This document shows positions 1 through 64,000 of a stretch of DNA of 64,000 nucleotides, in pieces. The notes beneath the pieces were generated by a model. It saw only the letters and a list, made by a program, of their open reading frames with translations, searched no databases and was not told the DNA's origin. This stretch comes from Phnomibacter ginsenosidimutans (lineage in GTDB: Bacteria; Bacteroidota; Bacteroidia; Chitinophagales; Chitinophagaceae), in NCBI RefSeq assembly GCF_009740285.1, contig NZ_CP046566.1, forward strand, positions 3,138,658 to 3,202,657, in the 5' to 3' direction. The first letter of the stretch is position 1. Every line of letters starts with the position of its first letter. The position numbers were made by a program, and so were the translations under genes.

Positions 1-312
1 GAACAGGTATGCGTGGTGGGCACCGGTATACCCCAGCCTATTGCATTGGTTACTTTGTCCGACTCTGGTAAAATGCAACAGCAAGAGGCGCTGTTTGCAC
101 AACTGGAAGCCGACATGCAAGTACTCAACAAGACATTGGAGAAACACGAACGCATTGAAAAAATTGTGATTCTCGAAAAAAGCTGGACAGTTGAAAATGG
201 CTTGTTGACGCCTTCTCTTAAAGTGAAGCGCAATGAGCTGGAAAAAATTTACCTGCCCCACTACCCCATGTGGTACAGCAAGCCCACGACCATTGTACGA
301 GACAACGGATAA
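1..312 (+). CDS. Long-chain acyl-CoA synthetase, C-terminal fragment (5' end outside window)
   Basis: The reading frame is open from base 1 and ends with TAA at 310-312, so only about the last 103 residues are present. The end carries NGLLTPSLKVKRNELEKIY, which matches the conserved C-terminal lid of AMP-forming long-chain fatty acyl-CoA synthetases (FadD/FAA type): the Thr-x-x-x-Lys-x-[KR] segment holds the lysine used in the adenylation half-reaction. The enzyme activates fatty acids with ATP and CoA, probably at the inner membrane. The next gene on the same strand is a thiolase, which fits fatty acid metabolism. The AMP-binding core lies upstream of the window, so substrate length cannot be judged. 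Confidence 0.85.
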   Translation, partial: EQVCVVGTGIPQPIALVTLSDSGKMQQQEALFAQLEADMQVLNKTLEKHERIEKIVILEKSWTVENGLLTPSLKVKRNELEKIYLPHYPMWYSKPTTIVRDNG

Positions 313-441
313 CCAATCGTTATTGATAGGCTGTATAAATGCACTCACCAGCCACGGAGGTGCATTCGCCTAACTGTGCAGCTACAAGCAATGGCAGCAG
401 CGATAAGTCTTTACCTTTACTGCCTAAATTGTTTGTTTGCC

Positions 442-1626
442 ATGAATGAAGTGTACATCATTTCCGCAGTAAGAACGCCCATGGGCAGCTTCGGCGGATC
501 ACTGAAAGATTTGTCTGCTACACAGCTCGGCGCCATTGCCATAAAAGGGGCTTTGGAAAAAGCCGGCGTAGCTCCAGAAGCCGTGAACGACGTGTTGATG
601 GGTTGTGTAATACAAGCCAACCTTGGTCAGGCGCCTGCCCGCCAAGCAGCCAAGTTTGCCGGCTTGCCCAACGAAGTAAATTGTACCACCGTCAATAAAG
701 TATGTGCCAGTGGCATGAAAGCCATTGCACAAGCTGCACAAAGCATTTTGCTGGGCGATGCCGACATCGTAGTGGCAGGTGGTATGGAAAGCATGAGCAA
801 TGTGCCTTACTATGCGCCCAACATGCGCTGGGGCAATAAGTACGGCAATGTGCAATTACTCGATGGTTTGGCTAAAGATGGCCTGACTGATGTGTACGAT
901 GGTCAAGCTATGGGCATTGCTGCTGAACTCTGTGCCAGCACATGTGGCATTAGCCGCGAAGATCAGGATGCCTTTGCAATTGAAAGCTACAAACGCAGCC
1001 AGGCTGCCTGGGAAGCCGACAAGTTTGCCAACGAAATTGTACCAGTACAAATTCCACAGCGTAAAGGCGAGCCCGTTATCATTGCCAAAGACGAAGAACC
1101 TTTCAATGTGAAGTTTGATAAAATCCCTTCACTCAATCCCGCCTTTAAAAAAGATGGCACTGTAACAGCAGCCAACGCCAGCACCATGAATGACGGTGCT
1201 GCAGCCTTGGTACTCATGAGCAAGAGCAAAGCTGAAGCCCTTGGTCTGAAGCCCATTGCCAAAGTGATTGGCTACGCCGATGCCGAACAAGCTCCCGAAT
1301 GGTTTACCACATCGCCTGCTCTGGCTGTACCAAAAGCTGTTGCCAAAGCAGGACTGACCATGCAAGACATCAGCTACTGGGAACTGAACGAAGCCTTTAG
1401 CGTAGTGGGTATTGAAAATAGCAAACGGATGCAGCTCGACCCTGCTAAAGTAAATGTGCATGGTGGTGCCGTTTCACTGGGTCACCCGCTGGGTTGCAGT
1501 GGTGCCCGCATTATTGTAACGCTCATTAATGTGCTGCAGCAAAACGGTGCCCGCTATGGCGCAGCCGGTATTTGCAACGGCGGTGGTGGCGCCAGCGCCA
1601 TGGTAATTGAAGCCATGCCGCAGTAA
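442..1626 (+). CDS. Acetyl-CoA C-acyltransferase (thiolase)
   Basis: A 394-residue thiolase, the usual family length. It catalyses acyl-CoA + acetyl-CoA exchange at a 3-ketoacyl-CoA, either the last step of beta-oxidation or acetoacetyl-CoA formation. Visible catalytic features are the nucleophile Cys88 in NKVCASGMKA, the His in GHPLG (within NVHGGAVSLGHPLG) and the second Cys in CNGGGGASA near the C-terminus. I chose ATG 442 because MNEVYIISAVRTPMG is the standard thiolase N-terminus; the frame is open further upstream to 376 but that extension has no family counterpart. It follows the acyl-CoA synthetase by 129 bp. Degradative and biosynthetic thiolases cannot be told apart here. Confidence 0.93.
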   Translation: MNEVYIISAVRTPMGSFGGSLKDLSATQLGAIAIKGALEKAGVAPEAVNDVLMGCVIQANLGQAPARQAAKFAGLPNEVNCTTVNKVCASGMKAIAQAAQSILLGDADIVVAGGMESMSNVPYYAPNMRWGNKYGNVQLLDGLAKDGLTDVYDGQAMGIAAELCASTCGISREDQDAFAIESYKRSQAAWEADKFANEIVPVQIPQRKGEPVIIAKDEEPFNVKFDKIPSLNPAFKKDGTVTAANASTMNDGAAALVLMSKSKAEALGLKPIAKVIGYADAEQAPEWFTTSPALAVPKAVAKAGLTMQDISYWELNEAFSVVGIENSKRMQLDPAKVNVHGGAVSLGHPLGCSGARIIVTLINVLQQNGARYGAAGICNGGGGASAMVIEAMPQ

Positions 1627-1655
1627 TTTTCCCCCAAAATTTCTTTATCAAAAAG

Positions 1656-1690
1656 GCAACGCTTCTCTATTGGTGAAGCGTTGCTTTTTT
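1656..1690 (+). terminator. Intrinsic terminator after the thiolase gene
   Basis: A 10-bp perfect stem (GCAACGCTTC at 1656-1665 with its complement at 1675-1684) with a 9-base loop is followed by six T (1685-1690). It starts 29 bp after the thiolase stop codon. Confidence 0.9.
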
Positions 1691-1708
1691 AATTTCTGTT
1701 GGATGAAT

Positions 1709-1830
1709 CAATGTTGGTCAGGCGAGCAACGATGGCTGTAATGCTCATCAAATTTTCACCGCCAATGTTGGTCGCTGACCAACATTGAAAGCCAAACAGC
1801 AGGGTCGTTCTCTCATCAAATTTTCACCGC
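1709..1830. repeat. Imperfect duplicated element at the 3' end of the MATE gene
   Basis: CAATGTTGGTC starts at 1709 and again at 1763, and a 19-base block (CTCATCAAATTTTCACCGC) ends both units, at 1744-1762 and 1812-1830. The second block contains the MATE stop codon and its last codons. Each unit opens with an inverted repeat: near-perfect GTTGGTC...GAGCAAC in unit 1, and a perfect 11-bp stem with a 3-base loop at 1763-1787 in unit 2. This looks like a duplicated stem-loop element that captured the end of the transporter gene. Confidence 0.7.
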
Positions 1831-3228
1831 TTTCCATTTGCCTTTGGTAAACAACCACATGGCTACAACAGCGATAAGTGACTCTGCAGAAACGATGGCT
1901 ACAAACACACCTGTTGGTCCCAACTTCCATGAAATACTGAGTATATACGCCAATGGAATTTGAATGCCCCAAAAGAAAATGAGGTTGATAATGGTGGGTG
2001 TTTTTGTATCGCCGGCGCCGTTAAATGCATTCATCATGACCATGCTGATGCCATAGAGCACATAGCCCAAACTCACAATGCGCAAAGCTTCTACCGCAAC
2101 AGGCCGAATGGCCACATCATCGTTGAGCAATTGCACCAGCCATTCACCCATAAAGAAAAAAAGTAAGGTAACACCCAGCATAAACAACGCGTTGTATTTG
2201 GCCGTAAGCCATACACTTTTGGCGGCACGTTCGGCATTGCCTGCACCCAAATTTTGGCCTACCAATGTAGCGGCGGCATTGCTAAGTCCCCAGGCAGGCA
2301 AAATAAAAAACACAATCAACCGGATGGCAACACCATAACCAGCCGTTGCATCTTCGCCAAACTGTGCTACCAACCGGGCCAAAAAAATCCAACTGGCAGA
2401 GCCAATCAAAAACTGCAAAGTGCCATTGCCGGCCACTTTTGCCAGCGATGCCAGTACAGATTTATCGGGCAAGAAATCGCTCCACTTCAGGTGTATCACA
2501 CCATGGCTATAATTGAGTTTGTACAACTGATACAGTACTCCGATGGTACGACCAATAGTGGTAGCCAATGCAGCACCCGTGAGGCCAAACGCTGGCAACA
2601 TGCCCCAGCCCTGAATAAGTAACGGACACAGCATGATGTTGCAGATATTGGCTATCCACAAACTTTTCATAGCAATGGATGCATCGCCGGCACCGCGAAA
2701 AATGCCGTTGATTAAAAACAGCATCATGATCACCAGATTGCCGCCCAACATGATGCGCATATACGGTGTACCCATTCGTATCACTTCTGCAGAGCCACCC
2801 ATTAAACGCAACAATGTAGGTGCCATCGTGACGCCTACAATACTGATGAGCACTGATACCAACAAGCCCAACAGCATGGATTGTGCACCCGCTTTGGCTG
2901 CTGCTGCAGCATTTTTTTCGCCAATGCGCCGTGCTACCATGGCCGTTGCGGCCATGCTTAAACCAATGCCCACTGAGTACACAATGGTGATAATGGATTC
3001 GGTAAGCACCACTGTAGAAATAGCCACCGAGCCGAGCTTTCCTACAAAGAATACATCCACCAGCGCAAACACCGATTCGAGACTCAGCTCCAGAATCATG
3101 GGTACGGCCAGCAGAAAAATGGCTTTGCGAATGCTACCAGTGGTAAAATCCTGCCCTTCGCTGGACAATGACAAACGGATATAATAAAATAAACGATGAA
3201 AGAATCGTGTGATGTTCGTCAACGACAT
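1816..3228 (-). CDS. MATE family efflux transporter
   Basis: A 470-residue, very hydrophobic protein with about twelve membrane segments, the usual MATE size and fold. It resembles the NorM/DinF family of cation-coupled drug and metabolite exporters: two six-helix halves, with VFALVDVFFVGKLGS at the start of the first half and similar GAALATTIGR and GAGDTKTP motifs later. It acts in the inner membrane and exports cationic or organic compounds using a Na+ or H+ gradient; the substrate cannot be told from sequence. It stands alone, convergent with the thiolase gene, and its stop codon lies in a duplicated repeat element (1709-1830). Confidence 0.93.
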   Translation of the reverse strand: MSLTNITRFFHRLFYYIRLSLSSEGQDFTTGSIRKAIFLLAVPMILELSLESVFALVDVFFVGKLGSVAISTVVLTESIITIVYSVGIGLSMAATAMVARRIGEKNAAAAAKAGAQSMLLGLLVSVLISIVGVTMAPTLLRLMGGSAEVIRMGTPYMRIMLGGNLVIMMLFLINGIFRGAGDASIAMKSLWIANICNIMLCPLLIQGWGMLPAFGLTGAALATTIGRTIGVLYQLYKLNYSHGVIHLKWSDFLPDKSVLASLAKVAGNGTLQFLIGSASWIFLARLVAQFGEDATAGYGVAIRLIVFFILPAWGLSNAAATLVGQNLGAGNAERAAKSVWLTAKYNALFMLGVTLLFFFMGEWLVQLLNDDVAIRPVAVEALRIVSLGYVLYGISMVMMNAFNGAGDTKTPTIINLIFFWGIQIPLAYILSISWKLGPTGVFVAIVSAESLIAVVAMWLFTKGKWKAVKI

Positions 3229-3418
3229 ATATAAAAAAGTAAGGTGATAAAATAGAATGATGGGAAGACGAAACAGTGAATGCTTCGGTGTAAAGAGCCT
3301 TACTTTCCCGGCGTAAGGCCGGCACTTAAAAAATCATATGCGTTGAAAATTGTACAGCGAAGAAAACAAAAGAAGCTGACCTGTGCAATACAAGTGGATG
3401 AGCGGCGGATAGCCAATT

Positions 3419-3450
3419 AAAACGGGCACCACCAAAGTAGTGCCCGTTTT
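3419..3450 (-). terminator. Terminator of the histidine operon
   Basis: An 11-bp perfect stem (AAAACGGGCAC at 3419-3429 with 3440-3450) lies 21 bp beyond the hisIE stop codon. Read on the minus strand the stem ends in TTTTAATT. The symmetric A and T flanks could also let it act on the plus strand. Confidence 0.8.
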
Positions 3451-3471
3451 CTATAAACGTATTATGGTTGT

Positions 3472-4071
3472 TTATTTGTGTCTGCCCCGCAGCACATTCA
3501 CCACATCAGTGAGGCTATAGCCTTTTGCCTGTAGCAAAACAATGTAGTGAAACATCGGATCGGCGGCTTCGCCCAAGAACAATTCCTCGTTGTCATCTTT
3601 TGCTTCTATTACCAGTTCTACCGCTTCTTCGCCTACTTTTTGCGCTACTTTGTTGATGCCTTTGGCAAACAAACTGGCGGTATATGATTTCTCTGTCGGG
3701 TTGTTTTTTCTGCCGGCAATCACCGACTCGAGGTACCACAAAAAATCTGCCGGATTGTTTTGATTCACTTCATTAAAACAAGTATCAGCACCCGTGTGGC
3801 AGGTAGGACCTATGGGTTGTGCTTTTACCAGCAGTGTATCATTATCGCAGTCAACGGTGATGCTTTTCAGCAGCAAATAATGTTCGCTGGTTTCACCCTT
3901 CGTCCACAAGCGTTGCTTGCTACGGCTGTAAAAAGTAACCTTGCCGGTAGCATTGGTTACATCCACCGCTTCCTGGTTCATAAAGCCCAGCATCAATACC
4001 TTATTCGTTACTACATCCTGCACCACGGCAGGCACCAAGCCATCTGCGTATTTAGAAAAATCGATTGTCAT
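3472..4071 (-). CDS. hisIE: Bifunctional phosphoribosyl-AMP cyclohydrolase / phosphoribosyl-ATP pyrophosphatase
   Basis: A 199-residue fusion enzyme for steps 2 and 3 of histidine synthesis. Residues 1-105 or so form the HisI cyclohydrolase, with Zn/Mg ligands in DCDNDTLLV and the Cys-rich GPTCHTGADTCF. Residues from about 110 form the HisE pyrophosphatase, with KVGEEAVELVIEAK and the later GEAADPMFH helix. Length matches the fused HisIE family. It is the last gene of the his operon, and its ATG overlaps the stop of the preceding 53-codon ORF by four bases (ATGA), which implies translational coupling. A terminator follows 21 bp after the stop. Confidence 0.96.
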   Translation of the reverse strand: MTIDFSKYADGLVPAVVQDVVTNKVLMLGFMNQEAVDVTNATGKVTFYSRSKQRLWTKGETSEHYLLLKSITVDCDNDTLLVKAQPIGPTCHTGADTCFNEVNQNNPADFLWYLESVIAGRKNNPTEKSYTASLFAKGINKVAQKVGEEAVELVIEAKDDNEELFLGEAADPMFHYIVLLQAKGYSLTDVVNVLRGRHK

Positions 4072-4229
4072 TGTTTCTCTTTTTGTTGTTTGAGCATTTC
4101 CTGAAATTCCTGCATGGCTTTGGCCGCTTCGGCACGGTCTTTATCCAATCGCTTTTTTTCAATTTTGTAACTAAAGCGAATGACCATGATGCCCAGCAGC
4201 ATGGAGCCTAAAAGAATCAGCCAAATCAT
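4068..4229 (-). CDS. Small single-pass membrane protein encoded between hisF and hisIE
   Basis: A 53-residue ORF. It starts [17 protein letters not shown], one hydrophobic helix, then has a charged, probably helical tail rich in Lys, Glu and Gln ([18 protein letters not shown] and on). Its start codon overlaps the hisF stop by four bases (ATGA), and its stop overlaps the hisIE start by four bases (ATGA), so it is almost certainly translated as part of the operon. I do not recognise a family. The topology suggests a small inner-membrane protein with a cytoplasmic coiled-coil tail. A role in histidine synthesis is unproven; it might anchor or regulate the HisF/HisIE enzymes, or be a chance operon passenger. 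Confidence 0.75.
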
Positions 4230-5110
4230 AAGCGTACAGGTATTTGTTGTGTAGCAAGATATTGTTTCAATTCGGGAACGGGAATTTCACCGTAGTGAAA
4301 GATACTGGCGGCAAGGCCTGCATCGGCTCCGGCTTCCGTAAACACATCTACAAAATGTTGTTTCTGCCCCGCACCACCGCTGGCTATCACCGGAATATCT
4401 ACGGCTTGCACCACAGCTTTGGTAATGGGCAAATCGAAACCGGTTTTGGCACCATCAGTGTTCATGCTGGTAAGCAAAATTTCACCCGCACCACGGCTGT
4501 ACACTTCTTTCACCCAGGGAACGGTTTTTAATTCAGTGGCTTGTCTGCCGCCATGTGTATGCACATAATGATGCGCTTCAACAGGATATTTTGTATAGTC
4601 CAGCGTTGGTTCGCCGGCTTCATTAAGCAAGCGGGTATCCACTGCCACTACCACAAATTGCGAACCAAATTCCAACGCTAGTTCATCTACCAAGGCTGGT
4701 CGTTTTACAGCAGAAGAGTTGATGGAAACCTTATCAGCACCGGCTTCCAACAATCGGCTGGCGTCGGCTACACTACTAATGCCACCACCTACGGTAAACG
4801 GAATATTGAGGTGCTTCGCAATTTGCAATACCAGCTCTGCAAAAGTTTTGCGGCCTTCGTTGGTAGCGGTGATGTCGAGAAACACGAGTTCATCGGCACC
4901 ATCACGTGCATACTGTTGTGCAAGCTCAATCGGGTCTCCGGCATCACGTATGTTCACAAAGTTCACACCCTTCACGGTACGCCCATCCTTGATATCGAGG
5001 CAAGGAATGATGCGTTTGGTGAGGCCGCCGGACACTGACCCTCTAAATCTCCCTAAAGGGAGACTTGATGCTGATTGATTTTCCAGTTCACTGACATTTT
5101 GCATACTCAT
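4226..5110 (-). CDS. hisF: Imidazole glycerol phosphate synthase, cyclase subunit (N-terminally extended)
   Basis: A 294-residue TIM barrel that uses ammonia from HisH to turn PRFAR into imidazole glycerol phosphate and AICAR. The catalytic Asp of strand 1 is D39 in [10 protein letters not shown]; the second is in VVAVDTRL; phosphate-binding loops are VGGGISS and IASGGAG. HisF normally begins near the [10 protein letters not shown] segment, so about 29 residues are extra. Residues SLPLGRFRG of this extension are a translation of the operon's palindromic repeat (5038-5066). ATG 5110 gives the whole extension; an in-frame GTG at 5035 would give a near-normal N-terminus (VSGGLTKR), and I cannot decide which is used. 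The stop overlaps the next small ORF. Confidence 0.93.
5038..5066 (-). repeat. his-operon palindromic repeat, copy R1 (inside the hisF extension)
   Basis: A 29-base element with the core CTCCCTAAAGGGAG. It is the exact reverse complement of copy R2 (5169-5197). It is read in frame as part of the hisF N-terminal extension. Confidence 0.85.
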
Positions 5111-5168
5111 TGTATTCTTGGTTACGCATCTGCTACTTAAAAATCCTTCTAAAAATGAACCCAGTCCG

Positions 5169-5197
5169 AAGTCTCCCTTTAGGGAGATTTAGAGGGT
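5169..5197 (+). repeat. his-operon palindromic repeat, copy R2 (supplies the hisA stop codon)
   Basis: A 29-base element, exact reverse complement of R1. The hisA stop codon (TAA, 5189-5191) and the last hisA codons (Glu-Thr-Leu) lie inside or at the edge of it. R1 and R2 form a perfect 29-bp inverted repeat around the hisA-hisF junction. Confidence 0.85.
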
Positions 5198-5961
5198 TTC
5201 CAATCGTATCGTTCCTTCATAAATGGCTTTACCTACGATAGCACCATGCAATCCTGCCGCTTGTAATTCATGCAGGTCTTCCAGCTTGCTTACACCACCA
5301 CTGGCTATCAGCGTAATGCCCGGGCACTGCTGCAATATTTGCTGATACAACGCTGTAGACGGCCCTTCCATCATGCCGTCTTTGGCAATGTCGGTACAGA
5401 AAAATTGTTGCAGTCCAACCGATGTCAATGCATTGATAAAATCGTACACCAATACATCGGTTTGCTCCAGCCATCCATGTACGGCCAACCGTTCATTGTT
5501 GACATCGGCACCAATGAAAAATTTATCGGCACCAAACTCTGCCACCAGATTTAAAAACAATTCCCTGCGTTTTACAGCGAGGCTGCCAATGGTCACTAAG
5601 GCTGCACCAGCATTCAACACGGCTTGTACATCTTCTTTTGTTTTAACACCACCGCCAAAATCAATCGTGAGTGATGTATATTCGCTGCCAGTAGTTCCAA
5701 CACTTTCCAGTTCTGCACGGCACCCGCTTTGGCACCATCCAAATCAACCAAGTGCAATCGCTTGATACCTGCTGCTTCAAACTGCCTGGCTACTTCTAAC
5801 GGATTTTCATTGTACACTTTTTTCTGCGCATAGTCGCCCTGCGATAAGCGAACGCATTTGCCGTCGATTAAATCGATGGCAGGGATGATAAATCCTCCTA
5901 TATCCTCCCTAGAGGAAGGACTTTGAGACGGTTGATTATGGTGAATATTTTCAATACCCAT
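5189..5961 (-). CDS. hisA: Phosphoribosylformimino-5-aminoimidazole carboxamide ribotide isomerase (frameshifted in this sequence)
   Basis: Two overlapping frames together encode one HisA, the Amadori isomerase before HisHF. The first frame (5961 to about 5690) has the catalytic Asp30 in [12 protein letters not shown] and [11 protein letters not shown]; the second (from about 5690) has [11 protein letters not shown] and the phosphate loop [11 protein letters not shown]. The span of 773 bases is one short of a multiple of three. Adding one C to the CC at 5688-5689 (plus strand) gives [19 protein letters not shown], a sensible HisA, for about 257 residues. As in HisF, the N-terminus is extended by about 22 residues, and part of it ([10 protein letters not shown]) is translated from a diverged repeat copy. 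The break is more likely a sequencing error than a pseudogene. Confidence 0.9.
5891..5924 (-). repeat. his-operon palindromic repeat, diverged copy R3 (inside the hisA extension)
   Basis: A diverged copy containing CCTCCCTAGAGGAAGGACTT. It lies in frame in the hisA N-terminal extension, just before the [11 protein letters not shown] strand. Confidence 0.65.
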
Positions 5962-6000
5962 CTTCTTTATATTTTGACTTTTTATGTATAGCGTATGAAA

Positions 6001-6027
6001 GCCTCCCTTTAGGGAGGTTTGGAGGGT
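6001..6027 (+). repeat. his-operon palindromic repeat, copy R4 (hisH-hisA junction)
   Basis: The copy has the core CCTCCCTTTAGGGAGG followed by TTTGGAGGG. It ends directly next to the hisH stop codon (TAA, 6028-6030). Confidence 0.8.
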
Positions 6028-6630
6028 TTAAAGTGCTAAAAAATTCTTCAAAATCTGCTCTCCTGCTGCTGCACTTTTTTCTGTATGAAATTGCACTCCA
6101 AAGAAGTTATCCTTTTGCAAAGCCGCACTAAACGGCAATGCATAGTTACAAGCTGCAATGGTATGGCTGCTGATTTCGGCATAGTAGCTATGCACGAAAT
6201 ACATGAATGCATTTTCATCCACACCTTTCATGATGGGTGATTGCAGGTTGTACAAACTGTTCCAACCCATGTGTGGCGTTTTGATGCGCTGGCCATCATC
6301 ATCGGTAGCAGGAAATTTACGCACCGCAATATCAAACATGCCGAGGCATTTCGTATCACCCTCTTCGCTGTGGCGGCACATGAGCTGCATGCCCAGGCAA
6401 ATGCCTAAAAATGGTTGTGTTAATGACAACATCAGCTGATCCAAACCACGCTCCTGCAGGTAAGGCATGGCACTATTGGCCGCACCCACACCCGGAAAAA
6501 TAACGTGGCTGGATTGACGAATCAATTCATGATCATCTGTTACGGTTGCTGCTACGCCCAGTCGCTCTAAGGCAAACAATACCGAACGGATATTTCCTGC
6601 ATTGTATTTGATGATGGCTACAGTTTTCAA
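6028..6630 (-). CDS. hisH: Imidazole glycerol phosphate synthase, glutaminase subunit
   Basis: A 200-residue class I glutamine amidotransferase, normal length. It frees ammonia from glutamine and channels it to HisF. The nucleophile is Cys78 in FLGICLGMQ, and the His/Glu pair is in VQFHTEKS near the C-terminus. The oxyanion-strand region is FPGVGA. The start fits MKTVAIIKYNAGN, the usual HisH opening. A 94-bp spacer, rich in TTTTTGG/TTGTT words, separates it from hisB. Confidence 0.96.
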   Translation of the reverse strand: MKTVAIIKYNAGNIRSVLFALERLGVAATVTDDHELIRQSSHVIFPGVGAANSAMPYLQERGLDQLMLSLTQPFLGICLGMQLMCRHSEEGDTKCLGMFDIAVRKFPATDDDGQRIKTPHMGWNSLYNLQSPIMKGVDENAFMYFVHSYYAEISSHTIAACNYALPFSAALQKDNFFGVQFHTEKSAAAGEQILKNFLAL

Positions 6631-6724
6631 GTTTTTGGTTTGTTGTTTTTAGTTGTTGGTTAGAAGCTGTTTGAGAGTTTCACTGTCTTCGTTTCAACGA
6701 AACTTCAACTTGTGTACGCTGGAA

Positions 6725-7870
6725 CTACAAAACCCCTTTAGTAGATGGCAGAAATAATTTCGAAGCATCCCGCTTTACTGCCATTTTAATGGCTTTGGCA
6801 AAGGCTTTAAAAATACCTTCAATCTTGTGGTGTTCGTTGGTGCCGGTTGCACGAATAATCAGATTGCTTTTGCTGGCATCGCTGAAGGATTTGAAGAAAT
6901 GGAAAAACATTTCTGTAGGCATTTCTCCAATTTTCTCCCGTTTGAATTCAGCTTCCCAAACAATCCAGTTGCGGCCACCAAAGTCGATGCTCACCTGTGC
7001 TTCGCAATCGTCCATGGGCAGGCAAAAACCATAACGCTCCATGCCTCGTTTATCCGCCAAGCCTTTGGCAAAAGCTTCGCCCAAAGCAATGCCCGTATCT
7101 TCAATGGTGTGGTGTTCATCAATGTGCAAATCGCCGTCCACTTTCACCGTTAAATCAATATTGCCATGTCGGGCAATCTGATCAAGCATGTGATCAAAGA
7201 AGCCCAAACCAGTGTGTACATTGGCTTTGCCAGTACCATCAAGATTGAGGTCAATGGAAATTTTGGTTTCGTTGGTATTGCGCTGATGTGACACCACCCG
7301 CAAACCCAGCTTCAGAAATTCATAAATGCGCTTCCATGAAATGTCTTCCAGCGCAACGGTTGTTTCCCGCAACTCCGCCACGTTCATGTTGGTATCATTC
7401 AAGCCAAGATTCGGATCCGCATTCATCCAAATGGCTTTGCAACCAAGGTTCTTGGCCAGTTGCACATCGGTGATGCGATCGCCTATCACAAATGAATCCT
7501 CGATATCATACAATTCGGCATTCAGGTATTCAGTCAACATACCCGTTGCCGGCTTGCGGGTAGGTTTGTTTTCATGCGGAAAACTCCGGTCAATGTGTAC
7601 CGCATCAAAATGAATGTTTTCATTTTCGAGGCTCTTCATCACAAAGTTTTGCACGGGCCAGAAAGTATCTTCCGGAAAAGCATCCGTACCCAAACCATCC
7701 TGATTGGTCACCATCACCAACTTATAGTCCAACTCCTCTGCAATTTTGCGCAGATAGGTAAACATGTCGGGATAGAAAGTCAGTTTCTCAAAACTATCCA
7801 GTTGATACGTTGGTGGCGCTTCGTTAATCAATGTACCATCCCTATCAATAAATAAAATTCGCTTAGCCAT
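6725..7870 (-). CDS. hisB: Bifunctional histidinol-phosphatase / imidazoleglycerol-phosphate dehydratase
   Basis: A 381-residue fusion for two non-consecutive steps of histidine synthesis. Residues 1-165 or so are a HAD phosphatase (DRDGTL nucleophile motif, MVTNQDG, and [13 protein letters not shown]). The C-terminal part is the Mn-dependent dehydratase, with the two His-rich metal motifs DEHHTIED and NEHHKIEG. I chose ATG 7870 ([13 protein letters not shown]); this overlaps the hisC stop by 8 bases. The frame extends to 7921, but that would put 17 extra residues inside hisC. Confidence 0.96.
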
Positions 7871-8945
7871 TGTTGGTTGCTTTTTCAAATTTGAGTTGAC
7901 CAATGTAACTACCCAGCGCATCTACCAATGCTGTGTTTTCTTGTTCGGTGCCTACAGTAATGCGCAAGCCACCTTCGCACAAAGTAACCTTGCTGCGGTT
8001 GCGTACCACAATGCCTTCGTTCAACAGGTAGTTGTACACCTCATCGGCATTTTGCATTTTCACTAGCAAAAAGTTGGCATCGCTGGGATATATTTTTTCT
8101 ACAATCGGCATTTGATTAAACACTTCTTCCAAAGCATACCGCATGTCCACAATCATCATAATCATGTCGTTTACCTGATCGGTATTCTCCAATGCCTGCA
8201 ACACAATTTCTTGTGTGTGCTGCCCGATGTTGTACGGCGGTTTTACTTTGTTGATGATGTTGATGATGGCTTCACTCGCAAACATCATTCCCAAACGCAA
8301 GCCAGCTAACCCCCATGCTTTACTAAGGGTTTGCATCACTACCAAATTTGGATACTCTGTGAGTTCTTTCAAGAAAGAACGCTGCCGTGAAAAATTGATG
8401 TAGGCTTCATCCACCACTACCAAACCGTTGAAATTGTTGAGTACCGTTTCGATGTCTTCGCGGTTGAGGCTGTTGCCCGTAGGATTGTTGGGCGAACAAA
8501 TCCAGATGATTTTCGTGTTGGCATCCGCCAGTTGTTCGATATGTGCCAGGTTAAGTTGAAAGTCATCGAGCAGTGGTGCTTTGCGTACTTCAATATCGTT
8601 GATATTGGCACTCACTTCATACATGCCATAGGTTGGCGGACAAATGATGACGTTGTCTTTGCCGGGATTGCAAAACGCCCGATACAACAAGTCGATACAC
8701 TCATCGCTACCATTGCCCAAAAACATGTTTTGCGGCGGCACTGTTTTAATCTCACTCAACTTCTCCTTCACCTTCCACTGCAAAGGATCGGGGTAGCGGT
8801 TGTACCACTTCATAAGTGGCGAGCCGAGGCTGTTTTCGTTGGCATCGAGATACACTTTCGCTTCGCCTTTGAATTCATCTCTGGCGGAAGAATAAGGCGT
8901 TAGCTTTTTAATGTTTTCTCTTACGAGATTGTTGATATCGAACAT
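7863..8945 (-). CDS. hisC: Histidinol-phosphate aminotransferase
   Basis: A 360-residue fold-type I PLP enzyme. It moves an amino group from glutamate to imidazole acetol phosphate. The PLP lysine is in [14 protein letters not shown], with SPNNPTGN and DEAYINF as cofactor motifs and the substrate-binding ANENSLGSP near the start. It follows hisD after a 128-bp spacer that holds repeat copy R5, and overlaps hisB by 8 bases. Confidence 0.96.
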
Positions 8946-8952
8946 GATGATG

Positions 8953-8983
8953 AACCCTCCAAACCTCCCTAAAGGGAGACTTT
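8953..8983 (-). repeat. his-operon palindromic repeat, copy R5 (hisD-hisC junction)
   Basis: The copy has the core CCTCCCTAAAGGGAG with the flanks ACCCTCC and ACTTT. It lies 7 bases upstream of the hisC start codon, where a stem-loop in mRNA could affect ribosome access. Confidence 0.85.
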
Positions 8984-9073
8984 AAACAGTAAACTATTGT
9001 TGGTTTGTTGTCATTACTAAAAACAAATTCCTGATTCCTTTCCACTTCGTACATCGTACTTCAAACTTCTCAC

Positions 9074-10344
9074 TTACAACCTTACTCTCACTGCATTGGC
9101 ATGTGCTTCGAGCCCTTCGGCTTCTGCCATGGCAATAACGGTTGGGGCAATGGCTTGCAAACCTTCGGGCGTCAATTGCTGGTACGTTATCTTTTTAACG
9201 AAGCTATCTATACTAACACCGCTGTACATGCGGGCATAACCATTGGTAGGCAGTGTGTGGTTGGTACCACTGGCATAATCGCCCACACTCTCCGGCGACA
9301 AATGCCCTATGAATACCGAACCGGCATTGATTACCTGCTCTGCAATCGCCGTTGCGTTGTTCATACTAATGATAAGATGTTCCGCAGCATACTCATTCAC
9401 CAGCTCTAACATGTCTTCGATGTTTGATAACACAACAGCAGTACTGTTTTCCAGTGCCGCTGCCGCCATGGCATTGCGGGGCAAACGGCTGAGTTGTGCA
9501 GCGAGTTCATCTTGCAATGCCTGCATATTGAAATCGGGCGTGGCTACCAGCAGCACCTGCGAATCTGCACCATGTTCGGCCTGACTCAATAAATCGGCCG
9601 CAACGTACTTTGGATTGGCGCTGTCATCAGCCATTACACATACTTCGCTGGGGCCTGCCGGCATATCGATGGGAATACCTGCTTGTTGTGCCAGCATTTT
9701 AGCTGCTGTTACATATTGATTGCCGGGGCCAAAAATTTTGCTGACGGCAGGAATACTTTCTGTACCGTACGTCATGGCAGCAATGGCTTGTGCACCACCG
9801 GCTTTGAAAATTTGTGTAACTCCTGCAACCTGTGCACTATACAGCACCGCCGGGTGCACCGTGCCATCTTTTTGTGGAGGTGTACACAACACAATTTCTT
9901 TACAGCCTGCCAGCTGTGCCGGCACAGCCAACATGAGCACGGTAGAAAAAGTGGTGCTGTTCCACCGGGAACATAAATACCTACCCGTTCTATACCCACC
10001 GACTTGCGCCAGCAGCGTACACCAGGCATGGTCTCTACTACTTCAGCAGGGGCGAGTTGTTTGCTGTGAAAAAAACGGATGTTGGCAGCAGCTTGTTCGA
10101 TGGCGGCTTTGAGCTCGTTGCTCAACATGTCAGCAGCTTCTGCTTTTTCTATTTCAGATACGGCCAGTTTTTGCAACTCCACGCCATCGAAATGTGCGGT
10201 GAAACGCAGCAATGCTGCATCGCCTTCTTGCCGTACGGCTTGCATCACCGGCTGCACTCTGGCATGGATCTCAGAGAGATTCATCACGGGGCGTTTGATG
10301 AGACTGGCCCACTCCTGTTTCTTCGGTTCTATTACTGATTTCAT
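9074..10344 (-). CDS. hisD: Histidinol dehydrogenase (frameshifted in this sequence)
   Basis: Two overlapping frames encode one HisD, the NAD- and Zn-dependent enzyme of the last two steps. The N-terminal frame ends after [13 protein letters not shown]; the second continues with [17 protein letters not shown], then PAGPSEV, the AAEHL segment and [18 protein letters not shown] with the catalytic Glu and His residues. The span of 1,271 bases lacks one base. Adding an A to the A5 run at 9946-9950 (T run on the coding strand) restores the conserved [14 protein letters not shown] and gives about 423 residues, the normal length. Probably a homopolymer sequencing error. R6 lies just upstream of the start. 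Confidence 0.92.
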
Positions 10345-10354
10345 ACTTTCTGTT

Positions 10355-10384
10355 ACCCTCTATATCTCCCTAAAGGGAGACTTT
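10355..10384 (-). repeat. his-operon palindromic repeat, copy R6 (hisG-hisD junction)
   Basis: The copy has the core TCTCCCTAAAGGGAGA, flanked by ACCCTCTATA and CTTTT. It lies 10 bases upstream of the hisD start codon. Confidence 0.85.
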
Positions 10385-10452
10385 TGATGGTTGATTTTAT
10401 TAGATGAAACACTGATTCATATCAGACATCTCACATCAGACATCAACAAATC

Positions 10453-11307
10453 CTAGACAATCATTTTCTCAATCGGTATCACCAGTATGCCTTGTGCACC
10501 ACGTTCTTTCAGTTGTTCAATGATGTTCCAGAAATCATTTTCATTCAGCACACTGTGTACGCTGCTCCAGCCGCTTTCGGCCAGTGGCAATACAGTGGGG
10601 CTTTTCATGCCGGGCAGCAAAGCAATGATTTCCTGCAGGCGATCGTTGGGTGCATTAAGCAAAATGTATTTGTTGTTCTTGGCCTTTTTTACTGCCTGCA
10701 TGCGAAACACCAGGCTGCTGAGGATAGCCAGTTTTTCTTCGCTCAACTCATTGTTGCGCACCAGTACGGCTTCGCTTTTGAGAATGGTTTCGGTTTCCTT
10801 CAAGCCATTCATGAACAAAGTGCTGCCGCTGCTTACCAAATCTACAATGGCATCGCTGAGGCCAATGCCGGGAGCAATTTCAACGCTGCCGCTGATTTCA
10901 TGTATTTCGGCGTTGATGTTGTTGTCGTCTAAAAACTTACGTACCAGTACAGGGTAACTGGTGGCAATGGTTTTGCCTTGCAAATATTGTGCACCGGTGT
11001 AGTTTTCGTCTTTGCCCACACCCACGGCCAGGCGGCATTTGCTAAAGCCGAGTTTTTCTACAACGGTCACCGCTTTCTGCTTTTCGTAGAGTACGTTTTC
11101 GCCTACAATACCAATGTCGGCTACTTTGTCGGCTACGTACTGTGGAATATCATCATCGCGGAGGAAGAATACTTCGAGGGGAAAGTTTTCGGCTTCGGCT
11201 TTGAGCTTGTTCATGCCGTTGCGAACGTCGATGCCGCAATCTTTCAGGAGCTTGATGCTGTCTTCGTAGAGGCGGCCGGATTTCTGAATGGCTATTTTGA
11301 GTTTCAT
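10453..11307 (-). CDS. hisG: ATP phosphoribosyltransferase, long (self-regulated) form
   Basis: A 284-residue first enzyme of histidine synthesis, joining ATP and PRPP. It is the long form: a type II periplasmic-binding-protein-like catalytic core (KIAIQKSGRL; the PRPP loop is near DAIVDLVSSGSTL) plus a C-terminal ACT-like regulatory domain from about residue 210 (GMKSPTVLPL, then WSSVHSVLNENDFWNIIEQL). The long form is normally inhibited by histidine and does not need HisZ. It is the first enzyme gene of the operon, 130 bp downstream of the attenuator terminator. Confidence 0.97.
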   Translation of the reverse strand: MKLKIAIQKSGRLYEDSIKLLKDCGIDVRNGMNKLKAEAENFPLEVFFLRDDDIPQYVADKVADIGIVGENVLYEKQKAVTVVEKLGFSKCRLAVGVGKDENYTGAQYLQGKTIATSYPVLVRKFLDDNNINAEIHEISGSVEIAPGIGLSDAIVDLVSSGSTLFMNGLKETETILKSEAVLVRNNELSEEKLAILSSLVFRMQAVKKAKNNKYILLNAPNDRLQEIIALLPGMKSPTVLPLAESGWSSVHSVLNENDFWNIIEQLKERGAQGILVIPIEKMIV

Positions 11308-11437
11308 ACTATGCTTTGCGTTTTTCGTTTGTCGTTTTTTGTTATTGGTTCTTCGTCAATTGTCTCTGGTTCATTGAGGCGATGCAGATGCAGTGAGTGA
11401 CACAACACCGCTGCCACCTGCACTACAGCTCATCAAC

Positions 11438-11479
11438 AAAAAAACAAGAAGGGCTCACCACGTAGGTAAGCCCTTCTTG
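11438..11479 (-). terminator. Attenuator terminator of the his operon
   Basis: An 11-bp perfect stem (11445-11455 with 11469-11479) is followed on the minus strand by seven U (A run at 11438-11444). The loop can add a further ACC/GGT pairing. It lies 37 bases after the hisL stop codon and before hisG. Alternative pairings are visible in the leader RNA: CGUACA (within the leader codons, 11551-11556) with UGUACG (11498-11503), and the same downstream segment (ACGUA) with UACGU in the terminator loop. The strong hairpin is plain in the sequence; the alternative structures are weak and inferred. Confidence 0.85.
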
Positions 11480-11516
11480 CAATGTTTTGTATGTATACGT
11501 ACACAACAGCACCGGC

Positions 11517-11570
11517 CTACCCGAGGAGGTAAGTATGATGATGATGGATATGTACGAGCTGCTTTTTCAT
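11517..11570 (-). CDS. hisL: his operon leader peptide
   Basis: A 17-residue ORF, MKKQLVHIHHHHTYLLG, with five His in six residues, all as CAT codons. It starts 8 bases after a consensus promoter and is followed after 37 bases by a strong rho-independent terminator, then hisG. This is the classic arrangement for ribosome-mediated attenuation: when His-tRNA is scarce, ribosomes stall on the CAT run and the terminator does not form. The peptide is expected to have no function of its own. The predicted 5' leader is only a few bases long, so translation would be nearly leaderless. Confidence 0.88.
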   Translation of the reverse strand: MKKQLVHIHHHHTYLLG

Positions 11571-11578
11571 TTGCTGTG

Positions 11579-11609
11579 CAAAAATAGGCCGACATTTCAA
11601 ACCGCCAAA
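11579..11609 (-). promoter_or_regulatory. Promoter of the his operon (Bacteroidetes type)
   Basis: On the minus strand TTTG (11606-11609) is followed after exactly 19 bases by TATTTTTG (11579-11586), a full match to the Bacteroidetes TTTG-N19-TAnnTTTG consensus. Transcription should begin around 11572-11575, directly ahead of the hisL ATG at 11570. Confidence 0.8.
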
Positions 11610-11650
11610 TTCGGAAACCGGTATTTTCGTTTTCCTGACGAATAACTGAC

Positions 11651-13093
11651 ATGAACAAAACCATTGATACCATAGAAACGCTGGCGGCACAAGCCTGTGG
11701 CCATGTACCAGAACGCATTGAACTATTGCCCCAAAGTGGTAGCGACAGACGCTATTTCCGGATTTATGATGAAGGAAAAACGCTGATTGGCACGTATAAC
11801 CTCAACATAAAAGAGAACGACACTTTCATTTATTTCAGCCGGCACTTTTCGGAGAAAGGCCTGCCCGTACCCGCTATTGTAGCTGTAAATGAAAAAGGCA
11901 CGGCCTACATTCAAACCGACCTGGGCAACGACAGCCTGCTGAACAAACTGGAAGCCCACGGCTACAATGACTATGTAAAAAGCTTGTTTGCTGAAAGCCT
12001 CACCCAGCTGGCCCGCCTGCAAGTGAAGGGCCATGAAGGCCTCGATTACAACCGCTGCATTACGGCGAAAGAGTTTGGCAAGCAGGCCATTTTGAGCGAC
12101 CTGCTGTATTTTAAATATTACTTTCTGGATGCCTTGCAGCAACCCTACGACAAGCAGGCCATGATTGATGATTTTGATGCACTGGCTACTTACCTGACGC
12201 ATACGGAATACAAGTTTTTTATGTTCCGCGATTTTCAGAGCCGCAACATCATCATCAACAACGACCAGCCCTACTTCATCGATTATCAGGGTGGCATGAA
12301 AGGTGCTCCGCAATACGATGCTGCCAGTATGATTTGGCAGGCCCGTGCCGACCTGCCAGATGACTGGAAGCAAGACTTGCTGCTGCATTACATGACCTCT
12401 TTGGAAGAAGTACTGGGCCACCCTATTGACCGTAACATTTTTGTGGCACAGTACTATGGCTATGTGCTCATTCGCTTATTGCAAGTGTTGGGTGCGTATG
12501 GCTTCCGTGGTTTGTTTGAAAGAAAGGCGCAGTTTTTGAGCAGCATACCACAAGCATTGCGCAACCTGAAATGGTTTATCACAAACCGTCCGCTGGCAAT
12601 ACATGTGCCCGAGTTTAAACGCATGCTCAATCTGGTGGTAGATGATGCCGTGATTGCCCGTTTTGATCCGCCGAAGGCTGATGAAAACACGCCGCTGGTG
12701 GTGGAAGTCAACAGCTTTAGCTTTAAGAAAAATGGCTACCCCAAAGATGACAGCGATAACGGTGGTGGATTTGTGTTTGACATGCGGGGCATACTCAACC
12801 CCGGCCGCATAGACGAATACAAAACCCTGACGGGTAAAGACAAAGAAGTGATGGACTATCTGGAACAGAAAACCCGCATGCCGGAGTTTTTGAATAGTGT
12901 GTGGGATATGGTAGACATCAGCGTGGAAGATTATTTGCAACGCGGTTTTAGCAAACTGATGGTAAACTTTGGTTGCACGGGTGGCCAGCACCGCAGTGTG
13001 TATGCCGCCGAGCAAACCGCCCGCCACCTGCGCAATAAGTACAAGGTGAAAACAGTAGTAACGCACATTAATAGTGAGCATTGGGTGAAGTAG
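11651..13093 (+). CDS. Sugar kinase (AmgK/APH-like) fused to a RapZ C-terminal domain
   Basis: A 480-residue two-domain protein. Residues 1-330 or so are an aminoglycoside-phosphotransferase-like kinase: the SGSDRRYFRIYDEG nucleotide loop, the catalytic loop FMFRDFQSRNII, and the metal site YFIDYQGG. AmgK kinases of this type phosphorylate MurNAc and GlcNAc at the anomeric carbon. Residues from about 345 to 480 match the C-terminal domain of RapZ (VVEVNSFSFKKNGYP, FDMRGILNPG, GCTGGQHRSVYAAEQ), which in E. coli binds glucosamine-6-phosphate and small RNA. The next gene is a MurU-like nucleotidyltransferase, so a cell-wall sugar salvage role is likely. The gene is divergent from the his operon. 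Confidence 0.85.
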   Translation: MNKTIDTIETLAAQACGHVPERIELLPQSGSDRRYFRIYDEGKTLIGTYNLNIKENDTFIYFSRHFSEKGLPVPAIVAVNEKGTAYIQTDLGNDSLLNKLEAHGYNDYVKSLFAESLTQLARLQVKGHEGLDYNRCITAKEFGKQAILSDLLYFKYYFLDALQQPYDKQAMIDDFDALATYLTHTEYKFFMFRDFQSRNIIINNDQPYFIDYQGGMKGAPQYDAASMIWQARADLPDDWKQDLLLHYMTSLEEVLGHPIDRNIFVAQYYGYVLIRLLQVLGAYGFRGLFERKAQFLSSIPQALRNLKWFITNRPLAIHVPEFKRMLNLVVDDAVIARFDPPKADENTPLVVEVNSFSFKKNGYPKDDSDNGGGFVFDMRGILNPGRIDEYKTLTGKDKEVMDYLEQKTRMPEFLNSVWDMVDISVEDYLQRGFSKLMVNFGCTGGQHRSVYAAEQTARHLRNKYKVKTVVTHINSEHWVK

Positions 13094-13119
13094 ATCCCTC
13101 ACCTATTCAGTAGTCTTTT

Positions 13120-13159
13120 AGTTGACGCGTTTACTGGTTAACTAGTAAACGCGTCAACT
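13120..13159. repeat. Perfect 16-bp inverted repeat between the kinase and murU genes
   Basis: AGTTGACGCGTTTACT (13120-13135) and its exact reverse complement (13144-13159) enclose an 8-base spacer, itself rich in GTTAAC. It starts 26 bp after the kinase stop. There is no T run, so it is not a standard terminator; it could be a protein-binding site or an RNA stem. Confidence 0.85.
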
Positions 13160-13162
13160 GTT

Positions 13163-13206
13163 CAACCAACCAACCAACCAACCAACCAACCAACCAACCA
13201 ACCAAC
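13163..13206. repeat. Tetranucleotide microsatellite (CAAC)11
   Basis: Eleven uninterrupted copies of CAAC fill 13163-13206, followed by degenerate copies (CTAC, CTAC, AAAC, CAAC) almost to the start codon at 13228. Arrays of this kind change copy number by slippage. Here it lies in the 5' untranslated or promoter region of the murU-like gene, so length changes would alter spacing rather than reading frame. Confidence 0.9.
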
Positions 13207-13227
13207 CTACCTACAAACCAACAACTC

Positions 13228-13944
13228 ATGATAGCCATGATACTCGCCGCCGGCCTCGGCACAAGATTGAAACCGTGGACAGATGCGCATCCTAAAGCGC
13301 TGGCAGTGGTGAATGGCAAGCCGGTGCTGCAGCGCAATATTGAATACCTGCAACAAGCGGGCATACAAAAAGTGGTGGTAAACGTTCATCATTTTGCGGA
13401 TCAAATTATGGCTGCAGTGCAAGCAAACAATGGCTGGGGCGCCGAAGTGCTGATAAGCGATGAAACGGATGAAGTGCTGGAAACTGGCGGCGGCATTCGC
13501 AAAGCGGTGCCCTTGTTTGGCGATGCTACAGATGTGCTGGTAATGAATGCCGACATCCTCACAGATATGAACCTGCAGGCATTTATGCAGGCACATGCCA
13601 GCAACAAAGCCGATGCTACACTGGCAGTGAGCAATCGTTCTTCCTCCCGTTGTTTTTTGTTTGATCTGCAGCACCAACTGGTGGGCTGGCGCAATAAAAA
13701 CACTGGTGAAACCAAACTGCCTGTTGCTACGGATGCTCCTGTTGAAAAATCTTTCAGCGGCATCCACATCATCAATGAAAGTATATTCCGGCACATGCCT
13801 TTTGAAGGTAAGTTTTCGATGGTGGATGTGTACCTGCAACTGTGTGCTACGCACCGTATACAATCGTTTGATCACAGTGGCAGCAAGTTCATTGATATCG
13901 GCACGATGGAAAAACTGGCACAAGCGGCGGAAATGTTTATTTAA
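13228..13944 (+). CDS. MurNAc-1-phosphate uridylyltransferase-like nucleotidyltransferase
   Basis: A 238-residue GT-A-fold NTP transferase. It has the nucleotide loop MILAAGLGTRLKPWTDAHPKAL, the motif LETGGGIRKAVPLFGD, and NADIL with the metal-binding Asp. These match MurU, which makes UDP-MurNAc from MurNAc-1-phosphate in the salvage route that bypasses MurA and fosfomycin. An AmgK-like kinase lies directly upstream, the usual partner. Two in-frame starts are possible (13228 or 13237); MIAMILAAG versus MILAAG. A sugar-1-phosphate other than MurNAc cannot be excluded. Confidence 0.83.
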   Translation: MIAMILAAGLGTRLKPWTDAHPKALAVVNGKPVLQRNIEYLQQAGIQKVVVNVHHFADQIMAAVQANNGWGAEVLISDETDEVLETGGGIRKAVPLFGDATDVLVMNADILTDMNLQAFMQAHASNKADATLAVSNRSSSRCFLFDLQHQLVGWRNKNTGETKLPVATDAPVEKSFSGIHIINESIFRHMPFEGKFSMVDVYLQLCATHRIQSFDHSGSKFIDIGTMEKLAQAAEMFI

Positions 13945-14028
13945 CAATACAGGAACCGGAATTTTAAATCCGTAAAGGGATATTGCAAACCAGACAACCG
14001 CATTGTTACACAACACAAACTACTACAC

Positions 14029-15273
14029 ATGCAAACAGAACAGGTATTAATGATATTATGCGGGGTAATTGTGATTTCGTATTTGTTTTCCATCGTGAGT
14101 AGAAAACTGCGGGTGCCTTCAGTGCTGCTGCTGATGTTTTCAGGTATTATTGGCCGTTACTTCACCGATAAATATCAACTCACTGTTGAGCTTCCACGAC
14201 TGGTAGTAGAAGGACTTGGCGTGGTAGGTCTCATTATGATTGTACTGGAAGCCGGGCTTGATTTGAAATTGACCAGAGATAAGTTGCCGTTAATACGCAA
14301 ATCGTTTTTCTCTGCGAGTGTTATCTTCTTTGCTTCAGCTGCATTGATAACGGGCATATTGGTGTATTGGTTAGAAGAATCGTTGATTCAGTGCATCGTG
14401 TATGCCATCCCCATGTCCATTATCAGCTCCGCCATTGTTATTCCGAGTTTGCATCACCTGACCAATGCCAAAAAAGAATTTTTGGTGTATGAGGCGTCGT
14501 TCTCCGACATCGTTGGCATCATCGTATTCAACTATTTTGTTGCAGAAGAAATTCTCACCTGGGCGTCTGCAGGCATCTTTGTCGGGGGCATTGTTGGTTC
14601 TGTTGTTTTATCCATTGCATTTTCGGTGTTGCTGTTTCTCATCATGACCAACACTAAACTCAACATTAAATTTTTTCTGATTATTTCATTGTTGATTTTG
14701 CTGTACGCCAGTGGCAAATTATTACACCTCCCCTCGTTGTTGATTATACTTGTTTTCGGCTTAATGATCGAACAACTGGAACCTGGTGAAACTGCCAGCA
14801 TTTTTAGGCACTTACAGCAAAAAACAAGTACACGAAATTCATGAGATACTCCACTCCATTACAGCCGAGCTTTCCTTTTTGGTGCGTACTTTTTCTTCAT
14901 TTTGTTTGGCTACACCATACAAATAGAATTGGTGTTTCAGGCAGATGTAGCACTCGTAGGCGGCATGATTGTGCTGGCGTTATTACTGGTAAGGTTGTTT
15001 TATTTACGGGTATTTATGAAAGCCAATTTGTTACCCGAATTGTTTTTCATGCCCCGTGGCCTCATCACCATTGTGCTCTTTTACAAAATACCTGAGGTAC
15101 TAAAACTGAGCAGTTTCAATGAAAGTATTATTGCCTTCGTGATTTTGGCTACGAGCACACTCATGATGCTCGGCAGCATTTTTTACAAAGGAGAAAAAGA
15201 GCCCATTCAAGAGGAGCAGTTGTTTGCAGATAATCTGACTCACGAAACTGTATCCGAAGCTAAAACAACTTAA
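14029..15273 (+). CDS. Cation:proton antiporter (two compensating frameshifts)
   Basis: A membrane transporter of about 414 residues with ten or more hydrophobic segments, resembling CPA-type Na+ or K+/H+ exchangers (helix start LRVPSVLLLMFSGIIGRYF; MIVLEAGLDLKL). The first frame stops at 14844, and the same frame resumes at about 14895. Between them the true reading (QQKQVHEIHEILHSITAELSFLV) is in another frame. Removing one A from the A6 run at 14819-14824 and adding one T to the T5 run at 14890-14894 joins everything. The total span is a multiple of three. The stop overlaps the convergent DUF72 gene by four bases. Confidence 0.8.
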
Positions 15274-16106
15274 AACAAGGTTGACTGCTTGGGCAAAAAC
15301 TGAGGGCGTTTGCACAAAATACCGGTTTGCAATTGCAACCGCTGCGCCATGTAATCAATCAGCTCAGGTGCTCCTTCTTCTTCGGGGTGATGCATGAAAA
15401 AATATACTTCCCGTACACCATTTTTCACCCAGTGACGTATGCGTTCAATCCATGCATCAATGCGGGTGTAATCTGTAGGATGCAGGTTGTTACCCAAGAA
15501 TCGCACCAATGCAATATCCGTGGTCAAGTGCATGTGGCACACATCTCGCCGGCCTGGCGCATCGGTTATCACCCAACCAATGCCATGCTGTTGCAATAGC
15601 TGCGCTGTTTGCTCTTGAGCAGCTGGCGTGTACCAATCGGGATGGCGGAGTTCTACAAAAAAAGACAAGTGCTTGGGTAATGATGCGAGATACTCCATCA
15701 GCGGTGCCTGCATGGCCGGCGACAATCCTTCACTCACCTGCAAAAACGATGGGCCCAAATGTGGCTGCAATGCTTCAATAGATTCGAGGAACTGCTGCGT
15801 TTGCTGTGTGGCATTGGTAAACTGGCTGTAATGGCTGATGCTCTGCGGAAACTTCGGACAAAATTTGAATGCACGGCCTTTCACTTTGGCAACCCATTTT
15901 TTTACCGTTTCGGCAGGAAAAATGCGGTAGTGCATCGCATTCATTTCAATGCTGTTGAACTGACGGATGTACGTGTCCAGTATCTCCGCATCCTTTATAT
16001 TGGCCGGATAAATTTTACCCAGCCATGCATCGCATTTCCATTGGGTACAGCCCAAGTAAATAGTGGGTGCAGTGGCCGACTTCCCCTTGAGCACTGCGGC
16101 ATTCAT
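15270..16106 (-). CDS. DUF72 domain-containing protein (YecE-like)
   Basis: A 278-residue protein with DUF72 signatures: YLGCTQWKCDAWLGKIYP near the start, FNSIEMNAMHYRIFPAETVKKW, FKFCPKFPQSISH, VELRHPDWY, and VYFFMHHPEEEGAP near the end. DUF72 proteins adopt a TIM-barrel fold; the biochemical role is unknown. It ends four bases inside the convergent antiporter gene and lies 110 bp downstream of a HAD gene on the same strand. Confidence 0.88.
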   Translation of the reverse strand: MNAAVLKGKSATAPTIYLGCTQWKCDAWLGKIYPANIKDAEILDTYIRQFNSIEMNAMHYRIFPAETVKKWVAKVKGRAFKFCPKFPQSISHYSQFTNATQQTQQFLESIEALQPHLGPSFLQVSEGLSPAMQAPLMEYLASLPKHLSFFVELRHPDWYTPAAQEQTAQLLQQHGIGWVITDAPGRRDVCHMHLTTDIALVRFLGNNLHPTDYTRIDAWIERIRHWVKNGVREVYFFMHHPEEEGAPELIDYMAQRLQLQTGILCKRPQFLPKQSTLF

Positions 16107-16216
16107 AGCAGGATCTTTGCGGCAGTTGTAGCTGCGCCATCTGTAGCAATGCAGGATCTATTCGGCCAAACTTCATACAGCAAATTCGTTCTGTGTTCTT
16201 CGTAACTCCACATCCG

Positions 16217-17062
16217 TTATACAACGGCTGCTTCGCAAATCCAGGTGGGTACAATGCCCGTCGATACAATGCGGCTCTCGGCATCTTTGGGTTGTGTGTT
16301 GCCGGTAAGCACCAGCATGGTATCCAATCCAAACTTATTGCCACCCAAAATATCAGTAGCGAGTGTATCGCCAATCATCAAAATATCTTTTTTAGAAATG
16401 CTTCGCTTGGCCTGCAGCCTTTCGTAGGCAAACATGAAAATCTGTGTATCAGGTTTGCCAAAACGAATGAACTTTTTGCCCACTACTTTTTCAATCATGT
16501 GGGCCAGTGCTCCTACGGCTATGCTTACGTCGTGGTTATTTACCGGGTAAGAATTATCGGGGTTGGCAGCAATGGCAGGAATGGTACGGTGGCGCAACAA
16601 ATTCACGGCTTTGTTCAAATCACGAAACCAATCAAAGCCTTCATCATCCAGCATTACCAAGGCATTCACCTTGTGCATGTTGCTGTCGTCTATTTCGCTC
16701 ACGGGCATGGTGTGCAAGCCACTGCTTTCAATGTAATGCGCCGAATTTTCAGTACCCAGATAAGCAACAATACCATCATTTACTTTCAGGTCTAAAAATT
16801 CTTTGGCCAGCATGCCCGATGAAATAATATGATCGGGTTGAATATTGTACAGGCCTGCCCGGTGAAAGGAGGAAGCCAGCAATTCGGGACTGCGGCTGGC
16901 ATCGTTGGTAATAATGTAGTATTCCTTTCCCTGCTCTTCCAGCAATGCAAATGTGCGGTCTACGCCGGGCACCAACCCCTGATAAGAACGCAGCACACCG
17001 TACGAGTCGAAAAAAATGACATCATACTGATCAATCACGGAACGGAAATCAGACAAATGCAT
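16217..17062 (-). CDS. HAD superfamily (class IIA) hydrolase, NagD-like, with altered motif I
   Basis: A 281-residue HAD-IIA protein. The nucleophile motif is FFDSYGVLR, so the usual second Asp (DxD) is Tyr; in one known HAD-IIA subgroup this position is Trp. Motif II is IITNDAS, and motif IV is MIGDTLATDILGGNKFG, with both acidic residues kept. IRFGKPDTQIF matches the GKP motif of NagD-like proteins. Without the second Asp, phosphatase turnover should be slow or directed at another reaction. The substrate is unknown. rsmI lies upstream on the same strand with a 55-bp gap. Confidence 0.85.
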   Translation of the reverse strand: MHLSDFRSVIDQYDVIFFDSYGVLRSYQGLVPGVDRTFALLEEQGKEYYIITNDASRSPELLASSFHRAGLYNIQPDHIISSGMLAKEFLDLKVNDGIVAYLGTENSAHYIESSGLHTMPVSEIDDSNMHKVNALVMLDDEGFDWFRDLNKAVNLLRHRTIPAIAANPDNSYPVNNHDVSIAVGALAHMIEKVVGKKFIRFGKPDTQIFMFAYERLQAKRSISKKDILMIGDTLATDILGGNKFGLDTMLVLTGNTQPKDAESRIVSTGIVPTWICEAAVV

Positions 17063-17117
17063 GGTGCAAAAGCAGTTTAGTTGGTACGAAAAAAAAAACT
17101 TCGTAAAGCAGCAGTCG

Positions 17118-17783
17118 TTATTCTTTTCCGGCTATCACTACTACAATCTCACCCTTCACGCCTTTCTCTCTGAAATAGTCGGCTACTTCTTGCAAAGTAC
17201 CTCTTTTGTTTTCTTCAAACTTTTTGCTGAGTTCCCGGCTCACACAGCATTGGCGGTCGGCACCAAAGTAGGTGGCTATTTCATCCAGGGTTTTTACCAG
17301 CCGCATGGGGCTTTCATACATCACCATGGTGCGTTCTTCGGTAGCCAGTTTGGTGAGCATGGTATGGCGGCCTTTTTTGGGCGGCAAAAATCCTTCGAAT
17401 GTAAAGCGGTTGGTAGGCAATCCACTGTTGACCAATGCAGGAACGAAGGCCGTTGCACCGGGCAAACATTCAACGGCAATATTGTTGCGAACACATTCCC
17501 GCACCAGCAAAAAAGCCGGATCGCTGATGCCGGGCGTACCCGCATCGGTTAGTACCGCCATTTGCTTACCTGCCTGCAGTTGTGTTACCAAATGCTGCAA
17601 CACTTTGTGCTCGTTGTGCTGGTGGTAAGGCGATAGCGGTTTGCTAATGCCGTAATGATTGAGCAACACCGAAGAAGTGCGGGTGTCTTCACACAAAATC
17701 ACATCCACCTGTTTCAATACCTCCACTGCCCGATATGTCATATCAGACAAGTTGCCTATGGGAGATGGAACGAGGTAAAGCAA
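17118..17783 (-). CDS. rsmI: 16S rRNA (cytidine(1402)-2'-O)-methyltransferase
   Basis: A 221-residue tetrapyrrole-methylase-fold enzyme that uses SAM to 2'-O-methylate C1402 in the ribosomal P site. Signatures are LYLVPSPIGNLSDMTYRAVEVL at the start, CEDTRTSSVLLNHYGI, LTDAGTPGISDPAFLLV (SAM-binding), LPGATAFVPALVNSGLP and FEGFLPPKKGRH. It is shorter than E. coli RsmI, which has an extra C-terminal domain; many Bacteroidetes homologues have this short form. Confidence 0.95.
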   Translation of the reverse strand: MLYLVPSPIGNLSDMTYRAVEVLKQVDVILCEDTRTSSVLLNHYGISKPLSPYHQHNEHKVLQHLVTQLQAGKQMAVLTDAGTPGISDPAFLLVRECVRNNIAVECLPGATAFVPALVNSGLPTNRFTFEGFLPPKKGRHTMLTKLATEERTMVMYESPMRLVKTLDEIATYFGADRQCCVSRELSKKFEENKRGTLQEVADYFREKGVKGEIVVVIAGKE

Positions 17784-17791
17784 AATGCAAG

Positions 17792-17911
17792 AATTTGAAA
17801 ATTTGAAAGTTTGAAAATGATTACAACTGATGTGACTTTTCTACAAGGCTTATGTTGTACCTGAGAGAATTGAATAATTTTCAAATTCCCTCATTTTCAA
17901 ATTTTCAAATT
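17792..17911. repeat. 17-bp perfect inverted repeat of TTTGAAAA words between rsmI and purS
   Basis: AATTTGAAAATTTGAAA (17792-17808) and its exact reverse complement (17895-17911) flank an 86-base spacer; the second arm overlaps the purS stop codon. The same AATTTGAAAATTTGA word returns in ribosomal-operon spacers near 42002 and 42747. Confidence 0.75.
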
Positions 17912-18155
17912 AGGCTATCACCACTTCAAAGTATTCCATTACTGCGTTAGCCAGCACTTTCTGTGCAGCTTCGGTGGCAACGGCTTTGGCAGCTTCGGGG
18001 CTGTCGGCTTCTACCTGCAGGGTAATGTGCTTACCAATGCGTACATCTTTGATTTGGCTCAGGCCGAGGTTGCCCAGTCCGCCCATAACGGCCTTGCCTT
18101 GTGGGTCGAGCAGTTCTTTCAATGGCATTACGGTGATATGCGCAGTGTATGTCAT
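17910..18155 (-). CDS. purS: Phosphoribosylformylglycinamidine synthase subunit PurS
   Basis: An 81-residue PurS, which joins PurQ and PurL in the split FGAM synthase of purine synthesis and helps pass ammonia between them. The pattern is typical: YTAHITVMPLKELLDPQGKAV, LGNLGLSQIKDVRIGKHITLQVE, and a final ANAVMEYFEVV strand. I chose ATG 18155 (MTYTAHI) over the longer frame to 18197, since the extra residues have no family match. No purQ or purL is nearby. Confidence 0.93.
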   Translation of the reverse strand: MTYTAHITVMPLKELLDPQGKAVMGGLGNLGLSQIKDVRIGKHITLQVEADSPEAAKAVATEAAQKVLANAVMEYFEVVIA

Positions 18156-18282
18156 GTTGAGTTGTTTTGAAAACGAAAATGGCTTAGAAAGCAGCAAAGG
18201 TAACCGGCACCGCCCAGCAAGCCAAAACAGAAAGGCCTTTTACCCAAGCGGGCAAATGGCCGGTAGCTGCAACGCATCACGA

Positions 18283-20679
18283 CTATCGTTTTTGCTGTGC
18301 TTTCAGCGTATCAATTTCCTTTTTCAATTCCTTGATGCTCTCAATGAGCAACGGCACCAGCTTGGCATAATCCACGCCCTTGTAACCGTTTAATTCCGAC
18401 ACGGCTTCGGGCACCACCAGCTCCACATCCTGTGCTATCAGGCCCATCTCCCGGCCTTGTTTAAAATTCATGTTGTTGAAATCGCCCGCCTTCATGTCGT
18501 AGGTCACCCCATTGAGCTGCAGCAGTTTTTGCAAGGGCGAAGCAATGCCGCTAATGTGCTGCTTAAAACGGCGGTCGCTGGCATAAGTGGTACCGTTGGC
18601 CCATAAGCTGCCGAAGATGGCAAAGGCATATGCTCCGTTTCGTTCGGCCTTGGCCAGCTCTGCATAGGAGCCATCAGTTTGAATAACGCCCATGCTCACT
18701 TTGCCGTTGGGAATGTCGTTTTGCAAACGCAGTTCGCCACCATATACACCAATACCTACATCGCCATAAGTGCCTTTGTACAAAGAGATTTTTGTAAGGC
18801 CCAGGTTATTCGAAAACTGCAGTGGTGCCGATGCAGAAGCACCGTTTAGTCCAATACCCACGTAACCATTGTTCGCATTCATGGTCAGCCCCCAGCCCGC
18901 ACCGTTGTTGCCATAAAAGCCCATCACATTATCGTTGGGTAAACCAATAAAACCCACATTGCCGGTATTAGCCGCATTGGCCAGCCAGAGCCCTGCTGTT
19001 TGTGAACCGGTACGAATCTGTAACCTGCCGTTGGTTTGCAACGCTACTTCGCCACTGTTGATGATGCGGGCTCTTTCCGTAAAAGCAGTGCTGCTGCCCC
19101 ATCCAAAACCAATATTGGAGCCGGCTATATCGGTATACAGCTGCAGCAAATTGCTTTGAATACCCAAGCCATACTGGCTGGTGGCGCTGGAGCCATACAA
19201 GGCTACTTTGGCACCCAATGTGTTGGCAAATGTTTGCGTAGCCAATTGTGTGGTAGTGCCAATACTCAGGTTGCCATTGAAATAGCTGTTGCCTTCTACA
19301 TGCAATTTTGCCATGGGAAAATTGGTACCAATGCCCACTTCTCCCATCAGGAAAGTTTGGCCCTCTACATGCAGCTTTGCTGTAGGCTTGCTGATGCCAA
19401 TGCCCACATTGCCTTCACCCCGAAAAATATTCATGCCATCGGTTTGCCATTGCGTAGCAGATAATTGCAAACCTGTGGGCGACATGCTTAGGCCATAGGT
19501 TCTGTCGAGGGTAAAAAGACAAAGGCGGTTGTTGCCAGAAGACGGAACAGCCAGCACATCGTTTTGGGCAAATAAAATACCCGGCCCACTGATGTTGGTG
19601 GTATTGTAGCCACGGGCAACTGGTGCTGTTGGATTGCTGATGTCGAACACAGACACCATGTTGTATTGGCCGTTGGCCACAAACAAAAAATTGCCCGCAC
19701 CATGAATACTATAAGGCTGGTAAATATTTTCCTGCACAAAGCCGGCTACCGTGGGGCTGGCCGGATTGCTCACATTGAATATTTGAATGCGGTCGTTATC
19801 TCTTGACGTAACGTAGGCAAATCCATTTTTTACATACACATGCCGGGCATTGCTCAAGCCCGTATTGGTGAAGCCAAGTGCTGTGATGGACATAGGATTG
19901 GAAACATCAAACATGCACAAGCGATTGTTGCCATTGGAAACCACATAAGCGATATTTCCTTGCACCACTACCCCTGTTGGAAAACTCAGGTTGGTCGTTA
20001 CGATTGATTTAAAAACCGGTGTGGCGGGTACTGAAACATCATATATGGCCAACTCTCTTTCTGCGGTTACATAGGCGAAATTTCCATGTACGGTTACAAA
20101 AGTTGGACGCCTTCCGGTGCCAATCATACCAACATAGATAAGGCTTCCCGTAGGGGTAAAACTATAAATCGTAAGTGCATTGCCCAACTCTGAAGTTATG
20201 TATACATAATTGCCCTGAACAGCTACGCTGCTGGGCCCATTGATATTGGTATAAGCATTGCTTTTCGACTGCGGATCGCTAAGATTGGAAATGTTATAAG
20301 AAACGAGAGAGTTGTTGCTCCAGTTGACAACAAAAGCCAGGTTGTCTTTTAATGCTACGGCGGTTGGACCACCAAGACCCTGTATACCGAATCCTTTGGC
20401 AACAATACCATTGGTGCTGGTAACAGCTGTATCCAAACCGGTCCAGCGGCCGGTACTGAGGTAAGAACGCAAAGCCCTTTCGGTGGGCACATTGTTGTGG
20501 CTGTTTTCGCTCATCAGGCTATCCCTGCTAAACTTTGACACGGCCGCTCCATCCTGCAATTGCAGGTTCCCATTCACATGCAGTTTTGCTTGTGGTGCAT
20601 CTGTGCCTATGCCAATGTTTTGAGTCAGCGCATTTGCATAAATAAAAAGTAGTGAGCAACAGAAAAATAAATGCTTCAT
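18283..20679 (-). CDS. Secreted beta-propeller/tail-fibre (peptidase S74) surface protein
   Basis: A 798-residue protein with an N-terminal signal peptide (MKHLFFCCSLLFIYANALTQ). Residues about 105-400 hold repeated units such as GNFAYVTAERELAIYDVSVP and NIAYVVSNGNNRLCMFDVSNP, the pattern of LVIVD or YVTN beta-propeller repeats. Then come several copies of AKLHVEG, each with a nearby GIG segment, as in phage tail-fibre-like proteins. The C-terminus (TTYASDRRFKQHISGIASPLQKLLQLNGVTYDM) matches the S74 intramolecular chaperone with its Ser-Asp auto-cleavage site (Ser in ASDRR), and ends in a coiled coil. Probably a trimeric, self-processed cell-surface or secreted protein. It is not part of a prophage here. 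Confidence 0.85.
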   Translation of the reverse strand: MKHLFFCCSLLFIYANALTQNIGIGTDAPQAKLHVNGNLQLQDGAAVSKFSRDSLMSENSHNNVPTERALRSYLSTGRWTGLDTAVTSTNGIVAKGFGIQGLGGPTAVALKDNLAFVVNWSNNSLVSYNISNLSDPQSKSNAYTNINGPSSVAVQGNYVYITSELGNALTIYSFTPTGSLIYVGMIGTGRRPTFVTVHGNFAYVTAERELAIYDVSVPATPVFKSIVTTNLSFPTGVVVQGNIAYVVSNGNNRLCMFDVSNPMSITALGFTNTGLSNARHVYVKNGFAYVTSRDNDRIQIFNVSNPASPTVAGFVQENIYQPYSIHGAGNFLFVANGQYNMVSVFDISNPTAPVARGYNTTNISGPGILFAQNDVLAVPSSGNNRLCLFTLDRTYGLSMSPTGLQLSATQWQTDGMNIFRGEGNVGIGISKPTAKLHVEGQTFLMGEVGIGTNFPMAKLHVEGNSYFNGNLSIGTTTQLATQTFANTLGAKVALYGSSATSQYGLGIQSNLLQLYTDIAGSNIGFGWGSSTAFTERARIINSGEVALQTNGRLQIRTGSQTAGLWLANAANTGNVGFIGLPNDNVMGFYGNNGAGWGLTMNANNGYVGIGLNGASASAPLQFSNNLGLTKISLYKGTYGDVGIGVYGGELRLQNDIPNGKVSMGVIQTDGSYAELAKAERNGAYAFAIFGSLWANGTTYASDRRFKQHISGIASPLQKLLQLNGVTYDMKAGDFNNMNFKQGREMGLIAQDVELVVPEAVSELNGYKGVDYAKLVPLLIESIKELKKEIDTLKAQQKR

Positions 20680-20842
20680 ACGAAATGAATGATAGATTGG
20701 AGATGCAGCGATAAGCGTCTTTATGGTAATTGCTGTGCCAACTTTGCTGGCAGGGGGTTGATATTGGGAGGTATAATCCTACACGTAAAAATATTGACTC
20801 AGTAACCGTACGGCCTCCCTTAAAAAAGGGATTCTCTTATCC

Positions 20843-20873
20843 AAAACAAAACAGGCGACCCGAAGGCCGCCTG
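20843..20873 (-). terminator. Terminator of pssA
   Basis: CAGGCGACC (20852-20860) pairs with GGCCGCCTG (20865-20873) with one mismatch and a CGAA tetraloop. On the minus strand it is followed by TTTTGTTTT. It lies 21 bp after the pssA stop. Confidence 0.75.
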
Positions 20874-20894
20874 CGCTAATTCGATTGAAACAAT

Positions 20895-21773
20895 TTATTG
20901 AATGGTTTTTTTGAAGACTACTGACAACAGCACGAATGCAGCATACGCAATGGGGCCAGCCCACCAACCGAGCAACACCGCTGCAATGATGGTTACAGCC
21001 AGCAGCAACAGTTGTGGCAATAATCCCTGCAGCGTTACTGATTTGGGTTTGTTGCTCATGATGGGCAAATCACTTACCATGAGCCAGCTGAGCAATGCAA
21101 CAAGGCCATACCAAAACCACTGATTGGTGAGCAGGTTGAGGGTGGTGGCATCATTACTGGTCCAGTAAATGAGCGGAAAGGAAGCCACCATCAATCCTAC
21201 TGAAGGCACCGGCGTACCCCGGAAGCAATGCGTTTGGCGGGTATCGAGGTTGAACTTGGCCAGCCGATACGCCGCCGCAGCCGCCAGCACAAAGGCCGGC
21301 GCCAGCCACCAGAATGACGTATCGAGACCTGCTTCAGTTTTGGCTACACTGAGGCGCAAAAACTGATAGACAATGATAGCAGGTGCCACACCAAAACTTA
21401 CCACATCGGCCAGGCTATCGAGCTGTTTGCCCATTTCGCTGCTGGCCTTGAGGGCACGGGCCACAAAGCCATCCAGAAAATCTACGACGGCTGCCAATGC
21501 TATAAACAATGGTGCCATGTACACGGCTTCGGGCAACAGTTCCAGCTTTTGGCCAATAGGATTTTCGGGTGAAGGATCAGTCTCCACAATGGCAATGCCA
21601 TTTTGCAATAAGAAAACGATTGCACAACAACCTAGAATGAGGTTGAGTAATGTGAACAGATTGGGAATGATGGAAAGACCACCGACCACCGACGACGGAC
21701 TACCGGCAGCTTTCGAGACGACAGCCGACGACTGACCACCGGTTACTGAGGACATTTCATTACGACCAGTCAT
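20895..21773 (-). CDS. pssA: CDP-diacylglycerol-serine O-phosphatidyltransferase
   Basis: A 292-residue integral membrane enzyme that makes phosphatidylserine, the precursor of phosphatidylethanolamine. The CDP-alcohol phosphatidyltransferase motif is complete: DFLDGFVARALKASSEMGKQLDSLAD, with all conserved Asp and Gly residues (start at about residue 98; motif broken here only by spacing). Several membrane helices follow. The core begins at about residue 33 (LSIIPNLFTLLNL). The first 30 residues are Ser/Gly/Val-rich and are translated from a degenerate 7-bp-period repeat (about 21680-21745), so the true start may be later, or the gene has absorbed a repeat. Confidence 0.92.
   Translation of the reverse strand: MTGRNEMSSVTGGQSSAVVSKAAGSPSSVVGGLSIIPNLFTLLNLILGCCAIVFLLQNGIAIVETDPSPENPIGQKLELLPEAVYMAPLFIALAAVVDFLDGFVARALKASSEMGKQLDSLADVVSFGVAPAIIVYQFLRLSVAKTEAGLDTSFWWLAPAFVLAAAAAYRLAKFNLDTRQTHCFRGTPVPSVGLMVASFPLIYWTSNDATTLNLLTNQWFWYGLVALLSWLMVSDLPIMSNKPKSVTLQGLLPQLLLLAVTIIAAVLLGWWAGPIAYAAFVLLSVVFKKTIQ
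21680..21745. repeat. Degenerate heptamer repeat at the pssA 5' end
   Basis: The plus strand reads as variants of GACCACC and GACGACG with a period near seven (for example GACCACCGACCACC from about 21681, with more after a short gap). It lies inside the predicted pssA N-terminal extension. Confidence 0.55.
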
Positions 21774-22078
21774 ATTATATTGGTTCTATTCTTGCAGTAA
21801 AAATTATGGATGGTAAATGTAGGAGCAAAGGAATTACATATCATGCTTTTAATTAGAATGTGAAAAACACATAAAATAGTTTAAAGCATCCTTTTTTTAG
21901 AATCCATCCGACAGTATTATTTATAGATTAAGAATACCCTGTGAGCAAACAATTAATTAAAAATAAAAAACGTTATTAAGGTATTAATTTGAATTTGACT
22001 AAAGTCAAAAAATTGTTACCGGCATAAATAGTCATGGTTTTCCAGATATAAATTATTTAGATTTATGTATAATTATTT
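21774..22078. other. AT-rich intergenic region
   Basis: No ORF is visible. The stretch is strongly AT-rich compared with the region to its left and starts the AT-rich block reaching to about 24.8 kb. It contains the palindrome at 21994-22009 and probably the promoter of the 22079 gene; I could not place promoter boxes with confidence. Confidence 0.6.
21994..22009. promoter_or_regulatory. Palindrome TTTGAC-N4-GTCAAA, candidate operator
   Basis: TTTGACTAAAGTCAAA is a perfect 6-bp inverted repeat with a 4-base spacer, 69 bp upstream of the ATG at 22079. The same arms occur twice next to the Crp/Fnr gene (51744-51759 and 51782-51797). The TTGA(C)-N4-(G)TCAA layout resembles sites of FNR/DNR-type regulators. 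Function is inferred. Confidence 0.5.
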
Positions 22079-23149
22079 ATGAAACATTATTTCCAACAAA
22101 TTCACTTGCTATTTCAATCTAGATTGAATAGTGCATTGATATTTACTATTATTGCCTTATTCATTTCTACGCTTTATTCCTGTGAGAAGCAATCAAACAC
22201 CACCGATCAAACAACGACCAAAACAGCAACAAAGGAATATATACAACAATATATTCAACAGCACCCAAAGGGTATTGAACTATCCGGATCAAATACCAAA
22301 TTAGTAACAACACATGTAAATGAGGACGGCAATCCAATAAGTCAAATTGAAAAAAATAAAATAAATCTACTTGGAAGCGGAACCGGCTGCTACCCTACTG
22401 TTGAACCGGAGACCATTATTGAAAGTCAATCCATGATGCGCAATAGCTGTAGTCAAAATGATTGGCAAGTATATGCTTCATTTATTATTAGCAGCGAAAA
22501 CGCAATAGTAGCATCCAATCCCAACAACATTAATCAAAAAACGAGAGGCCGCGTAATAGTTACAAACACCAGCACAGGTGCCACTGTTGTCAATAATACC
22601 AGTATTTTACCAGTAACCATAACTTCAATAGGTACAGACCCTTCCGACCCTGGTAGAACTTTATATCGTGTAACTTTCAACGCCCAAAGTATCGTATTTT
22701 CTAATAGTATTCAAAACTGGTCGTTGCGTGTAGGCCTTTTTTTCTATACAGAATGTGAAGAGGAAAGTCAATATCCATATACTGTTGTTGCTAATGAAGC
22801 CAACTTAGGTTCATTGCCGGTATGCAGTATTGTTCATCCTGTGTATTATGCCGCTCCACAGTCGGGCATGAATGGATTTATTGCTGGCGTACTTAATTGT
22901 GCAATATGCTGTTTTTCGCCTTACCCAACGCAGCAGGAAATCCAAATTTCCGCCAATGCCAATTTCACAGATTTAAGGCACTCAGAAGTACCACAAGGTC
23001 AACCGGCCATACCAAACATCATAGGTATTGGCGACTACTACCAATGGCTGCCGCAAAGTGGAAGTCCGAGATATATAAGATTTAGAAATAAGGGTTCAAA
23101 TGGGTGTATAGGACCATGGAGCAGTACAAAAACAGTTATGGTACCGTAA
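22079..23149 (+). CDS. Putative lipoprotein of unknown function
   Basis: A 356-residue protein that I do not recognise. It has an N-terminal hydrophobic segment ending in a lipobox-like cysteine (FISTLYSC, Cys35), so it is probably an outer-membrane or periplasmic lipoprotein. A Thr/Gln-rich linker follows, then a likely beta-sheet region rich in Asn, Ser and Thr, and two cysteine-rich spots (TGCYPTVEP and CAICCFSPYP). Codon use is AT-rich, unlike flanking genes, which suggests acquisition. It is preceded by a palindromic candidate operator and followed by a strong terminator at 23173. Confidence 0.6.
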   Translation: MKHYFQQIHLLFQSRLNSALIFTIIALFISTLYSCEKQSNTTDQTTTKTATKEYIQQYIQQHPKGIELSGSNTKLVTTHVNEDGNPISQIEKNKINLLGSGTGCYPTVEPETIIESQSMMRNSCSQNDWQVYASFIISSENAIVASNPNNINQKTRGRVIVTNTSTGATVVNNTSILPVTITSIGTDPSDPGRTLYRVTFNAQSIVFSNSIQNWSLRVGLFFYTECEEESQYPYTVVANEANLGSLPVCSIVHPVYYAAPQSGMNGFIAGVLNCAICCFSPYPTQQEIQISANANFTDLRHSEVPQGQPAIPNIIGIGDYYQWLPQSGSPRYIRFRNKGSNGCIGPWSSTKTVMVP

Positions 23150-23172
23150 AGGCTATAGATACAATCATTTAC

Positions 23173-23217
23173 AGGGACAAGAACTCCCACTAAATCAAGT
23201 TCTTGTCCCTATATTTT
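23173..23217 (+). terminator. Terminator between the unknown lipoprotein and the T9SS cargo gene
   Basis: A 13-bp perfect stem (AGGGACAAGAACT at 23173-23185 with 23198-23210) is followed by ATATTTTTA. It ends 31 bp before the next start codon, so the two genes are probably separate transcripts. Confidence 0.8.
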
Positions 23218-23241
23218 TATGAATTTAAGTATTTACAACCT

Positions 23242-25773
23242 ATGAAATGTAGCCAAATCTGTTGTTTACTGATACTCTTCTATAGTTTTACCCTTATTGA
23301 AACTTATGGACAGGTATGCAATGTAAAGGCTGCTACATTTAAACAGATTCCTTATATTAACTCAGAAAGATTAAAAACTATTAAAAACCACACAATAGTT
23401 CCTATTGAGGATACCATCAATAAAATCGCATACATTTTTTTCAAAACTACTAGAATTGACCCCAGAGGATATGAGAAACAATGCTTTATGATAGAGTGCA
23501 GGGCTTTGGGTACGCATGCTATCATTTGGTCGAAGTTATATGAAGACCCAAGAGACAATGTAAACATTGTTGTTAGTAGTGCCAATCTCAATAACTTTCA
23601 ACAACTAATTATAGCGACTGTGTCGAGTAAATTTGAAAACGTTGAAATTAACCCTTTTTCAAACGAAGAGATTCAAGCACTAATTCTTAACTCAAATGGG
23701 CAACTGCTTGTCTCCAAAAGCTTTCAAAAATCTGGTAATTATTTATCAACCTCAGCCCCACAAGGAGCAGCCTTCATCGCATTGCAAAACAACAACTATG
23801 TTCTTTGCATAGACCAATTTAGCCAATCTGATTTGCTAAACCCCTGGAAGCATCTTCTCTATTTAGACAATCAACTAAACATACTTAAAAATGCCTATTA
23901 TGAAATAACTGAAGACAAAAACACTTACCAATTCACTTTAGACATTTCATCACACAATAACAAAGTAGTATTTATTAATTCTTTGGATTACCGCCAATTT
24001 TTAGATTCACCAAGAGGTGGCAATTATCTAACTTTTGAATGGGACCCAGTTAGCGATCATTTTAATCAACCTGTCCGACATTTTCAACCGCTAGAATCTT
24101 TTGAGTTTTCTCGTTTGAGTCCACCTATTAGCCTTCCAAGGGGTACACCCTCCTTTAAAATCAATGACTCCTTATTGGTACTTCCAAACAGTTTTAGAGT
24201 GAATAAGGAAATAGTGAATCTCAGCTTTTTTAACTTTCGAAAGAATCAATTTGAAAAGTCTCTCTTATTAAAGAGAAAATTAGAAGCATACACCTTTATA
24301 CATAATATTGTATGTAGTAACAATAAAATTCGAATAGCAGCAGAATTATCAAATACAGAAAAAGAGAGTGGTTACAATATTGATCATAAGACTACAAAAG
24401 AGAAGTATCTCATCTTTAATTTAGATAATGGAAATGTTGAAATTGAATGGGAACATCAAAAGCCCATTATGGAAAATAGATATACTCAATCTTCATTTTT
24501 TAGTTATTCAGATTCGAATTTTACGGTTACAAGATTACCAATCTATTCTCCACTAGATAACGATCAATACTTAGAATTTCAGACTTTCTCGCAGTCTGAA
24601 GTACTCTCCAATACTTGCATTTCTTTAGATTCTTCAACAGAATTCTATACATCGCAACGATCTAACTTTTTAGTTTCGCCAGCGCCATTTACTATTGAAA
24701 AAAAAGATACCAATATTATGAAGGAGGCCCAGAGTTATCTTCATAGTATTGATATAACTTATTCATCAGACACCCTTTGCTACGAAACAATTTCTTGCAG
24801 CACGCCGGTCATACAGGGTGTGCAAAAGATATGTGATACTTCCAACACATATAGCTATACCTACAGTGCCAGTTCGTGCAAGGGAAACTATACATGGATT
24901 ATACCTGAAGATGCCGCATTGCAACTAACCAATAATGTTGGGCAAGAGCAACTCAACTTAAAATGGAAAAGGCCAGGAACTTTCGTTTTGTATTTAAAAC
25001 CAAACTGGTGTACAAACCCGGCAGATTCCATGGTGATAGAAGTAAACCCCTATACACACAAAAACTATGATGCTGCCACAAAAGTGCTGTGCACTGGAGA
25101 TACTTATACGCTAACTGCGCCTTCGGGCTTATACAACCTTCGCTGGAACACCGGCGAGCAAACCTCGAGTAAAACTGTTCAAAATACCGGTACCTATTGG
25201 TATACCGGAAACGACGCCTGTGGTCATTCATTTTCAGATACCATGCTGTTTACAAAAGATGAAAACGATTACCGCTTTTCTACAACTATAGAAATATGTA
25301 AGGGTTACGACAGCATATTGGTAGCACCATTGGGGCCAGTGCGTTATAGGTGGACCGGCCCCAATACAAGTGCTTCAGATACGCTGCAAAACCTGAGGAT
25401 TAATGCAAGCACCAACAGTGCATTTGATGTTTGGATGACAGACAACACCGGCTGCATACAAAAAGGTTTGTTTCGTGTAATGGTCAATAACTGTACTACA
25501 AGCATATATGTTCCCACCGCATTTACGCCCAATCAAGATGGTTTAAATGATACATTCCGACCCATTCTTCAAGGCAGGGTTGAATATTATCGGTTTGAAA
25601 TAAGAAACAGATGGGGGCAACGTATTTTTAGCAATACCCAAGCTGCTGAAGGATGGAATGGAAGAATAAACGGACAGCCACAACCAAGCGGGCTGTACGT
25701 TTGGCAACTGGTTATAAAATTCAGGAATGAACCTGAAAAAAAGATGTCTGGAAATGTAAAATTGATTCGGTAA
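23242..25773 (+). CDS. Secreted protein with T9SS type B (CHU_C) sorting domain
   Basis: An 843-residue protein. I start it at ATG 23242 (MKCSQICCLLILFYSF), a good signal peptide ending near TYGQ. The N-terminal half has no family I recognise. From about residue 520 there are Ig/PKD-like domains (TYSYTYSASSCKGNYTWIIPEDA; then CTGDTYTLTAPSGLYNLRWNTGEQTS). The last 90 residues are the gliding-motility C-terminal domain: YVPTAFTPNQDGLNDTFRP, then FEIRNRWGQRIF, WNGRING, and PSGLYVW. This domain routes cargo through the type IX secretion system. The N-terminal two-thirds are AT-rich, while the last third matches the rest of the window in composition, so the gene looks mosaic. Confidence 0.88.
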   Translation: MKCSQICCLLILFYSFTLIETYGQVCNVKAATFKQIPYINSERLKTIKNHTIVPIEDTINKIAYIFFKTTRIDPRGYEKQCFMIECRALGTHAIIWSKLYEDPRDNVNIVVSSANLNNFQQLIIATVSSKFENVEINPFSNEEIQALILNSNGQLLVSKSFQKSGNYLSTSAPQGAAFIALQNNNYVLCIDQFSQSDLLNPWKHLLYLDNQLNILKNAYYEITEDKNTYQFTLDISSHNNKVVFINSLDYRQFLDSPRGGNYLTFEWDPVSDHFNQPVRHFQPLESFEFSRLSPPISLPRGTPSFKINDSLLVLPNSFRVNKEIVNLSFFNFRKNQFEKSLLLKRKLEAYTFIHNIVCSNNKIRIAAELSNTEKESGYNIDHKTTKEKYLIFNLDNGNVEIEWEHQKPIMENRYTQSSFFSYSDSNFTVTRLPIYSPLDNDQYLEFQTFSQSEVLSNTCISLDSSTEFYTSQRSNFLVSPAPFTIEKKDTNIMKEAQSYLHSIDITYSSDTLCYETISCSTPVIQGVQKICDTSNTYSYTYSASSCKGNYTWIIPEDAALQLTNNVGQEQLNLKWKRPGTFVLYLKPNWCTNPADSMVIEVNPYTHKNYDAATKVLCTGDTYTLTAPSGLYNLRWNTGEQTSSKTVQNTGTYWYTGNDACGHSFSDTMLFTKDENDYRFSTTIEICKGYDSILVAPLGPVRYRWTGPNTSASDTLQNLRINASTNSAFDVWMTDNTGCIQKGLFRVMVNNCTTSIYVPTAFTPNQDGLNDTFRPILQGRVEYYRFEIRNRWGQRIFSNTQAAEGWNGRINGQPQPSGLYVWQLVIKFRNEPEKKMSGNVKLIR

Positions 25774-25778
25774 AACAG

Positions 25779-27078
25779 CTACAGGGTTTTCATTGCTTTT
25801 TCAATCTCCTCCACCGTAATCGGAATGCCCTTGAACAAATCCACGTTGCCTGTTTTGGTAATCCATACATTGTTTTCGATGCGAATGCCGAGTTGTTCTT
25901 CTTCTACATAAATACCCGGTTCGATAGTAAACAACATGCCTGCCTGTATGGGCAAATGTTTCAGGCCCAAGTCATGCACATCCACACCCAGGTGGTGGCT
26001 GATACCATGGTAGAGGTACTTGCGGAAAGCCCGAGATTCGAGCACATTGCGGTCTTCGTTTTTCACGTCTTCTTTTTCAGCAGCCCCACTTTCAAAAACT
26101 GCTTCGTGGCTTCGTCACCTACTTTGTTGGTATAGTCCACAATGGTAATGCCGGGTTTCAAAATGCTTTTGGCATAGTTGTGAATGTCGAGGCAGGCGTT
26201 GTACAATTCTTTCTGACGCTTGCTAAACTTTCCATTCACAGGAATAGTACGGGTAAGATCGGCGCAGTAGCCACCATAGTTGGCGCCAAAATCCATGAGG
26301 AGCAGTTCACCATCTTTACATTCCGCATTGTTACTGATGTAGTGCAGGGTGCGGGCACGGTCGCCGCTGGCAATGATGCTGCCGTATGCTTCGCCACGGG
26401 CACGGTTGCGCAAAAACTCATGCACAATTTCGGCTTCCACTTCATGCTCATATACACCGGGCTTCACAAACTTCATCACCCGCAAAAAGCTTTGTGGGTA
26501 ATGTCGATAGCAGTTTTAACCACTTCCACTTCTTCCTTGGTTTTGATGCCCCGTACTTCCCGCATAATCTTGGCGCTGCGTTCGTACTGGTGTAGCGGAT
26601 AGCGGCTTTGCATGTCTTGCACAAAGCGATAGTCACGTGTTTGTATTAACGATGCTTTGCGGTCGTTCTCGTTGGTATTGAGGTAAATGGTATCGGCGAG
26701 GTGAATCCACTGCTGCAGCAAGCCATCCAAACTATCGAGCCACAACACCGCTGCAGCACCGCTGATGTCTTTTCCTTCTTGTGCACGAAGGCGTTTGCCA
26801 TCCCATTTTTCTTTCATTTCGTTGGGGCGCACCAGTACCAATACTTCGCGGTATTTGGGATCCGGATTATCGGGGTACAATACCAGCATGGTATCTTCCT
26901 GCTCAATGCCGGTGAGCCAAAACAAATCGCTGTTTTGCTGAAAGCGATACAGGGCATCGCCATTGCTGGGTACTTCATCATTGCTGTTGAAAATAGCAAT
27001 GCTGTTGGGCTTCATTTTTTTGATGAAGCGTTGACGGTTTTGGATGAAGATTTTCGGATTGAGCGGAAGATTTTTCAT
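25779..27078 (-). CDS. Aminopeptidase P family protein (two frameshifts in this sequence)
   Basis: Three overlapping frames encode one Xaa-Pro aminopeptidase of about 433 residues, which removes N-terminal residues before proline. The first (27078 to 26484) is the aminopeptidase-P N-terminal domain (MKPNSIAIFNSNDEVPSNGD, FWLTGIEQEDT). The next has VMDFGANYGGYCADLTRT-like metal ligands (LLMDFGANYGGYCAD). The last has GISHHLGVDVHD and the Glu ligands in FTIEPGIYVEEEQLGIRIEN. Both breaks are one-base deletions in A5/T5 runs (26484-26488 and 26073-26077); adding one base each gives ITHKAFLRVMKF and LLKKEDVKNEDRN. Convergent with the T9SS cargo gene, five bp apart. Confidence 0.9.
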
Positions 27079-27169
27079 ACGTCATTTTTAAGAGGGGGTA
27101 AATGTAAGCAGGTAAGATGGTTTCTGATGGTTTGCGTGACACGAAACATGGCAACGGATTGCAAAAGCA

Positions 27170-27193
27170 AAGGCCGTCTTCGCAGACGGCCTT
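27170..27193 (-). terminator. Terminator of the PPDK gene
   Basis: A 10-bp stem (AAGGCCGTCT, 27170-27179, with 27184-27193) with a TCGC loop lies 31 bp beyond the ppdK stop. The U tract on the minus strand is broken (TTTGCTTTT). Confidence 0.75.
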
Positions 27194-27224
27194 GTACTTT
27201 CTCCATTTTCAAAAAAACCAAATC

Positions 27225-29991
27225 CTATTTTTTGCCGGTCACTTTGCGGGGCGACTCTATCGCAGCCTGTGCAGCAGCAAGGCGGGCAATAGGCACCCTG
27301 AATGGTGAACAGCTCACATAGTTCATACCAATGCGGTGGCAGAATTTCACACTCTCCGGATCGCCGCCGTGCTCACCACAGATACCCACTTTGAGGTTGG
27401 GCTTGGTAATGCGGCCACGTTCGGTACCGAACTTGATGAGCTCACCAATGCCATCCTGATCGAATGGTCTGGAACGGATCGTCCAACAAAATTTTCTGAT
27501 CGAGGTAGTTGGGCAGGAAGCCACCGATATCATCGCGGCTAAAGCCAAAGCTCATTTGCGTAAGGTCGTTGGTACCAAAGCTGAAGAAGTCTGCGGCTTC
27601 AGCCATTTGTGCCGCTTTCAAGGCTGCACGTGGAATTTCAATCATGGTACCAAACAAGAACGGAATTTTCTTCAAACCGGTTTTCTCACACACTTCTTTA
27701 TACACCTGATCTACAATCTTGCGCTGGTGTATCAATTCGTTTACGGAGCAGGTTACCGGAATCATGATTTCGGGCAATGCCTTTTTACCTTGTTTGGTGA
27801 GCTCAGCAGTGGCTTCGAAAATAGCACGGATTTGCATTTCAGTAATTTCCGGATAGCTGATGCCAAGGCGTACACCACGGTGTCCGAGCATTGGGTTGTT
27901 TTCGTGCAACGCCAGCACACGACGCTTCAACACACTCATACTGATGCCGAGTTCTTTACTCAGGTGTGTCAGTTTCTCTTTATCGTGTGGTACAAATTCG
28001 TGCAGTGGTGGATCGAGCAGGCGAATGGTTACAGGGTGTCCCTTCATCACATTCAGCGTGTTCTTCACATCCTTCTTCACGTACTTGAACAAATCGTTCA
28101 GCGCTGCTCTTCTTTCTTTTTCTGTTTTGCTCACAATCATTTTGCGCAGCTGGAACAAAGGCTCTTCGCTACCCTCGCCATAGAACATGTGCTCGGTACG
28201 GAACAGGCCGATACCTTCTGCACCAAACTTGAAGGCCACATTGGCATCTTCAGGGGTTTCAGCATTGGCACGTACACCTATTTGTTTCACCTGGTCTACC
28301 AGTTTCATGAGGTCTTTGTAGCTCTGGTTTTTCTCGATGTCGATGTCTACCAGTGGCATACTGCCTTCGTATACTACACCTTTGGTACCATTCAGGCTAA
28401 TCCAATCGCCTTCTTTGATGACTTCACCATTCTTGGCTTTGAATACTTTGCTATCGCTGTGAATTTCGATATCGCCGCAACCCACGATACAGCATTTACC
28501 CCAACCACGGGCCACCAATGCTGCGTGTGATGTCATACCACCTTTGGTAGTAAGAATGGCCTGTGCTTTATGCATACCATCCACATCTTCGGGTGACGTT
28601 TCTTCACGTACCAATATCACTTTCTCCCCTTTTGCAGCCCAAGCTACTGCGTCTTCAGAAGTGAAGACAACACGGCCTTTGGCACCACCGGGACCTGCAG
28701 GCAAACCTTTGGCAATTACGGGTTTCAGCAATTCTTCTTTAGGATCGAGCATGGGCAGCAACAGTTCTACCAGTTGGTTGGGTGCAACCCGCATGATGGC
28801 CGTTTTGGCATCAATCATTTTGCTCTTGTACATTTCGGTAGCCATGCGTACAGCGGCTACACCATTGCGCTTACCAACACGGCACTGGAGCATGTAGAGT
28901 TTTCCTTTTTCAATGGTAAACTCAATGTCTTGCATGTCTTTGTAGTGCTTTTCCAAACGCTGCTGAATAGCATCCAGTTCTTTGTACTGAACAGGCATCA
29001 GTTTTTCCAGCGTATCAAAATGTTCGCTTTGCGCATTTTTAGAATACGCATTGAGCGGCGCCGGAGTGCGGATACCAGCCACTACGTCTTCACCTTGTGC
29101 ATTTACCAGGTACTCGCCATAAAATTTGTTTTCACCACTACCAGGGTTGCGGGAAAAAGCTACCCCTGTACAGCTGTCGTTACCCAGGTTGCCAAACACC
29201 ATGGCCTGTACGTTTACCGCTGTTCCCCACTCATCAGGAATTTTTTCGATGCGGCGGTATTCGATGGCCCGCTTGCCATTCCAGCTGGCAAATACGGCAC
29301 CCATACCACCCCAGAGTTGCTTCATGGGATCGTCAGGAAATTCAACGCCCAATACTTTCTTAACCGTCTTTTTATAATCTGCAACCAGCACTTTCAGTTC
29401 GTCTACTGTAAGGTCTGTATCGCTGGTATAACCTTGTTTGTGTTTAATAGCTTCCAGCTTTTCATCCAGCTGTTTGCGAATGCCTTTGCCCTTGGGTTCA
29501 ATGCCGGCTGCTTTTTCCATCACCACATCGGCATACATCATAATGAGGCGGCGGTATGCATCGTAAGCAAAACGGGCATCGCCACTTTGAGCAATCAAGC
29601 CTTCAATGGTTTTTTCATTCAAGCCCACATTCAACACGGTTTCCATCATACCGGGCATGCTCTTGCGGGCACCAGAACGTACAGAAACCAACAGCGGATT
29701 TTTTACATCGCCGAATTTCTTGCCGGTGATTTTTTCCATTTTGGCCAATGCCTCTTTCACTTGTGCGTCCAATACTTTAGGATAGGTTCGCTTGTTGGCG
29801 TAGTAATAAGTACAAACTTCTGTAGTGAGTGTAAAACCCGGTGGCACGGGCAGTTTCAGTTTTGGATGACCTGCCATTTCAGCGAGGTTGGCACCTTTGC
29901 CACCCAGCAGGTTTTTCATGGATTCGTTTCCGTCGGCTTTGCCACCCCCAAAGGAATAGACATACTTGATTGCCTTTTTTACTGTAGCCAT
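27225..29991 (-). CDS. ppdK: Pyruvate, phosphate dikinase (frameshifted near the C-terminus)
   Basis: A reversible enzyme converting pyruvate, ATP and phosphate to PEP, AMP and PPi. The reconstructed length is about 921 residues, normal for the family. It has the N-terminal ATP-grasp domain ([29 protein letters not shown]), the phosphohistidine loop [19 protein letters not shown], and the PEP-binding barrel ([24 protein letters not shown]). The first frame runs to 27442; the rest ([35 protein letters not shown]) is in another frame. One extra base near 27461-27466 explains the break; the expected text is [15 protein letters not shown]. The last conserved [10 protein letters not shown] with the catalytic Cys is intact once rejoined. 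Confidence 0.93.
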
Positions 29992-30006
29992 TTTATAGGT
30001 ATTTAG

Positions 30007-30453
30007 TTTGAATTGATCGGGTCTATTGCAGGCCTACAATGAGGCGTTTGCAATGGATGTCCGTTTAAATGAATGATTGTGGTTGTTCTTCATTGACGAA
30101 CGTAAAAGTAGACGGAGCAGGATGGTTAGAAAATGATTATTGGCAAGAGAAAACCTAACAAACATCAGGAAATGGATACGCAAACCACCTGGCATACAAG
30201 GGTGATGATCAATTCATTTTGCGCTGGCTACAACCGAAGCGGCAATCAAATTGTTACTACAAATAGTGTGGTAAGCGGCCAATCGTATTCCTTTAAATGA
30301 AAGGGAATTGGCGCAGAGTAACACCGTTTCTTTCCACAAAAAGTGTACAACTAATTTTGGGTTTTAGGAATAGTAAAAAATAAATTTGAGAGAGTTGATA
30401 CCGCAATCATCTAAGTTCTTTTTACATCATCGCATCACTAAAACTTACACCAT
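30007..30453. other. 447-bp divergent intergenic region (ppdK / phoH)
   Basis: No gene is visible on either strand. It must carry the promoters of both flanking genes. A candidate phoH promoter is listed separately; I found no convincing ppdK promoter. Confidence 0.6.
30356..30388 (+). promoter_or_regulatory. Candidate phoH promoter
   Basis: TTTG (30356-30359) and TAAATTTG (30381-30388) match the Bacteroidetes boxes, but the gap is 21 rather than 19 bases. It lies 65 bp upstream of the phoH start. Confidence 0.45.
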
Positions 30454-31479
30454 TTGACTGAGACAATCATTAACCTGGAAACCGTGAATCCCATTGAATT
30501 TTTTGGGGTAAATAACGGCAAGCTGGATCTGCTGAAAAAGAAATTTCCATTGTTAAAGATCCTTGGCCGCGGGACACAAATAAAACTGAGCGGCAGTCCT
30601 GAACAGATCGAGTTTGCAAAAGAAAAGATTGGCCTTGTTGTACAATACCTTGAACGCAACGGGCACCTGAGCGAAAACTATTTTGAAACCATTTTGGGTG
30701 GTGATGATGCTGAAACGGTAGATGCTTTTGTGGAGCGAAATCCCAACGATGTGTTGGTATTTGGCCCCAATGGCAAAACAGTACGGGCCCGCACCCACAA
30801 CCAAAAACGCATGGTAAGTGCGGCAGATACCAACGACATTGTATTTGCCCTTGGCCCTGCCGGTACCGGTAAAACGTACACCGCTGTTGCGCTGGCGGTA
30901 AGAGCCCTCAAAAACAAGTCTGTCAAAAAAATCATCCTCACCCGCCCTGCGGTAGAAGCTGGTGAAAGCCTTGGTTTTTTGCCCGGCGATCTCAAAGAAA
31001 AAATTGATCCGTACCTGCGGCCGTTGTACGATGCGCTGGATGATATGATACCGGCAGATAAGCTGGGCTACTATATGAGTACCCGCACCATCGAAATTGC
31101 CCCGCTGGCGTACATGCGTGGCCGTACGTTGGACAATGCCTACATCATTCTTGATGAAGCCCAAAACTCCACCGACCTGCAGTTGAAAATGTTTCTCACC
31201 CGTATAGGTGCCAATGCCAAGGCCATCATCACCGGCGATATGACGCAGGTAGACCTGCCCAAGAGCCAGCGTAGTGGTTTGGAAAAAGCCACCCGTATTC
31301 TCAAAAACATCAACGGCATTGCACACATAGAGCTCGATGAGGAAGATGTGGTTCGCCACCGCCTCGTAAAAGCCATCATCAAGGCCTACGATAAAGAGAA
31401 AGAAAAAGAAAATGCAGAAGAAGAAGCCTATCAGGCACAGCGAAAAGAATATTTTCGCAACCGTGACAAGCCGCAATAA
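30454..31479 (+). CDS. PhoH family protein (P-loop NTPase)
   Basis: A 341-residue cytoplasmic PhoH-like ATPase, the usual length. It has a KH-like N-terminal portion (LKILGRGTQIKLSGSPEQIEFA), the Walker A motif GPAGTGKTYTA, LTRPAVEAGESLGFLPGDLKEKIDPYLRP, the Walker B motif YIILDEAQNS, and ITGDMTQVDLP. PhoH proteins are linked to RNA metabolism and stress but their exact role is not settled. The start is TTG at 30454 (MTETIINLE); there is no nearby in-frame ATG. The C-terminal 25 residues are highly charged (Lys/Glu). A cysteine hydrolase gene follows closely. Confidence 0.92.
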   Translation: MTETIINLETVNPIEFFGVNNGKLDLLKKKFPLLKILGRGTQIKLSGSPEQIEFAKEKIGLVVQYLERNGHLSENYFETILGGDDAETVDAFVERNPNDVLVFGPNGKTVRARTHNQKRMVSAADTNDIVFALGPAGTGKTYTAVALAVRALKNKSVKKIILTRPAVEAGESLGFLPGDLKEKIDPYLRPLYDALDDMIPADKLGYYMSTRTIEIAPLAYMRGRTLDNAYIILDEAQNSTDLQLKMFLTRIGANAKAIITGDMTQVDLPKSQRSGLEKATRILKNINGIAHIELDEEDVVRHRLVKAIIKAYDKEKEKENAEEEAYQAQRKEYFRNRDKPQ

Positions 31480-32170
31480 TTTTTCAACGATACTAGACAA
31501 TGCTAAGAAGAGATGGCACTGGCTGCCATCTCTTCTTTTGCTTTGGTACAGCTGTGCCCAACCCGAACCGAAGCCTGCCGGTTCATCGCTGCCTGCATCG
31601 GTGCAACAGCATCAGACCAGTCGACTGCAGCAATACGATACCGTTATATTTCCGGCTCTGGAAAAAGCATTGCAATCAGGCGATGTGTTGCTGCGGCTGG
31701 GCACAGACATCACCAGCGAAATGCTGCGACAAATGAACCAAACCGACAAGCGGTACAGCCACTGCGGTATTGTGAATATTGAACAGGATACGGTGTTTGT
31801 ATACCACGCTATTGGCGGCGAGTTCAATCCCGATCAACGCATCAAACGAGAGCCGTTATACAGCTTTTGTCATCCATCTGAAAATAAGGCTGCGGCTATT
31901 GTACGCACTGGCACCACAGCTACACAACAGCTACAAATTGGGCAACAGGCCAAATCACTTTGGGCGCAGGGCATTCCATTCGATATGGCGTTTGATTACC
32001 AAACTGATGACCGCTTGTATTGTGCCGAAATGGTGAGCAAAGCCATCAGCCATGTATTGCAAGACAGCAGCTGGTTTCAATTTACCCGCATCAACAACAA
32101 AACATTTGTTGCCGTTGATAACCTGTCGGCATCGCCACTGATGCGGTTTATTCAGCAGTTCAGCTATTAA
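31463..32170 (+). CDS. YiiX/YebB-like NlpC/P60 cysteine hydrolase (lipoprotein)
   Basis: A 235-residue protein with a lipoprotein signal (WLPSLLLLWYSC, Cys at the lipobox). The core is like YiiX: GDVLLRLG, then RYSHCGIVNI with a possible catalytic Ser-His-Cys context, HAIGGEF, and LYCAEMVSKA with the catalytic Cys. It probably cleaves amide bonds in envelope peptides or lipids. The start is uncertain. GTG 31463 overlaps phoH by 17 bases; alternatively ATG 31500 (MLRR...) is the true start, with one base missing near 31515 that would join it directly to WHWLPSLLLLWYSC. The second would be a thirteenth indel. Confidence 0.75.
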   Translation: MTSRNNFSTILDNAKKRWHWLPSLLLLWYSCAQPEPKPAGSSLPASVQQHQTSRLQQYDTVIFPALEKALQSGDVLLRLGTDITSEMLRQMNQTDKRYSHCGIVNIEQDTVFVYHAIGGEFNPDQRIKREPLYSFCHPSENKAAAIVRTGTTATQQLQIGQQAKSLWAQGIPFDMAFDYQTDDRLYCAEMVSKAISHVLQDSSWFQFTRINNKTFVAVDNLSASPLMRFIQQFSY

Positions 32171-32203
32171 CATTACCGGTAGAATTATTTTTTGGCCCTT
32201 CAC

Positions 32204-32233
32204 TTTGCTGCTAAATTTTGGCCACTACATTTG
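32204..32233 (+). promoter_or_regulatory. Candidate promoter of the DUF4878 lipoprotein gene
   Basis: TTTG (32204-32207) and TACATTTG (32226-32233) are spaced by 18 bases, close to the Bacteroidetes consensus of 19. They sit 38 bp upstream of the start at 32272. Confidence 0.5.
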
Positions 32234-32271
32234 TTTCAACTTAATTCCACTCAAATCACAAATCATCTCAG

Positions 32272-32805
32272 ATGAAAAAAGTACTTCTCCCTCTGCTGGC
32301 CATTGTTGTGCTGGCTATGGCTGCTTGCTCTGGCGGTAGCGGCGATCCTAAAGGCGTTGCCAAAAAATTCTTTGAGGCATTCAAAAGCATGGACATTGAT
32401 GAGGCTGCCAAGCATGCCACAAAAGACAGCAAAAGCATGCTGGACATGATGAAAATGGGCATGAGCTTTGCACCAGTCAACAAAGACAGTCTGAAGCAGG
32501 AAATGGCCAAGCAGAAAATTGAATACGGTGATGCAGTTATCAACGGCGATGAGGCTACAGTAAGTGTAAGTGTTGATGGCAAAGACAAAACCGATTTTAA
32601 ATTGAAAAAAGAAGACGGTGCCTGGAAAGTAGCTTTCGACAAAAACACCCTGATGAGCATGGGTAAAGACAAAATGAAGCAGCAAGGTGCCAGTACCGAA
32701 GAATTGGAAGAAGCACAAAAAGCTCTTGATGGTTTGAACAGCGACACAGTACGTAGTGCGTTGGAAGAAGCCGGTAAAGCCATTGATTCGCTTTCTAAAC
32801 AATAA
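32272..32805 (+). CDS. DUF4878-type lipoprotein
   Basis: A 177-residue protein. A short signal peptide ends in the lipobox LAMAAC (Cys19). Residues 25-125 have the NTF2-like pattern of DUF4878 proteins: PKGVAKKFFEAFKSMDIDEAAKHAT, then EATVSVSVDGKDKTDFKLKKEDGAWKVAFDK, a beta-sheet with the conserved GAWKV. The C-terminal 40 residues are probably helical. The family has no defined function; the small cone-shaped fold could bind a ligand. It stands alone between its own promoter and a bidirectional terminator. Confidence 0.8.
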   Translation: MKKVLLPLLAIVVLAMAACSGGSGDPKGVAKKFFEAFKSMDIDEAAKHATKDSKSMLDMMKMGMSFAPVNKDSLKQEMAKQKIEYGDAVINGDEATVSVSVDGKDKTDFKLKKEDGAWKVAFDKNTLMSMGKDKMKQQGASTEELEEAQKALDGLNSDTVRSALEEAGKAIDSLSKQ

Positions 32806-32825
32806 GCGATTACTTCATTGCAATA

Positions 32826-32855
32826 AAAAAGAGGATTCAATTGAATCCTCTTTTT
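32826..32855. terminator. Bidirectional terminator between the DUF4878 gene and map
   Basis: A perfect palindrome of two 15-base arms, AAAAAGAGGATTCAA and its complement, with no spacer. A run on one side and T run on the other suit both converging genes. Confidence 0.9.
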
Positions 32856-32877
32856 ATTGATGACATCAGCCTTCAGT

Positions 32878-33708
32878 TTAATAGTAAGCCGATTCTAAAT
32901 GTGTATTGGCTTTTTCAGCCGCTTCTATACTAGCAAAAGAACTCAGTATATCAGCCTTATCTTTTTGCACGGCTACACTGTGCTCATAGTGAGCAGCTAC
33001 TTTACCATCTTTGGTTCTGATGGTCCAGCCGTCTTCGTCTGTGTATACTTCTTTCTTACCCAAATTTACCATTGGTTCAATGGCGATGGTCATACCGGCC
33101 TGTAGCTTGGCACCGGTACCCCGCTTACCATAGTTAGGCACCTGTGGATCTTCGTGCATTTTGCGACCAATACCATGACCAACCAGCTCACGAACTACAC
33201 CATAAGGGTGCTGGCGTTCTGCATAATCTTGCACAGCAAAAGCCACATCGCCAATGCGATTGCCGGCCCTCGCTTTTTCAATGCCCTTGTACAGCGATTC
33301 TTTTGTAACCCGCATCATGGCTAAAGCGTCGGCATCGGCATCTTTAATGGCAAAAGTGTAAGCACTATCACCATGAAAGCCATTTTTAAACACACCGCAA
33401 TCAATGCTGATGATGTCACCGGGTTTCAATTCACGATTGTCAGGAAAACCATGTACAACAGCGTCATTTACACTAATGCAGGTATTGTAGGGATAGCCGT
33501 TGTAATTCAAAAAACTGGGTACACCGCCATTGTCGCGAATGAACTGGCCAGCAGTTAAGTCCAGCTGCGAAGTAGTAATGCCCGGACGTAGCATGGCGGC
33601 AAGTGTAGCAATGGTTTCGCCCACCAGCAGGTTGCTGTGGCGCATCAGTTCTATTTCTTCTTTATTCTTGAGGTAAATCACTTCCTTGTATTTTTTAAAC
33701 AAACTCAT
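32878..33708 (-). CDS. map: Type I methionyl aminopeptidase
   Basis: A 276-residue enzyme that removes the initiator Met from nascent proteins. Its five metal ligands are visible: both Asp in IDCGVFKNGFHGDSA, the His in GHGIGRKMHEDPQ, and Glu in IEPMVNLG and in HYEHSVAV. The C-terminal 20 residues (FASIEAAEKANTHL) are a short extension. It lies downstream of secY, the usual place in ribosomal operons, but a terminator at 33761-33793 separates them. Confidence 0.95.
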   Translation of the reverse strand: MSLFKKYKEVIYLKNKEEIELMRHSNLLVGETIATLAAMLRPGITTSQLDLTAGQFIRDNGGVPSFLNYNGYPYNTCISVNDAVVHGFPDNRELKPGDIISIDCGVFKNGFHGDSAYTFAIKDADADALAMMRVTKESLYKGIEKARAGNRIGDVAFAVQDYAERQHPYGVVRELVGHGIGRKMHEDPQVPNYGKRGTGAKLQAGMTIAIEPMVNLGKKEVYTDEDGWTIRTKDGKVAAHYEHSVAVQKDKADILSSFASIEAAEKANTHLESAYY

Positions 33709-33756
33709 AAAGGTTGCAAAGAAACGAAGCCTTTGGCAAGCTTGGGGTTAAAGACG

Positions 33757-33793
33757 AATAAAAAATACCTGCCTTTATCAGACAGGTATTTTT
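33757..33793 (-). terminator. Terminator after secY
   Basis: An 11-bp perfect stem (AAAAATACCTG, 33761-33771, with 33783-33793) with an 11-base loop, followed on the minus strand by T5-TATT. It lies 26 bp after the secY stop, so map probably has its own promoter or is read through. Confidence 0.85.
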
Positions 33794-33818
33794 ATAAAAA
33801 CATCAAATACAAAATGTC

Positions 33819-35156
33819 TTATCCAATGGGTGAGCTGCTCACAGCCTGACGGCCCTGAATGCGGCCACCGCTCATCAAACCATCGTACTGACGCATCAGC
33901 AAGTGGGTTTCAATTTGCTGGAGGGTATCCAAGATAACACCTACCATGATGAGCAAGCTGGTACCACCAAAGAAGCTGCTGAAGCCACCGGTTACACCCA
34001 GCTTTTGGGCTACACCAGGCAGAATACCTACGAAGGCCAGCAGGATGGCGCCTGGCAAGGTCACTTTATCCATTACTGAGCCAATGTAATCAGCAGTAGG
34101 CTGACCAGGCTTTACGCCGGGAATGAAACCATTATTACGCTTCAGGTCTTCAGCAATTTGCTTGGGGTTGAAGATGATAGCGGTATACAGGTAAGTAAAA
34201 CCAATTACCAGTACGCTATAAATCAGCATGTACCAACCGTTGCTATGGTCGTTCAAAATCTTCATGAAATCGCCTGTAGTATCAAACTTGGCGAAAATGG
34301 TAGGGATGAAGATGATGGCCTGAGCAAAGATGATTGGCATTACACCAGCACTGTTCACCTTGATAGGCAAGAACTGACGTGCACCGCCAAACTGCTTGTT
34401 GCCAACAATTTGTTTGGCATAGTTGATCGCAATTTTGCGAACACCTTGTACCAATACAATCAGGCCCATGATGATAGCAACGAGGATGGCAATTTCAATA
34501 ATGAATACCAACACACCCCCACCACCTTTTGAGTTCTTAGCGGTAAATTCTTGCAAAAAGCTTTGTGGAAGACGAGCCAGGATACCCACCATAATGATGA
34601 GGGAAGTACCGTTACCCAATCCTTTGTCGGTGATTTTTTCACCCAACCACATTACAAACAGTGTACCCGCAGTAAGCAAAATGATGGTGCTGATAACGAA
34701 AAAAGGTTCGTAAGCAGGAATCAATGCTTCTTTATAACCGGGGCTCTGCAGGTAGGTGATATAAGCACCAGCCTGAAACACCGTTACCAATACTGTGAGG
34801 TAACGGGTCCATTGGTTGATTTTCTTGCGGCCACTTTCTCCTTCCTTCTGAATTTTTTGGAACTGAGGAACCAGGATGGTTACCAGCTGCATAAAAATTG
34901 AAGCAGAGATGTAAGGCATAATACCCAAGGCCAAAATAGAAGCCTGAGAGAAGGCACCACCTGCAAACTGGTCGAACAGACCCAGCAAGCCGGTCGTTTT
35001 GCCCTTCACTGCTTCCAGTGCATTGGGGTCAATACCTGGCAACACGATGTGCGTACCAAGGCGATAGGTGATCAATAAGGCAAGCGTAACAACTATCTTT
35101 TGGCGCAGCTCATCAATCGTCCAGATATTCTTCAGTGTTTCGATAAATTTCTTCAC
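33819..35156 (-). CDS. secY: Preprotein translocase subunit SecY
   Basis: A 445-residue membrane protein with ten membrane segments, the channel of the Sec translocon. Typical segments are LLITYRLGTHIVLPGIDPNAL, the plug region GLLGLFDQFAGGAFSQASILALGIMPYISASI, and NNGFIPGVKPGQPTADYI. The C-terminus ends GGRIQGRQAVSSSPIG. It follows rplO, the standard order. A stem-loop (35201-35228) and a perfect -7 box TACATTTG (35182-35189) lie between them, so secY may have its own promoter. Confidence 0.97.
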   Translation of the reverse strand: MKKFIETLKNIWTIDELRQKIVVTLALLITYRLGTHIVLPGIDPNALEAVKGKTTGLLGLFDQFAGGAFSQASILALGIMPYISASIFMQLVTILVPQFQKIQKEGESGRKKINQWTRYLTVLVTVFQAGAYITYLQSPGYKEALIPAYEPFFVISTIILLTAGTLFVMWLGEKITDKGLGNGTSLIIMVGILARLPQSFLQEFTAKNSKGGGGVLVFIIEIAILVAIIMGLIVLVQGVRKIAINYAKQIVGNKQFGGARQFLPIKVNSAGVMPIIFAQAIIFIPTIFAKFDTTGDFMKILNDHSNGWYMLIYSVLVIGFTYLYTAIIFNPKQIAEDLKRNNGFIPGVKPGQPTADYIGSVMDKVTLPGAILLAFVGILPGVAQKLGVTGGFSSFFGGTSLLIMVGVILDTLQQIETHLLMRQYDGLMSGGRIQGRQAVSSSPIG

Positions 35157-35200
35157 GGAATTCAGTCAATTTAAAGGGCCTCAAATGTAGGTAAAACAAG

Positions 35201-35228
35201 AGTTCCTTTCGGCGTGGCGAAAGGAACT
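35201..35228 (-). terminator. Stem-loop in the rplO-secY gap
   Basis: An 11-bp perfect stem (AGTTCCTTTCG with its complement) has a 6-base loop. The following U tract is broken (CTTGTTTT), so it may be a partial terminator or a processing signal. Confidence 0.65.
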
Positions 35229-35242
35229 TTTGTACTGCCCGA

Positions 35243-35692
35243 TTAGTTCAGGATTTCTACAGTTCCACCGGCCGCTTCAATAGCAGCTTTGGCCTTTTCA
35301 CTTACAGCGTTCACTTTGAAAGTGATGGCGCTTTTCAGTTCACCGGCACCCAGTACTTTTACCAAAGCAGACTGGTTGATGAGACCATTGATGTAGAGAT
35401 TATCGAGGCTGAATTCAGTCAGACCATATTTTTCAACCAGCTGATCTACCTGACCCAGGTTGAATACAGTGTAAGAAACACGATGTGGGTTTTTAAAACC
35501 ACGCTTGGGGATACGACGCTGGATAGGCATCTGACCACCTTCATGAGCCATTTTGCTGGCGTAGCCGGCACGTTGCTGCTGACCTTTGTTACCCTTGGTT
35601 GAGGTACCACCTTTACCAGATGCTTCACCACGACCTAAACGTTTTTCACTGTGCGTACTGCCTTCGGCAGGCTTGAGATTGTGCAGTTTCAT
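35243..35692 (-). CDS. rplO: 50S ribosomal protein L15
   Basis: A 149-residue L15. The N-terminal basic, Gly-rich segment KRLGRGEASGKGGTSTKGNKGQQQRAG is typical, as is the end AIEAAGGTVEIL. L15 is a late-assembly protein of the large subunit. It sits in the spc order rpmD-rplO-secY. Confidence 0.97.
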   Translation of the reverse strand: MKLHNLKPAEGSTHSEKRLGRGEASGKGGTSTKGNKGQQQRAGYASKMAHEGGQMPIQRRIPKRGFKNPHRVSYTVFNLGQVDQLVEKYGLTEFSLDNLYINGLINQSALVKVLGAGELKSAITFKVNAVSEKAKAAIEAAGGTVEILN

Positions 35693-35752
35693 AACTACTA
35701 GTTTTTACTTTACGGGGTTAGCGCCCCTCGCTTAAAAAATGAGCATAATTAA

Positions 35753-35795
35753 ATTCCAAATTCCAATACATCGAATGAAGATTGGAATTTGGAAT
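35753..35795. repeat. Inverted repeat in the rpmD-rplO spacer
   Basis: ATTCCAAATTCCAAT (35753-35767) and its exact reverse complement (35781-35795) form a 15-bp stem with a 13-base loop. A related ATTCCAAA word fills the rpsN-rplE spacer (about 38558-38582). Confidence 0.75.
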
Positions 35796-35815
35796 CAAGA
35801 ATTTCGGTTGCGAAT

Positions 35816-36004
35816 TTAGGCTTGAGCCACTTCTTCCACCTTTACCAGGTGCAATACTTTTTCCACCATTCCCAAAATCTGTGGAGTGGCTTCTTTTTCT
35901 ACGGTAGCATGCATCTTGCGCAGGCCGAGAGCTTCCATCGTTTTCTTTTGGCGCTCCGGACGGTCGATCACACTTTTAACCTGAGTGATTTTGATCTTCT
36001 TCAT
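35816..36004 (-). CDS. rpmD: 50S ribosomal protein L30
   Basis: A 62-residue L30, normal size ([46 protein letters not shown]). It is one of the small surface proteins of the large subunit, next to L15 and S5 in the spc order. Confidence 0.97.
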
Positions 36005-36092
36005 CGTTATGAGGTTTGAAGTTGAAGGAATGAGGCATGAAATGTGATGATCGTTCGGATCAAAGCACCTCTTGCTTCGCCCGTCAAACTAA

Positions 36093-36611
36093 TTATCCGT
36101 TGAATACTTTTTTCAGAGAAACAGTACGGGTTTTGGCTACCTGAATGGGCTCACGCAATGTAGCCAAAGCAGTGAATGTAGCTTTTACCACGTTGTGCGG
36201 GTTGGCAGAACCGAGGCTCTTAGCCAGCACGTCTGTAACACCAGCGCTTTCCAGTACGGCACGCATGCTGCCTCCGGCAATTACACCGGTACCATGTGCA
36301 GCTGGCTTCAGCAATACTTTAGCAGCACCTTCTTTTACAAACTGCTCATGAGGAATAGTGCCATGCATTACAGGCACTTTCACCAGGTTCTTCTTGGCAT
36401 CTTCAATGCCTTTGGTGATGGCTTCCTGTACTTCTTTGGCCTTACCCAAACCATGACCTACCACACCATTCTCATTGCCTACCACTACCAGGGCGGAGAA
36501 GCTGAAGGTACGGCCACCCTTGGTGGTTTTTACAACACGGTTAATAGCTACAACCTTCTCTTTCAGTTCGAGGTCGCCGGCTTTTACGCGGTTTACGATA
36601 GCTTTTGCCAT
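36093..36611 (-). CDS. rpsE: 30S ribosomal protein S5
   Basis: A 172-residue S5, with the double-stranded RNA-binding N-terminal domain ([32 protein letters not shown]) and the ribosomal fold 2 domain ([29 protein letters not shown]). S5 affects decoding accuracy. I chose ATG 36611 (MAKAIVNRV) instead of the longer frame to 36689. Confidence 0.97.
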
Positions 36612-36695
36612 TTTATTCTTTTCAATTGAGCCTGCAGGGCAGGCAAGTTTTACGATTGTTGATGTTTGATCGCTTGGATTGACAAACACTGAAAA

Positions 36696-37049
36696 TTAGA
36701 GGGTCAAACCGCCTTCACGGGCACCGTCGGCTACAGCCTTAATGCGACCATGATACAAGAAACCACCACGATCAAATACACATGTAGTGATACCCAGGTC
36801 GGCTGCTTTGCGGGCAATGGCGTTGCCTACCAGCTTGCTTTTTTCAGTTTTGGTTACCTTTTGAGCAGCGATGTCTTTATCGCGGCTGCTGGCGGCGGCC
36901 AATGTAGTACCATTAGCGTCGTCAATCAGCTGACAGTAAATGTCAGCGTTGCTGCGGAATACGCTCAGGCGAGGCTTGGCAGCGCTACCGATCAAACGCT
37001 TACGAATGCGGTAGTGGATTTTCTTTCTTGAAATGACTTTCTTATCCAT
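36696..37049 (-). CDS. rplR: 50S ribosomal protein L18
   Basis: A 117-residue L18, a 5S rRNA-binding protein. It has RKIHYRIRKRLIGSAAKPRLSVFRSNADIYCQLIDD and the typical end FDRGGFLYHGRIKAVADGAREGGL. It lies between rplF and rpsE as expected. Confidence 0.97.
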   Translation of the reverse strand: MDKKVISRKKIHYRIRKRLIGSAAKPRLSVFRSNADIYCQLIDDANGTTLAAASSRDKDIAAQKVTKTEKSKLVGNAIARKAADLGITTCVFDRGGFLYHGRIKAVADGAREGGLTL

Positions 37050-37119
37050 TTTATATCCTCCGGCTCCGGTACAGGAGCGCTATTTTCTTAATTCAGTTAT
37101 TACAACCGGTTACCGATGA

Positions 37120-37674
37120 TTATTTACCAGCAGATTTACCAGCTTTCTTACGAACCACTTCGCCAGCAAAGCGAACACCTTTTCCTTTGTATGGTTCAGG
37201 CTTACGCAGGCTGCGGATTTTGGCACAAACCTGACCGAGCAATTGATTGTCCATGCCTTCAATTACAATCTCGGGGTTCTTACCTTTTTCCTGAGCTGTA
37301 GTCACCTTCAGCTCTTGTGGAATTTCGATAATGATGTTGTGCGAATAACCGAGAGAAAGATCGAGAATGTTGCCAGTGTTTGCGGCTTTGTAACCCACAC
37401 CTACCAGTTCCATTTTCTTTACAAAACCTTCGGTTACACCTTTTACCATGTTGGCAATAAGGGCACGGTACAAACCATGCAATGCACGGTGGCGGATTTG
37501 ATCGGTAGGACGACCTACAGTCAAAGTACCTTCAGCTATTTCTACCTGAATGTCACGATCCAACGTTTGCTTCAATTCGCCTTTGGGGCCTTTTACGGTA
37601 ACAGTGTTATCGCCACTTACAGTGATAGTAACACCAGCGGGGATAGTTACCGGTTTTTTTCCTACACGAGACAT
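37120..37674 (-). CDS. rplF: 50S ribosomal protein L6
   Basis: A 184-residue L6, near the factor-binding site of the large subunit. MSRVGKKPVTIPAGV starts it, and KIRSLRKPEPYKGKGVRFAGE near the C-terminus is the family signature. Two duplicated domains of about 80 residues are evident by length. Confidence 0.97.
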   Translation of the reverse strand: MSRVGKKPVTIPAGVTITVSGDNTVTVKGPKGELKQTLDRDIQVEIAEGTLTVGRPTDQIRHRALHGLYRALIANMVKGVTEGFVKKMELVGVGYKAANTGNILDLSLGYSHNIIIEIPQELKVTTAQEKGKNPEIVIEGMDNQLLGQVCAKIRSLRKPEPYKGKGVRFAGEVVRKKAGKSAGK

Positions 37675-37770
37675 AGTCGTTGTTGTGTTTAAATATGTGA
37701 ATCAAAAGAGTGACCTGCGTTCAGCCCCGACTAAAAGGCTTAAATAAACAGACCGCCCAAATACAATCGA

Positions 37771-38169
37771 TTAATAGATGTGGCACAAAATTTCGCCACC
37801 TACATTCTGAGCTTTGGCTTCTTTGTCGGTCATTACACCTTTAGAAGTGCTCACAATGGCAATACCCAGGCCGTTCATTACACGCTTGAAGTCGGCAGGC
37901 TTAGCATACTGACGCAAACCGGGGCGGCTGATACGCTCCAGAGAAGTGATAGCAGGCTGCTTGGTATTCACGTCGTACTTCAAAGCGATTTTGATAAGAC
38001 CTTGCTTGTTGTCGTCTTCAAACTTGTACTTCAGGATGTATCCTTTTTCGTACAAAATTTCGGTCATGCGCTTCTTCAGGTTAGAAGCAGGAATTTCCAC
38101 GATGCGGTGGTTGGCCATTTGAGCATTCCGAATACGAGTCAGAAAGTCTGCGATAGGATCAGTTACCAT
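37771..38169 (-). CDS. rpsH: 30S ribosomal protein S8
   Basis: A 132-residue S8, a primary 16S rRNA binder. It begins MVTDPIADFLTRIRNAQMANH and ends GVMTDKEAKAQNVGGEILCHIY with the S8 signature STSKGVMTDKEA. In E. coli S8 also represses the spc operon; whether that holds here is unknown. Confidence 0.97.
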   Translation of the reverse strand: MVTDPIADFLTRIRNAQMANHRIVEIPASNLKKRMTEILYEKGYILKYKFEDDNKQGLIKIALKYDVNTKQPAITSLERISRPGLRQYAKPADFKRVMNGLGIAIVSTSKGVMTDKEAKAQNVGGEILCHIY

Positions 38170-38279
38170 ATGATTTCCCTCCTACATTCCGGCTCCTGAA
38201 AAACTCAGGACGGAATAATTGGATTTTAGTTTAAAATGAATTGAATGAAGTTGCTTGCTTGTGGCGATTGCCAGAGCAA

Positions 38280-38549
38280 TTACCAGCTTGCTTTTTTCAC
38301 GCCAGGAATTTTACCTTCCAGTGCCATGTCGCGAAACATGTTACGGCAGATACCGAAATGACGCATGTAACCTTTAGGACGGCCAGACAACTGGCAACGG
38401 TTTTTGAGGCGTACAGGCGATGCATTGCGGGGAAGCTGATCCAATGCTGCATAGTCACCGGCGGCCTTAAGGGCGGCACGCTTTTCTGCAAACTTGGCTA
38501 CGGTAGCTTCACGCTTACGCTGACGGGCTTTAACTGATTCTTTTGCCAT
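38280..38549 (-). CDS. rpsN: 30S ribosomal protein S14
   Basis: An 89-residue S14 of the zinc-free (C-minus) type: the Cys pairs of zinc forms are absent, and [36 protein letters not shown] is the conserved C-terminal region. It lies between rplE and rpsH. Confidence 0.97.
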
Positions 38550-38645
38550 AAAAATGAAATTCCAAATTTTAAAATTCCAAATCCTAAGTATGCTTGCTTA
38601 GTTTCCTCAGGAATTTGGGAATCATTCCTTTGGGATCTGGTTTTA

Positions 38646-39221
38646 TTAGTTGTTGTCTTTTTTGATGTTCTTGAAAGGAAGACCAATTTCCTTCAGCAGT
38701 TCGTAAGCCTCTTCGTTGGTACGGGCAGTGGTTACGAAAGTGATATCGAGACCAGTGATTTTGTTCACCTTGTCGATGTCGATTTCAGGGAAGATAATTT
38801 GCTCAGTAACACCCATGGTATAGTTACCACGGCCGTCGAAGCTCTTATCGTTGATGCCTTTAAAGTCACGTACACGAGGAAGTGAAACTGAAATCAAACG
38901 ATCGAGGAATTCAAACATCTGATCACCACGGAGGGTAACACGGGCACCAATCGGCATGTTGCGACGGAGCTTGAAGTTTGAGATGTCCTTCTTAGACATT
39001 GTAGCTACAGCTTTTTGACCAGTAATGGTAGTCAGCTCTTCAATAGCGATGTCTACAAGTTTCTTATCGGCAGTAGCACCATTAACGCCACGGTTCAAGC
39101 AAATTTTGGTAAGCTTGGGAGCCTGCATTATGGTTTTGTAACCGAACTTCTTCATGAGGGCAGGTACAACTTCAGCTTTGTACTTGTCTGCCAGGCGCGG
39201 AGTATAATTTGTAGTTGCCAT
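38646..39221 (-). CDS. rplE: 50S ribosomal protein L5
   Basis: A 191-residue L5, a 5S rRNA and P-site tRNA contact. [31 protein letters not shown] is the family core, and EIGLPFK ends the fold. Its ATG overlaps the restored rplX stop by one base (TAATG), which suggests coupled translation. Confidence 0.97.
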
Positions 39222-39558
39222 TATTTAATAACCTCCCCGGATTTTTTAGAAATACGAACTAATTTACCGTTGTCGCGGCTACGCTTTACACGTACTGCAG
39301 CGCCGGCTTTGGCATCCCACAGTTGCACGTTGCTGATAGCAATGGGTGCTTCTTTTTCACAATACCCCCCTGGGTGTTTTGTGCTGTAGGTTTTGTATGG
39401 CGGGTCTGAATGTTTACGCCTTCTACCAGCACTTTAGCCTTGTCAGGATAAACGGCCAGTACAACGCGGGGCTTTTTCAGATCCTTATCATCACCGGTGA
39501 TAACAACAACGTTGTCACCTTTCTTGATGTTGAACTTTGGTTTGAAACGATTAGTCAT
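39221..39558 (-). CDS. rplX: 50S ribosomal protein L24 (frameshifted in this sequence)
   Basis: An assembly-initiator L24 of about 112 residues. The KOW part is in the first frame ([34 protein letters not shown]). That frame then stops early in unrelated residues. Adding one T to the T5 run at 39353-39357 (A run on the coding strand) gives [23 protein letters not shown], then [20 protein letters not shown], a normal L24 end whose stop overlaps rplE. The raw span is one base short of a multiple of three. A broken L24 would be severe, so a sequencing error is likely. Confidence 0.93.
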
Positions 39559-39573
39559 ACTTTATAGCTTGAT

Positions 39574-39596
39574 GCGTAACGCTTAACGCTTAACGC
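39574..39596. repeat. Short tandem repeat in the rplN-rplX spacer
   Basis: The 7-base word CGCTTAA (variants) repeats as GCGTAACGCTTAACGCTTAA plus CGC. It fills part of the spacer between rplX and rplN. Confidence 0.6.
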
Positions 39597-39641
39597 AGTT
39601 ATTGAAATTCGCTTTCAGCACTTTGCCTTCGGCGTTTTGCA

Positions 39642-40010
39642 TTACAGTACTTCTGGAGCCAGCGATACAATTTTCATGTATCCTTTGTCGCGAAGCTCAC
39701 GGGCAACGGGTCCGAAAATACGGGTACCACGTGGTTCGTCTGAGTTGTTCAGGATTACAACGGCGTTGTCATCGAAACGGATGTAAGATCCGTCTTTGCG
39801 ACGCAGTTTGTTTTTAGTACGTACAATAACGGCTTTGGCTACGGTACCTTTTTTCATACCGCCACCAGGAATTGCGTCCTTTACAGTAACCACAATCTTG
39901 TCGCCAATACCGGCGTAGTCTTGTCCGCTGTTGCCCAATACACGAATACATAGTACCTCTTTGGCACCGCTGTTATCCGCTACGTTCAACCGGCTTTCTT
40001 GCTGAATCAT
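39642..40010 (-). CDS. rplN: 50S ribosomal protein L14
   Basis: A 122-residue L14. [26 protein letters not shown] starts it, [26 protein letters not shown] is the signature, and [24 protein letters not shown] ends it. It contacts the small subunit at an intersubunit bridge. Confidence 0.97.
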
Positions 40011-40131
40011 TTTGTTAGCTTTTTAGCTTTAGCACTCGGGCTAATGATGTTACGAATTTGTCAGAGGCTTTTGCTATGTTATACAACACCAGCGAAAAGC
40101 TTGAAGCATGCAGCTTGCAGCTGTTAGCTGA

Positions 40132-40389
40132 TTATTTCACTTTCTCAACTACTTCTACCAGTCTCCAGCGCTTTGTTTTGCTGAGAGGGCGGGTTTCCAT
40201 AATTTTTACGGTGTCGCCAATGCTGCACTCGTTCTTTTCGTCGTGAGCATGAAACTTGGTAGTTTTTTTCACGAACTTACCATAGATAGGGTGCTTCACT
40301 TTACGTTCAACAGCTACAGTAATGGTTTTATCCATTTTGTTGCTGGCTACTACACCAATCCTGGTCTTACGAAGATTTCTGGTTTCCAT
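40132..40389 (-). CDS. rpsQ: 30S ribosomal protein S17
   Basis: An 85-residue S17, an OB-fold primary 16S rRNA binder. It has [68 protein letters not shown] chose ATG 40389 (METRNLRK) rather than 40398. Confidence 0.96.
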
Positions 40390-40428
40390 TTGGTTCAATA
40401 TTTTGCTGAACTACTTTTCAATTAAAAA

Positions 40429-40638
40429 TTAGCCTACCAGTACCCTTTTCTTGAGTTCGGATTTCAAGCGGGCAATGTCGCGACGCAGGTCTCTGATGCT
40501 CATCGGATTTTCCAGCGGAGTGATGGCATGCGCAAAAGTGAGTTTCTTCAGGCGCACTTCATCTTCGCTGATGCGAACCTTCGGATCGTCGATGCTTATT
40601 TCACTCAGGCTTTTGTTGAAGTCAACTTTCTTAGACAT
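40429..40638 (-). CDS. rpmC: 50S ribosomal protein L29
   Basis: A 69-residue L29. The end (KLTFAHAITPLENPMSIRDLRRDIARLKSELKKR) is the two-helix hairpin of L29 at the peptide exit tunnel. About 30 N-terminal residues (KKVDFNKSLSEISIDDPKVRISEDE) differ from E. coli, as in other Bacteroidetes. ATG 40638 is preferred over 40647. Confidence 0.94.
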   Translation of the reverse strand: MSKKVDFNKSLSEISIDDPKVRISEDEVRLKKLTFAHAITPLENPMSIRDLRRDIARLKSELKKRVLVG

Positions 40639-40745
40639 CTTTTTCAATTTGATGATTAGCCAATTTGCTAATCTGCTAATGAATAATTTTTTTCAGCTGC
40701 ATGCCTGAAATCGTTACATCAGCACATCAGCACTTATTCGCATCA

Positions 40746-41165
40746 TTACGCCTGGTAGTCGCGGCGTACAACGAACTTGGTTTTGATTGGCAACTTCTGA
40801 GCGGCGAGTTCCATAGCCTGGCGGGCTACTTCCATCGGTACACCGTCGCATTCGAACAGGATACGACCTGGTTCTACTACGGCTGCCCAAAATTCAGGGT
40901 TACCCTTACCCTTACCCATCCGCACTTCGGCAGGCTTGCGGGTAATGATTTTGTCAGGGAATACACGGATCCACACACTACCTTCACGCTTCATGGCACG
41001 GGTCATTGCCTGACGGGCACTTTCGATCTGGCGGTTGTTCAACCAAATAGGTTCCTGTGCTTTCAGGGCAAACGAACCGAATGAAATGGTAGCGCCACGC
41101 TTAGCCACTTCGCGGATGCGGCCTTTTTGTTGCTTGCGGAACTTGGTTCTTTTCGGCTGTAACAT
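40746..41165 (-). CDS. rplP: 50S ribosomal protein L16
   Basis: A 139-residue L16, near the A-site of the large subunit. It has [17 protein letters not shown] at the start, the signature [29 protein letters not shown], and [26 protein letters not shown]. Confidence 0.97.
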
Positions 41166-41218
41166 TTATCTACGTATTTGAATATTTACAATTAGTTGAA
41201 GCTGGTTGCCTGTTGCAA

Positions 41219-41996
41219 TTAGCGACGGCCTCCACGGTCGCGGCGATCACCACCACCTCTTCTGTCTCCACCACGGCCACCGCGGTCACCACCACGTTCT
41301 TCGCCACCACGACGGTCGCTCAGACCGCTGCCAGTGCCTACAAAGTTCGGGTTGAGGTCACGCTTGGTCAGTACTTCACCTTTACAGATCCATACTTTCA
41401 AACCGATTTTACCATACACGGTTTGAGCAGCCAGGCTGGCGTAGTCAATATCCATACGGTAAGTGTGCAATGGGGTACGACCCATTTTGATTTCTTCGCT
41501 ACGGGCAATTTCAGCACCACCCAAACGGCCACTGGCTTTGATTTTGATACCCTCAGCACCCATGCGCATAGCAGAAGCAATGGCCATTTTGATGGCACGC
41601 TTGTAGTTGATGCGGTTCTCAATCTGACGGGCAATAGTATCAGCTACAATCATAGCGTCAACTTCAGGACGACGGATTTCGAGGATGTTGATTTGTACGT
41701 CATCTTTACCGGTGAGCTTCTTCAGCTCTTCTTTGATACGGTCTACTTCGCCACCGCCTTTACCAATGATGATACCAGGCTTAGAAGTATGGATGGTTAC
41801 AATCAGTTTATTGAGGGTACGTTCGATAACGATTTTAGAAATGCCACCCTTGTTGATACGGGCATTCAGGTAGGTACGGATCTTGTTGTCCTCGATCAGG
41901 TCGGTCGGCATATACTTTCTTGTTGCCGTACCAGTTACTGTCCCAACCACGGATGATACCGAGCCTGTTACCGATTGGATTTGCTTTTTGACCCAT
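41219..41996 (-). CDS. rpsC: 30S ribosomal protein S3 (frameshifted; RGG-rich C-terminal tail)
   Basis: An S3 of about 258 residues, part of the mRNA entry channel. The normal start [32 protein letters not shown] (41996) is in one frame, and [15 protein letters not shown] with the KH motif [14 protein letters not shown] follows in another. Removing one G from the GG at 41899-41900 joins them. The longest single frame starts at 41950 and lacks the conserved start, which is misleading. The tail after RDLNPNF is unusual: about 40 residues dominated by RGG, GGDR and RRGG, resembling eukaryotic RGG boxes; S3 tails are variable. Confidence 0.93.
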
Positions 41997-42036
41997 TATT
42001 TCAATTTGAAAATTTGAACAATTCGTTTAGTGAGAA

Positions 42037-42372
42037 TTAGATGGTGTCTACAGTTACGGTTACGTGATTGCTACGCTTACGTACACGGTATCCACGGCCC
42101 TGAGGAGCTGGACGCATCCGCTTCAGGGTACGGCCACCGTCTACCATAATGGTTTTTACCACCAGTGCACTTTCGTCAGCACCATCATTCTTTGCTTTCC
42201 AGTTAAAGGCAGCACTCTTAACCAACTTAGCCAGCGGTACAGAACTGTGCTTGGTGTTGTGCTCCAATACAGCCAGGGCTTGATCAACCTTCATGCCACG
42301 AATCAGGTCGGCCAGCAAACGCATTTTGCGGGGCGAAGTGGGATAATTTCTCAGTTTAGCTACTGCTTCCAT
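42037..42372 (-). CDS. rplV: 50S ribosomal protein L22
   Basis: A 111-residue L22, lining the exit tunnel. [32 protein letters not shown] is the family start; [27 protein letters not shown] is the end with the conserved hairpin. The spacer to rpsS contains a TTTTTGG/CCAAAAA inverted repeat. Confidence 0.97.
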
Positions 42373-42463
42373 TTTTATTCAGTTTCAGGTTTTTGGTTTT
42401 TAGTTTTTGTTGCAGAAGAATCTCAAACAACTGCCAACCAAAAACCACCAACATTTAAACAAT

Positions 42464-42733
42464 TTATTTTTTGCTACCGGCGTGTCCTCTGAAGTTGCGG
42501 GTAGGAGCAAATTCACCAAGCTTGTGACCAACCATGAATTCGGTTACATACACAGGGATGAATTTGTTACCGTTGTGCACAGCGAATGTTTGGCCTACAA
42601 AATCAGGAGTAATGGTAGAACGACGACTCCAGGTTTTGATAACACCCTTCTTCACTTTGCCTTCTGCCATGTTCACGATTTTCTTCTCGAGTTTGGCATC
42701 AACGTAGGGACCTTTTTTAATTGAACGAGCCAT
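42464..42733 (-). CDS. rpsS: 30S ribosomal protein S19
   Basis: An 89-residue S19, in the 30S head. [19 protein letters not shown] and the signature [46 protein letters not shown] are plain. Confidence 0.97.
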
Positions 42734-42810
42734 ATTGAATTCGTTAATTTGAAAATTTGAGGATTTGAAAATTGAATTGGTTTCTGTAAAAGCTTAAATC
42801 AATTCTCAAA

Positions 42811-43650
42811 TTACTTAGCCAGTTTTTTACCGTCGCGGCGCTGGAGAATCAGCTTATCGCTGCCTTTGCCTTTGGTACGGGTCTTCTCACCTTTGGCGTA
42901 CTTACCAGTGCGGCTGCGTGGGTGACCACCAGAAGCACGGCCTTCACCACCACCCATTGGGTGATCTACAGGGTTCATAGCCACACCACGGTTGCGGGGG
43001 CGGATACCACGCCAGCGGTTAGCACCTGCTTTACCGAGGCTCTGGAGGTTATGGTCGCCATTGCTTACTACACCTACAGTAGCGTAGCAATTGATGAGGA
43101 GTTTGCGCAATTCGCCAGAAGGCATTTTCAATACAGCGTAAGCTTCTTCCTTGTTGGTAAGCTGAGCAGCAGAACCGGCACTACGTACCAGCTTGCCACC
43201 TTGGCCAGGCTGCATTTCAATATTGTGGACGTTGGTACCCAAAGGCATGTTCTTCATAGGAAGACAGTTGCCAATTTCAGGAGCTACAGTAGGACCAGAA
43301 ATTACTTTCTGACCAACCTGAATGCCCTGTGGAGCCAGGATATAGCGCTTTTCACCATCGGTATATTCTACCAGAGCGATGAAAGCTGTACGGTTTGGAT
43401 CGTATTCTACAGTCAGTACAGTTGCTTCAATGTTTTGCTTGTTACGCTTGAAGTCGATGATACGGTACTTCTGCTTGTGACCACCGCCAATATAGCGCAT
43501 GGTACGACGGCCCTGTGCGTTGCGGCCACCAGATTTCTTCACTGGTTCCAGCAGGCTACGCTCAGGCTTGTTAGTGGTTACTTCAGCATACGCATTACCA
43601 ATTTTCCAGCGGGTACCGGCGGTCATTGGTTTGTATTTTTTCAGTGCCAT
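42811..43650 (-). CDS. rplB: 50S ribosomal protein L2
   Basis: A 279-residue L2, needed for subunit joining and peptidyl transfer. Signatures are [30 protein letters not shown] and the catalytic-region [26 protein letters not shown] with the conserved His. The C-terminal basic end is [19 protein letters not shown]. Confidence 0.97.
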
Positions 43651-43731
43651 TTTTCTTAGTTCTGAGTTGGTTTATTTCAACACTTCGCGGCGGTTGGTTG
43701 CCATTCTTGTTTTTGTTTGAGTTGCAGTGGA

Positions 43732-44031
43732 TTAGATTTCGCCGTACAGGTTAATTTCTTCGCCTTCTGCTACAGTTACGACTGCCTTCTTTTTGGCAGG
43801 CTTGCGGCCATTGATAAAGCCAGACTTGGTGAAGCGAGACTTTGCTTTTCCGGGCATTACCAACGTGTTCACGTCAGTTACATTTACGCCATAGAATTCT
43901 TCAACCGCTTTTTTAATCTCCAGCTTGTTGGCCTTACGATCTACGATGAAGGTGTAGCTGCGCTTCTTTTCAATTTGCTTGTTCACCTTTTCGGTCAACA
44001 CAGGCTTTATTAATACATCTGTCAGTTTCAT
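43732..44031 (-). CDS. rplW: 50S ribosomal protein L23
   Basis: A 99-residue L23, docking site for trigger factor and SRP at the tunnel exit. DVLIKPVLTEKVNKQIEKKRSYTFIVDRKANKLEIKKAVEEFYGV is the conserved part. Confidence 0.97.
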   Translation of the reverse strand: MKLTDVLIKPVLTEKVNKQIEKKRSYTFIVDRKANKLEIKKAVEEFYGVNVTDVNTLVMPGKAKSRFTKSGFINGRKPAKKKAVVTVAEGEEINLYGEI

Positions 44032-44057
44032 TTCGATCAGAATTATTCGGTTCTTAA

Positions 44058-44690
44058 TTAAGCTTCAGTACCTTCTTCGGTGAAGATTTTAGCAGCTGAT
44101 TCAGTGAGGACCATTACGTCAGCATTTACGATATCGTAAGTGTTGATGTCGGCCAGCTCAATAGCAGCAGCGTTGGGGATGTTGCGCAGGCTGAGGTAGA
44201 AGTTGGTATCCAGTTCAGGATATACAAACAACGTCTTCTTATCTGCTACACCCAGGCCCTGCATTACGCCAGCAAAAGCTTTGGTTTTGGGAGCATCGAA
44301 CTTCAGGTCTTCTACCACTACGATGGCGCTTTCTTTGGCTTTGTAGCTCAGAGCAGCAATTTTAGCCGGATCCTTCACCTTACGGTTCAACTTCTGGTCG
44401 TGAGTAGTAGGCTTAGGTCCAAAAATGGTACCACCACCGCGGTACAATGGGTTACGGATGTTACCCTTACGGCTACCACCAGTACCTTTTTGCTTGTGCA
44501 GCTTGCGGCTGGCACCTTGTACTTCGGCACGGGTTTTTACTTTTGAAGTACCCTGACGCTGAGCGGCGAGGTATTGTTTTACAGCCAGATAAATCACATG
44601 ATCATTGGGCTCGGTACCGAAGATTTCTTCGGGAAGCTCAACTGTTCTGCCAGTTTTCTGACCTGCTGTATTTAAAACTTCGATTGTCAT
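44058..44690 (-). CDS. rplD: 50S ribosomal protein L4
   Basis: A 210-residue L4 from ATG 44690 ([10 protein letters not shown]), part of the tunnel wall. The signature tunnel loop is [32 protein letters not shown]. The longer frame to 44723 has no match. In E. coli L4 represses the S10 operon; a similar role here is untested. Confidence 0.97.
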
Positions 44691-44732
44691 AACTTTTTCG
44701 TTTCTCACCGGCCGGGCCGGCACGGTTTACAA

Positions 44733-45351
44733 TTACTTCTGGATTAAAACGATTGAACCATTGTGGCCGGGAACTGATCCGCTGATCAGGGATGTAATTC
44801 TTTTCAGGGAAAATCTTCACCACTTTCAGGCCTTTCATTTTTACCCTGTCGCCACCCATACGGCCAGCCATACGCATACCTTTAAATACACGGCTGGCGT
44901 CAGATGAGTTACCGATAGAACCGGGGGCACGCTGGCGGTCGTGCTGACCATGTGATTGCTCACCAACACCGTGGAAGCCATGGCGCTTTACAACACCCTG
45001 GAAACCCTTACCCTTGGTGGTACCCACAACGTCAACTTTTTCGCCTTCGGCAAAAATGTCAACAGTGACTTGTTCGCCAAGAGCTTTCTCCAGCGTACAG
45101 TCACGAAATTCTTTTACAAATGATTTGGGAGCAGTTTGTGCTTTAGCGAAGTGATTTTTCTCTGCTTTAGTAGCATTCTTTTCCTTCTTTTCGCCGTAAG
45201 CCAACTGAAGTGCATTGTAACCGTCTACATCGGCGGTTTTCACCTGCGATACAACACAGGGACCAGCTTCTACTATGGTGCAAGCTATTTGCTTACCATT
45301 GGGATCGAATATGCTGGTCATCCCGATTTTTTTTCCAATAATACCTTTCAT
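44733..45351 (-). CDS. rplC: 50S ribosomal protein L3 (frameshifted in this sequence)
   Basis: An L3 of about 205 residues from ATG 45351 ([15 protein letters not shown]). The signature [29 protein letters not shown] is followed by [27 protein letters not shown]. After [12 protein letters not shown] the raw frame runs 100 bases into nonsense. Removing one G from GGG at 44789-44791 (plus strand) yields [19 protein letters not shown] and a stop at 44733, the normal L3 end. The raw span is one base over a multiple of three. A sequencing error is the likely cause. Confidence 0.94.
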
Positions 45352-45626
45352 TGATATCGGTTTGTGCCCGGCAGAGTTAAGAGGACATCCGCGCAGAGGC
45401 GAATTCAATCCCAGTTTAGCTACCGACCTTTTCCTTTGTTTCCGCCGTTTTGCAGAGGGGAAGTACCGGTAGTAAACAAACCCTGAAAGGCTTGTTCATA
45501 TGTTTGGCTCACTTGGTAGTGAGAGTTATGTAAAATCAGAGCTCTTTTTTCACGTCCCTTTGGCCGGATTGAGAGATGATTGCTTTGTTGTTCTGATGTG
45601 GAGCCTCGCCCCACTTGGTCAGCTTG
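45352..45626. other. 275-bp spacer between rpsJ and rplC
   Basis: No gene is seen; a minus-strand ORF at 45420-45614 has no family features. The spacer is long for an S10 operon and could hold regulatory RNA, but I cannot identify any. Confidence 0.5.
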
Positions 45627-45932
45627 TTACGCTTTGATTTCAACTTCAACACCACTTGGCAAATCCAGTTTGCTCAGGGCATCTACTGTGCGACTACTGC
45701 TGGTGTAGATATCCAACAAACGCTTGTGCGTGTTCAGTTGGAATTGTTCACGAGCTTTCTTGTTTACGTGCGGTGAACGCAGTACAGTAAAGATCTTTTT
45801 GTGTGTTGGCAAAGGAATTGGACCTGTTACCACAGCACCTGTGCTCCGCACAGTTTTCACAATTTTCTCGGCTGATTTGTCAACCAGGTTGTGATCGTAA
45901 GATTGCAGTTTAATACGTATCCGCTGACTCAT
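45627..45932 (-). CDS. rpsJ: 30S ribosomal protein S10
   Basis: A 101-residue S10, also NusE in antitermination. [73 protein letters not shown] is typical. It is the first gene of the S10-spc cluster here and has its own promoter (45964-45994). Confidence 0.97.
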
Positions 45933-46264
45933 AATTCAAAGACCCTTTTTTCGAATTGGGATGCGAAGGTAATGGGATTCAACTATCAGGCAAAAGTTTT
46001 TTGAAACATTTTTACCAATCCGGGGGCAAATGTCTGTTTTTCGGGCCAGTTTTCCCACAAATCCCCATTGGGGGGCCACCAGCTGCTGTGCATATCTCAG
46101 CTACATATCGGGCTGCTTCGGGGTTCCGCCCCTTGCCGGCACGGGTTGCACCCGCCGGCCGTGGCCAAGCCCTCCACATCCCGGGCCCATCAGCGGCAAT
46201 ACACTACGCAGCTATCTCCACTCAACTCAAACCATTAACTTACAGCTCCCTATATCACATATTT
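45933..46264. other. 332-bp divergent region with a GC-rich stem-loop element
   Basis: The left part carries the rpsJ promoter. About 46108-46192 is a GC-rich block: GGGGTTCCGCCCC (46120-46132) folds into a 4-bp stem, and GCCGG/CCGGC (46135-46139 with 46155-46159) plus CGGGT/ACCCG (46142-46146 with 46150-46154) form a 10-bp stem with a two-base bulge. It looks like a dispersed structured element. No gene is seen. Confidence 0.55.
45964..45994 (-). promoter_or_regulatory. Promoter of the S10-spc operon
   Basis: On the minus strand TTTG (45991-45994) and TACCTTCG (45964-45971) are exactly 19 bases apart; the -7 box has one mismatch to TAnnTTTG. It lies 31 bp upstream of rpsJ. Confidence 0.65.
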
Positions 46265-49200
46265 ATGAGACATGTATTGATGTTCGCCATTTCGATGGTT
46301 GCTTGCTTAAGCTTGACTGCCCAAAACAGCAGTAAAAAGAAAACAACTCCTGCTCCTTCCCCATCAGTAATCTGGAACGACCATTTGCAGGGCATGCAAT
46401 GGCGAAACCTGGGTCCTACCCGTGGGGGCCGTTCGGTAGCTTGCAGCGGCGTGCCGGGCCAACCCCTCATTTACTATATGGGCAGCACCGGTGGCGGCGT
46501 TTGGAAAACCGAAGATGCCGGCATCAGCTGGCGCAACATCTCCGATGGTTTTTTCAATACCGGTTCCGTGGGTGCCATTGCCGTAGCCGAAAGCGACCCT
46601 AATGTGATATATGTGGGCATGGGCGAACACGCCCCACGTGGTGTAATGACCTCCGCCGGCGATGGCGTGTATAAAAGCACCGATGCCGGCAAAACCTGGC
46701 AACACATTGGCCTTACCAATACCATGCATATTGCAGCCATCCGCATTCATCCTTCCAACCCCGACATCGTGTTTGTAGCGGCGCAGGGAGCCATTCATGG
46801 TCCTACAGACGAACGGGGCATTTACAAAACCACCGATGGTGGCCGCAGCTGGGACCGGGTGCTGTTTGTTGATGACAATACAGGTTGTGCTGATTTGAGT
46901 ATGGACATGACCAACCCACGTATTTTATATGCCGGCATGTGGGATCATCGCAGGCTGCCCTGGCTGGTGCGCAGCGGTGGCCCGGGCAGCGGCTTGTACA
47001 AAAGCACCGATGGCGGAAACAGCTGGCACAAAATGAGCAAGGGCCTGCCTGCCAACATGGGCAAGGTCGCCATTGATGTAAGCAGGGCCAACCCCAACCG
47101 TGTATATGCCAATATTGAAAGCGAAGATGGCCTGGGTGGCGTTTACCGCAGCGATGATGGCGGCGACTCATGGTCGCAAACAAGCAAAGCAAGGGTAACA
47201 GTTGCCCGAGCCTGGTACTACATCGAAATATTTGCCGACCCGCAAGATCAAAACACGGTGTATGTGCTCAATGCGCCGGCACTCAAATCGATTGACGGTG
47301 GTAAAACTTTTACCAACCTGCCCGCGCCACACGGCGACAACCACTGTCTGTGGATAGACCCGGCCAATAATAAAAGGATGATTAACGCCAACGACGGCGG
47401 CGCCAATATTTCTTTCAATGGCGGGGCCAGCTGGAGCAGCCAGCAAAACCAACCCACCGCACAGTTTTACCGCGTCATTGCCGATAAGCAGTTCCCATAC
47501 AACTTGTATGCAGGCCAGCAAGACAATTCTGCCGTTATTGTTCCCAGCAAAAGCCCATATGGGGGCGTTGATTGGCAACAATGGACTTTTGGCCCCGGCG
47601 GTGAAAGTGCTTTCCTTGCCTTTGACCCCAACAATCCGGTAAAGGTTTTTGGTGGTAGCTACCAGGGTAATATCGAAGTGCTCGACCGCAAACTCAGCAG
47701 CACTAAAGACGTGATGGCCAGCCCCACCATTGGATTAGGGGTGATACCCAAAAAACAAGTCTATCGTTTCAACTGGAATGCCCCCATTGTGGCTGATCCG
47801 TTTAATCCGGCTATTATTTACCACGGTGGCAACAAAGTGCTCAAAACCACCGACGCTGGCCAAAGCTGGACAGCAATCAGCGGAGACCTCACCCGCAATG
47901 ACAGTACCAAACAAGGCGATGGTGGAGCGCCATTTACCAATGAAGGGGCAGGTGGCGAAGTGTACAATACCCTCGCTTACATTGCCTGCTCTCCTATTAC
48001 ACAGGGTGAAATATGGACCGGCTCCGACGACGGCCTGGTACACCTCACCCGCGACGGCGGTAACACCTGGAGCAATGTAACCCCTGCAGGTCTTAGCGAA
48101 TCACTCGTCAACAGCATCGAGGTATCTTACCACACACCGGGCAAAGCCATCATTGCAACCACAGGTTACAAAATGAATGACTTCTCTCCTGCTGTTTTCA
48201 TTACCTACGACTATGGCAAAACATGGAGCAAACAAATCCACGGCTTTGAAGCCAAAGACTTTTGCAGGGTAGTAAGGGAAGACCGGGTAAAAAAAGGTCT
48301 GCTGTATGCCGGCACCGAAAGGGGCCTGTACATCAGCACGAATGACGGACTGGTCTGGCAGCGTTTCCAACTCAACCTGCCAGTGGTGGCCATCAATGAC
48401 CTCACCATTGCCGACAACGATTTGGTGGCTGCCACCAGCGGCCGTGCCTTTTGGATTTTAGATGACCTCTCACCCTTGCAGCAACTGCAAGATCAATTAC
48501 CGCCAACCGCTACTTTGTTTACATCGAAACCAACCGTGAAAACAGGCTGGAGCGGCGGCAGTCCGCAAGTGGGCGCCAACCCTGCAGAAGGCGCTGCACT
48601 GTATTATTATTTACCAGCAAAAACTGATAGCATTAGCCTCATCATTCGCAATGCAAAAGGCGACACCATACGCCAATACAACAGCTGGAAAAATGATGCC
48701 GAAGTAAGTGGCTACCCTGGTGGCCCTGCTCCTGAGCCTTTGCTGCCAACAGAAGAAGGACTGCGCAAATTCAATTGGGATTTGCGGCACGAAAGTTTGC
48801 CTGGCATCAAAGGCCAATTCCTGAATGCAGATTATCGTGGCGCTAGTGTACCACCCGGAACGTATAGCGTAACCTTGAAAGCAGGCACTACAAGCAGCGA
48901 TGCTACGCTACAGGTGTTGCAAGATCCAAGAGTACAAGCATCTGCCAATGCTTTTGATGAGCAGTATGCGTTTTGCAAACAGATTGATGCTGCAGTAACC
49001 AACATGCATCAATCTGTAGTACGTATGCGTTCGGTAAAACAACAAGTTGAACAATTGAACACACAACTAAAAGGTATTGCTGATACGGATACGTTGGTAA
49101 AAACCGGCAAAACCTTGATTGCAAAAATCAATGCATGGGAAAAACAAATCATTACTACCCAGCAGGAAACATTTCAGGATGTCATTAATTATTACAACCG

Positions 49201-49411
49201 GCTGAGTGCGGAACTGCTCGACCTGCGTGGCCGGGTAGACAATGCTCAGCAACCCATCGTTCCTGCAGGCCATAAAAAGCAATTACAAACCTTGCTTTCA
49301 GCATGGACAAATTATGAAACCGAATTACTCCAAATCATCAATCGTGACTTACCTGCGTTTAATGATTTGTACAAAGCCAAAGCATTACCCGCCATTCTTT
49401 TACCGAAATAA
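46265..49411 (+). CDS. Secreted BNR/VPS10 (sortilin-like) repeat protein
   Basis: A 1,048-residue protein from ATG 46265, with a signal peptide ([20 protein letters not shown]). Residues about 40-700 carry Asp-box (BNR) motifs of the form S/T-x-D-x-G-x-x-W: [55 protein letters not shown]. This makes a ten-bladed VPS10 or sialidase-like beta-propeller. Then comes a beta-sandwich ([14 protein letters not shown]) and a C-terminal helical region. Members of this group are annotated as glycosyl hydrolases but catalytic activity is not shown. The frame is open back to 45956 over a structured element; that part is not coding. Confidence 0.88.
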
Positions 49412-49416
49412 CAGAC

Positions 49417-49447
49417 GAAAAAAAAGCCGGATAACTCCGGCTTTTTT
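49417..49447. terminator. Bidirectional terminator between the VPS10 and exonuclease genes
   Basis: An 11-bp stem AAAAAAGCCGG/CCGGCTTTTTT (49420-49430 with 49437-49447) has a 6-base loop. It ends the two convergent genes. Confidence 0.9.
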
Positions 49448-50171
49448 ATTGAACCACAACCTGTTCATCGTTGAGCAATGGCAGCTGCGAAAAACGCAAC
49501 AAGAGTTGAGCAACGGTCAGTACATCCCGCTGGCAATATGAAACAATTTTGTCCAATGCTTTTTCTTGCCAGTACGCATTACCCACCATGCTACCATCGA
49601 GGTCTTGCTTGGGAGAGGCAATGCCCAAACAGGCTGCCAATAATTTAAGCGAGGTAAAATGTTTGTAATCGCCAAACTTCCACAGTTGCAGCGTATCCAA
49701 TAGCGGCACATCCCAAGGCTTTAAAGCCTGAAAATCGAGCCACTGCGGCAAGGATTGACCTTGCACAAGCAAACGGCGGCAGATGTACGGAATATCAAAC
49801 TCACGGATGTTGTGACCGGCAAACCACATCCGCATTTTGCGGGCTTGCATCAGCTGTGTTACAGATTGTACAAACATGGTAAGAACAACAGCTTCATCAT
49901 CGCCATAAAAGGATTTCAACCGAAGCTCAAACTTGCCGGCTGCATCTTTTCGTAAATAGCCTACGCTAATACAAATGATTTTTCCAAACTCAGCCATAAT
50001 AGCCGCCTTCTCCTGATACAACGATTCAGGGGTTGAGTTTTCCGTTTGTAGCCAGCTGGTTTTCTCTTCAAACAACGACTGCCACTCTGCAGGCAGTTGC
50101 TTAAAGTCCGGTTGCTGCGAAACAGTTTCAATATCAATGAAAATACATTGTTCTGGTTGGGGTATTTGCAT
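49446..50171 (-). CDS. PolB-like 3'-5' exonuclease (DEDDy)
   Basis: A 241-residue RNase H-fold nuclease similar to the exonuclease domain of type B DNA polymerases. All motifs are visible: CIFIDIETV (Exo I, Asp and Glu), FAGHNIREFDIPYI (Exo II), and IVSYCQRDVLTVAQLL (Exo III with Tyr and Asp). Such stand-alone enzymes probably trim 3' ends in repair. ATG 50171 (MQIPQPEQ) is preferred; 50195 (MQIHYLTAM) is possible. The gene ends at the shared terminator with the VPS10 gene. Confidence 0.85.
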   Translation of the reverse strand: MQIPQPEQCIFIDIETVSQQPDFKQLPAEWQSLFEEKTSWLQTENSTPESLYQEKAAIMAEFGKIICISVGYLRKDAAGKFELRLKSFYGDDEAVVLTMFVQSVTQLMQARKMRMWFAGHNIREFDIPYICRRLLVQGQSLPQWLDFQALKPWDVPLLDTLQLWKFGDYKHFTSLKLLAACLGIASPKQDLDGSMVGNAYWQEKALDKIVSYCQRDVLTVAQLLLRFSQLPLLNDEQVVVQ

Positions 50172-50222
50172 GGCAGTAAGGTAATGAATTTGCATTAATC
50201 AACATATGCGGATAAGTGTGTC

Positions 50223-51557
50223 ATGTTTCGGGTTACCCTAGCTGATATCTTACCACATAAATCCATACAGTTGCCATTAGCCCCACAACTGAAACTACGG
50301 TCGCCCATAAGCATTGCACTCTATAGTGCCATGGCGGCTTTTCTTACCTACACCATGATCTTTGGTTTTCGTAAAACATTTACGGTAGCCACTTTTGATG
50401 GTTTGCAATATTGGGGTGTTGGATACAAAACATTGATTGTAGTAGCGCAGGTGCTTGGCTATCTGCTGGCCAAGTTTTACGGCATTCGTTTTATAGCAGA
50501 AATGAAACGCCAACAGCGTTGGAAAATCATTTTGATACTCACAGGTGTCGCCTGGGTTTCCTGGTTGTTGTTTGCGGTGTTTCCGGCCCCTTACAATATT
50601 GTGTTTGCTGCCATCAATGGATTTCCGTTAGGCATGCTGTGGGGTGTGGTCTTTTCGTATATAGAAGGCCGAAGAAGTACAGACTTTTTAGGGGCGGCAC
50701 TAGCGGTGAGCTTTATTTTCTCCAGTGGCTTTGTAAAATCCATTGGCGGCTGGCTCATGCAGCACTGGGGGGTTACAGAATTGTGGGTGCCCTTTGTTGC
50801 TGGTTTGGTATTTGCCATTCCCCTCCTGCTGTTTGTATGGATGATGGAACAAATCCCTGCCCCAACTGCGGAGGATGAAGCAGAAAGAATGCACCGCAAA
50901 CCACTCACCCAACCAGAACGGCACCAAATATTGAAACAGTTTTGGCCGGGACTCATCCTTGCTATTCTGGTGTACGTATTTGCTACCATCTTCCGGGATA
51001 TCCGCGACAATTTTAGCGCCGATATGTGGAAGGAACTGGGCTTTGGCGAAAGACCCGCCATTTTCACCCAAACTGAACTCCCCATTACCCTCGGTATACT
51101 GCTGATGGTAGGTAGCCTCACCCTTGTACGCAACAGCAGCAAGGCATTTATGATAGCCCATTTACTGATTGCTGCCGGCTTCATCATTACAGGCACCAGT
51201 AGTTTGTTATTTATGGCCGGCCATGTACCAGCATTTACCTGGATGGTGGGTACCGGAATGGGCCTGTATATGGTTTACATCCCCTTCAACTCCATTTATT
51301 TCGAACGAATGATTGCTTCCTTTAAAATCAGTGGAAATGTGGGCTTTCTGATATATCTGGCCGATTCGGCCGGCTATGTGGGTAGCGTGGCGGTGTTGGT
51401 GTCAAAAGAGTTGCTTCAGGTGAAAACCGCTTGGGTACCATTTTTCAGCCAAAGTACTCAGTGGCTGTCGTTAGCAGGTTTGTTGCTCACCATTTTGGCG
51501 GCCAGCTACTTTTTTAAAAAGGGGAGAAAACAGGTATTAATAGATGGGACATCCTGA
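50223..51557 (+). CDS. DUF5690 family membrane protein (MFS-like)
   Basis: A 444-residue protein with about twelve hydrophobic helices, resembling the major facilitator fold, and DUF5690 features (PISIALYSAMAAFLTYTMIFGFRKTFTVATF, then FGYK-type GYKTLIVVAQVLGYL, and RDIRDNFSADMWKELGF). The function is unknown; transport is inferred from topology. It starts 51 bp from the exonuclease gene in divergent orientation. Confidence 0.83.
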   Translation: MFRVTLADILPHKSIQLPLAPQLKLRSPISIALYSAMAAFLTYTMIFGFRKTFTVATFDGLQYWGVGYKTLIVVAQVLGYLLAKFYGIRFIAEMKRQQRWKIILILTGVAWVSWLLFAVFPAPYNIVFAAINGFPLGMLWGVVFSYIEGRRSTDFLGAALAVSFIFSSGFVKSIGGWLMQHWGVTELWVPFVAGLVFAIPLLLFVWMMEQIPAPTAEDEAERMHRKPLTQPERHQILKQFWPGLILAILVYVFATIFRDIRDNFSADMWKELGFGERPAIFTQTELPITLGILLMVGSLTLVRNSSKAFMIAHLLIAAGFIITGTSSLLFMAGHVPAFTWMVGTGMGLYMVYIPFNSIYFERMIASFKISGNVGFLIYLADSAGYVGSVAVLVSKELLQVKTAWVPFFSQSTQWLSLAGLLLTILAASYFFKKGRKQVLIDGTS

Positions 51558-51743
51558 AAAGAAAATCGCCCCCACAAGGGAGGCGATCTTCAAGGAGTTT
51601 AGGGGTTTGCTTCAGAATCTGATGTAAAGTAACATCAATGTTTTGTCATAAAAAATACTACAACACACTCAATACCTTAGCAAAAATTGCCTAATATTTT
51701 TATCAAAATTTATAACTAATTGATTTAAAAGCAATTGCACGAA

Positions 51744-51759
51744 TTTGACAAATGTCAAA
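51744..51759. promoter_or_regulatory. Palindrome TTTGAC-N4-GTCAAA, copy 1 beside the Crp/Fnr gene
   Basis: TTTGACAAATGTCAAA, 34 bp beyond the end of the regulator gene and downstream of DUF5690. The arms are identical to 21994-22009. The centre is 38 bp from copy 2, about 3.6 helical turns. Confidence 0.45.
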
Positions 51760-51781
51760 ATTTGCCGTAAATCAGGATTTA

Positions 51782-51797
51782 TTTGACAAATGTCAAA
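51782..51797. promoter_or_regulatory. Palindrome TTTGAC-N4-GTCAAA, copy 2 at the Crp/Fnr stop codon
   Basis: TTTGACAAATGTCAAA with a seventh matched pair (ATTTGAC/GTCAAAT). It overlaps the regulator stop codon (51793-51795). Confidence 0.45.
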
Positions 51798-52455
51798 TTC
51801 TTTTTTCCTGAGCCTCGGCATTAGGCCTCAATATTGACCCTCTGAGTCTGCTGAGGGTCTCTAAAGTCATTCCCAAATGGGAAGCAATAAATTTGAGCGA
51901 TACCCTGTTGAGCAAATCAGGCTTGGTTTGCTGGAAGTAAGCGTATCTGCTACTGGCTTTTGTGAGCCGAACCAAAAATGCCCTTTCCTCTGCCTGGCGG
52001 TACATTACCTGTAATACCTTACGGGCCGCCTGATTCAGTTCCGGAAATTTTTGATAGGCAGATTCTAAATCGTCAAAATGTATGCCAATTAGCTCTCCGT
52101 CTTCCAAAGCTTGAATATTTTCCAGCGATGGCGACTGGTCGAAAAAGCTGCTGATGGATGAAACAAGATCGTTTTCTGCTGTAATCCAAGTAGTTACCTC
52201 AGTCTTGCCATCAAGTATGTAACCGCGAAACAGGCCCTTATTTACCAAAAATAAATACGGGCAGGTTTGACCGCTGCGCAGCAAAAACTTGTTTTTGGGT
52301 ACGCTGCACTGAAACGCTTTGCTATCGATAAAGCGGGCTGCTTTGTCGCTAATGGGATGGAAGAAACGCAAGAATGCCGAAGGCAGTATAGAACCTGCCG
52401 GCACAGCAATTCGAGTTTTTTCTACAAAATAAAGGCCTTCTACAGAAGGGGTCAT
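51793..52455 (-). CDS. Crp/Fnr family transcriptional regulator
   Basis: A 220-residue two-domain regulator. The first half is a cyclic-nucleotide-binding-type beta barrel (SVPKNKFLLRSGQTCPYLFLVNKGLFRGYILDGKTEVTTWI); the second has a long dimer helix and a winged helix-turn-helix whose recognition part is LKFIASHLGMTLETLSRLR. No Fe-S Cys cluster pattern is seen, and the cAMP-contact Arg of Crp is not evident, so the signal is unknown. The gene is convergent with DUF5690, and two palindromic sites flank its 3' end. Confidence 0.88.
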   Translation of the reverse strand: MTPSVEGLYFVEKTRIAVPAGSILPSAFLRFFHPISDKAARFIDSKAFQCSVPKNKFLLRSGQTCPYLFLVNKGLFRGYILDGKTEVTTWITAENDLVSSISSFFDQSPSLENIQALEDGELIGIHFDDLESAYQKFPELNQAARKVLQVMYRQAEERAFLVRLTKASSRYAYFQQTKPDLLNRVSLKFIASHLGMTLETLSRLRGSILRPNAEAQEKRI

Positions 52456-52504
52456 AAGCCGAATTTTGGTGATCCGGGCTGAGGGCTATTGGCGAATTTA
52501 ACGT

Positions 52505-52532
52505 AAAAAAGCCACCACAATTGGTGGCTTTT
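52505..52532 (-). terminator. Terminator of fusA
   Basis: GCCACCA (52511-52517) pairs with TGGTGGC (52522-52528) around a CAAT loop, with A6 on one side (U tract on the minus strand) and TTTT on the other. It lies 22 bp after the fusA stop. Confidence 0.85.
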
Positions 52533-52554
52533 AATTTATTACTGCTTGAGCAGC

Positions 52555-54705
52555 TTAGTCTTCTACTTTCAGTTTGCCTTTCTGCTTCGCAATTACCTCT
52601 TCGGCAATGTTGTTTGGCGCAGGTGCGTAGTGGCTGAATTCCATAGTGCTGGTGGCACGGCCAGAACTCAGTGAACGCAATTGTGTTACATAACCAAACA
52701 TTTCGCTCAGCGGTACTTTGGCTTTAATCACCTGTGCGTTGTTGCGGCTATCCATGCCTTCCAGCATGCCACGACGACGGTTCAAGTCACCTGTTACATC
52801 ACCCATGTACTGGTCAGGAGTAATTACTTCTACCTTCATGATTGGCTCCAGCAATACGGGCTTGGCTTTGCGGCCAGCTTCGCGGAAACCAGAACGGGCA
52901 CACAATTCGAAGCTCATACCATCAGAGTCAACTGCGTGGAAGCTACCGTCGAATACACGAACTTTCATGTTTACAACAGGATAAGCAGCAAGAACGCCAG
53001 TACCCATGCTGTTTTCAAAACCTTTCTGGATCGGTCCGACAAATTCTTTCGGAATGCTACCACCAAACAGGTCGTTTACAAACTGGAAGTACTTGTCAGG
53101 ATTTTCTTTTTGCCATTCTTCATCCACAGGTCCGATTTCGAACTGGATGTCGGCAAACTTACCACGACCACCAGACTGCTTCTTCAGTACCTCACGGTGC
53201 TGTACAGTTTGAGTGAACGCTTCTTTATAGGCCACCATGGGAGCACCTTGGTTAACTTCTACCTTGAATTCGCGACGCATACGGTCTACGATGATTTCCA
53301 GGTGCAGTTCACCCATGCCACGCAGGATGGTTTGGCCGGTTTCTTCGTCGGTATTTACACGCAACGTGGGATCTTCTTCTACCAGTTTGGCAATGGCCAT
53401 ACCCATTTTGTCTACGTCGGCCTGAGTTTTAGGCTCTACGGCAATGGCGATTACAGGCTCAGGGATGAACATGTTTTCCAATACCACGGGGAACTTTTCG
53501 TCGCACAGGGTATCACCGGTTTTGATTTCTTTAAAACCAACGGCAGCACCAATGTCACCAGCTTCGATAAAGTCAATCGGATTTTGCTTGTTGGCAAACA
53601 TCTTCATGATACGGCTGATACGTTCGTTTTTACCGCTACGCATATTGCGTACATAGCTACCAGCATCGAGCTTACCGCTGTAGCAACGGAAAAACGCCAG
53701 ACGACCTACGAAAGGATCGGTCATGATTTTGAAAGCCAAGGCTGCGAAAGGTTCTTTCACATCAGGCTTACGAACCACTTCTTCACCAGTATCAGGGTTG
53801 ATACCGAGGGTATCAGGAATATCAACAGGAGAAGGCAGGTAACGGCAAACGGCATCGAGTGCTGTTTGAACACCTTTGTTTTTGAATGAAGAACCACACA
53901 TCATAGGCACAATGCTCAAATCGATGGTAGCCTTACGGATAGCTTCGTGAATTTCATCTTCGCTGATGCTGTCCGGATTGTCGAAGAATTTTTCCATCAA
54001 CTGGTCGTCGTATTCAGCTACGGCTTCAACCAGTTGGGCACGCCACATTTGCGCTTCTTCCACCATATCAGCAGGAATATCGATTTCATCGAAAGTCATG
54101 CCTTCAGTTTCCATGTGCCAAATGATGCCCTTCATTTTAATGAGGTCAACCACGCCCTGGAAATTGTCTTCTGCACCAATTGGGAGCTGCAAAGGCACAG
54201 CCTTTGAACCCAGCATTTCACGTACCTGCTTCACTACATTGAGGAAGTCGGCACCGGAACGGTCCATTTTGTTTACAAAACCAATACGGGGTACACCGTA
54301 ACGGTTGGCCTGACGCCATACGGTTTCAGACTGAGGTTCTACACCATCTACCGCAGAGAAGAGGGCAATCAAACCATCGAGTACACGCATAGAGCGTTCT
54401 ACTTCCACGGTAAAGTCCACGTGTCCGGGAGTATCAATGATGTTGAAAGAATACTCTTTGGTGTTGGCATCTGCCTTACCTTTTACAGTAGGGAAGTTCC
54501 ACTTACAGCTTACCGCTGCAGAAGTGATAGTGATACCACGTTCTTTTTCTTGTTCCATCCAGTCGGTGGTGGCAGCACCTTCGTGCACCTCACCAATGCG
54601 GTGGATCATACCTGTGTAGCGCAGAATACGCTCAGTAGTGGTGGTTTTACCAGCGTCGATGTGAGCGGCAATACCAAAGTTGCGTCTGAATTTAAGATCG
54701 GCCAT
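52555..54705 (-). CDS. fusA: Elongation factor G
   Basis: A 716-residue GTPase for ribosome translocation. G1 is [21 protein letters not shown]2 [11 protein letters not shown]3 [11 protein letters not shown]4 [12 protein letters not shown]. Domains II-V follow with SVPL-type conserved segments such as [18 protein letters not shown] and [18 protein letters not shown] use ATG 54705 ([11 protein letters not shown]); the frame is open to 54759. In many bacteria fusA lies next to rpsJ; here 6.6 kb of other genes separates them. A perfect -7 box TACTTTTG lies at 54757-54764. Confidence 0.97.
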
Positions 54706-54756
54706 ATTGGTCGTTTTATTGAATATGCGGGGATTTACCCAAAAAATTTCGAGGCG

Positions 54757-54764
54757 CAAAAGTA
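54757..54764 (-). promoter_or_regulatory. Candidate -7 box of fusA
   Basis: TACTTTTG on the minus strand matches TAnnTTTG fully, 52 bp upstream of the fusA start. No TTTG is found at the right distance, so this is weaker than the his promoter. Confidence 0.4.
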
Positions 54765-54852
54765 CAGGTTCTCTGCGGAATAATGATTTAGCTCCGTAAA
54801 GAAATTGTAAATGTGGATGCTCAGTGGATTTCCATGGCTGAGTGCCCCCCGC

Positions 54853-54881
54853 AAAAAAGCCGCTCCAAGAAGCGGCTTTTT
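54853..54881 (-). terminator. Terminator of the DUF6580 gene
   Basis: An 11-bp perfect stem, AAAAGCCGCTT-type (54854-54864 with 54871-54881), with a six-base loop and A/T runs on both sides. It lies 20 bp after the DUF6580 stop. Confidence 0.85.
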
Positions 54882-54900
54882 ACAATTATATATATGGTTA

Positions 54901-55469
54901 TCAAACGGTTGCCTTTGATTTGGCCGCCGCAGAAGCCGTAACTACCGATTGTACACCAAAGAAGATACCACTAAAAAGAATAGTGCCTACCATGCTGGTT
55001 TTGAGGAAGGGAAGGCCATCCACATAGGTTTGCATAAGGCCGGCGAGGTTTTTAGCCCGCACCAATCCGCCACCGCCAATCCATACCTGAAAGTTGGACA
55101 ACAAGAAATACACCACAGGGGCTGCAATGGCACCTGCCAGTATTTGACCGGCTTTTCTTTCATGTATGAAAAAACCAATAACCGTGGTTGACAAAATCAA
55201 TACATAGTTGATGAACTGACCTTTGTAAAAACCAATGTAAATAGAAGGATCACACTATGCAACAGCTGCATGATTACATCGCTGATGAGCATAGAACCAA
55301 GGGGCAACAAGAAAGCCAGTTTTCTGTCTTTGATGATGCTGCCGGCAAAAATAGCCATGGCCAGTTGCGGTGCACCCAGCCACTCAGGGCGCATTTCATA
55401 GGGCACAATGCGGTACAGGGTACAAATAGCAATCAGCAATGCAAAAACCAAGGCAACAGATCTGTTCAT
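54901..55469 (-). CDS. DUF6580 family membrane protein (frameshifted in this sequence)
   Basis: A small membrane protein of about 189 residues in two frames. The first (from ATG 55469, MNRSVALVFALLIAICTLYRIVPYEMRPEWLGAPQLAMAIFAGSIIKDRKLAFLLPL) loses register near 55251. The second has GFYKGQFINYVLILSTTVIGFFIHERK and FLLSNFQVWIGG. DUF6580 resembles ECF transporter S components; the substrate is unknown. Adding one C at 55251 gives LLHSVDPSIYIGFYKGQ, so a single-base deletion is likely. Four to five membrane helices are expected. Confidence 0.82.
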
Positions 55470-55547
55470 TTGATTTAATTTCCAGTTTGAAGGAAACAAA
55501 AATAGGCCAATTTGAATGCCAACCACATTCTGATCATTCGATAGTAT

Positions 55548-55925
55548 TTGCTTATTGTGGAAAAATCAGCCCAACATAACAATCAACACACCGGCAAACG
55601 AGGCGAAGACTTTGCCTGTCATTACCTCTTGCAGCAGGGCTTCGAAATATTGCAACGCAACTGGCGGTACAAAAAAACAGAAACAGACATCATTGCCCGG
55701 CGTGAAAAAGTACTCCATTTTATTGAGGTAAAAACCCTCAACACCCCATTTGCTGCACTGCCCGAGCTCAAAGTAAACCAGGCCAAACTTCGGCAAATGA
55801 AGCTAGGAGCAGCCGGGTATTTGGAACAGCAGCCCCAATGGCACTTCATTCAATTTGATATTCTGGCCATCAGATTCAATGCCGAAATGGTAGCCGACGT
55901 TTTGCTGATTGAAGACGTCTTTTAA
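55548..55925 (+). CDS. YraN family protein (UPF0102), putative nuclease
   Basis: A 125-residue restriction-endonuclease-fold protein. The pattern GKRGEDFACHYLLQQGFEILQRNWRYKKTETDIIARREKVLHFIEVKT holds the Glu, the Asp and the Glu-x-Lys of the nuclease motif. The function is not established. The start is ATG 55548. It overlaps the convergent rlmH gene by four bases (55922-55925). Confidence 0.9.
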   Translation: MLIVEKSAQHNNQHTGKRGEDFACHYLLQQGFEILQRNWRYKKTETDIIARREKVLHFIEVKTLNTPFAALPELKVNQAKLRQMKLGAAGYLEQQPQWHFIQFDILAIRFNAEMVADVLLIEDVF

Positions 55926-56395
55926 ACATGATGATACTTTTCGCCACGGATGATGCTGCAGGCTCTGTACACCTGTTCGGCCAGTATTAAACGAACCAAC
56001 TGATGGGGAAAAACTAACCTGGAAAGCTGCCACACCAGGTCTGCCCGTTTTCTTACAGCATCATTTACCCCAAAGGCCCCGCCAATGACAAAATGGATTT
56101 TTTTAGCCCCGTTAATGGCCCGTTGTTCTATAATGGCTGCCAGCTCTGGCGATGACAGCATTTTACCCCGTTCATCCAGCAACACCACATAATCTACAGG
56201 GTCCAACGACCGCAGCAACAGGTCACTCTCCGCATCTTTTTGATCAGCAATACTCATGCTGGCTGCGTTTTTGGGCGGCGCCACCAGCTTCCACTCGCAG
56301 GGGTAATAATGCGACACCCGCTGGGTAAAATCTTCAATGGCTTTTGCCATATTGCTATCGTGCTTGCCGCCTACCGACCAAAAGAGGATTTTCAT
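55922..56395 (-). CDS. rlmH: 23S rRNA (pseudouridine(1915)-N3)-methyltransferase
   Basis: A 157-residue SPOUT methyltransferase acting on assembled 70S ribosomes. KILFWSVGGKH is the start, and the knot region is FVIGGAFGVNDAVRKRADLVWQLSRLVFPHQLVRLILAEQVYRACSIIRGEKYHH, close to the family consensus. ATG 56395 is preferred over 56416. Confidence 0.95.
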   Translation of the reverse strand: MKILFWSVGGKHDSNMAKAIEDFTQRVSHYYPCEWKLVAPPKNAASMSIADQKDAESDLLLRSLDPVDYVVLLDERGKMLSSPELAAIIEQRAINGAKKIHFVIGGAFGVNDAVRKRADLVWQLSRLVFPHQLVRLILAEQVYRACSIIRGEKYHHV

Positions 56396-56510
56396 CCTGC
56401 AAATATCAGTAGCCAAACCCGGCTAAATCCAAAAAACCAATTCAACTGATTTAACAGCATTGTGACCATCAATCCGCTACATTCGCAGCAAATCAGTTTT
56501 GTTTGTTTTT

Positions 56511-57103
56511 ATGAAAAATGTTTCTACCATTTTAAGTATTGTGGCACTCGCTGGTGTGGCAGGGCTTTTTGTATTGCATTTTACCAACGGAAAATCATCT
56601 CCGAAACCTTTGGGTGGCACAGCCAATGCCGATAGTCATACCCATGGCCAAATCGGCTATTTCGAAATGGATTCTGTGGAACAACACTACAACTTCATCA
56701 AGGCCGTAAGAGAGCAACTAAAAAAGAAGAAGACAATATTTCTACTGAACTCGGTGGCTTGAAGAAAAACTACATGGGCCGTATTCAGCAGCTGCAAGCC
56801 AAAGCACCTACCATGAGCCAGCAAGAAGGCGAGGCTGCACAGGCAGAAATCAATCAGATGCAAATGACCTTGCAGCAACGTGAAGCACAGCTTACACAAA
56901 ACCTGCAGGAAAAGCAGTTCAAGAAAATGAAAGAAATCAATGATAAGATTGCTGAGTTTTTGAAGAGCTACAACAGCAGCAAAAAGTTTGCCTATATCAT
57001 TTCCCGTTCTCCCGGCGACTTCGTGTATTTCGCCGACTCTACCTACAACATTACTGATGATGTAATTAAAGGATTGAACGCCACCTACAAGCCGCAGCAG
57101 TAA
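56511..57103 (+). CDS. OmpH/Skp-like periplasmic chaperone (frameshifted in this sequence)
   Basis: A protein of about 197 residues in two frames. It has an N-terminal hydrophobic signal or anchor (ILSIVALAGVAGLFVLHF), then IGYFEMDSVEQHYNFIKAVREQLKKK-type Skp start, a long helical, Gln-rich coiled coil (MQMTLQQREAQLTQNLQEKQFKKMKEI), and a C-terminal FVYFADSTYNITDDVI. Skp family members carry outer-membrane proteins through the periplasm. Adding an A to the A6 run at 56720-56725 restores LKKEEDNISTELGGLKKNY. The next gene, on the other strand, is tamB, also in outer-membrane assembly. Confidence 0.85.
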
Positions 57104-57121
57104 TCTGCAAGCGTTCTATAT

Positions 57122-57156
57122 AAAAAAGAGGAGCTATTCATGAGCTCCTCTTTTTT
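57122..57156. terminator. Bidirectional terminator between the Skp-like gene and tamB
   Basis: A 14-bp perfect stem (AAAAAAGAGGAGCT with its complement, 57122-57135 and 57143-57156) has a 7-base loop. The last bases overlap the tamB stop codon (57155-57157). Confidence 0.9.
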
Positions 57157-60100
57157 ATTGCTTAGTGTCGTCGTCCTCTTTTTTAAGAAAAATCAATGCT
57201 TCTTCTTGCTTGGAAGAAAAAAGTTTGTCGAACTCTTTCCGGTAACTCAAACTCACCCCTGCCCTGTTGCGACGGCCTGCAAAATCCAGTGCATCTTTTT
57301 TAAATAAGATAGCCCGCAGCCTGCGGTTGTTGGTAAGAATGAATTCTACACTTACATCGGGCAAAAACTGAAAGCCAGTGGTGGTGGTATTGCGAACGTT
57401 GAGGTCGAAATCGCTACCCAAATTCACCACTACACGATTGTTGAAATAACTTTTGTTCAACATGAAATTGAAGTTCACCCGATCGTAACCGGAGGCGGAA
57501 CTTACCGAGCCACCCACTAATGAATTGGAGTTGTACACTTCTGTACTAAAATCAATATTCAAGCTCTGGTCGCCCGTAATTTCCTGAATAATACTGGTGA
57601 GAATTTTACCCATTTGATTGCTCAGCAAATCGCTGATGGTATTCACCGCCAAATCGGTTCCGGGGTTGCGGGCACCCACACCTTCTTTGTAAGGCGCAAA
57701 AGATTTGAAAACAATCAGGTAAGTCACCTGCCGAAGCATCTCACTTTTGTCTGCTTCAATTTGCCGGATCATCTGCTGTGCACTTAGGTTGTTTTGCATG
57801 GCAGACCCCTGCGGAAACTCAATGCCAAAAGCAATATCCGGCTTACTCAGCAAGCCGGTCAGTCTTGCTTTTACATATACGTCGCCCTTATAGTTTTGCG
57901 CTGTTTGATCGAGTACGGTTTGGCCCTGCTCACTGGCCATCAAATCTCTTAAGCTTACGCCTACCGCTTTGTATCGTGCTCCAATGTTCAGGTTGGCATC
58001 GTACGGATTGCCATTCCATTCTATATAGCTGTTTTCACCGCCATCCAGTATAAATGGCTTTTTGAATAAGGTTTGAAAACTGAAATTATAACTACCAGAT
58101 TCGATTTGATAACGTCCTCGCATTTCTGTTTCATCAGAAGTACCGGTTTTAATTTTTAAGTTGCCGGTGCCATTGGCCTTGATAATATCACCAGTCGTTT
58201 CATCCATAATCACATCAATCTGACAAAGCGGAGTAGCCGTCAAATCCAGCTCAATATGAATATTTGTTTCGGCACTGTCTATTTCTGCTTGCAGCTCTCT
58301 GCCATACTGCTTAAACACAATAAAATCAGCCGTGCCGCTTTCCTTTCCGGCTTTGTTGGCAATAATGATGTGTGAGGTATCGGTAGTGGCGCCGGTAATG
58401 CGCATGTTCAGATTGTTCAACGGTCCATACAAATCAAAACTGGCCTTGCCCACCGCCTGACCGTAAAACAAATCGTTGTCTTTACTTACTGTATTCAGCA
58501 GCTGCAAACCATTCGACCGCATTTTCATGTTGAAAGAAAGGCTGTCAAAAAACCGGTGATACATCAGCCCTTCCATAGTACCCTTCCGCCCCTTAGCATC
58601 TTTCAATTGCACACTGCCAAAGTCAATAAAGTTATCGCCAAACACCAGCTTTGACGGCTCCAGCCAATAAGTGCATTGTGTATACTCTACTGTAAGTTTC
58701 CCATCATTCAACATCACTTCACCCAGCAGGGCCGGGGCATTCATTTTCCCTTTCAACGACAAGTTGCCGGTTGCATAGCCATCCACATCTGCCAATATAC
58801 CGTCCAGGTATTTACGCAGTGGATTGATGCGTTCTTTACGCAAGGTTACATTCAGGTCGATTTGCTCAGCGGCAGAGTCATCCAGATTAAGCGACAGCAA
58901 CCCTGTAAAATCATGATCGGCATTTCTTGAATCAACCGTTGTTTTCAACAGTTTTTTGGCATGATCGTATTGGGCTGTTCCAGAGACCGTACCAATAGAA
59001 TCGTTATTGAAGAAAAAGTTCTTAGTGGCAAAAGTTGAAGTGATATACGGCTTACCCATGGGATCCTGAATCACCGTGCGGGTACTCAACAAGCCTTCCA
59101 TGCGGGGCTCAGGCACTACAAAAGGCAATACATCTCCAATGATGAAATCATCCACATCAACGTACACATCGTTCCAGTATCCATCATCGGAAGGTTGTGT
59201 GTACAATTTGATACGTTGATTATCGTTCACCAATTGCAATCCGTTAGATATCAGATAGCCTTTGCGCATTTCGATACTACCATCGCTAATGACCGTCCAT
59301 TTTTTGTTGTTCAAAATGAAGGAAGATTCATCAAAACGTGCTTCAAACCCATCGGGCTTACTGTAGAAAAACCCATTGATGGCAGCATCGCCCAAAGGAC
59401 CATTTGTACGGGTAGTGAGTTGTACCTGCGTGGTATCATTTACCGTATTAATCAGTATTTGTGCATTCGGAAATCCCAGGCTGTCGTTTACCCTGAAGTT
59501 TTCTATGTTTCCGGTCATCATTAGGGCATGGTTGCTGCCATTGGCCCTGATGGCCGTATTGTTTAGCACAATACCGCCATATTCAAAATAGGGCATATCC
59601 AAGTTTACCAGCAGCTCACTTTTGCGGGTGTCTAAACTGCCGATAAGAGACGTATAATTCAGCCCTTTCAACTTGGGATCAATAAAATCGAGGAAGGGCT
59701 CCACATTTCTGGTTTCCACCGAAAAAGTAAGCAACTGATTCCGGGGCAGTTTTTTGGGCGCATCAATTACCGATGGATAATAGTTGTGTAGAAATGCCTG
59801 AAAGCCATTGGGCAAATCACTCATGTCGAAATCGCCGCTAATGCGGATGTCTGCCTCATTGGTTTGCAATACCAGCGTTTCTGTATTGTTTTCATCAATC
59901 GACGATTCGAGGTACAACGAATCGATATTGAGCAACTGTCGTTTGTTATACACTTCAGCATCGTATATCCTTGCATAGCCTCTGAAATCGTCAATATTGG
60001 TGCCGCTAAAATTCACATCAAACAAGCCCGACACCACAACAGAATCTTTTGACAAATGCAAGGCATGTAAATTGGCGTAGGCCACAGCACCACGGGCATT

Positions 60101-61939
60101 GTAGTTCTGTTTCTTTTTGCTGAAATCTAAGACCGTTGTAAAATTTGCACTCAGGTTAGGGTCGGCACTCGAGAGGTTGGCAGACAAAATATCGTTTGTA
60201 AAAACAGCATCGGCAATGATGTCGTTATAGGTGTACCCTTTGTAATCAATGGCTGAAATATCGCCCTTCATGCGCAGCGGCGTTTTGCTACTGAATCCGG
60301 TGCTGCTTACTTTACCATTAAACCGCATCATGCCTAAGCTGGGTACGCCCAACAGTTTGCCGCCATTGAGCACTGCTTTTTTTATATCGCCTTCAAAACC
60401 CTGCCGTGGTCCGCTCATGCGAAGTGCCAATGCTGCATCCATCGAGCCTGCATCGGTGCTGATGAAACCACGAGTGGTAAAATTGTCAATGGTGCCTTCA
60501 AAAAATCCGTTGTACCGGATAAGCCCTGCGTTGTACAACGGTGTATTGCGTAGCTCTTTCAGCTGCGGTGCCCATGGTTCCACATCTTTCAAATCGATCC
60601 TGGTGCTTTTGGTATCAAAACGAATCACCGTATTGTCGATGTCCGTCAGTCCTTTCATACTGTAAGTACCGGTGATGTGCGAACGGCCCGTTTGCAAATC
60701 CACATTGCTCACCACAAAATTGCTGATGGTACCAGATGCTTCACCACTGAGAATGCCTGTTTGACCAATGCCGCGCAGCTCTGTGGCAAAAAAAGCCACA
60801 TCATCCATGTGCACGGTACTATTGCGCATAATTGCTTTTACCTGCACACTATCCACAAAATCTTCCATGGCATCTATGCTGGTATACCGCATGGCATAGT
60901 AAGGCCCGAGGCGGCTATTATTGAGCTGCAAATCCATATTGGAAAACTCCATGAGCTGCGGATGCAACCGTAGGTTGGTATGCAGTTGCTTCACTTCGAG
61001 ACCGCTTCTTTCTGTGGCCTTCAATGACACTTTTGCCGTAAGCGTATCTGCGTGTAGCAATACATTGGTAAGCTGGCCATGAATGGGCGTTACAATAATA
61101 TCTCGTTCATCGAAAAGACCAGGAACATAAACGGGCCCGTGCCGGTTGAAAATTTCTACCAGCCCTTCCTGTACCCTTACCGTACCAATGCGCAGCCGCA
61201 TCCCATTTGGATTCCACGATTCAGGGTACGTACGCAGCGCATCCAACGAATCAATTCTTCGCCAATACCTCGCCGAATCGGCCTGCGACCACAACCCACT
61301 TTTTTTGATTTCCCGGTATTCTGGTTTTACCAAATCCAGTTGGGCAATGTTGAAGTCCATGTTGGCCACATCAAACTTATCGGCTTTCAGTGCCAGGTGA
61401 CCAACACCGCCAATCAATGTTTTGCCCCGCCATTTATCGAGCTGCTCAAATCGCAGATTGTCTATCTCCACTATTTGCAACCGCAATACAATAGGTGAAG
61501 CATTGTCTTTTGCGGCCGTATCGGTCTGAGGAGTGGTGGTAGATTTTCCAGCAAATGCATCCGCCAGAAAGCGATGATTCCAAACGCTGTCTGTTCGCTG
61601 CAGCCGAATCAATACATCCTGCAGTTTCAGGTATTTCAGTTCAATGCTGTCTTTGAAAATGAGCCAGTCGGTAGTATTAAGTTGCAGTTTGCCAATGGAT
61701 GCCAGTGTATCGTTTTGCTGATCGGCCACGTACACACCTTGTAATGTAACCCGGTTGAGCCAGCCGATATAGGCACTTTTCACCTGCACCGTTGTGCCCA
61801 GCTGTTTGCTCAGCCGGTTGGCCGCTGTATGGGCCAGCCAGTTTTGAAAAGAAGGCGTTTGCAACATCACCCACAACAAAGCAATTAATGCAATGAAGGT
61901 TAGTAAGATGGTGCGAAATATGCGAATTGCTTTTGCCAA
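57155..61939 (-). CDS. tamB: Translocation and assembly module protein TamB
   Basis: A 1,594-residue envelope protein. It has one N-terminal membrane segment (IFRTILLTFIALIALLWVML) followed by SFQNWLAHTAANRLSKQLGTTVQVKSAYIGW, and a very long beta-strand repeat region that in this family forms a hydrophobic groove spanning the periplasm. The C-terminal DUF490 region (FSFQTLFKKPFILDGGENSYIEWNGNPYDANLNIGARY) is conserved. The extreme C-terminus (VSVEFILTNNRRLRAILFKKDALD) is typical of Bacteroidetes forms. It helps move phospholipids and assemble outer-membrane proteins. No tamA is in this window. Confidence 0.92.
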   Translation of the reverse strand: MAKAIRIFRTILLTFIALIALLWVMLQTPSFQNWLAHTAANRLSKQLGTTVQVKSAYIGWLNRVTLQGVYVADQQNDTLASIGKLQLNTTDWLIFKDSIELKYLKLQDVLIRLQRTDSVWNHRFLADAFAGKSTTTPQTDTAAKDNASPIVLRLQIVEIDNLRFEQLDKWRGKTLIGGVGHLALKADKFDVANMDFNIAQLDLVKPEYREIKKSGLWSQADSARYWRRIDSLDALRTYPESWNPNGMRLRIGTVRVQEGLVEIFNRHGPVYVPGLFDERDIIVTPIHGQLTNVLLHADTLTAKVSLKATERSGLEVKQLHTNLRLHPQLMEFSNMDLQLNNSRLGPYYAMRYTSIDAMEDFVDSVQVKAIMRNSTVHMDDVAFFATELRGIGQTGILSGEASGTISNFVVSNVDLQTGRSHITGTYSMKGLTDIDNTVIRFDTKSTRIDLKDVEPWAPQLKELRNTPLYNAGLIRYNGFFEGTIDNFTTRGFISTDAGSMDAALALRMSGPRQGFEGDIKKAVLNGGKLLGVPSLGMMRFNGKVSSTGFSSKTPLRMKGDISAIDYKGYTYNDIIADAVFTNDILSANLSSADPNLSANFTTVLDFSKKKQNYNARGAVAYANLHALHLSKDSVVVSGLFDVNFSGTNIDDFRGYARIYDAEVYNKRQLLNIDSLYLESSIDENNTETLVLQTNEADIRISGDFDMSDLPNGFQAFLHNYYPSVIDAPKKLPRNQLLTFSVETRNVEPFLDFIDPKLKGLNYTSLIGSLDTRKSELLVNLDMPYFEYGGIVLNNTAIRANGSNHALMMTGNIENFRVNDSLGFPNAQILINTVNDTTQVQLTTRTNGPLGDAAINGFFYSKPDGFEARFDESSFILNNKKWTVISDGSIEMRKGYLISNGLQLVNDNQRIKLYTQPSDDGYWNDVYVDVDDFIIGDVLPFVVPEPRMEGLLSTRTVIQDPMGKPYITSTFATKNFFFNNDSIGTVSGTAQYDHAKKLLKTTVDSRNADHDFTGLLSLNLDDSAAEQIDLNVTLRKERINPLRKYLDGILADVDGYATGNLSLKGKMNAPALLGEVMLNDGKLTVEYTQCTYWLEPSKLVFGDNFIDFGSVQLKDAKGRKGTMEGLMYHRFFDSLSFNMKMRSNGLQLLNTVSKDNDLFYGQAVGKASFDLYGPLNNLNMRITGATTDTSHIIIANKAGKESGTADFIVFKQYGRELQAEIDSAETNIHIELDLTATPLCQIDVIMDETTGDIIKANGTGNLKIKTGTSDETEMRGRYQIESGSYNFSFQTLFKKPFILDGGENSYIEWNGNPYDANLNIGARYKAVGVSLRDLMASEQGQTVLDQTAQNYKGDVYVKARLTGLLSKPDIAFGIEFPQGSAMQNNLSAQQMIRQIEADKSEMLRQVTYLIVFKSFAPYKEGVGARNPGTDLAVNTISDLLSNQMGKILTSIIQEITGDQSLNIDFSTEVYNSNSLVGGSVSSASGYDRVNFNFMLNKSYFNNRVVVNLGSDFDLNVRNTTTTGFQFLPDVSVEFILTNNRRLRAILFKKDALDFAGRRNRAGVSLSYRKEFDKLFSSKQEEALIFLKKEDDDTKQ

Positions 61940-62042
61940 CGGGGTCTACAGTTTTTCTTACATTCAGCCAATAGATAGTGTAAAAATAGTGCCCTGACCA
62001 CTCCAGTACGTTTTCCGCCCCGGTAAATCAATAATAAACACC

Positions 62043-62972
62043 ATGAAAACACAACCAGCCCTTGCCTTTTCATTTACCCGACTGCTTCGTGCAAGCATGG
62101 CTTGTTGCCTGCTGATGGCCGGCACTCTGGAGCAGCCTTTTGCACAAAGCGCAACGCCGTTGCTTTTTGTGGAGCAGGGCAAAATCGGGTACAAAGACGT
62201 TTCTGGTAAAACAATTATTGCGCCACAGTTTGGTATGGCCGGCAGGTTTAGCGAAGGCTTGGCAAATGCCCAAATGACCGGCACGGGTAAGTTTGGTTTC
62301 ATTGGGCTCAAAGGCGAGTGGAAGATCAAAGCAGATTTTGATGCTGCCGGCGATTTTTCGGAAGGAATGGCCCGGGTGCAACAACAGGGCAAATGGGGTT
62401 ACATCGACAAAACAGGCCAGTGGAAAATCAGCCCCCAGTTTCAACTCTGCTATGAGTTCGTACAAGGTTTTGCCATAGCTCAAAAGGCTGGCAAATGGGG
62501 CATCATCGATAAAAAAGGTAGTTGGGTGCTGGCACCGAGCTTCTACGACATCAGCACGCCTGCCAATGGCTGGTATAGTGCCAAACCAACCCTATCCGAG
62601 CCCTGGAAAATTTTCAACATGAGACAGCCCCCACCAGCCGCTGGATTTTCAGCCAGCAAAATCAAAGCCTTCTCCACCAACGGTCTTGCGCCTGCCAGAG
62701 ATGCACAGGATAAATGGGGTATCATTGATACCACTGGCGCATGGGTGGTTGCACCGCAATTCAGCAATCTTGAGCCCTTTGCAGAAGGTATGGCCGCAGC
62801 AGAAAAAGATTTTAGCAGCTGGGGGTACATCGATAGCAAAGGCCAATGGAAAATTGCCCCGGCGTACGACCGTGCCGGCACTTTTTGGAAAGCGGCCGCA
62901 TTGGTGGAAAAAGGAAACAGTATCAGTTACATCAACCCCAATGGCCAGTTGCTGTTCAGCTTCAGCAGGTGA
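62043..62972 (+). CDS. WG repeat-containing secreted protein
   Basis: A 309-residue protein with a long N-terminal signal (to about PFAQSA). It holds about seven WG/KWGYID-like repeats, e.g. KIGYKDVSGKTIIAPQF, KWGYIDKTGQWKISPQF, KWGIIDKKGSWVLAPSF, KWGIIDTTGAWVVAPQF and SWGYIDSKGQWKIAPAY, each about 45 residues. WG repeats probably fold into a beta structure and may bind other molecules; no catalytic function is known. Convergent with the RNA-binding protein gene. Confidence 0.9.
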   Translation: MKTQPALAFSFTRLLRASMACCLLMAGTLEQPFAQSATPLLFVEQGKIGYKDVSGKTIIAPQFGMAGRFSEGLANAQMTGTGKFGFIGLKGEWKIKADFDAAGDFSEGMARVQQQGKWGYIDKTGQWKISPQFQLCYEFVQGFAIAQKAGKWGIIDKKGSWVLAPSFYDISTPANGWYSAKPTLSEPWKIFNMRQPPPAAGFSASKIKAFSTNGLAPARDAQDKWGIIDTTGAWVVAPQFSNLEPFAEGMAAAEKDFSSWGYIDSKGQWKIAPAYDRAGTFWKAAALVEKGNSISYINPNGQLLFSFSR

Positions 62973-62984
62973 GGCAGGGGCATG

Positions 62985-63010
62985 AAAAAACCCCGGCCGG
63001 AACCGGGGTT
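62985..63010 (-). terminator. Terminator of the RNA-binding protein gene
   Basis: AACCCCGG (62989-62996) pairs with CCGGGGTT (63003-63010) around a six-base loop; A6 on the left gives a U tract on the minus strand. No T run on the plus side. Confidence 0.75.
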
Positions 63011-63080
63011 GAAATGCGAATTCATTTACGGGAAGCCAAATAACGGGAACGATATATGGAGACCGGAATGATGCAATAGC

Positions 63081-63422
63081 TTAGTACCTACCGCGACCGC
63101 CGCCGTAACCGCCACCGCCGTAGTTTCCACCACCGCCACGGTTGCCGCCACGGAAACCACCACCGCCTGCAGGACGCTCTTCACGAGGACGAGCTTCGTT
63201 AACGCTGATGTTACGACCACCAACATCTTTGCCGTTCAGGGCATTGATGGCAGCATTCGCTTCATCGTTGTTGGGCATTTCAACGAAGCCGAAGCCTTTG
63301 CTACGGTTCGTCATCTTGTCCTTCACGATTTTGCAAGACGAAACTTCGCCGTAAGCTTCAAAGAGCTGCTGGAGTTCTTCTTCAGAAACGCCCCAGCTGA
63401 GGTTGCCAATGTACAAGTTCAT
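63081..63422 (-). CDS. RNA-binding protein with one RRM and a Gly-rich tail
   Basis: A 113-residue protein. Residues 1-80 are a single RRM with RNP2 (LYIGNLS) and RNP1 (KGFGFVEM); the tail is glycine- and arginine-rich (GGGGFRGGNRGGGGNYGGGG). Such proteins, found in Bacteroidetes and cyanobacteria, act as global RNA chaperones, often induced by cold. ATG 63422 (MNLYIGNLS) is clear; the longer frame to 63506 lacks support. It is divergent from atpD. Confidence 0.95.
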   Translation of the reverse strand: MNLYIGNLSWGVSEEELQQLFEAYGEVSSCKIVKDKMTNRSKGFGFVEMPNNDEANAAINALNGKDVGGRNISVNEARPREERPAGGGGFRGGNRGGGGNYGGGGYGGGRGRY

Positions 63423-63764
63423 AAAATGGATTTCAAAAAAGTCCGGTGCCCGGTTCTTGATTAGTGGACACAAGACGGTTAAAAATACCAACAAAGGTTG
63501 CATCAATATTAGCAGTAAACCAAATATTCAGCCGAAAAACAATTGATATCCTGCCAATTCGATGGCCAAAACCAAACTCATGGTTTATCCGCCGGAAGAT
63601 TGTGGGTAATATTTGGTTTTTTTGTACCCCGCCCTGCCCATATTACAAATGCCTCCCTTACTTTTGCAGCCAATTTGAAAACAGGCATTCCTTGTTTATT
63701 TGATCAAACAATGCTTGCCTCCCTCCTTTCAATTTGACCATTATTTCGACAAACAATAAATACT
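63423..63764. other. 342-bp divergent intergenic region
   Basis: No gene is seen. A TACTTTTG box (63659-63666, plus strand) matches TAnnTTTG and could be the atpD -7 element, about 100 bp upstream of its start, but no TTTG is present 19 bp ahead of it. Confidence 0.45.
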
Positions 63765-64000
63765 ATGGCCAACGTTGGTAAGATCAAACAGATCATTGGT
63801 GCCGTAATTGACGTTCAATTCGACGGCAAGTCAAAGCTTCCTGAAATTTACAACGCCCTGGAAGTAAAGCGTGAAAATGGCGATACCCTGGTACTTGAAG
63901 CCCAGCAACACTTGGGTGAAGACAGCGTTCGCTGCATTGCCATGGACGGAACCGAAGGTCTGGTTCGCGGTATGGCCGTGGTAGGCACCGGCAAAGCCAT
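63765..64000 (+). CDS. atpD: F0F1 ATP synthase subunit beta, N-terminal fragment (3' end outside window)
   Basis: The first 78 residues of the beta subunit from ATG 63765. [30 protein letters not shown] and [23 protein letters not shown] match the beta-barrel crown domain. The nucleotide-binding part lies beyond the window. The beta subunit catalyses ATP formation in F1; no other ATP synthase genes are visible on the left, so it probably starts its own unit. Confidence 0.96.

Follow-up and report, generated by a model that had tools for sequence, protein, structure and literature searches.

The his operon of Phnomibacter ginsenosidimutans is preceded by what we regard, with high confidence, as a ribosome-mediated transcription attenuator with a near-leaderless leader peptide. 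This leader peptide, hisL, together with a switchable RNA hairpin, very probably turns on the his genes when histidine is short. The whole stretch of DNA analysed, termed the window, is 64,000 nucleotides long, and positions are counted from its first letter. The promoter match, the leader ORF, three RNA helices, the conservation of these helices and their register were read from the sequence and from comparison with relatives, and from these we infer the start site, the ribosome footprint, the stalling and the histidine response. His attenuation had been proposed in a preliminary description of the same DNA, and that reading is supported by the conservation of the His-codon ORF, the hairpin and the antiterminator, with histidine as the presumed regulatory signal.

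The genes around the leader were assigned as follows:
10453..11307, minus strand: hisG, the first structural gene, with its ATG at 11307 (TIGR00070, E 4.4e-56; TIGR03455, E 8e-31)
9074..10344, minus strand: hisD, present in the assembly as two overlapping frames, both pieces of which match TIGR00069
7863..8945, minus strand: hisC (TIGR01141, E 8.2e-109)
11651-13093, plus strand: the divergent upstream gene, an AmgK-like sugar kinase part joined to a RapZ C-terminal part

In the relatives L002, L083 and L084, hisD is a single open frame of about 427 codons, and the split frame reflects either a fault in the assembly or a frameshift of recent origin. The divergent gene matched NCBIfam NF045759 (E 9.3e-16) and NF003828 (E 1.1e-28), both below the cut-off, and an ORF at 13228, 3' of this gene, appeared by eye to be nucleotidyltransferase-like.

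Between hisG and the divergent gene, the leader region was resolved into these elements:
11606..11609, minus strand: TTTG, the -33 element of the predicted promoter
11579..11586, minus strand: TATTTTTG, the -7 element, kept in relatives
11573..11574, minus strand: predicted transcription start, giving a 5' UTR of 3-4 nt, placed on the basis of F. johnsoniae (excerpted text of PMC6847099)
11517..11570, minus strand: hisL, a conserved His-rich leader ORF of 17 codons (MKKQLVHIHHHHTYLLG), with ATG at 11570 and stop TAG at 11519-11517
11535..11552, minus strand: the His codon run, CAT ATC CAT CAT CAT CAT
11528..11533, minus strand: region 1, CUUACC, in the last codons of hisL, paired with region 2 in the computed fold
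11514..11521, minus strand: region 2, GGUAGGCC, with the stop UAG embedded in it
11465..11472, minus strand: region 3, GGCUUACC, common to the antiterminator (2:3) and the terminator (3:4)
11452..11459, minus strand: region 4, GGUGAGCC, which pairs with region 3
11444..11480, minus strand: intrinsic terminator hairpin of 16 pairs (8 G-C) with a 5-nt loop
11438..11444, minus strand: U7 tract, the first T of which overlaps the outermost counted terminator pair

The two promoter elements are separated by 19 nt, and TTTG-N19-TATTTTTG fully matches the Bacteroidota promoter consensus TTTG/TAnnTTTG, as it appears in the excerpted text of PMC6847099 and PMC7366714. The hisL ATG follows the -7 box at a distance of 8 nt, and no further -7-like box was found on the minus strand from 11250 to 11720; a sigma-70 promoter scan gave no match on the minus strand. 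As the upstream neighbour is divergent and the minus strand holds no second -7-like box there, transcription is unlikely to read through from a gene upstream. In hisL, CAT occupies codons 7, 9, 10, 11 and 12. The full consensus promoter, the 17-codon ORF with five CAT among six codons and the terminator with its U7 tract ahead of hisG, all of them claimed in the preliminary description, were thus recovered on the minus strand, while the terminator stem, given there as 11 bp, had to be corrected to the longer one listed above.

That description had lacked an antiterminator, which was present here and conserved. The antiterminator is formed by GGUAGGCC of region 2 with GGCUUACC of region 3, through 8 pairs including one G-U, and it excludes the terminator. 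A further helix, 1:2, pairs CUUACC with GGGUAG and constitutes a competing hairpin directly 3' of the His codons. Read directly from the window sequence, the helices 1:2, 2:3 and 3:4 are mutually exclusive, region 1 beginning one nt past the last His codon and region 2 beginning 13 nt past it. The 148-nt leader had a folding energy of -52.4 kcal/mol, the shuffles averaging -33.9 (z -4.8), and none of 200 shuffles equalled it. The predicted leader contains the sequence parts of a his-type ribosome-mediated attenuator: a leader ORF with a run of cognate codons, a terminator, an antiterminator exclusive with it and a 1:2 hairpin.

From this arrangement the following course of events can be proposed. 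RNA polymerase would start 3-4 nt before the AUG, and the ribosome, lacking a Shine-Dalgarno site, could begin only at the 5' end or right beside it. As a 5' UTR of so few nt leaves no room for such a site, the ribosome likely initiates on an AUG at or close to the 5' terminus, judging from the position of the promoter, and this offers a likely reply to the question of ribosome coupling raised in the preliminary description. When charged tRNA-His is short, the ribosome would stall in the His run with its front edge over region 1 and not over region 2, leaving region 2 free to form the 2:3 antiterminator and the operon to be transcribed. When histidine is ample, the ribosome would reach the stop codon within region 2 and cover that region, leading to formation of the 3:4 terminator. 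The coverage of regions 1 and 2 was reckoned with textbook values for the dimensions of the ribosome. With no ribosome on the leader, 1:2 and 3:4 would form, and transcription would end too.

Conservation within the family of the window, Chitinophagaceae, was assessed on the best 80 of 574 hisG relatives, the titles of which mostly name Chitinophagaceae or Bacteroidota bins. A His-rich short ORF lay within 500 nt upstream of hisG in 77 of these 80 named loci, and one more (L042) carried it farther upstream, bringing the total to 78; of the two exceptions, L043 holds 42 nt of upstream DNA only and L072 fails the ATG rule. An alignment of 54 leaders, A1, comprised the window leader plus 53 of those 77, with L051 omitted for its unclear start. 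The preliminary description had called for such an alignment of relatives, and in it both the His-codon ORF and the hairpin proved to be conserved.

For the terminator in this alignment, 100% of cells were paired in 3:4, with changes on both sides in 13 cells, a count that 0 of 500 shuffles reached, and pairing percentage and covariation score both exceeded the shuffles (0 and 0 of 500). The antiterminator 2:3 was paired in 97.4% of cells, a figure which fell to 19-54% when the partner was slid by 1-3 columns, and two of its pairs were changed on both sides, as was reached by 2 of 500 shuffles; for its pairing percentage (shuffles averaging 97.0; 68 of 500) and covariation score (46 of 500) no clear excess over shuffles was seen. 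Helix 1:2 was paired in 94.1% of cells and had two double-changed pairs (21 of 500 shuffles), while percentage paired and covariation score were not above shuffles (426 and 416 of 500). That 2:3 and 1:2 do not clearly beat the shuffles is because both helices hardly vary.

The register between codons and helices was similarly kept. The TTACC of region 1 begins 3 nt past the last His codon in 37 of the 54 leaders, region 2 begins 13 nt past it in 36, and the stop codon begins 2 nt into region 2 in 44. This strict register indicates that the RNA helices dictate how the peptide ends, often as LP-x-R/G-stop.

This bears on a rival explanation, that the short ORF encodes a functional His-rich small peptide, acting in metal binding or in trans, and that the hairpin serves only as the terminator of a small RNA. 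There is a precedent in the S. meliloti peptide peTrpL, which acts in trans according to the excerpted text of PMC7298713. However, the residues beyond the His run track the RNA helices and differ by family, with LP-R/G in most own-family leaders, SQA in f5 and AG in f16 (families are given by number, f1 being the own family), and trpE and pheA carry Trp- and Phe-rich versions of the leader, so that we hold a functional peptide to be very improbable.

The survey was extended across the phylum. HisG was found in 213 of 247 genomes searched, and 130 of these 213 were examined as 30 loci and 100 stretches hand-chosen among the matches listed; with seven same-genus loci added, 137 upstream regions were available. 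A His-rich leader was present in 91 of the 137, or 92 once the position of one locus had been corrected. By the same rule, dinucleotide shuffles gave a mean of 2.05 of 137, and ten other sets of codons gave 0-22, the highest count, 22, being that for Phe. Every sampled member was positive in the own family and in f2 (5), f3 (6), f4 (3), f5 (26), f8 (6), f11 (2) and f34 (5), as were 11 of 12 in f16 and 7 of 23 in f23. By the rule used, and with hisG taken whatever its position in the operon, 45 of the 137 sampled upstream regions had no His leader, and the families f12, f13, f14, f17 and f18 had it in none of 15 sampled.

A terminator (dG of -8 or lower with a T run) followed 150 of 169 leaders, named loci included. 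After removal of near-duplicates these 150 were reduced to 116, and to 108 by arm and region length, and in the 108 leaders each region 2 was paired with its own or with mismatched terminator arms. Matched arms gave a mean of -10.9 kcal/mol and mismatched arms -8.8 (z -10.9; 0 of 5000 permutations, phylogeny being ignored). Within families the signal was small (f1, z -2.4 and 41 of 5000; f16, 744 of 5000; f5, 1182 of 5000), and most of the overall z thus reflects differences between families. By eye, the helix pairs GGUARGCC with GGCUUACC in f1, CUCARGCG with CGUUUGAG in f5 and GCGCCGG with CCGGCGC in f16, sequences which are unlike one another in retained roles. In many leaders of f5 (such as L129 and L134) and f16 (such as L159-L178), region 2 was seen by eye to lie inside the ORF and to end before its stop.

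The distance from promoter to leader ATG was examined in 90 own-family leaders, near-identical ones included. A -7 box lay within 110 nt upstream in 80 of them, ending 4-10 nt before the ATG in 70 and 12-32 nt before it in 10, while 10 of the 90 had no box scoring as one. The spacing of 4-10 nt implies predicted 5' UTRs of about 0-6 nt in the own family. A nearly leaderless start had been claimed for the window in the preliminary description; the promoter position agrees with it, and the predicted start is a pattern of the family, not a quirk of one genome. As background, a box at 4-10 nt was found upstream of 3 of 288 other long ORFs from the same loci and the window, after 47 hisG genes had been filtered out (other hisG genes may remain). 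A strict promoter was found within 60 nt upstream of the leader ATG in 72 of 91 own-family leaders, L042 being the 91st. It occurred between the leader ATG and hisG in none of the 91, this being a check on a start downstream of the leader ORF, which the preliminary description had named as a possible refutation. The background for the strict promoter before long ORFs yielded seven cases, at least some of them the his promoter as seen from hisG, and with so few it was left unused.

In other families the distance varied. The box lay at 13-48 nt in f3, at 16-19 nt in f4, at 21-26 nt in f16 and at 17-57 nt in 18 of 19 boxes of f5, the last being at 7; for the four families together, 33 of 34 boxes lay 13-57 nt from the ATG. 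The rule for choosing the start codon gives preference to an ATG that has a box no more than 20 nt away, and as the same rule gave these longer distances, the short distance in the own family was not forced by it. Close boxes were also found in f2 (3 of 3 at 9-10 nt), f8 (3 of 3 at 9), f23 (3 of 4 at 5) and f34 (2 of 3 at 8), most of them lacking a strict -33 element, and the near-leaderless start is thus not exclusive to the own family. In the named loci every -7 box ended at least 4 nt before the leader ATG, although 0 nt was permitted; the wider survey, of the 90 own-family leaders and the other families, left out boxes less than 3 nt from the ATG.

The main alternative to a near-leaderless start is that the his attenuator has a 5' UTR of the usual kind, in which case the promoter match would not be real, the start would lie farther upstream and the ribosome would load in the normal way. 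Leaderless mRNAs are indeed rare in those Bacteroidota where they have been measured: in the excerpted texts they make up 5.5% in F. psychrophilum (PMC9723704), 3.7% of B. thetaiotaomicron leaders are under 10 nt (PMC7366714), and 87% of F. johnsoniae leaders are over 10 nt (PMC6847099). The longer spacing in f3, f4, f5 and f16 also speaks for an ordinary 5' UTR, as does the box of the ilv leader, at 21 nt (see below). Against it, the minus strand between 11250 and 11720 offers a single -7-like box, 8 nt from the ATG, and most his, trp and phe leaders in the family retain the short spacing, none being below 4 nt, which is as expected if the start site cannot fall inside the ORF. We consider an ordinary 5' UTR to be unlikely.

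Leaders of comparable layout were found at other amino acid biosynthesis genes of the same genome:
L237 1303-1455 (G000:C1:152743 region): trp leader MNFTQHNIWWWQLIR, before trpE
L241 1303-1464 (G000:C1:1873002 region): Phe/Tyr-rich leader MNKWFTYAGFYFFYFTESKADRN, before pheA
L242 2602-2797: Ile/Val-rich leader MLNRLANTTIIISTILVVMVIIVPVLHGGAS, before ilvE, with an 11-pair terminator after the ORF

The trpE leader lies 6 nt past the box CAATTTTG, which is itself preceded by TTTG at 19 nt, and the pheA leader lies 5 nt past TATATTTG; after each ORF comes a terminator hairpin. The trp leader folded with z -4.1 (0 of 200 shuffles) and the phe leader with z -1.8 (7 of 200). Both were surveyed in the family with a looser box, [TC]AHHTT[TC]G. 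Among the best 30 trpE loci (a match of some kind occurs in 59 of 60 genomes, in many of them to a distant paralogue), a Trp leader was present in all 30, with a box in 26, at 4-9 nt in 23; among the best 30 of 44 pheA loci, a Phe-rich leader was present in 29, with a box in 28, at 4-10 nt in 23. No box in either set was closer than 4 nt. Of 30 shuffled upstream regions, 4.2 passed the loose rule for a Trp leader and 7.0 for a Phe leader, while a leader together with a box at 4-10 nt arose in 0.1 of 30 in shuffles against 25 of 30 (Trp) and 24 of 30 (Phe) observed by that count.

The ilvE leader differed, its nearest -7-like box, TATATTCG, lying 21 nt from the ATG with no -33 element, and the near-leaderless design is thus not used at every leader. 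At leuA and two homoserine dehydrogenase loci, no codon-run leader was found behind a -7-like box, and the leu genes may possibly be regulated in another way. A terminator-like hairpin with a T run was noticed by eye just before leuA (L245, about 1400-1490).

Taken over these operons, the balance tips slightly towards a common design in Chitinophagaceae, in which his, trp and phe attenuators would be built on leaderless leader peptides, with promoter and AUG locked close together so that the ribosome could load on the 5'-terminal AUG as soon as it emerges from RNA polymerase, giving coupled control free of Shine-Dalgarno sites. In the his leader the stop codon would be base-paired within the antiterminator, so that the end of leader translation would itself be the RNA switch. 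This wider reading is held less firmly than his attenuation as such, because the ilv leader of the same genome seems not to share the design.

In the his attenuator of Salmonella and E. coli, a leader ORF with His codons, a terminator before the first his gene, an antiterminator and a 1:2 hairpin precede the operon, of which hisG is first. The window leader resembles this system in its His run, its terminator with an alternative antiterminator, its 1:2 hairpin and the position of hisG. It differs in its Bacteroidota-type promoter, its near-leaderless start, its shorter His run (5 codons in 6) and its stop codon inside the antiterminator strand, and also in lacking a match to the Rfam his leader. 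In Rfam searches at gathering score, no match was found in the window or in eight further loci, and His_leader (which we take to be RF00514) did not match the hisL leader at any E value up to 10. The leader thus appears to work like the His_leader family, but is not a relative that Rfam recognises. Thr_leader, considered as kin, reached 27.3 bits against a gathering score of 55 with E up to 10, which speaks for a shared layout and not for kinship.

Least probable of all is that another mechanism acts in the his leader, be it a T-box, an RNA that binds a protein or, as put forward for the E. coli his leader, an element dependent on DnaA (excerpted text of PMC10989985). T-boxes do serve his genes of Firmicutes and Actinobacteria (excerpted text of PMC9413887), but the window matched no Rfam family at gathering score, the best sub-threshold match in the leader was Thr_leader, itself an amino acid leader, and none of these elements would call for His codons set in register with the helices.

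Closer to the window by phylum, F. psychrophilum has yielded strong clues for leader-peptide attenuation before amino acid biosynthesis operons (excerpted text of PMC9723704); in the f5 genomes sampled here, which were compared beside it, region 2 lies within the ORF and 18 of 19 boxes have the longer spacing given above. Leaderless leader peptides have been described as trpL in Sinorhizobium meliloti (PMC7298713) and as leuL, trpL, ilvL and others in Streptomyces lividans (PMC8079986). In the excerpted text of both reports, the attenuator leader ORFs likewise begin at the 5' end of the RNA, with measured starts and in other phyla, whereas the present case concerns predicted starts at three amino acid systems in one family, in a phylum with rare leaderless mRNAs and no Shine-Dalgarno sites. 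Bacteroid-trp RNA (RF01692) is a predicted cis-regulatory RNA of Bacteroidetes (excerpted text of PMC2864571), the name of which suggests trp genes, and the trpE leader (L237) fell below its gathering score. In the literature searched, which was mostly open-access and lay outside the 2010 Lopatovskaya survey, no report was found of a his attenuator or of near-leaderless attenuator leaders in Bacteroidota.

The attenuator is thus of a known kind, ordinary as such and conserved across much of the phylum, while the predicted near-leaderless start, typical of the own family, looks new. How Bacteroidota find start codons without Shine-Dalgarno sites, and how ribosome and RNA polymerase are coupled, are the questions that these leaders address. 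As an attenuator needs a ribosome on the leader in time, they would make natural reporters of coupling, and the near-leaderless design at three operons, set against the ilv leader and the families with ordinary 5' UTRs, offers a direct handle on leaderless initiation and coupling. A phylum-wide set of his leaders has also been obtained, for which no Rfam model matched in the loci scanned.

The genome was also scanned for the strict near-leaderless promoter, giving 18 sites against 13 in a reversed control, and the strict promoter pattern is weak evidence when taken alone. By eye, the his leader was the only codon-run attenuator among the 18, the scan having missed the trp leader, with its box CAATTTTG, and the phe leader, which has no strict -33 element. 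At one strict promoter (L220, G000:C1:211439-211482), a three-codon ORF (MKQ) follows at 8 nt with a terminator-like hairpin directly after it, and the gene 3' of that hairpin begins, by eye, MEKNEQIVRIENM.
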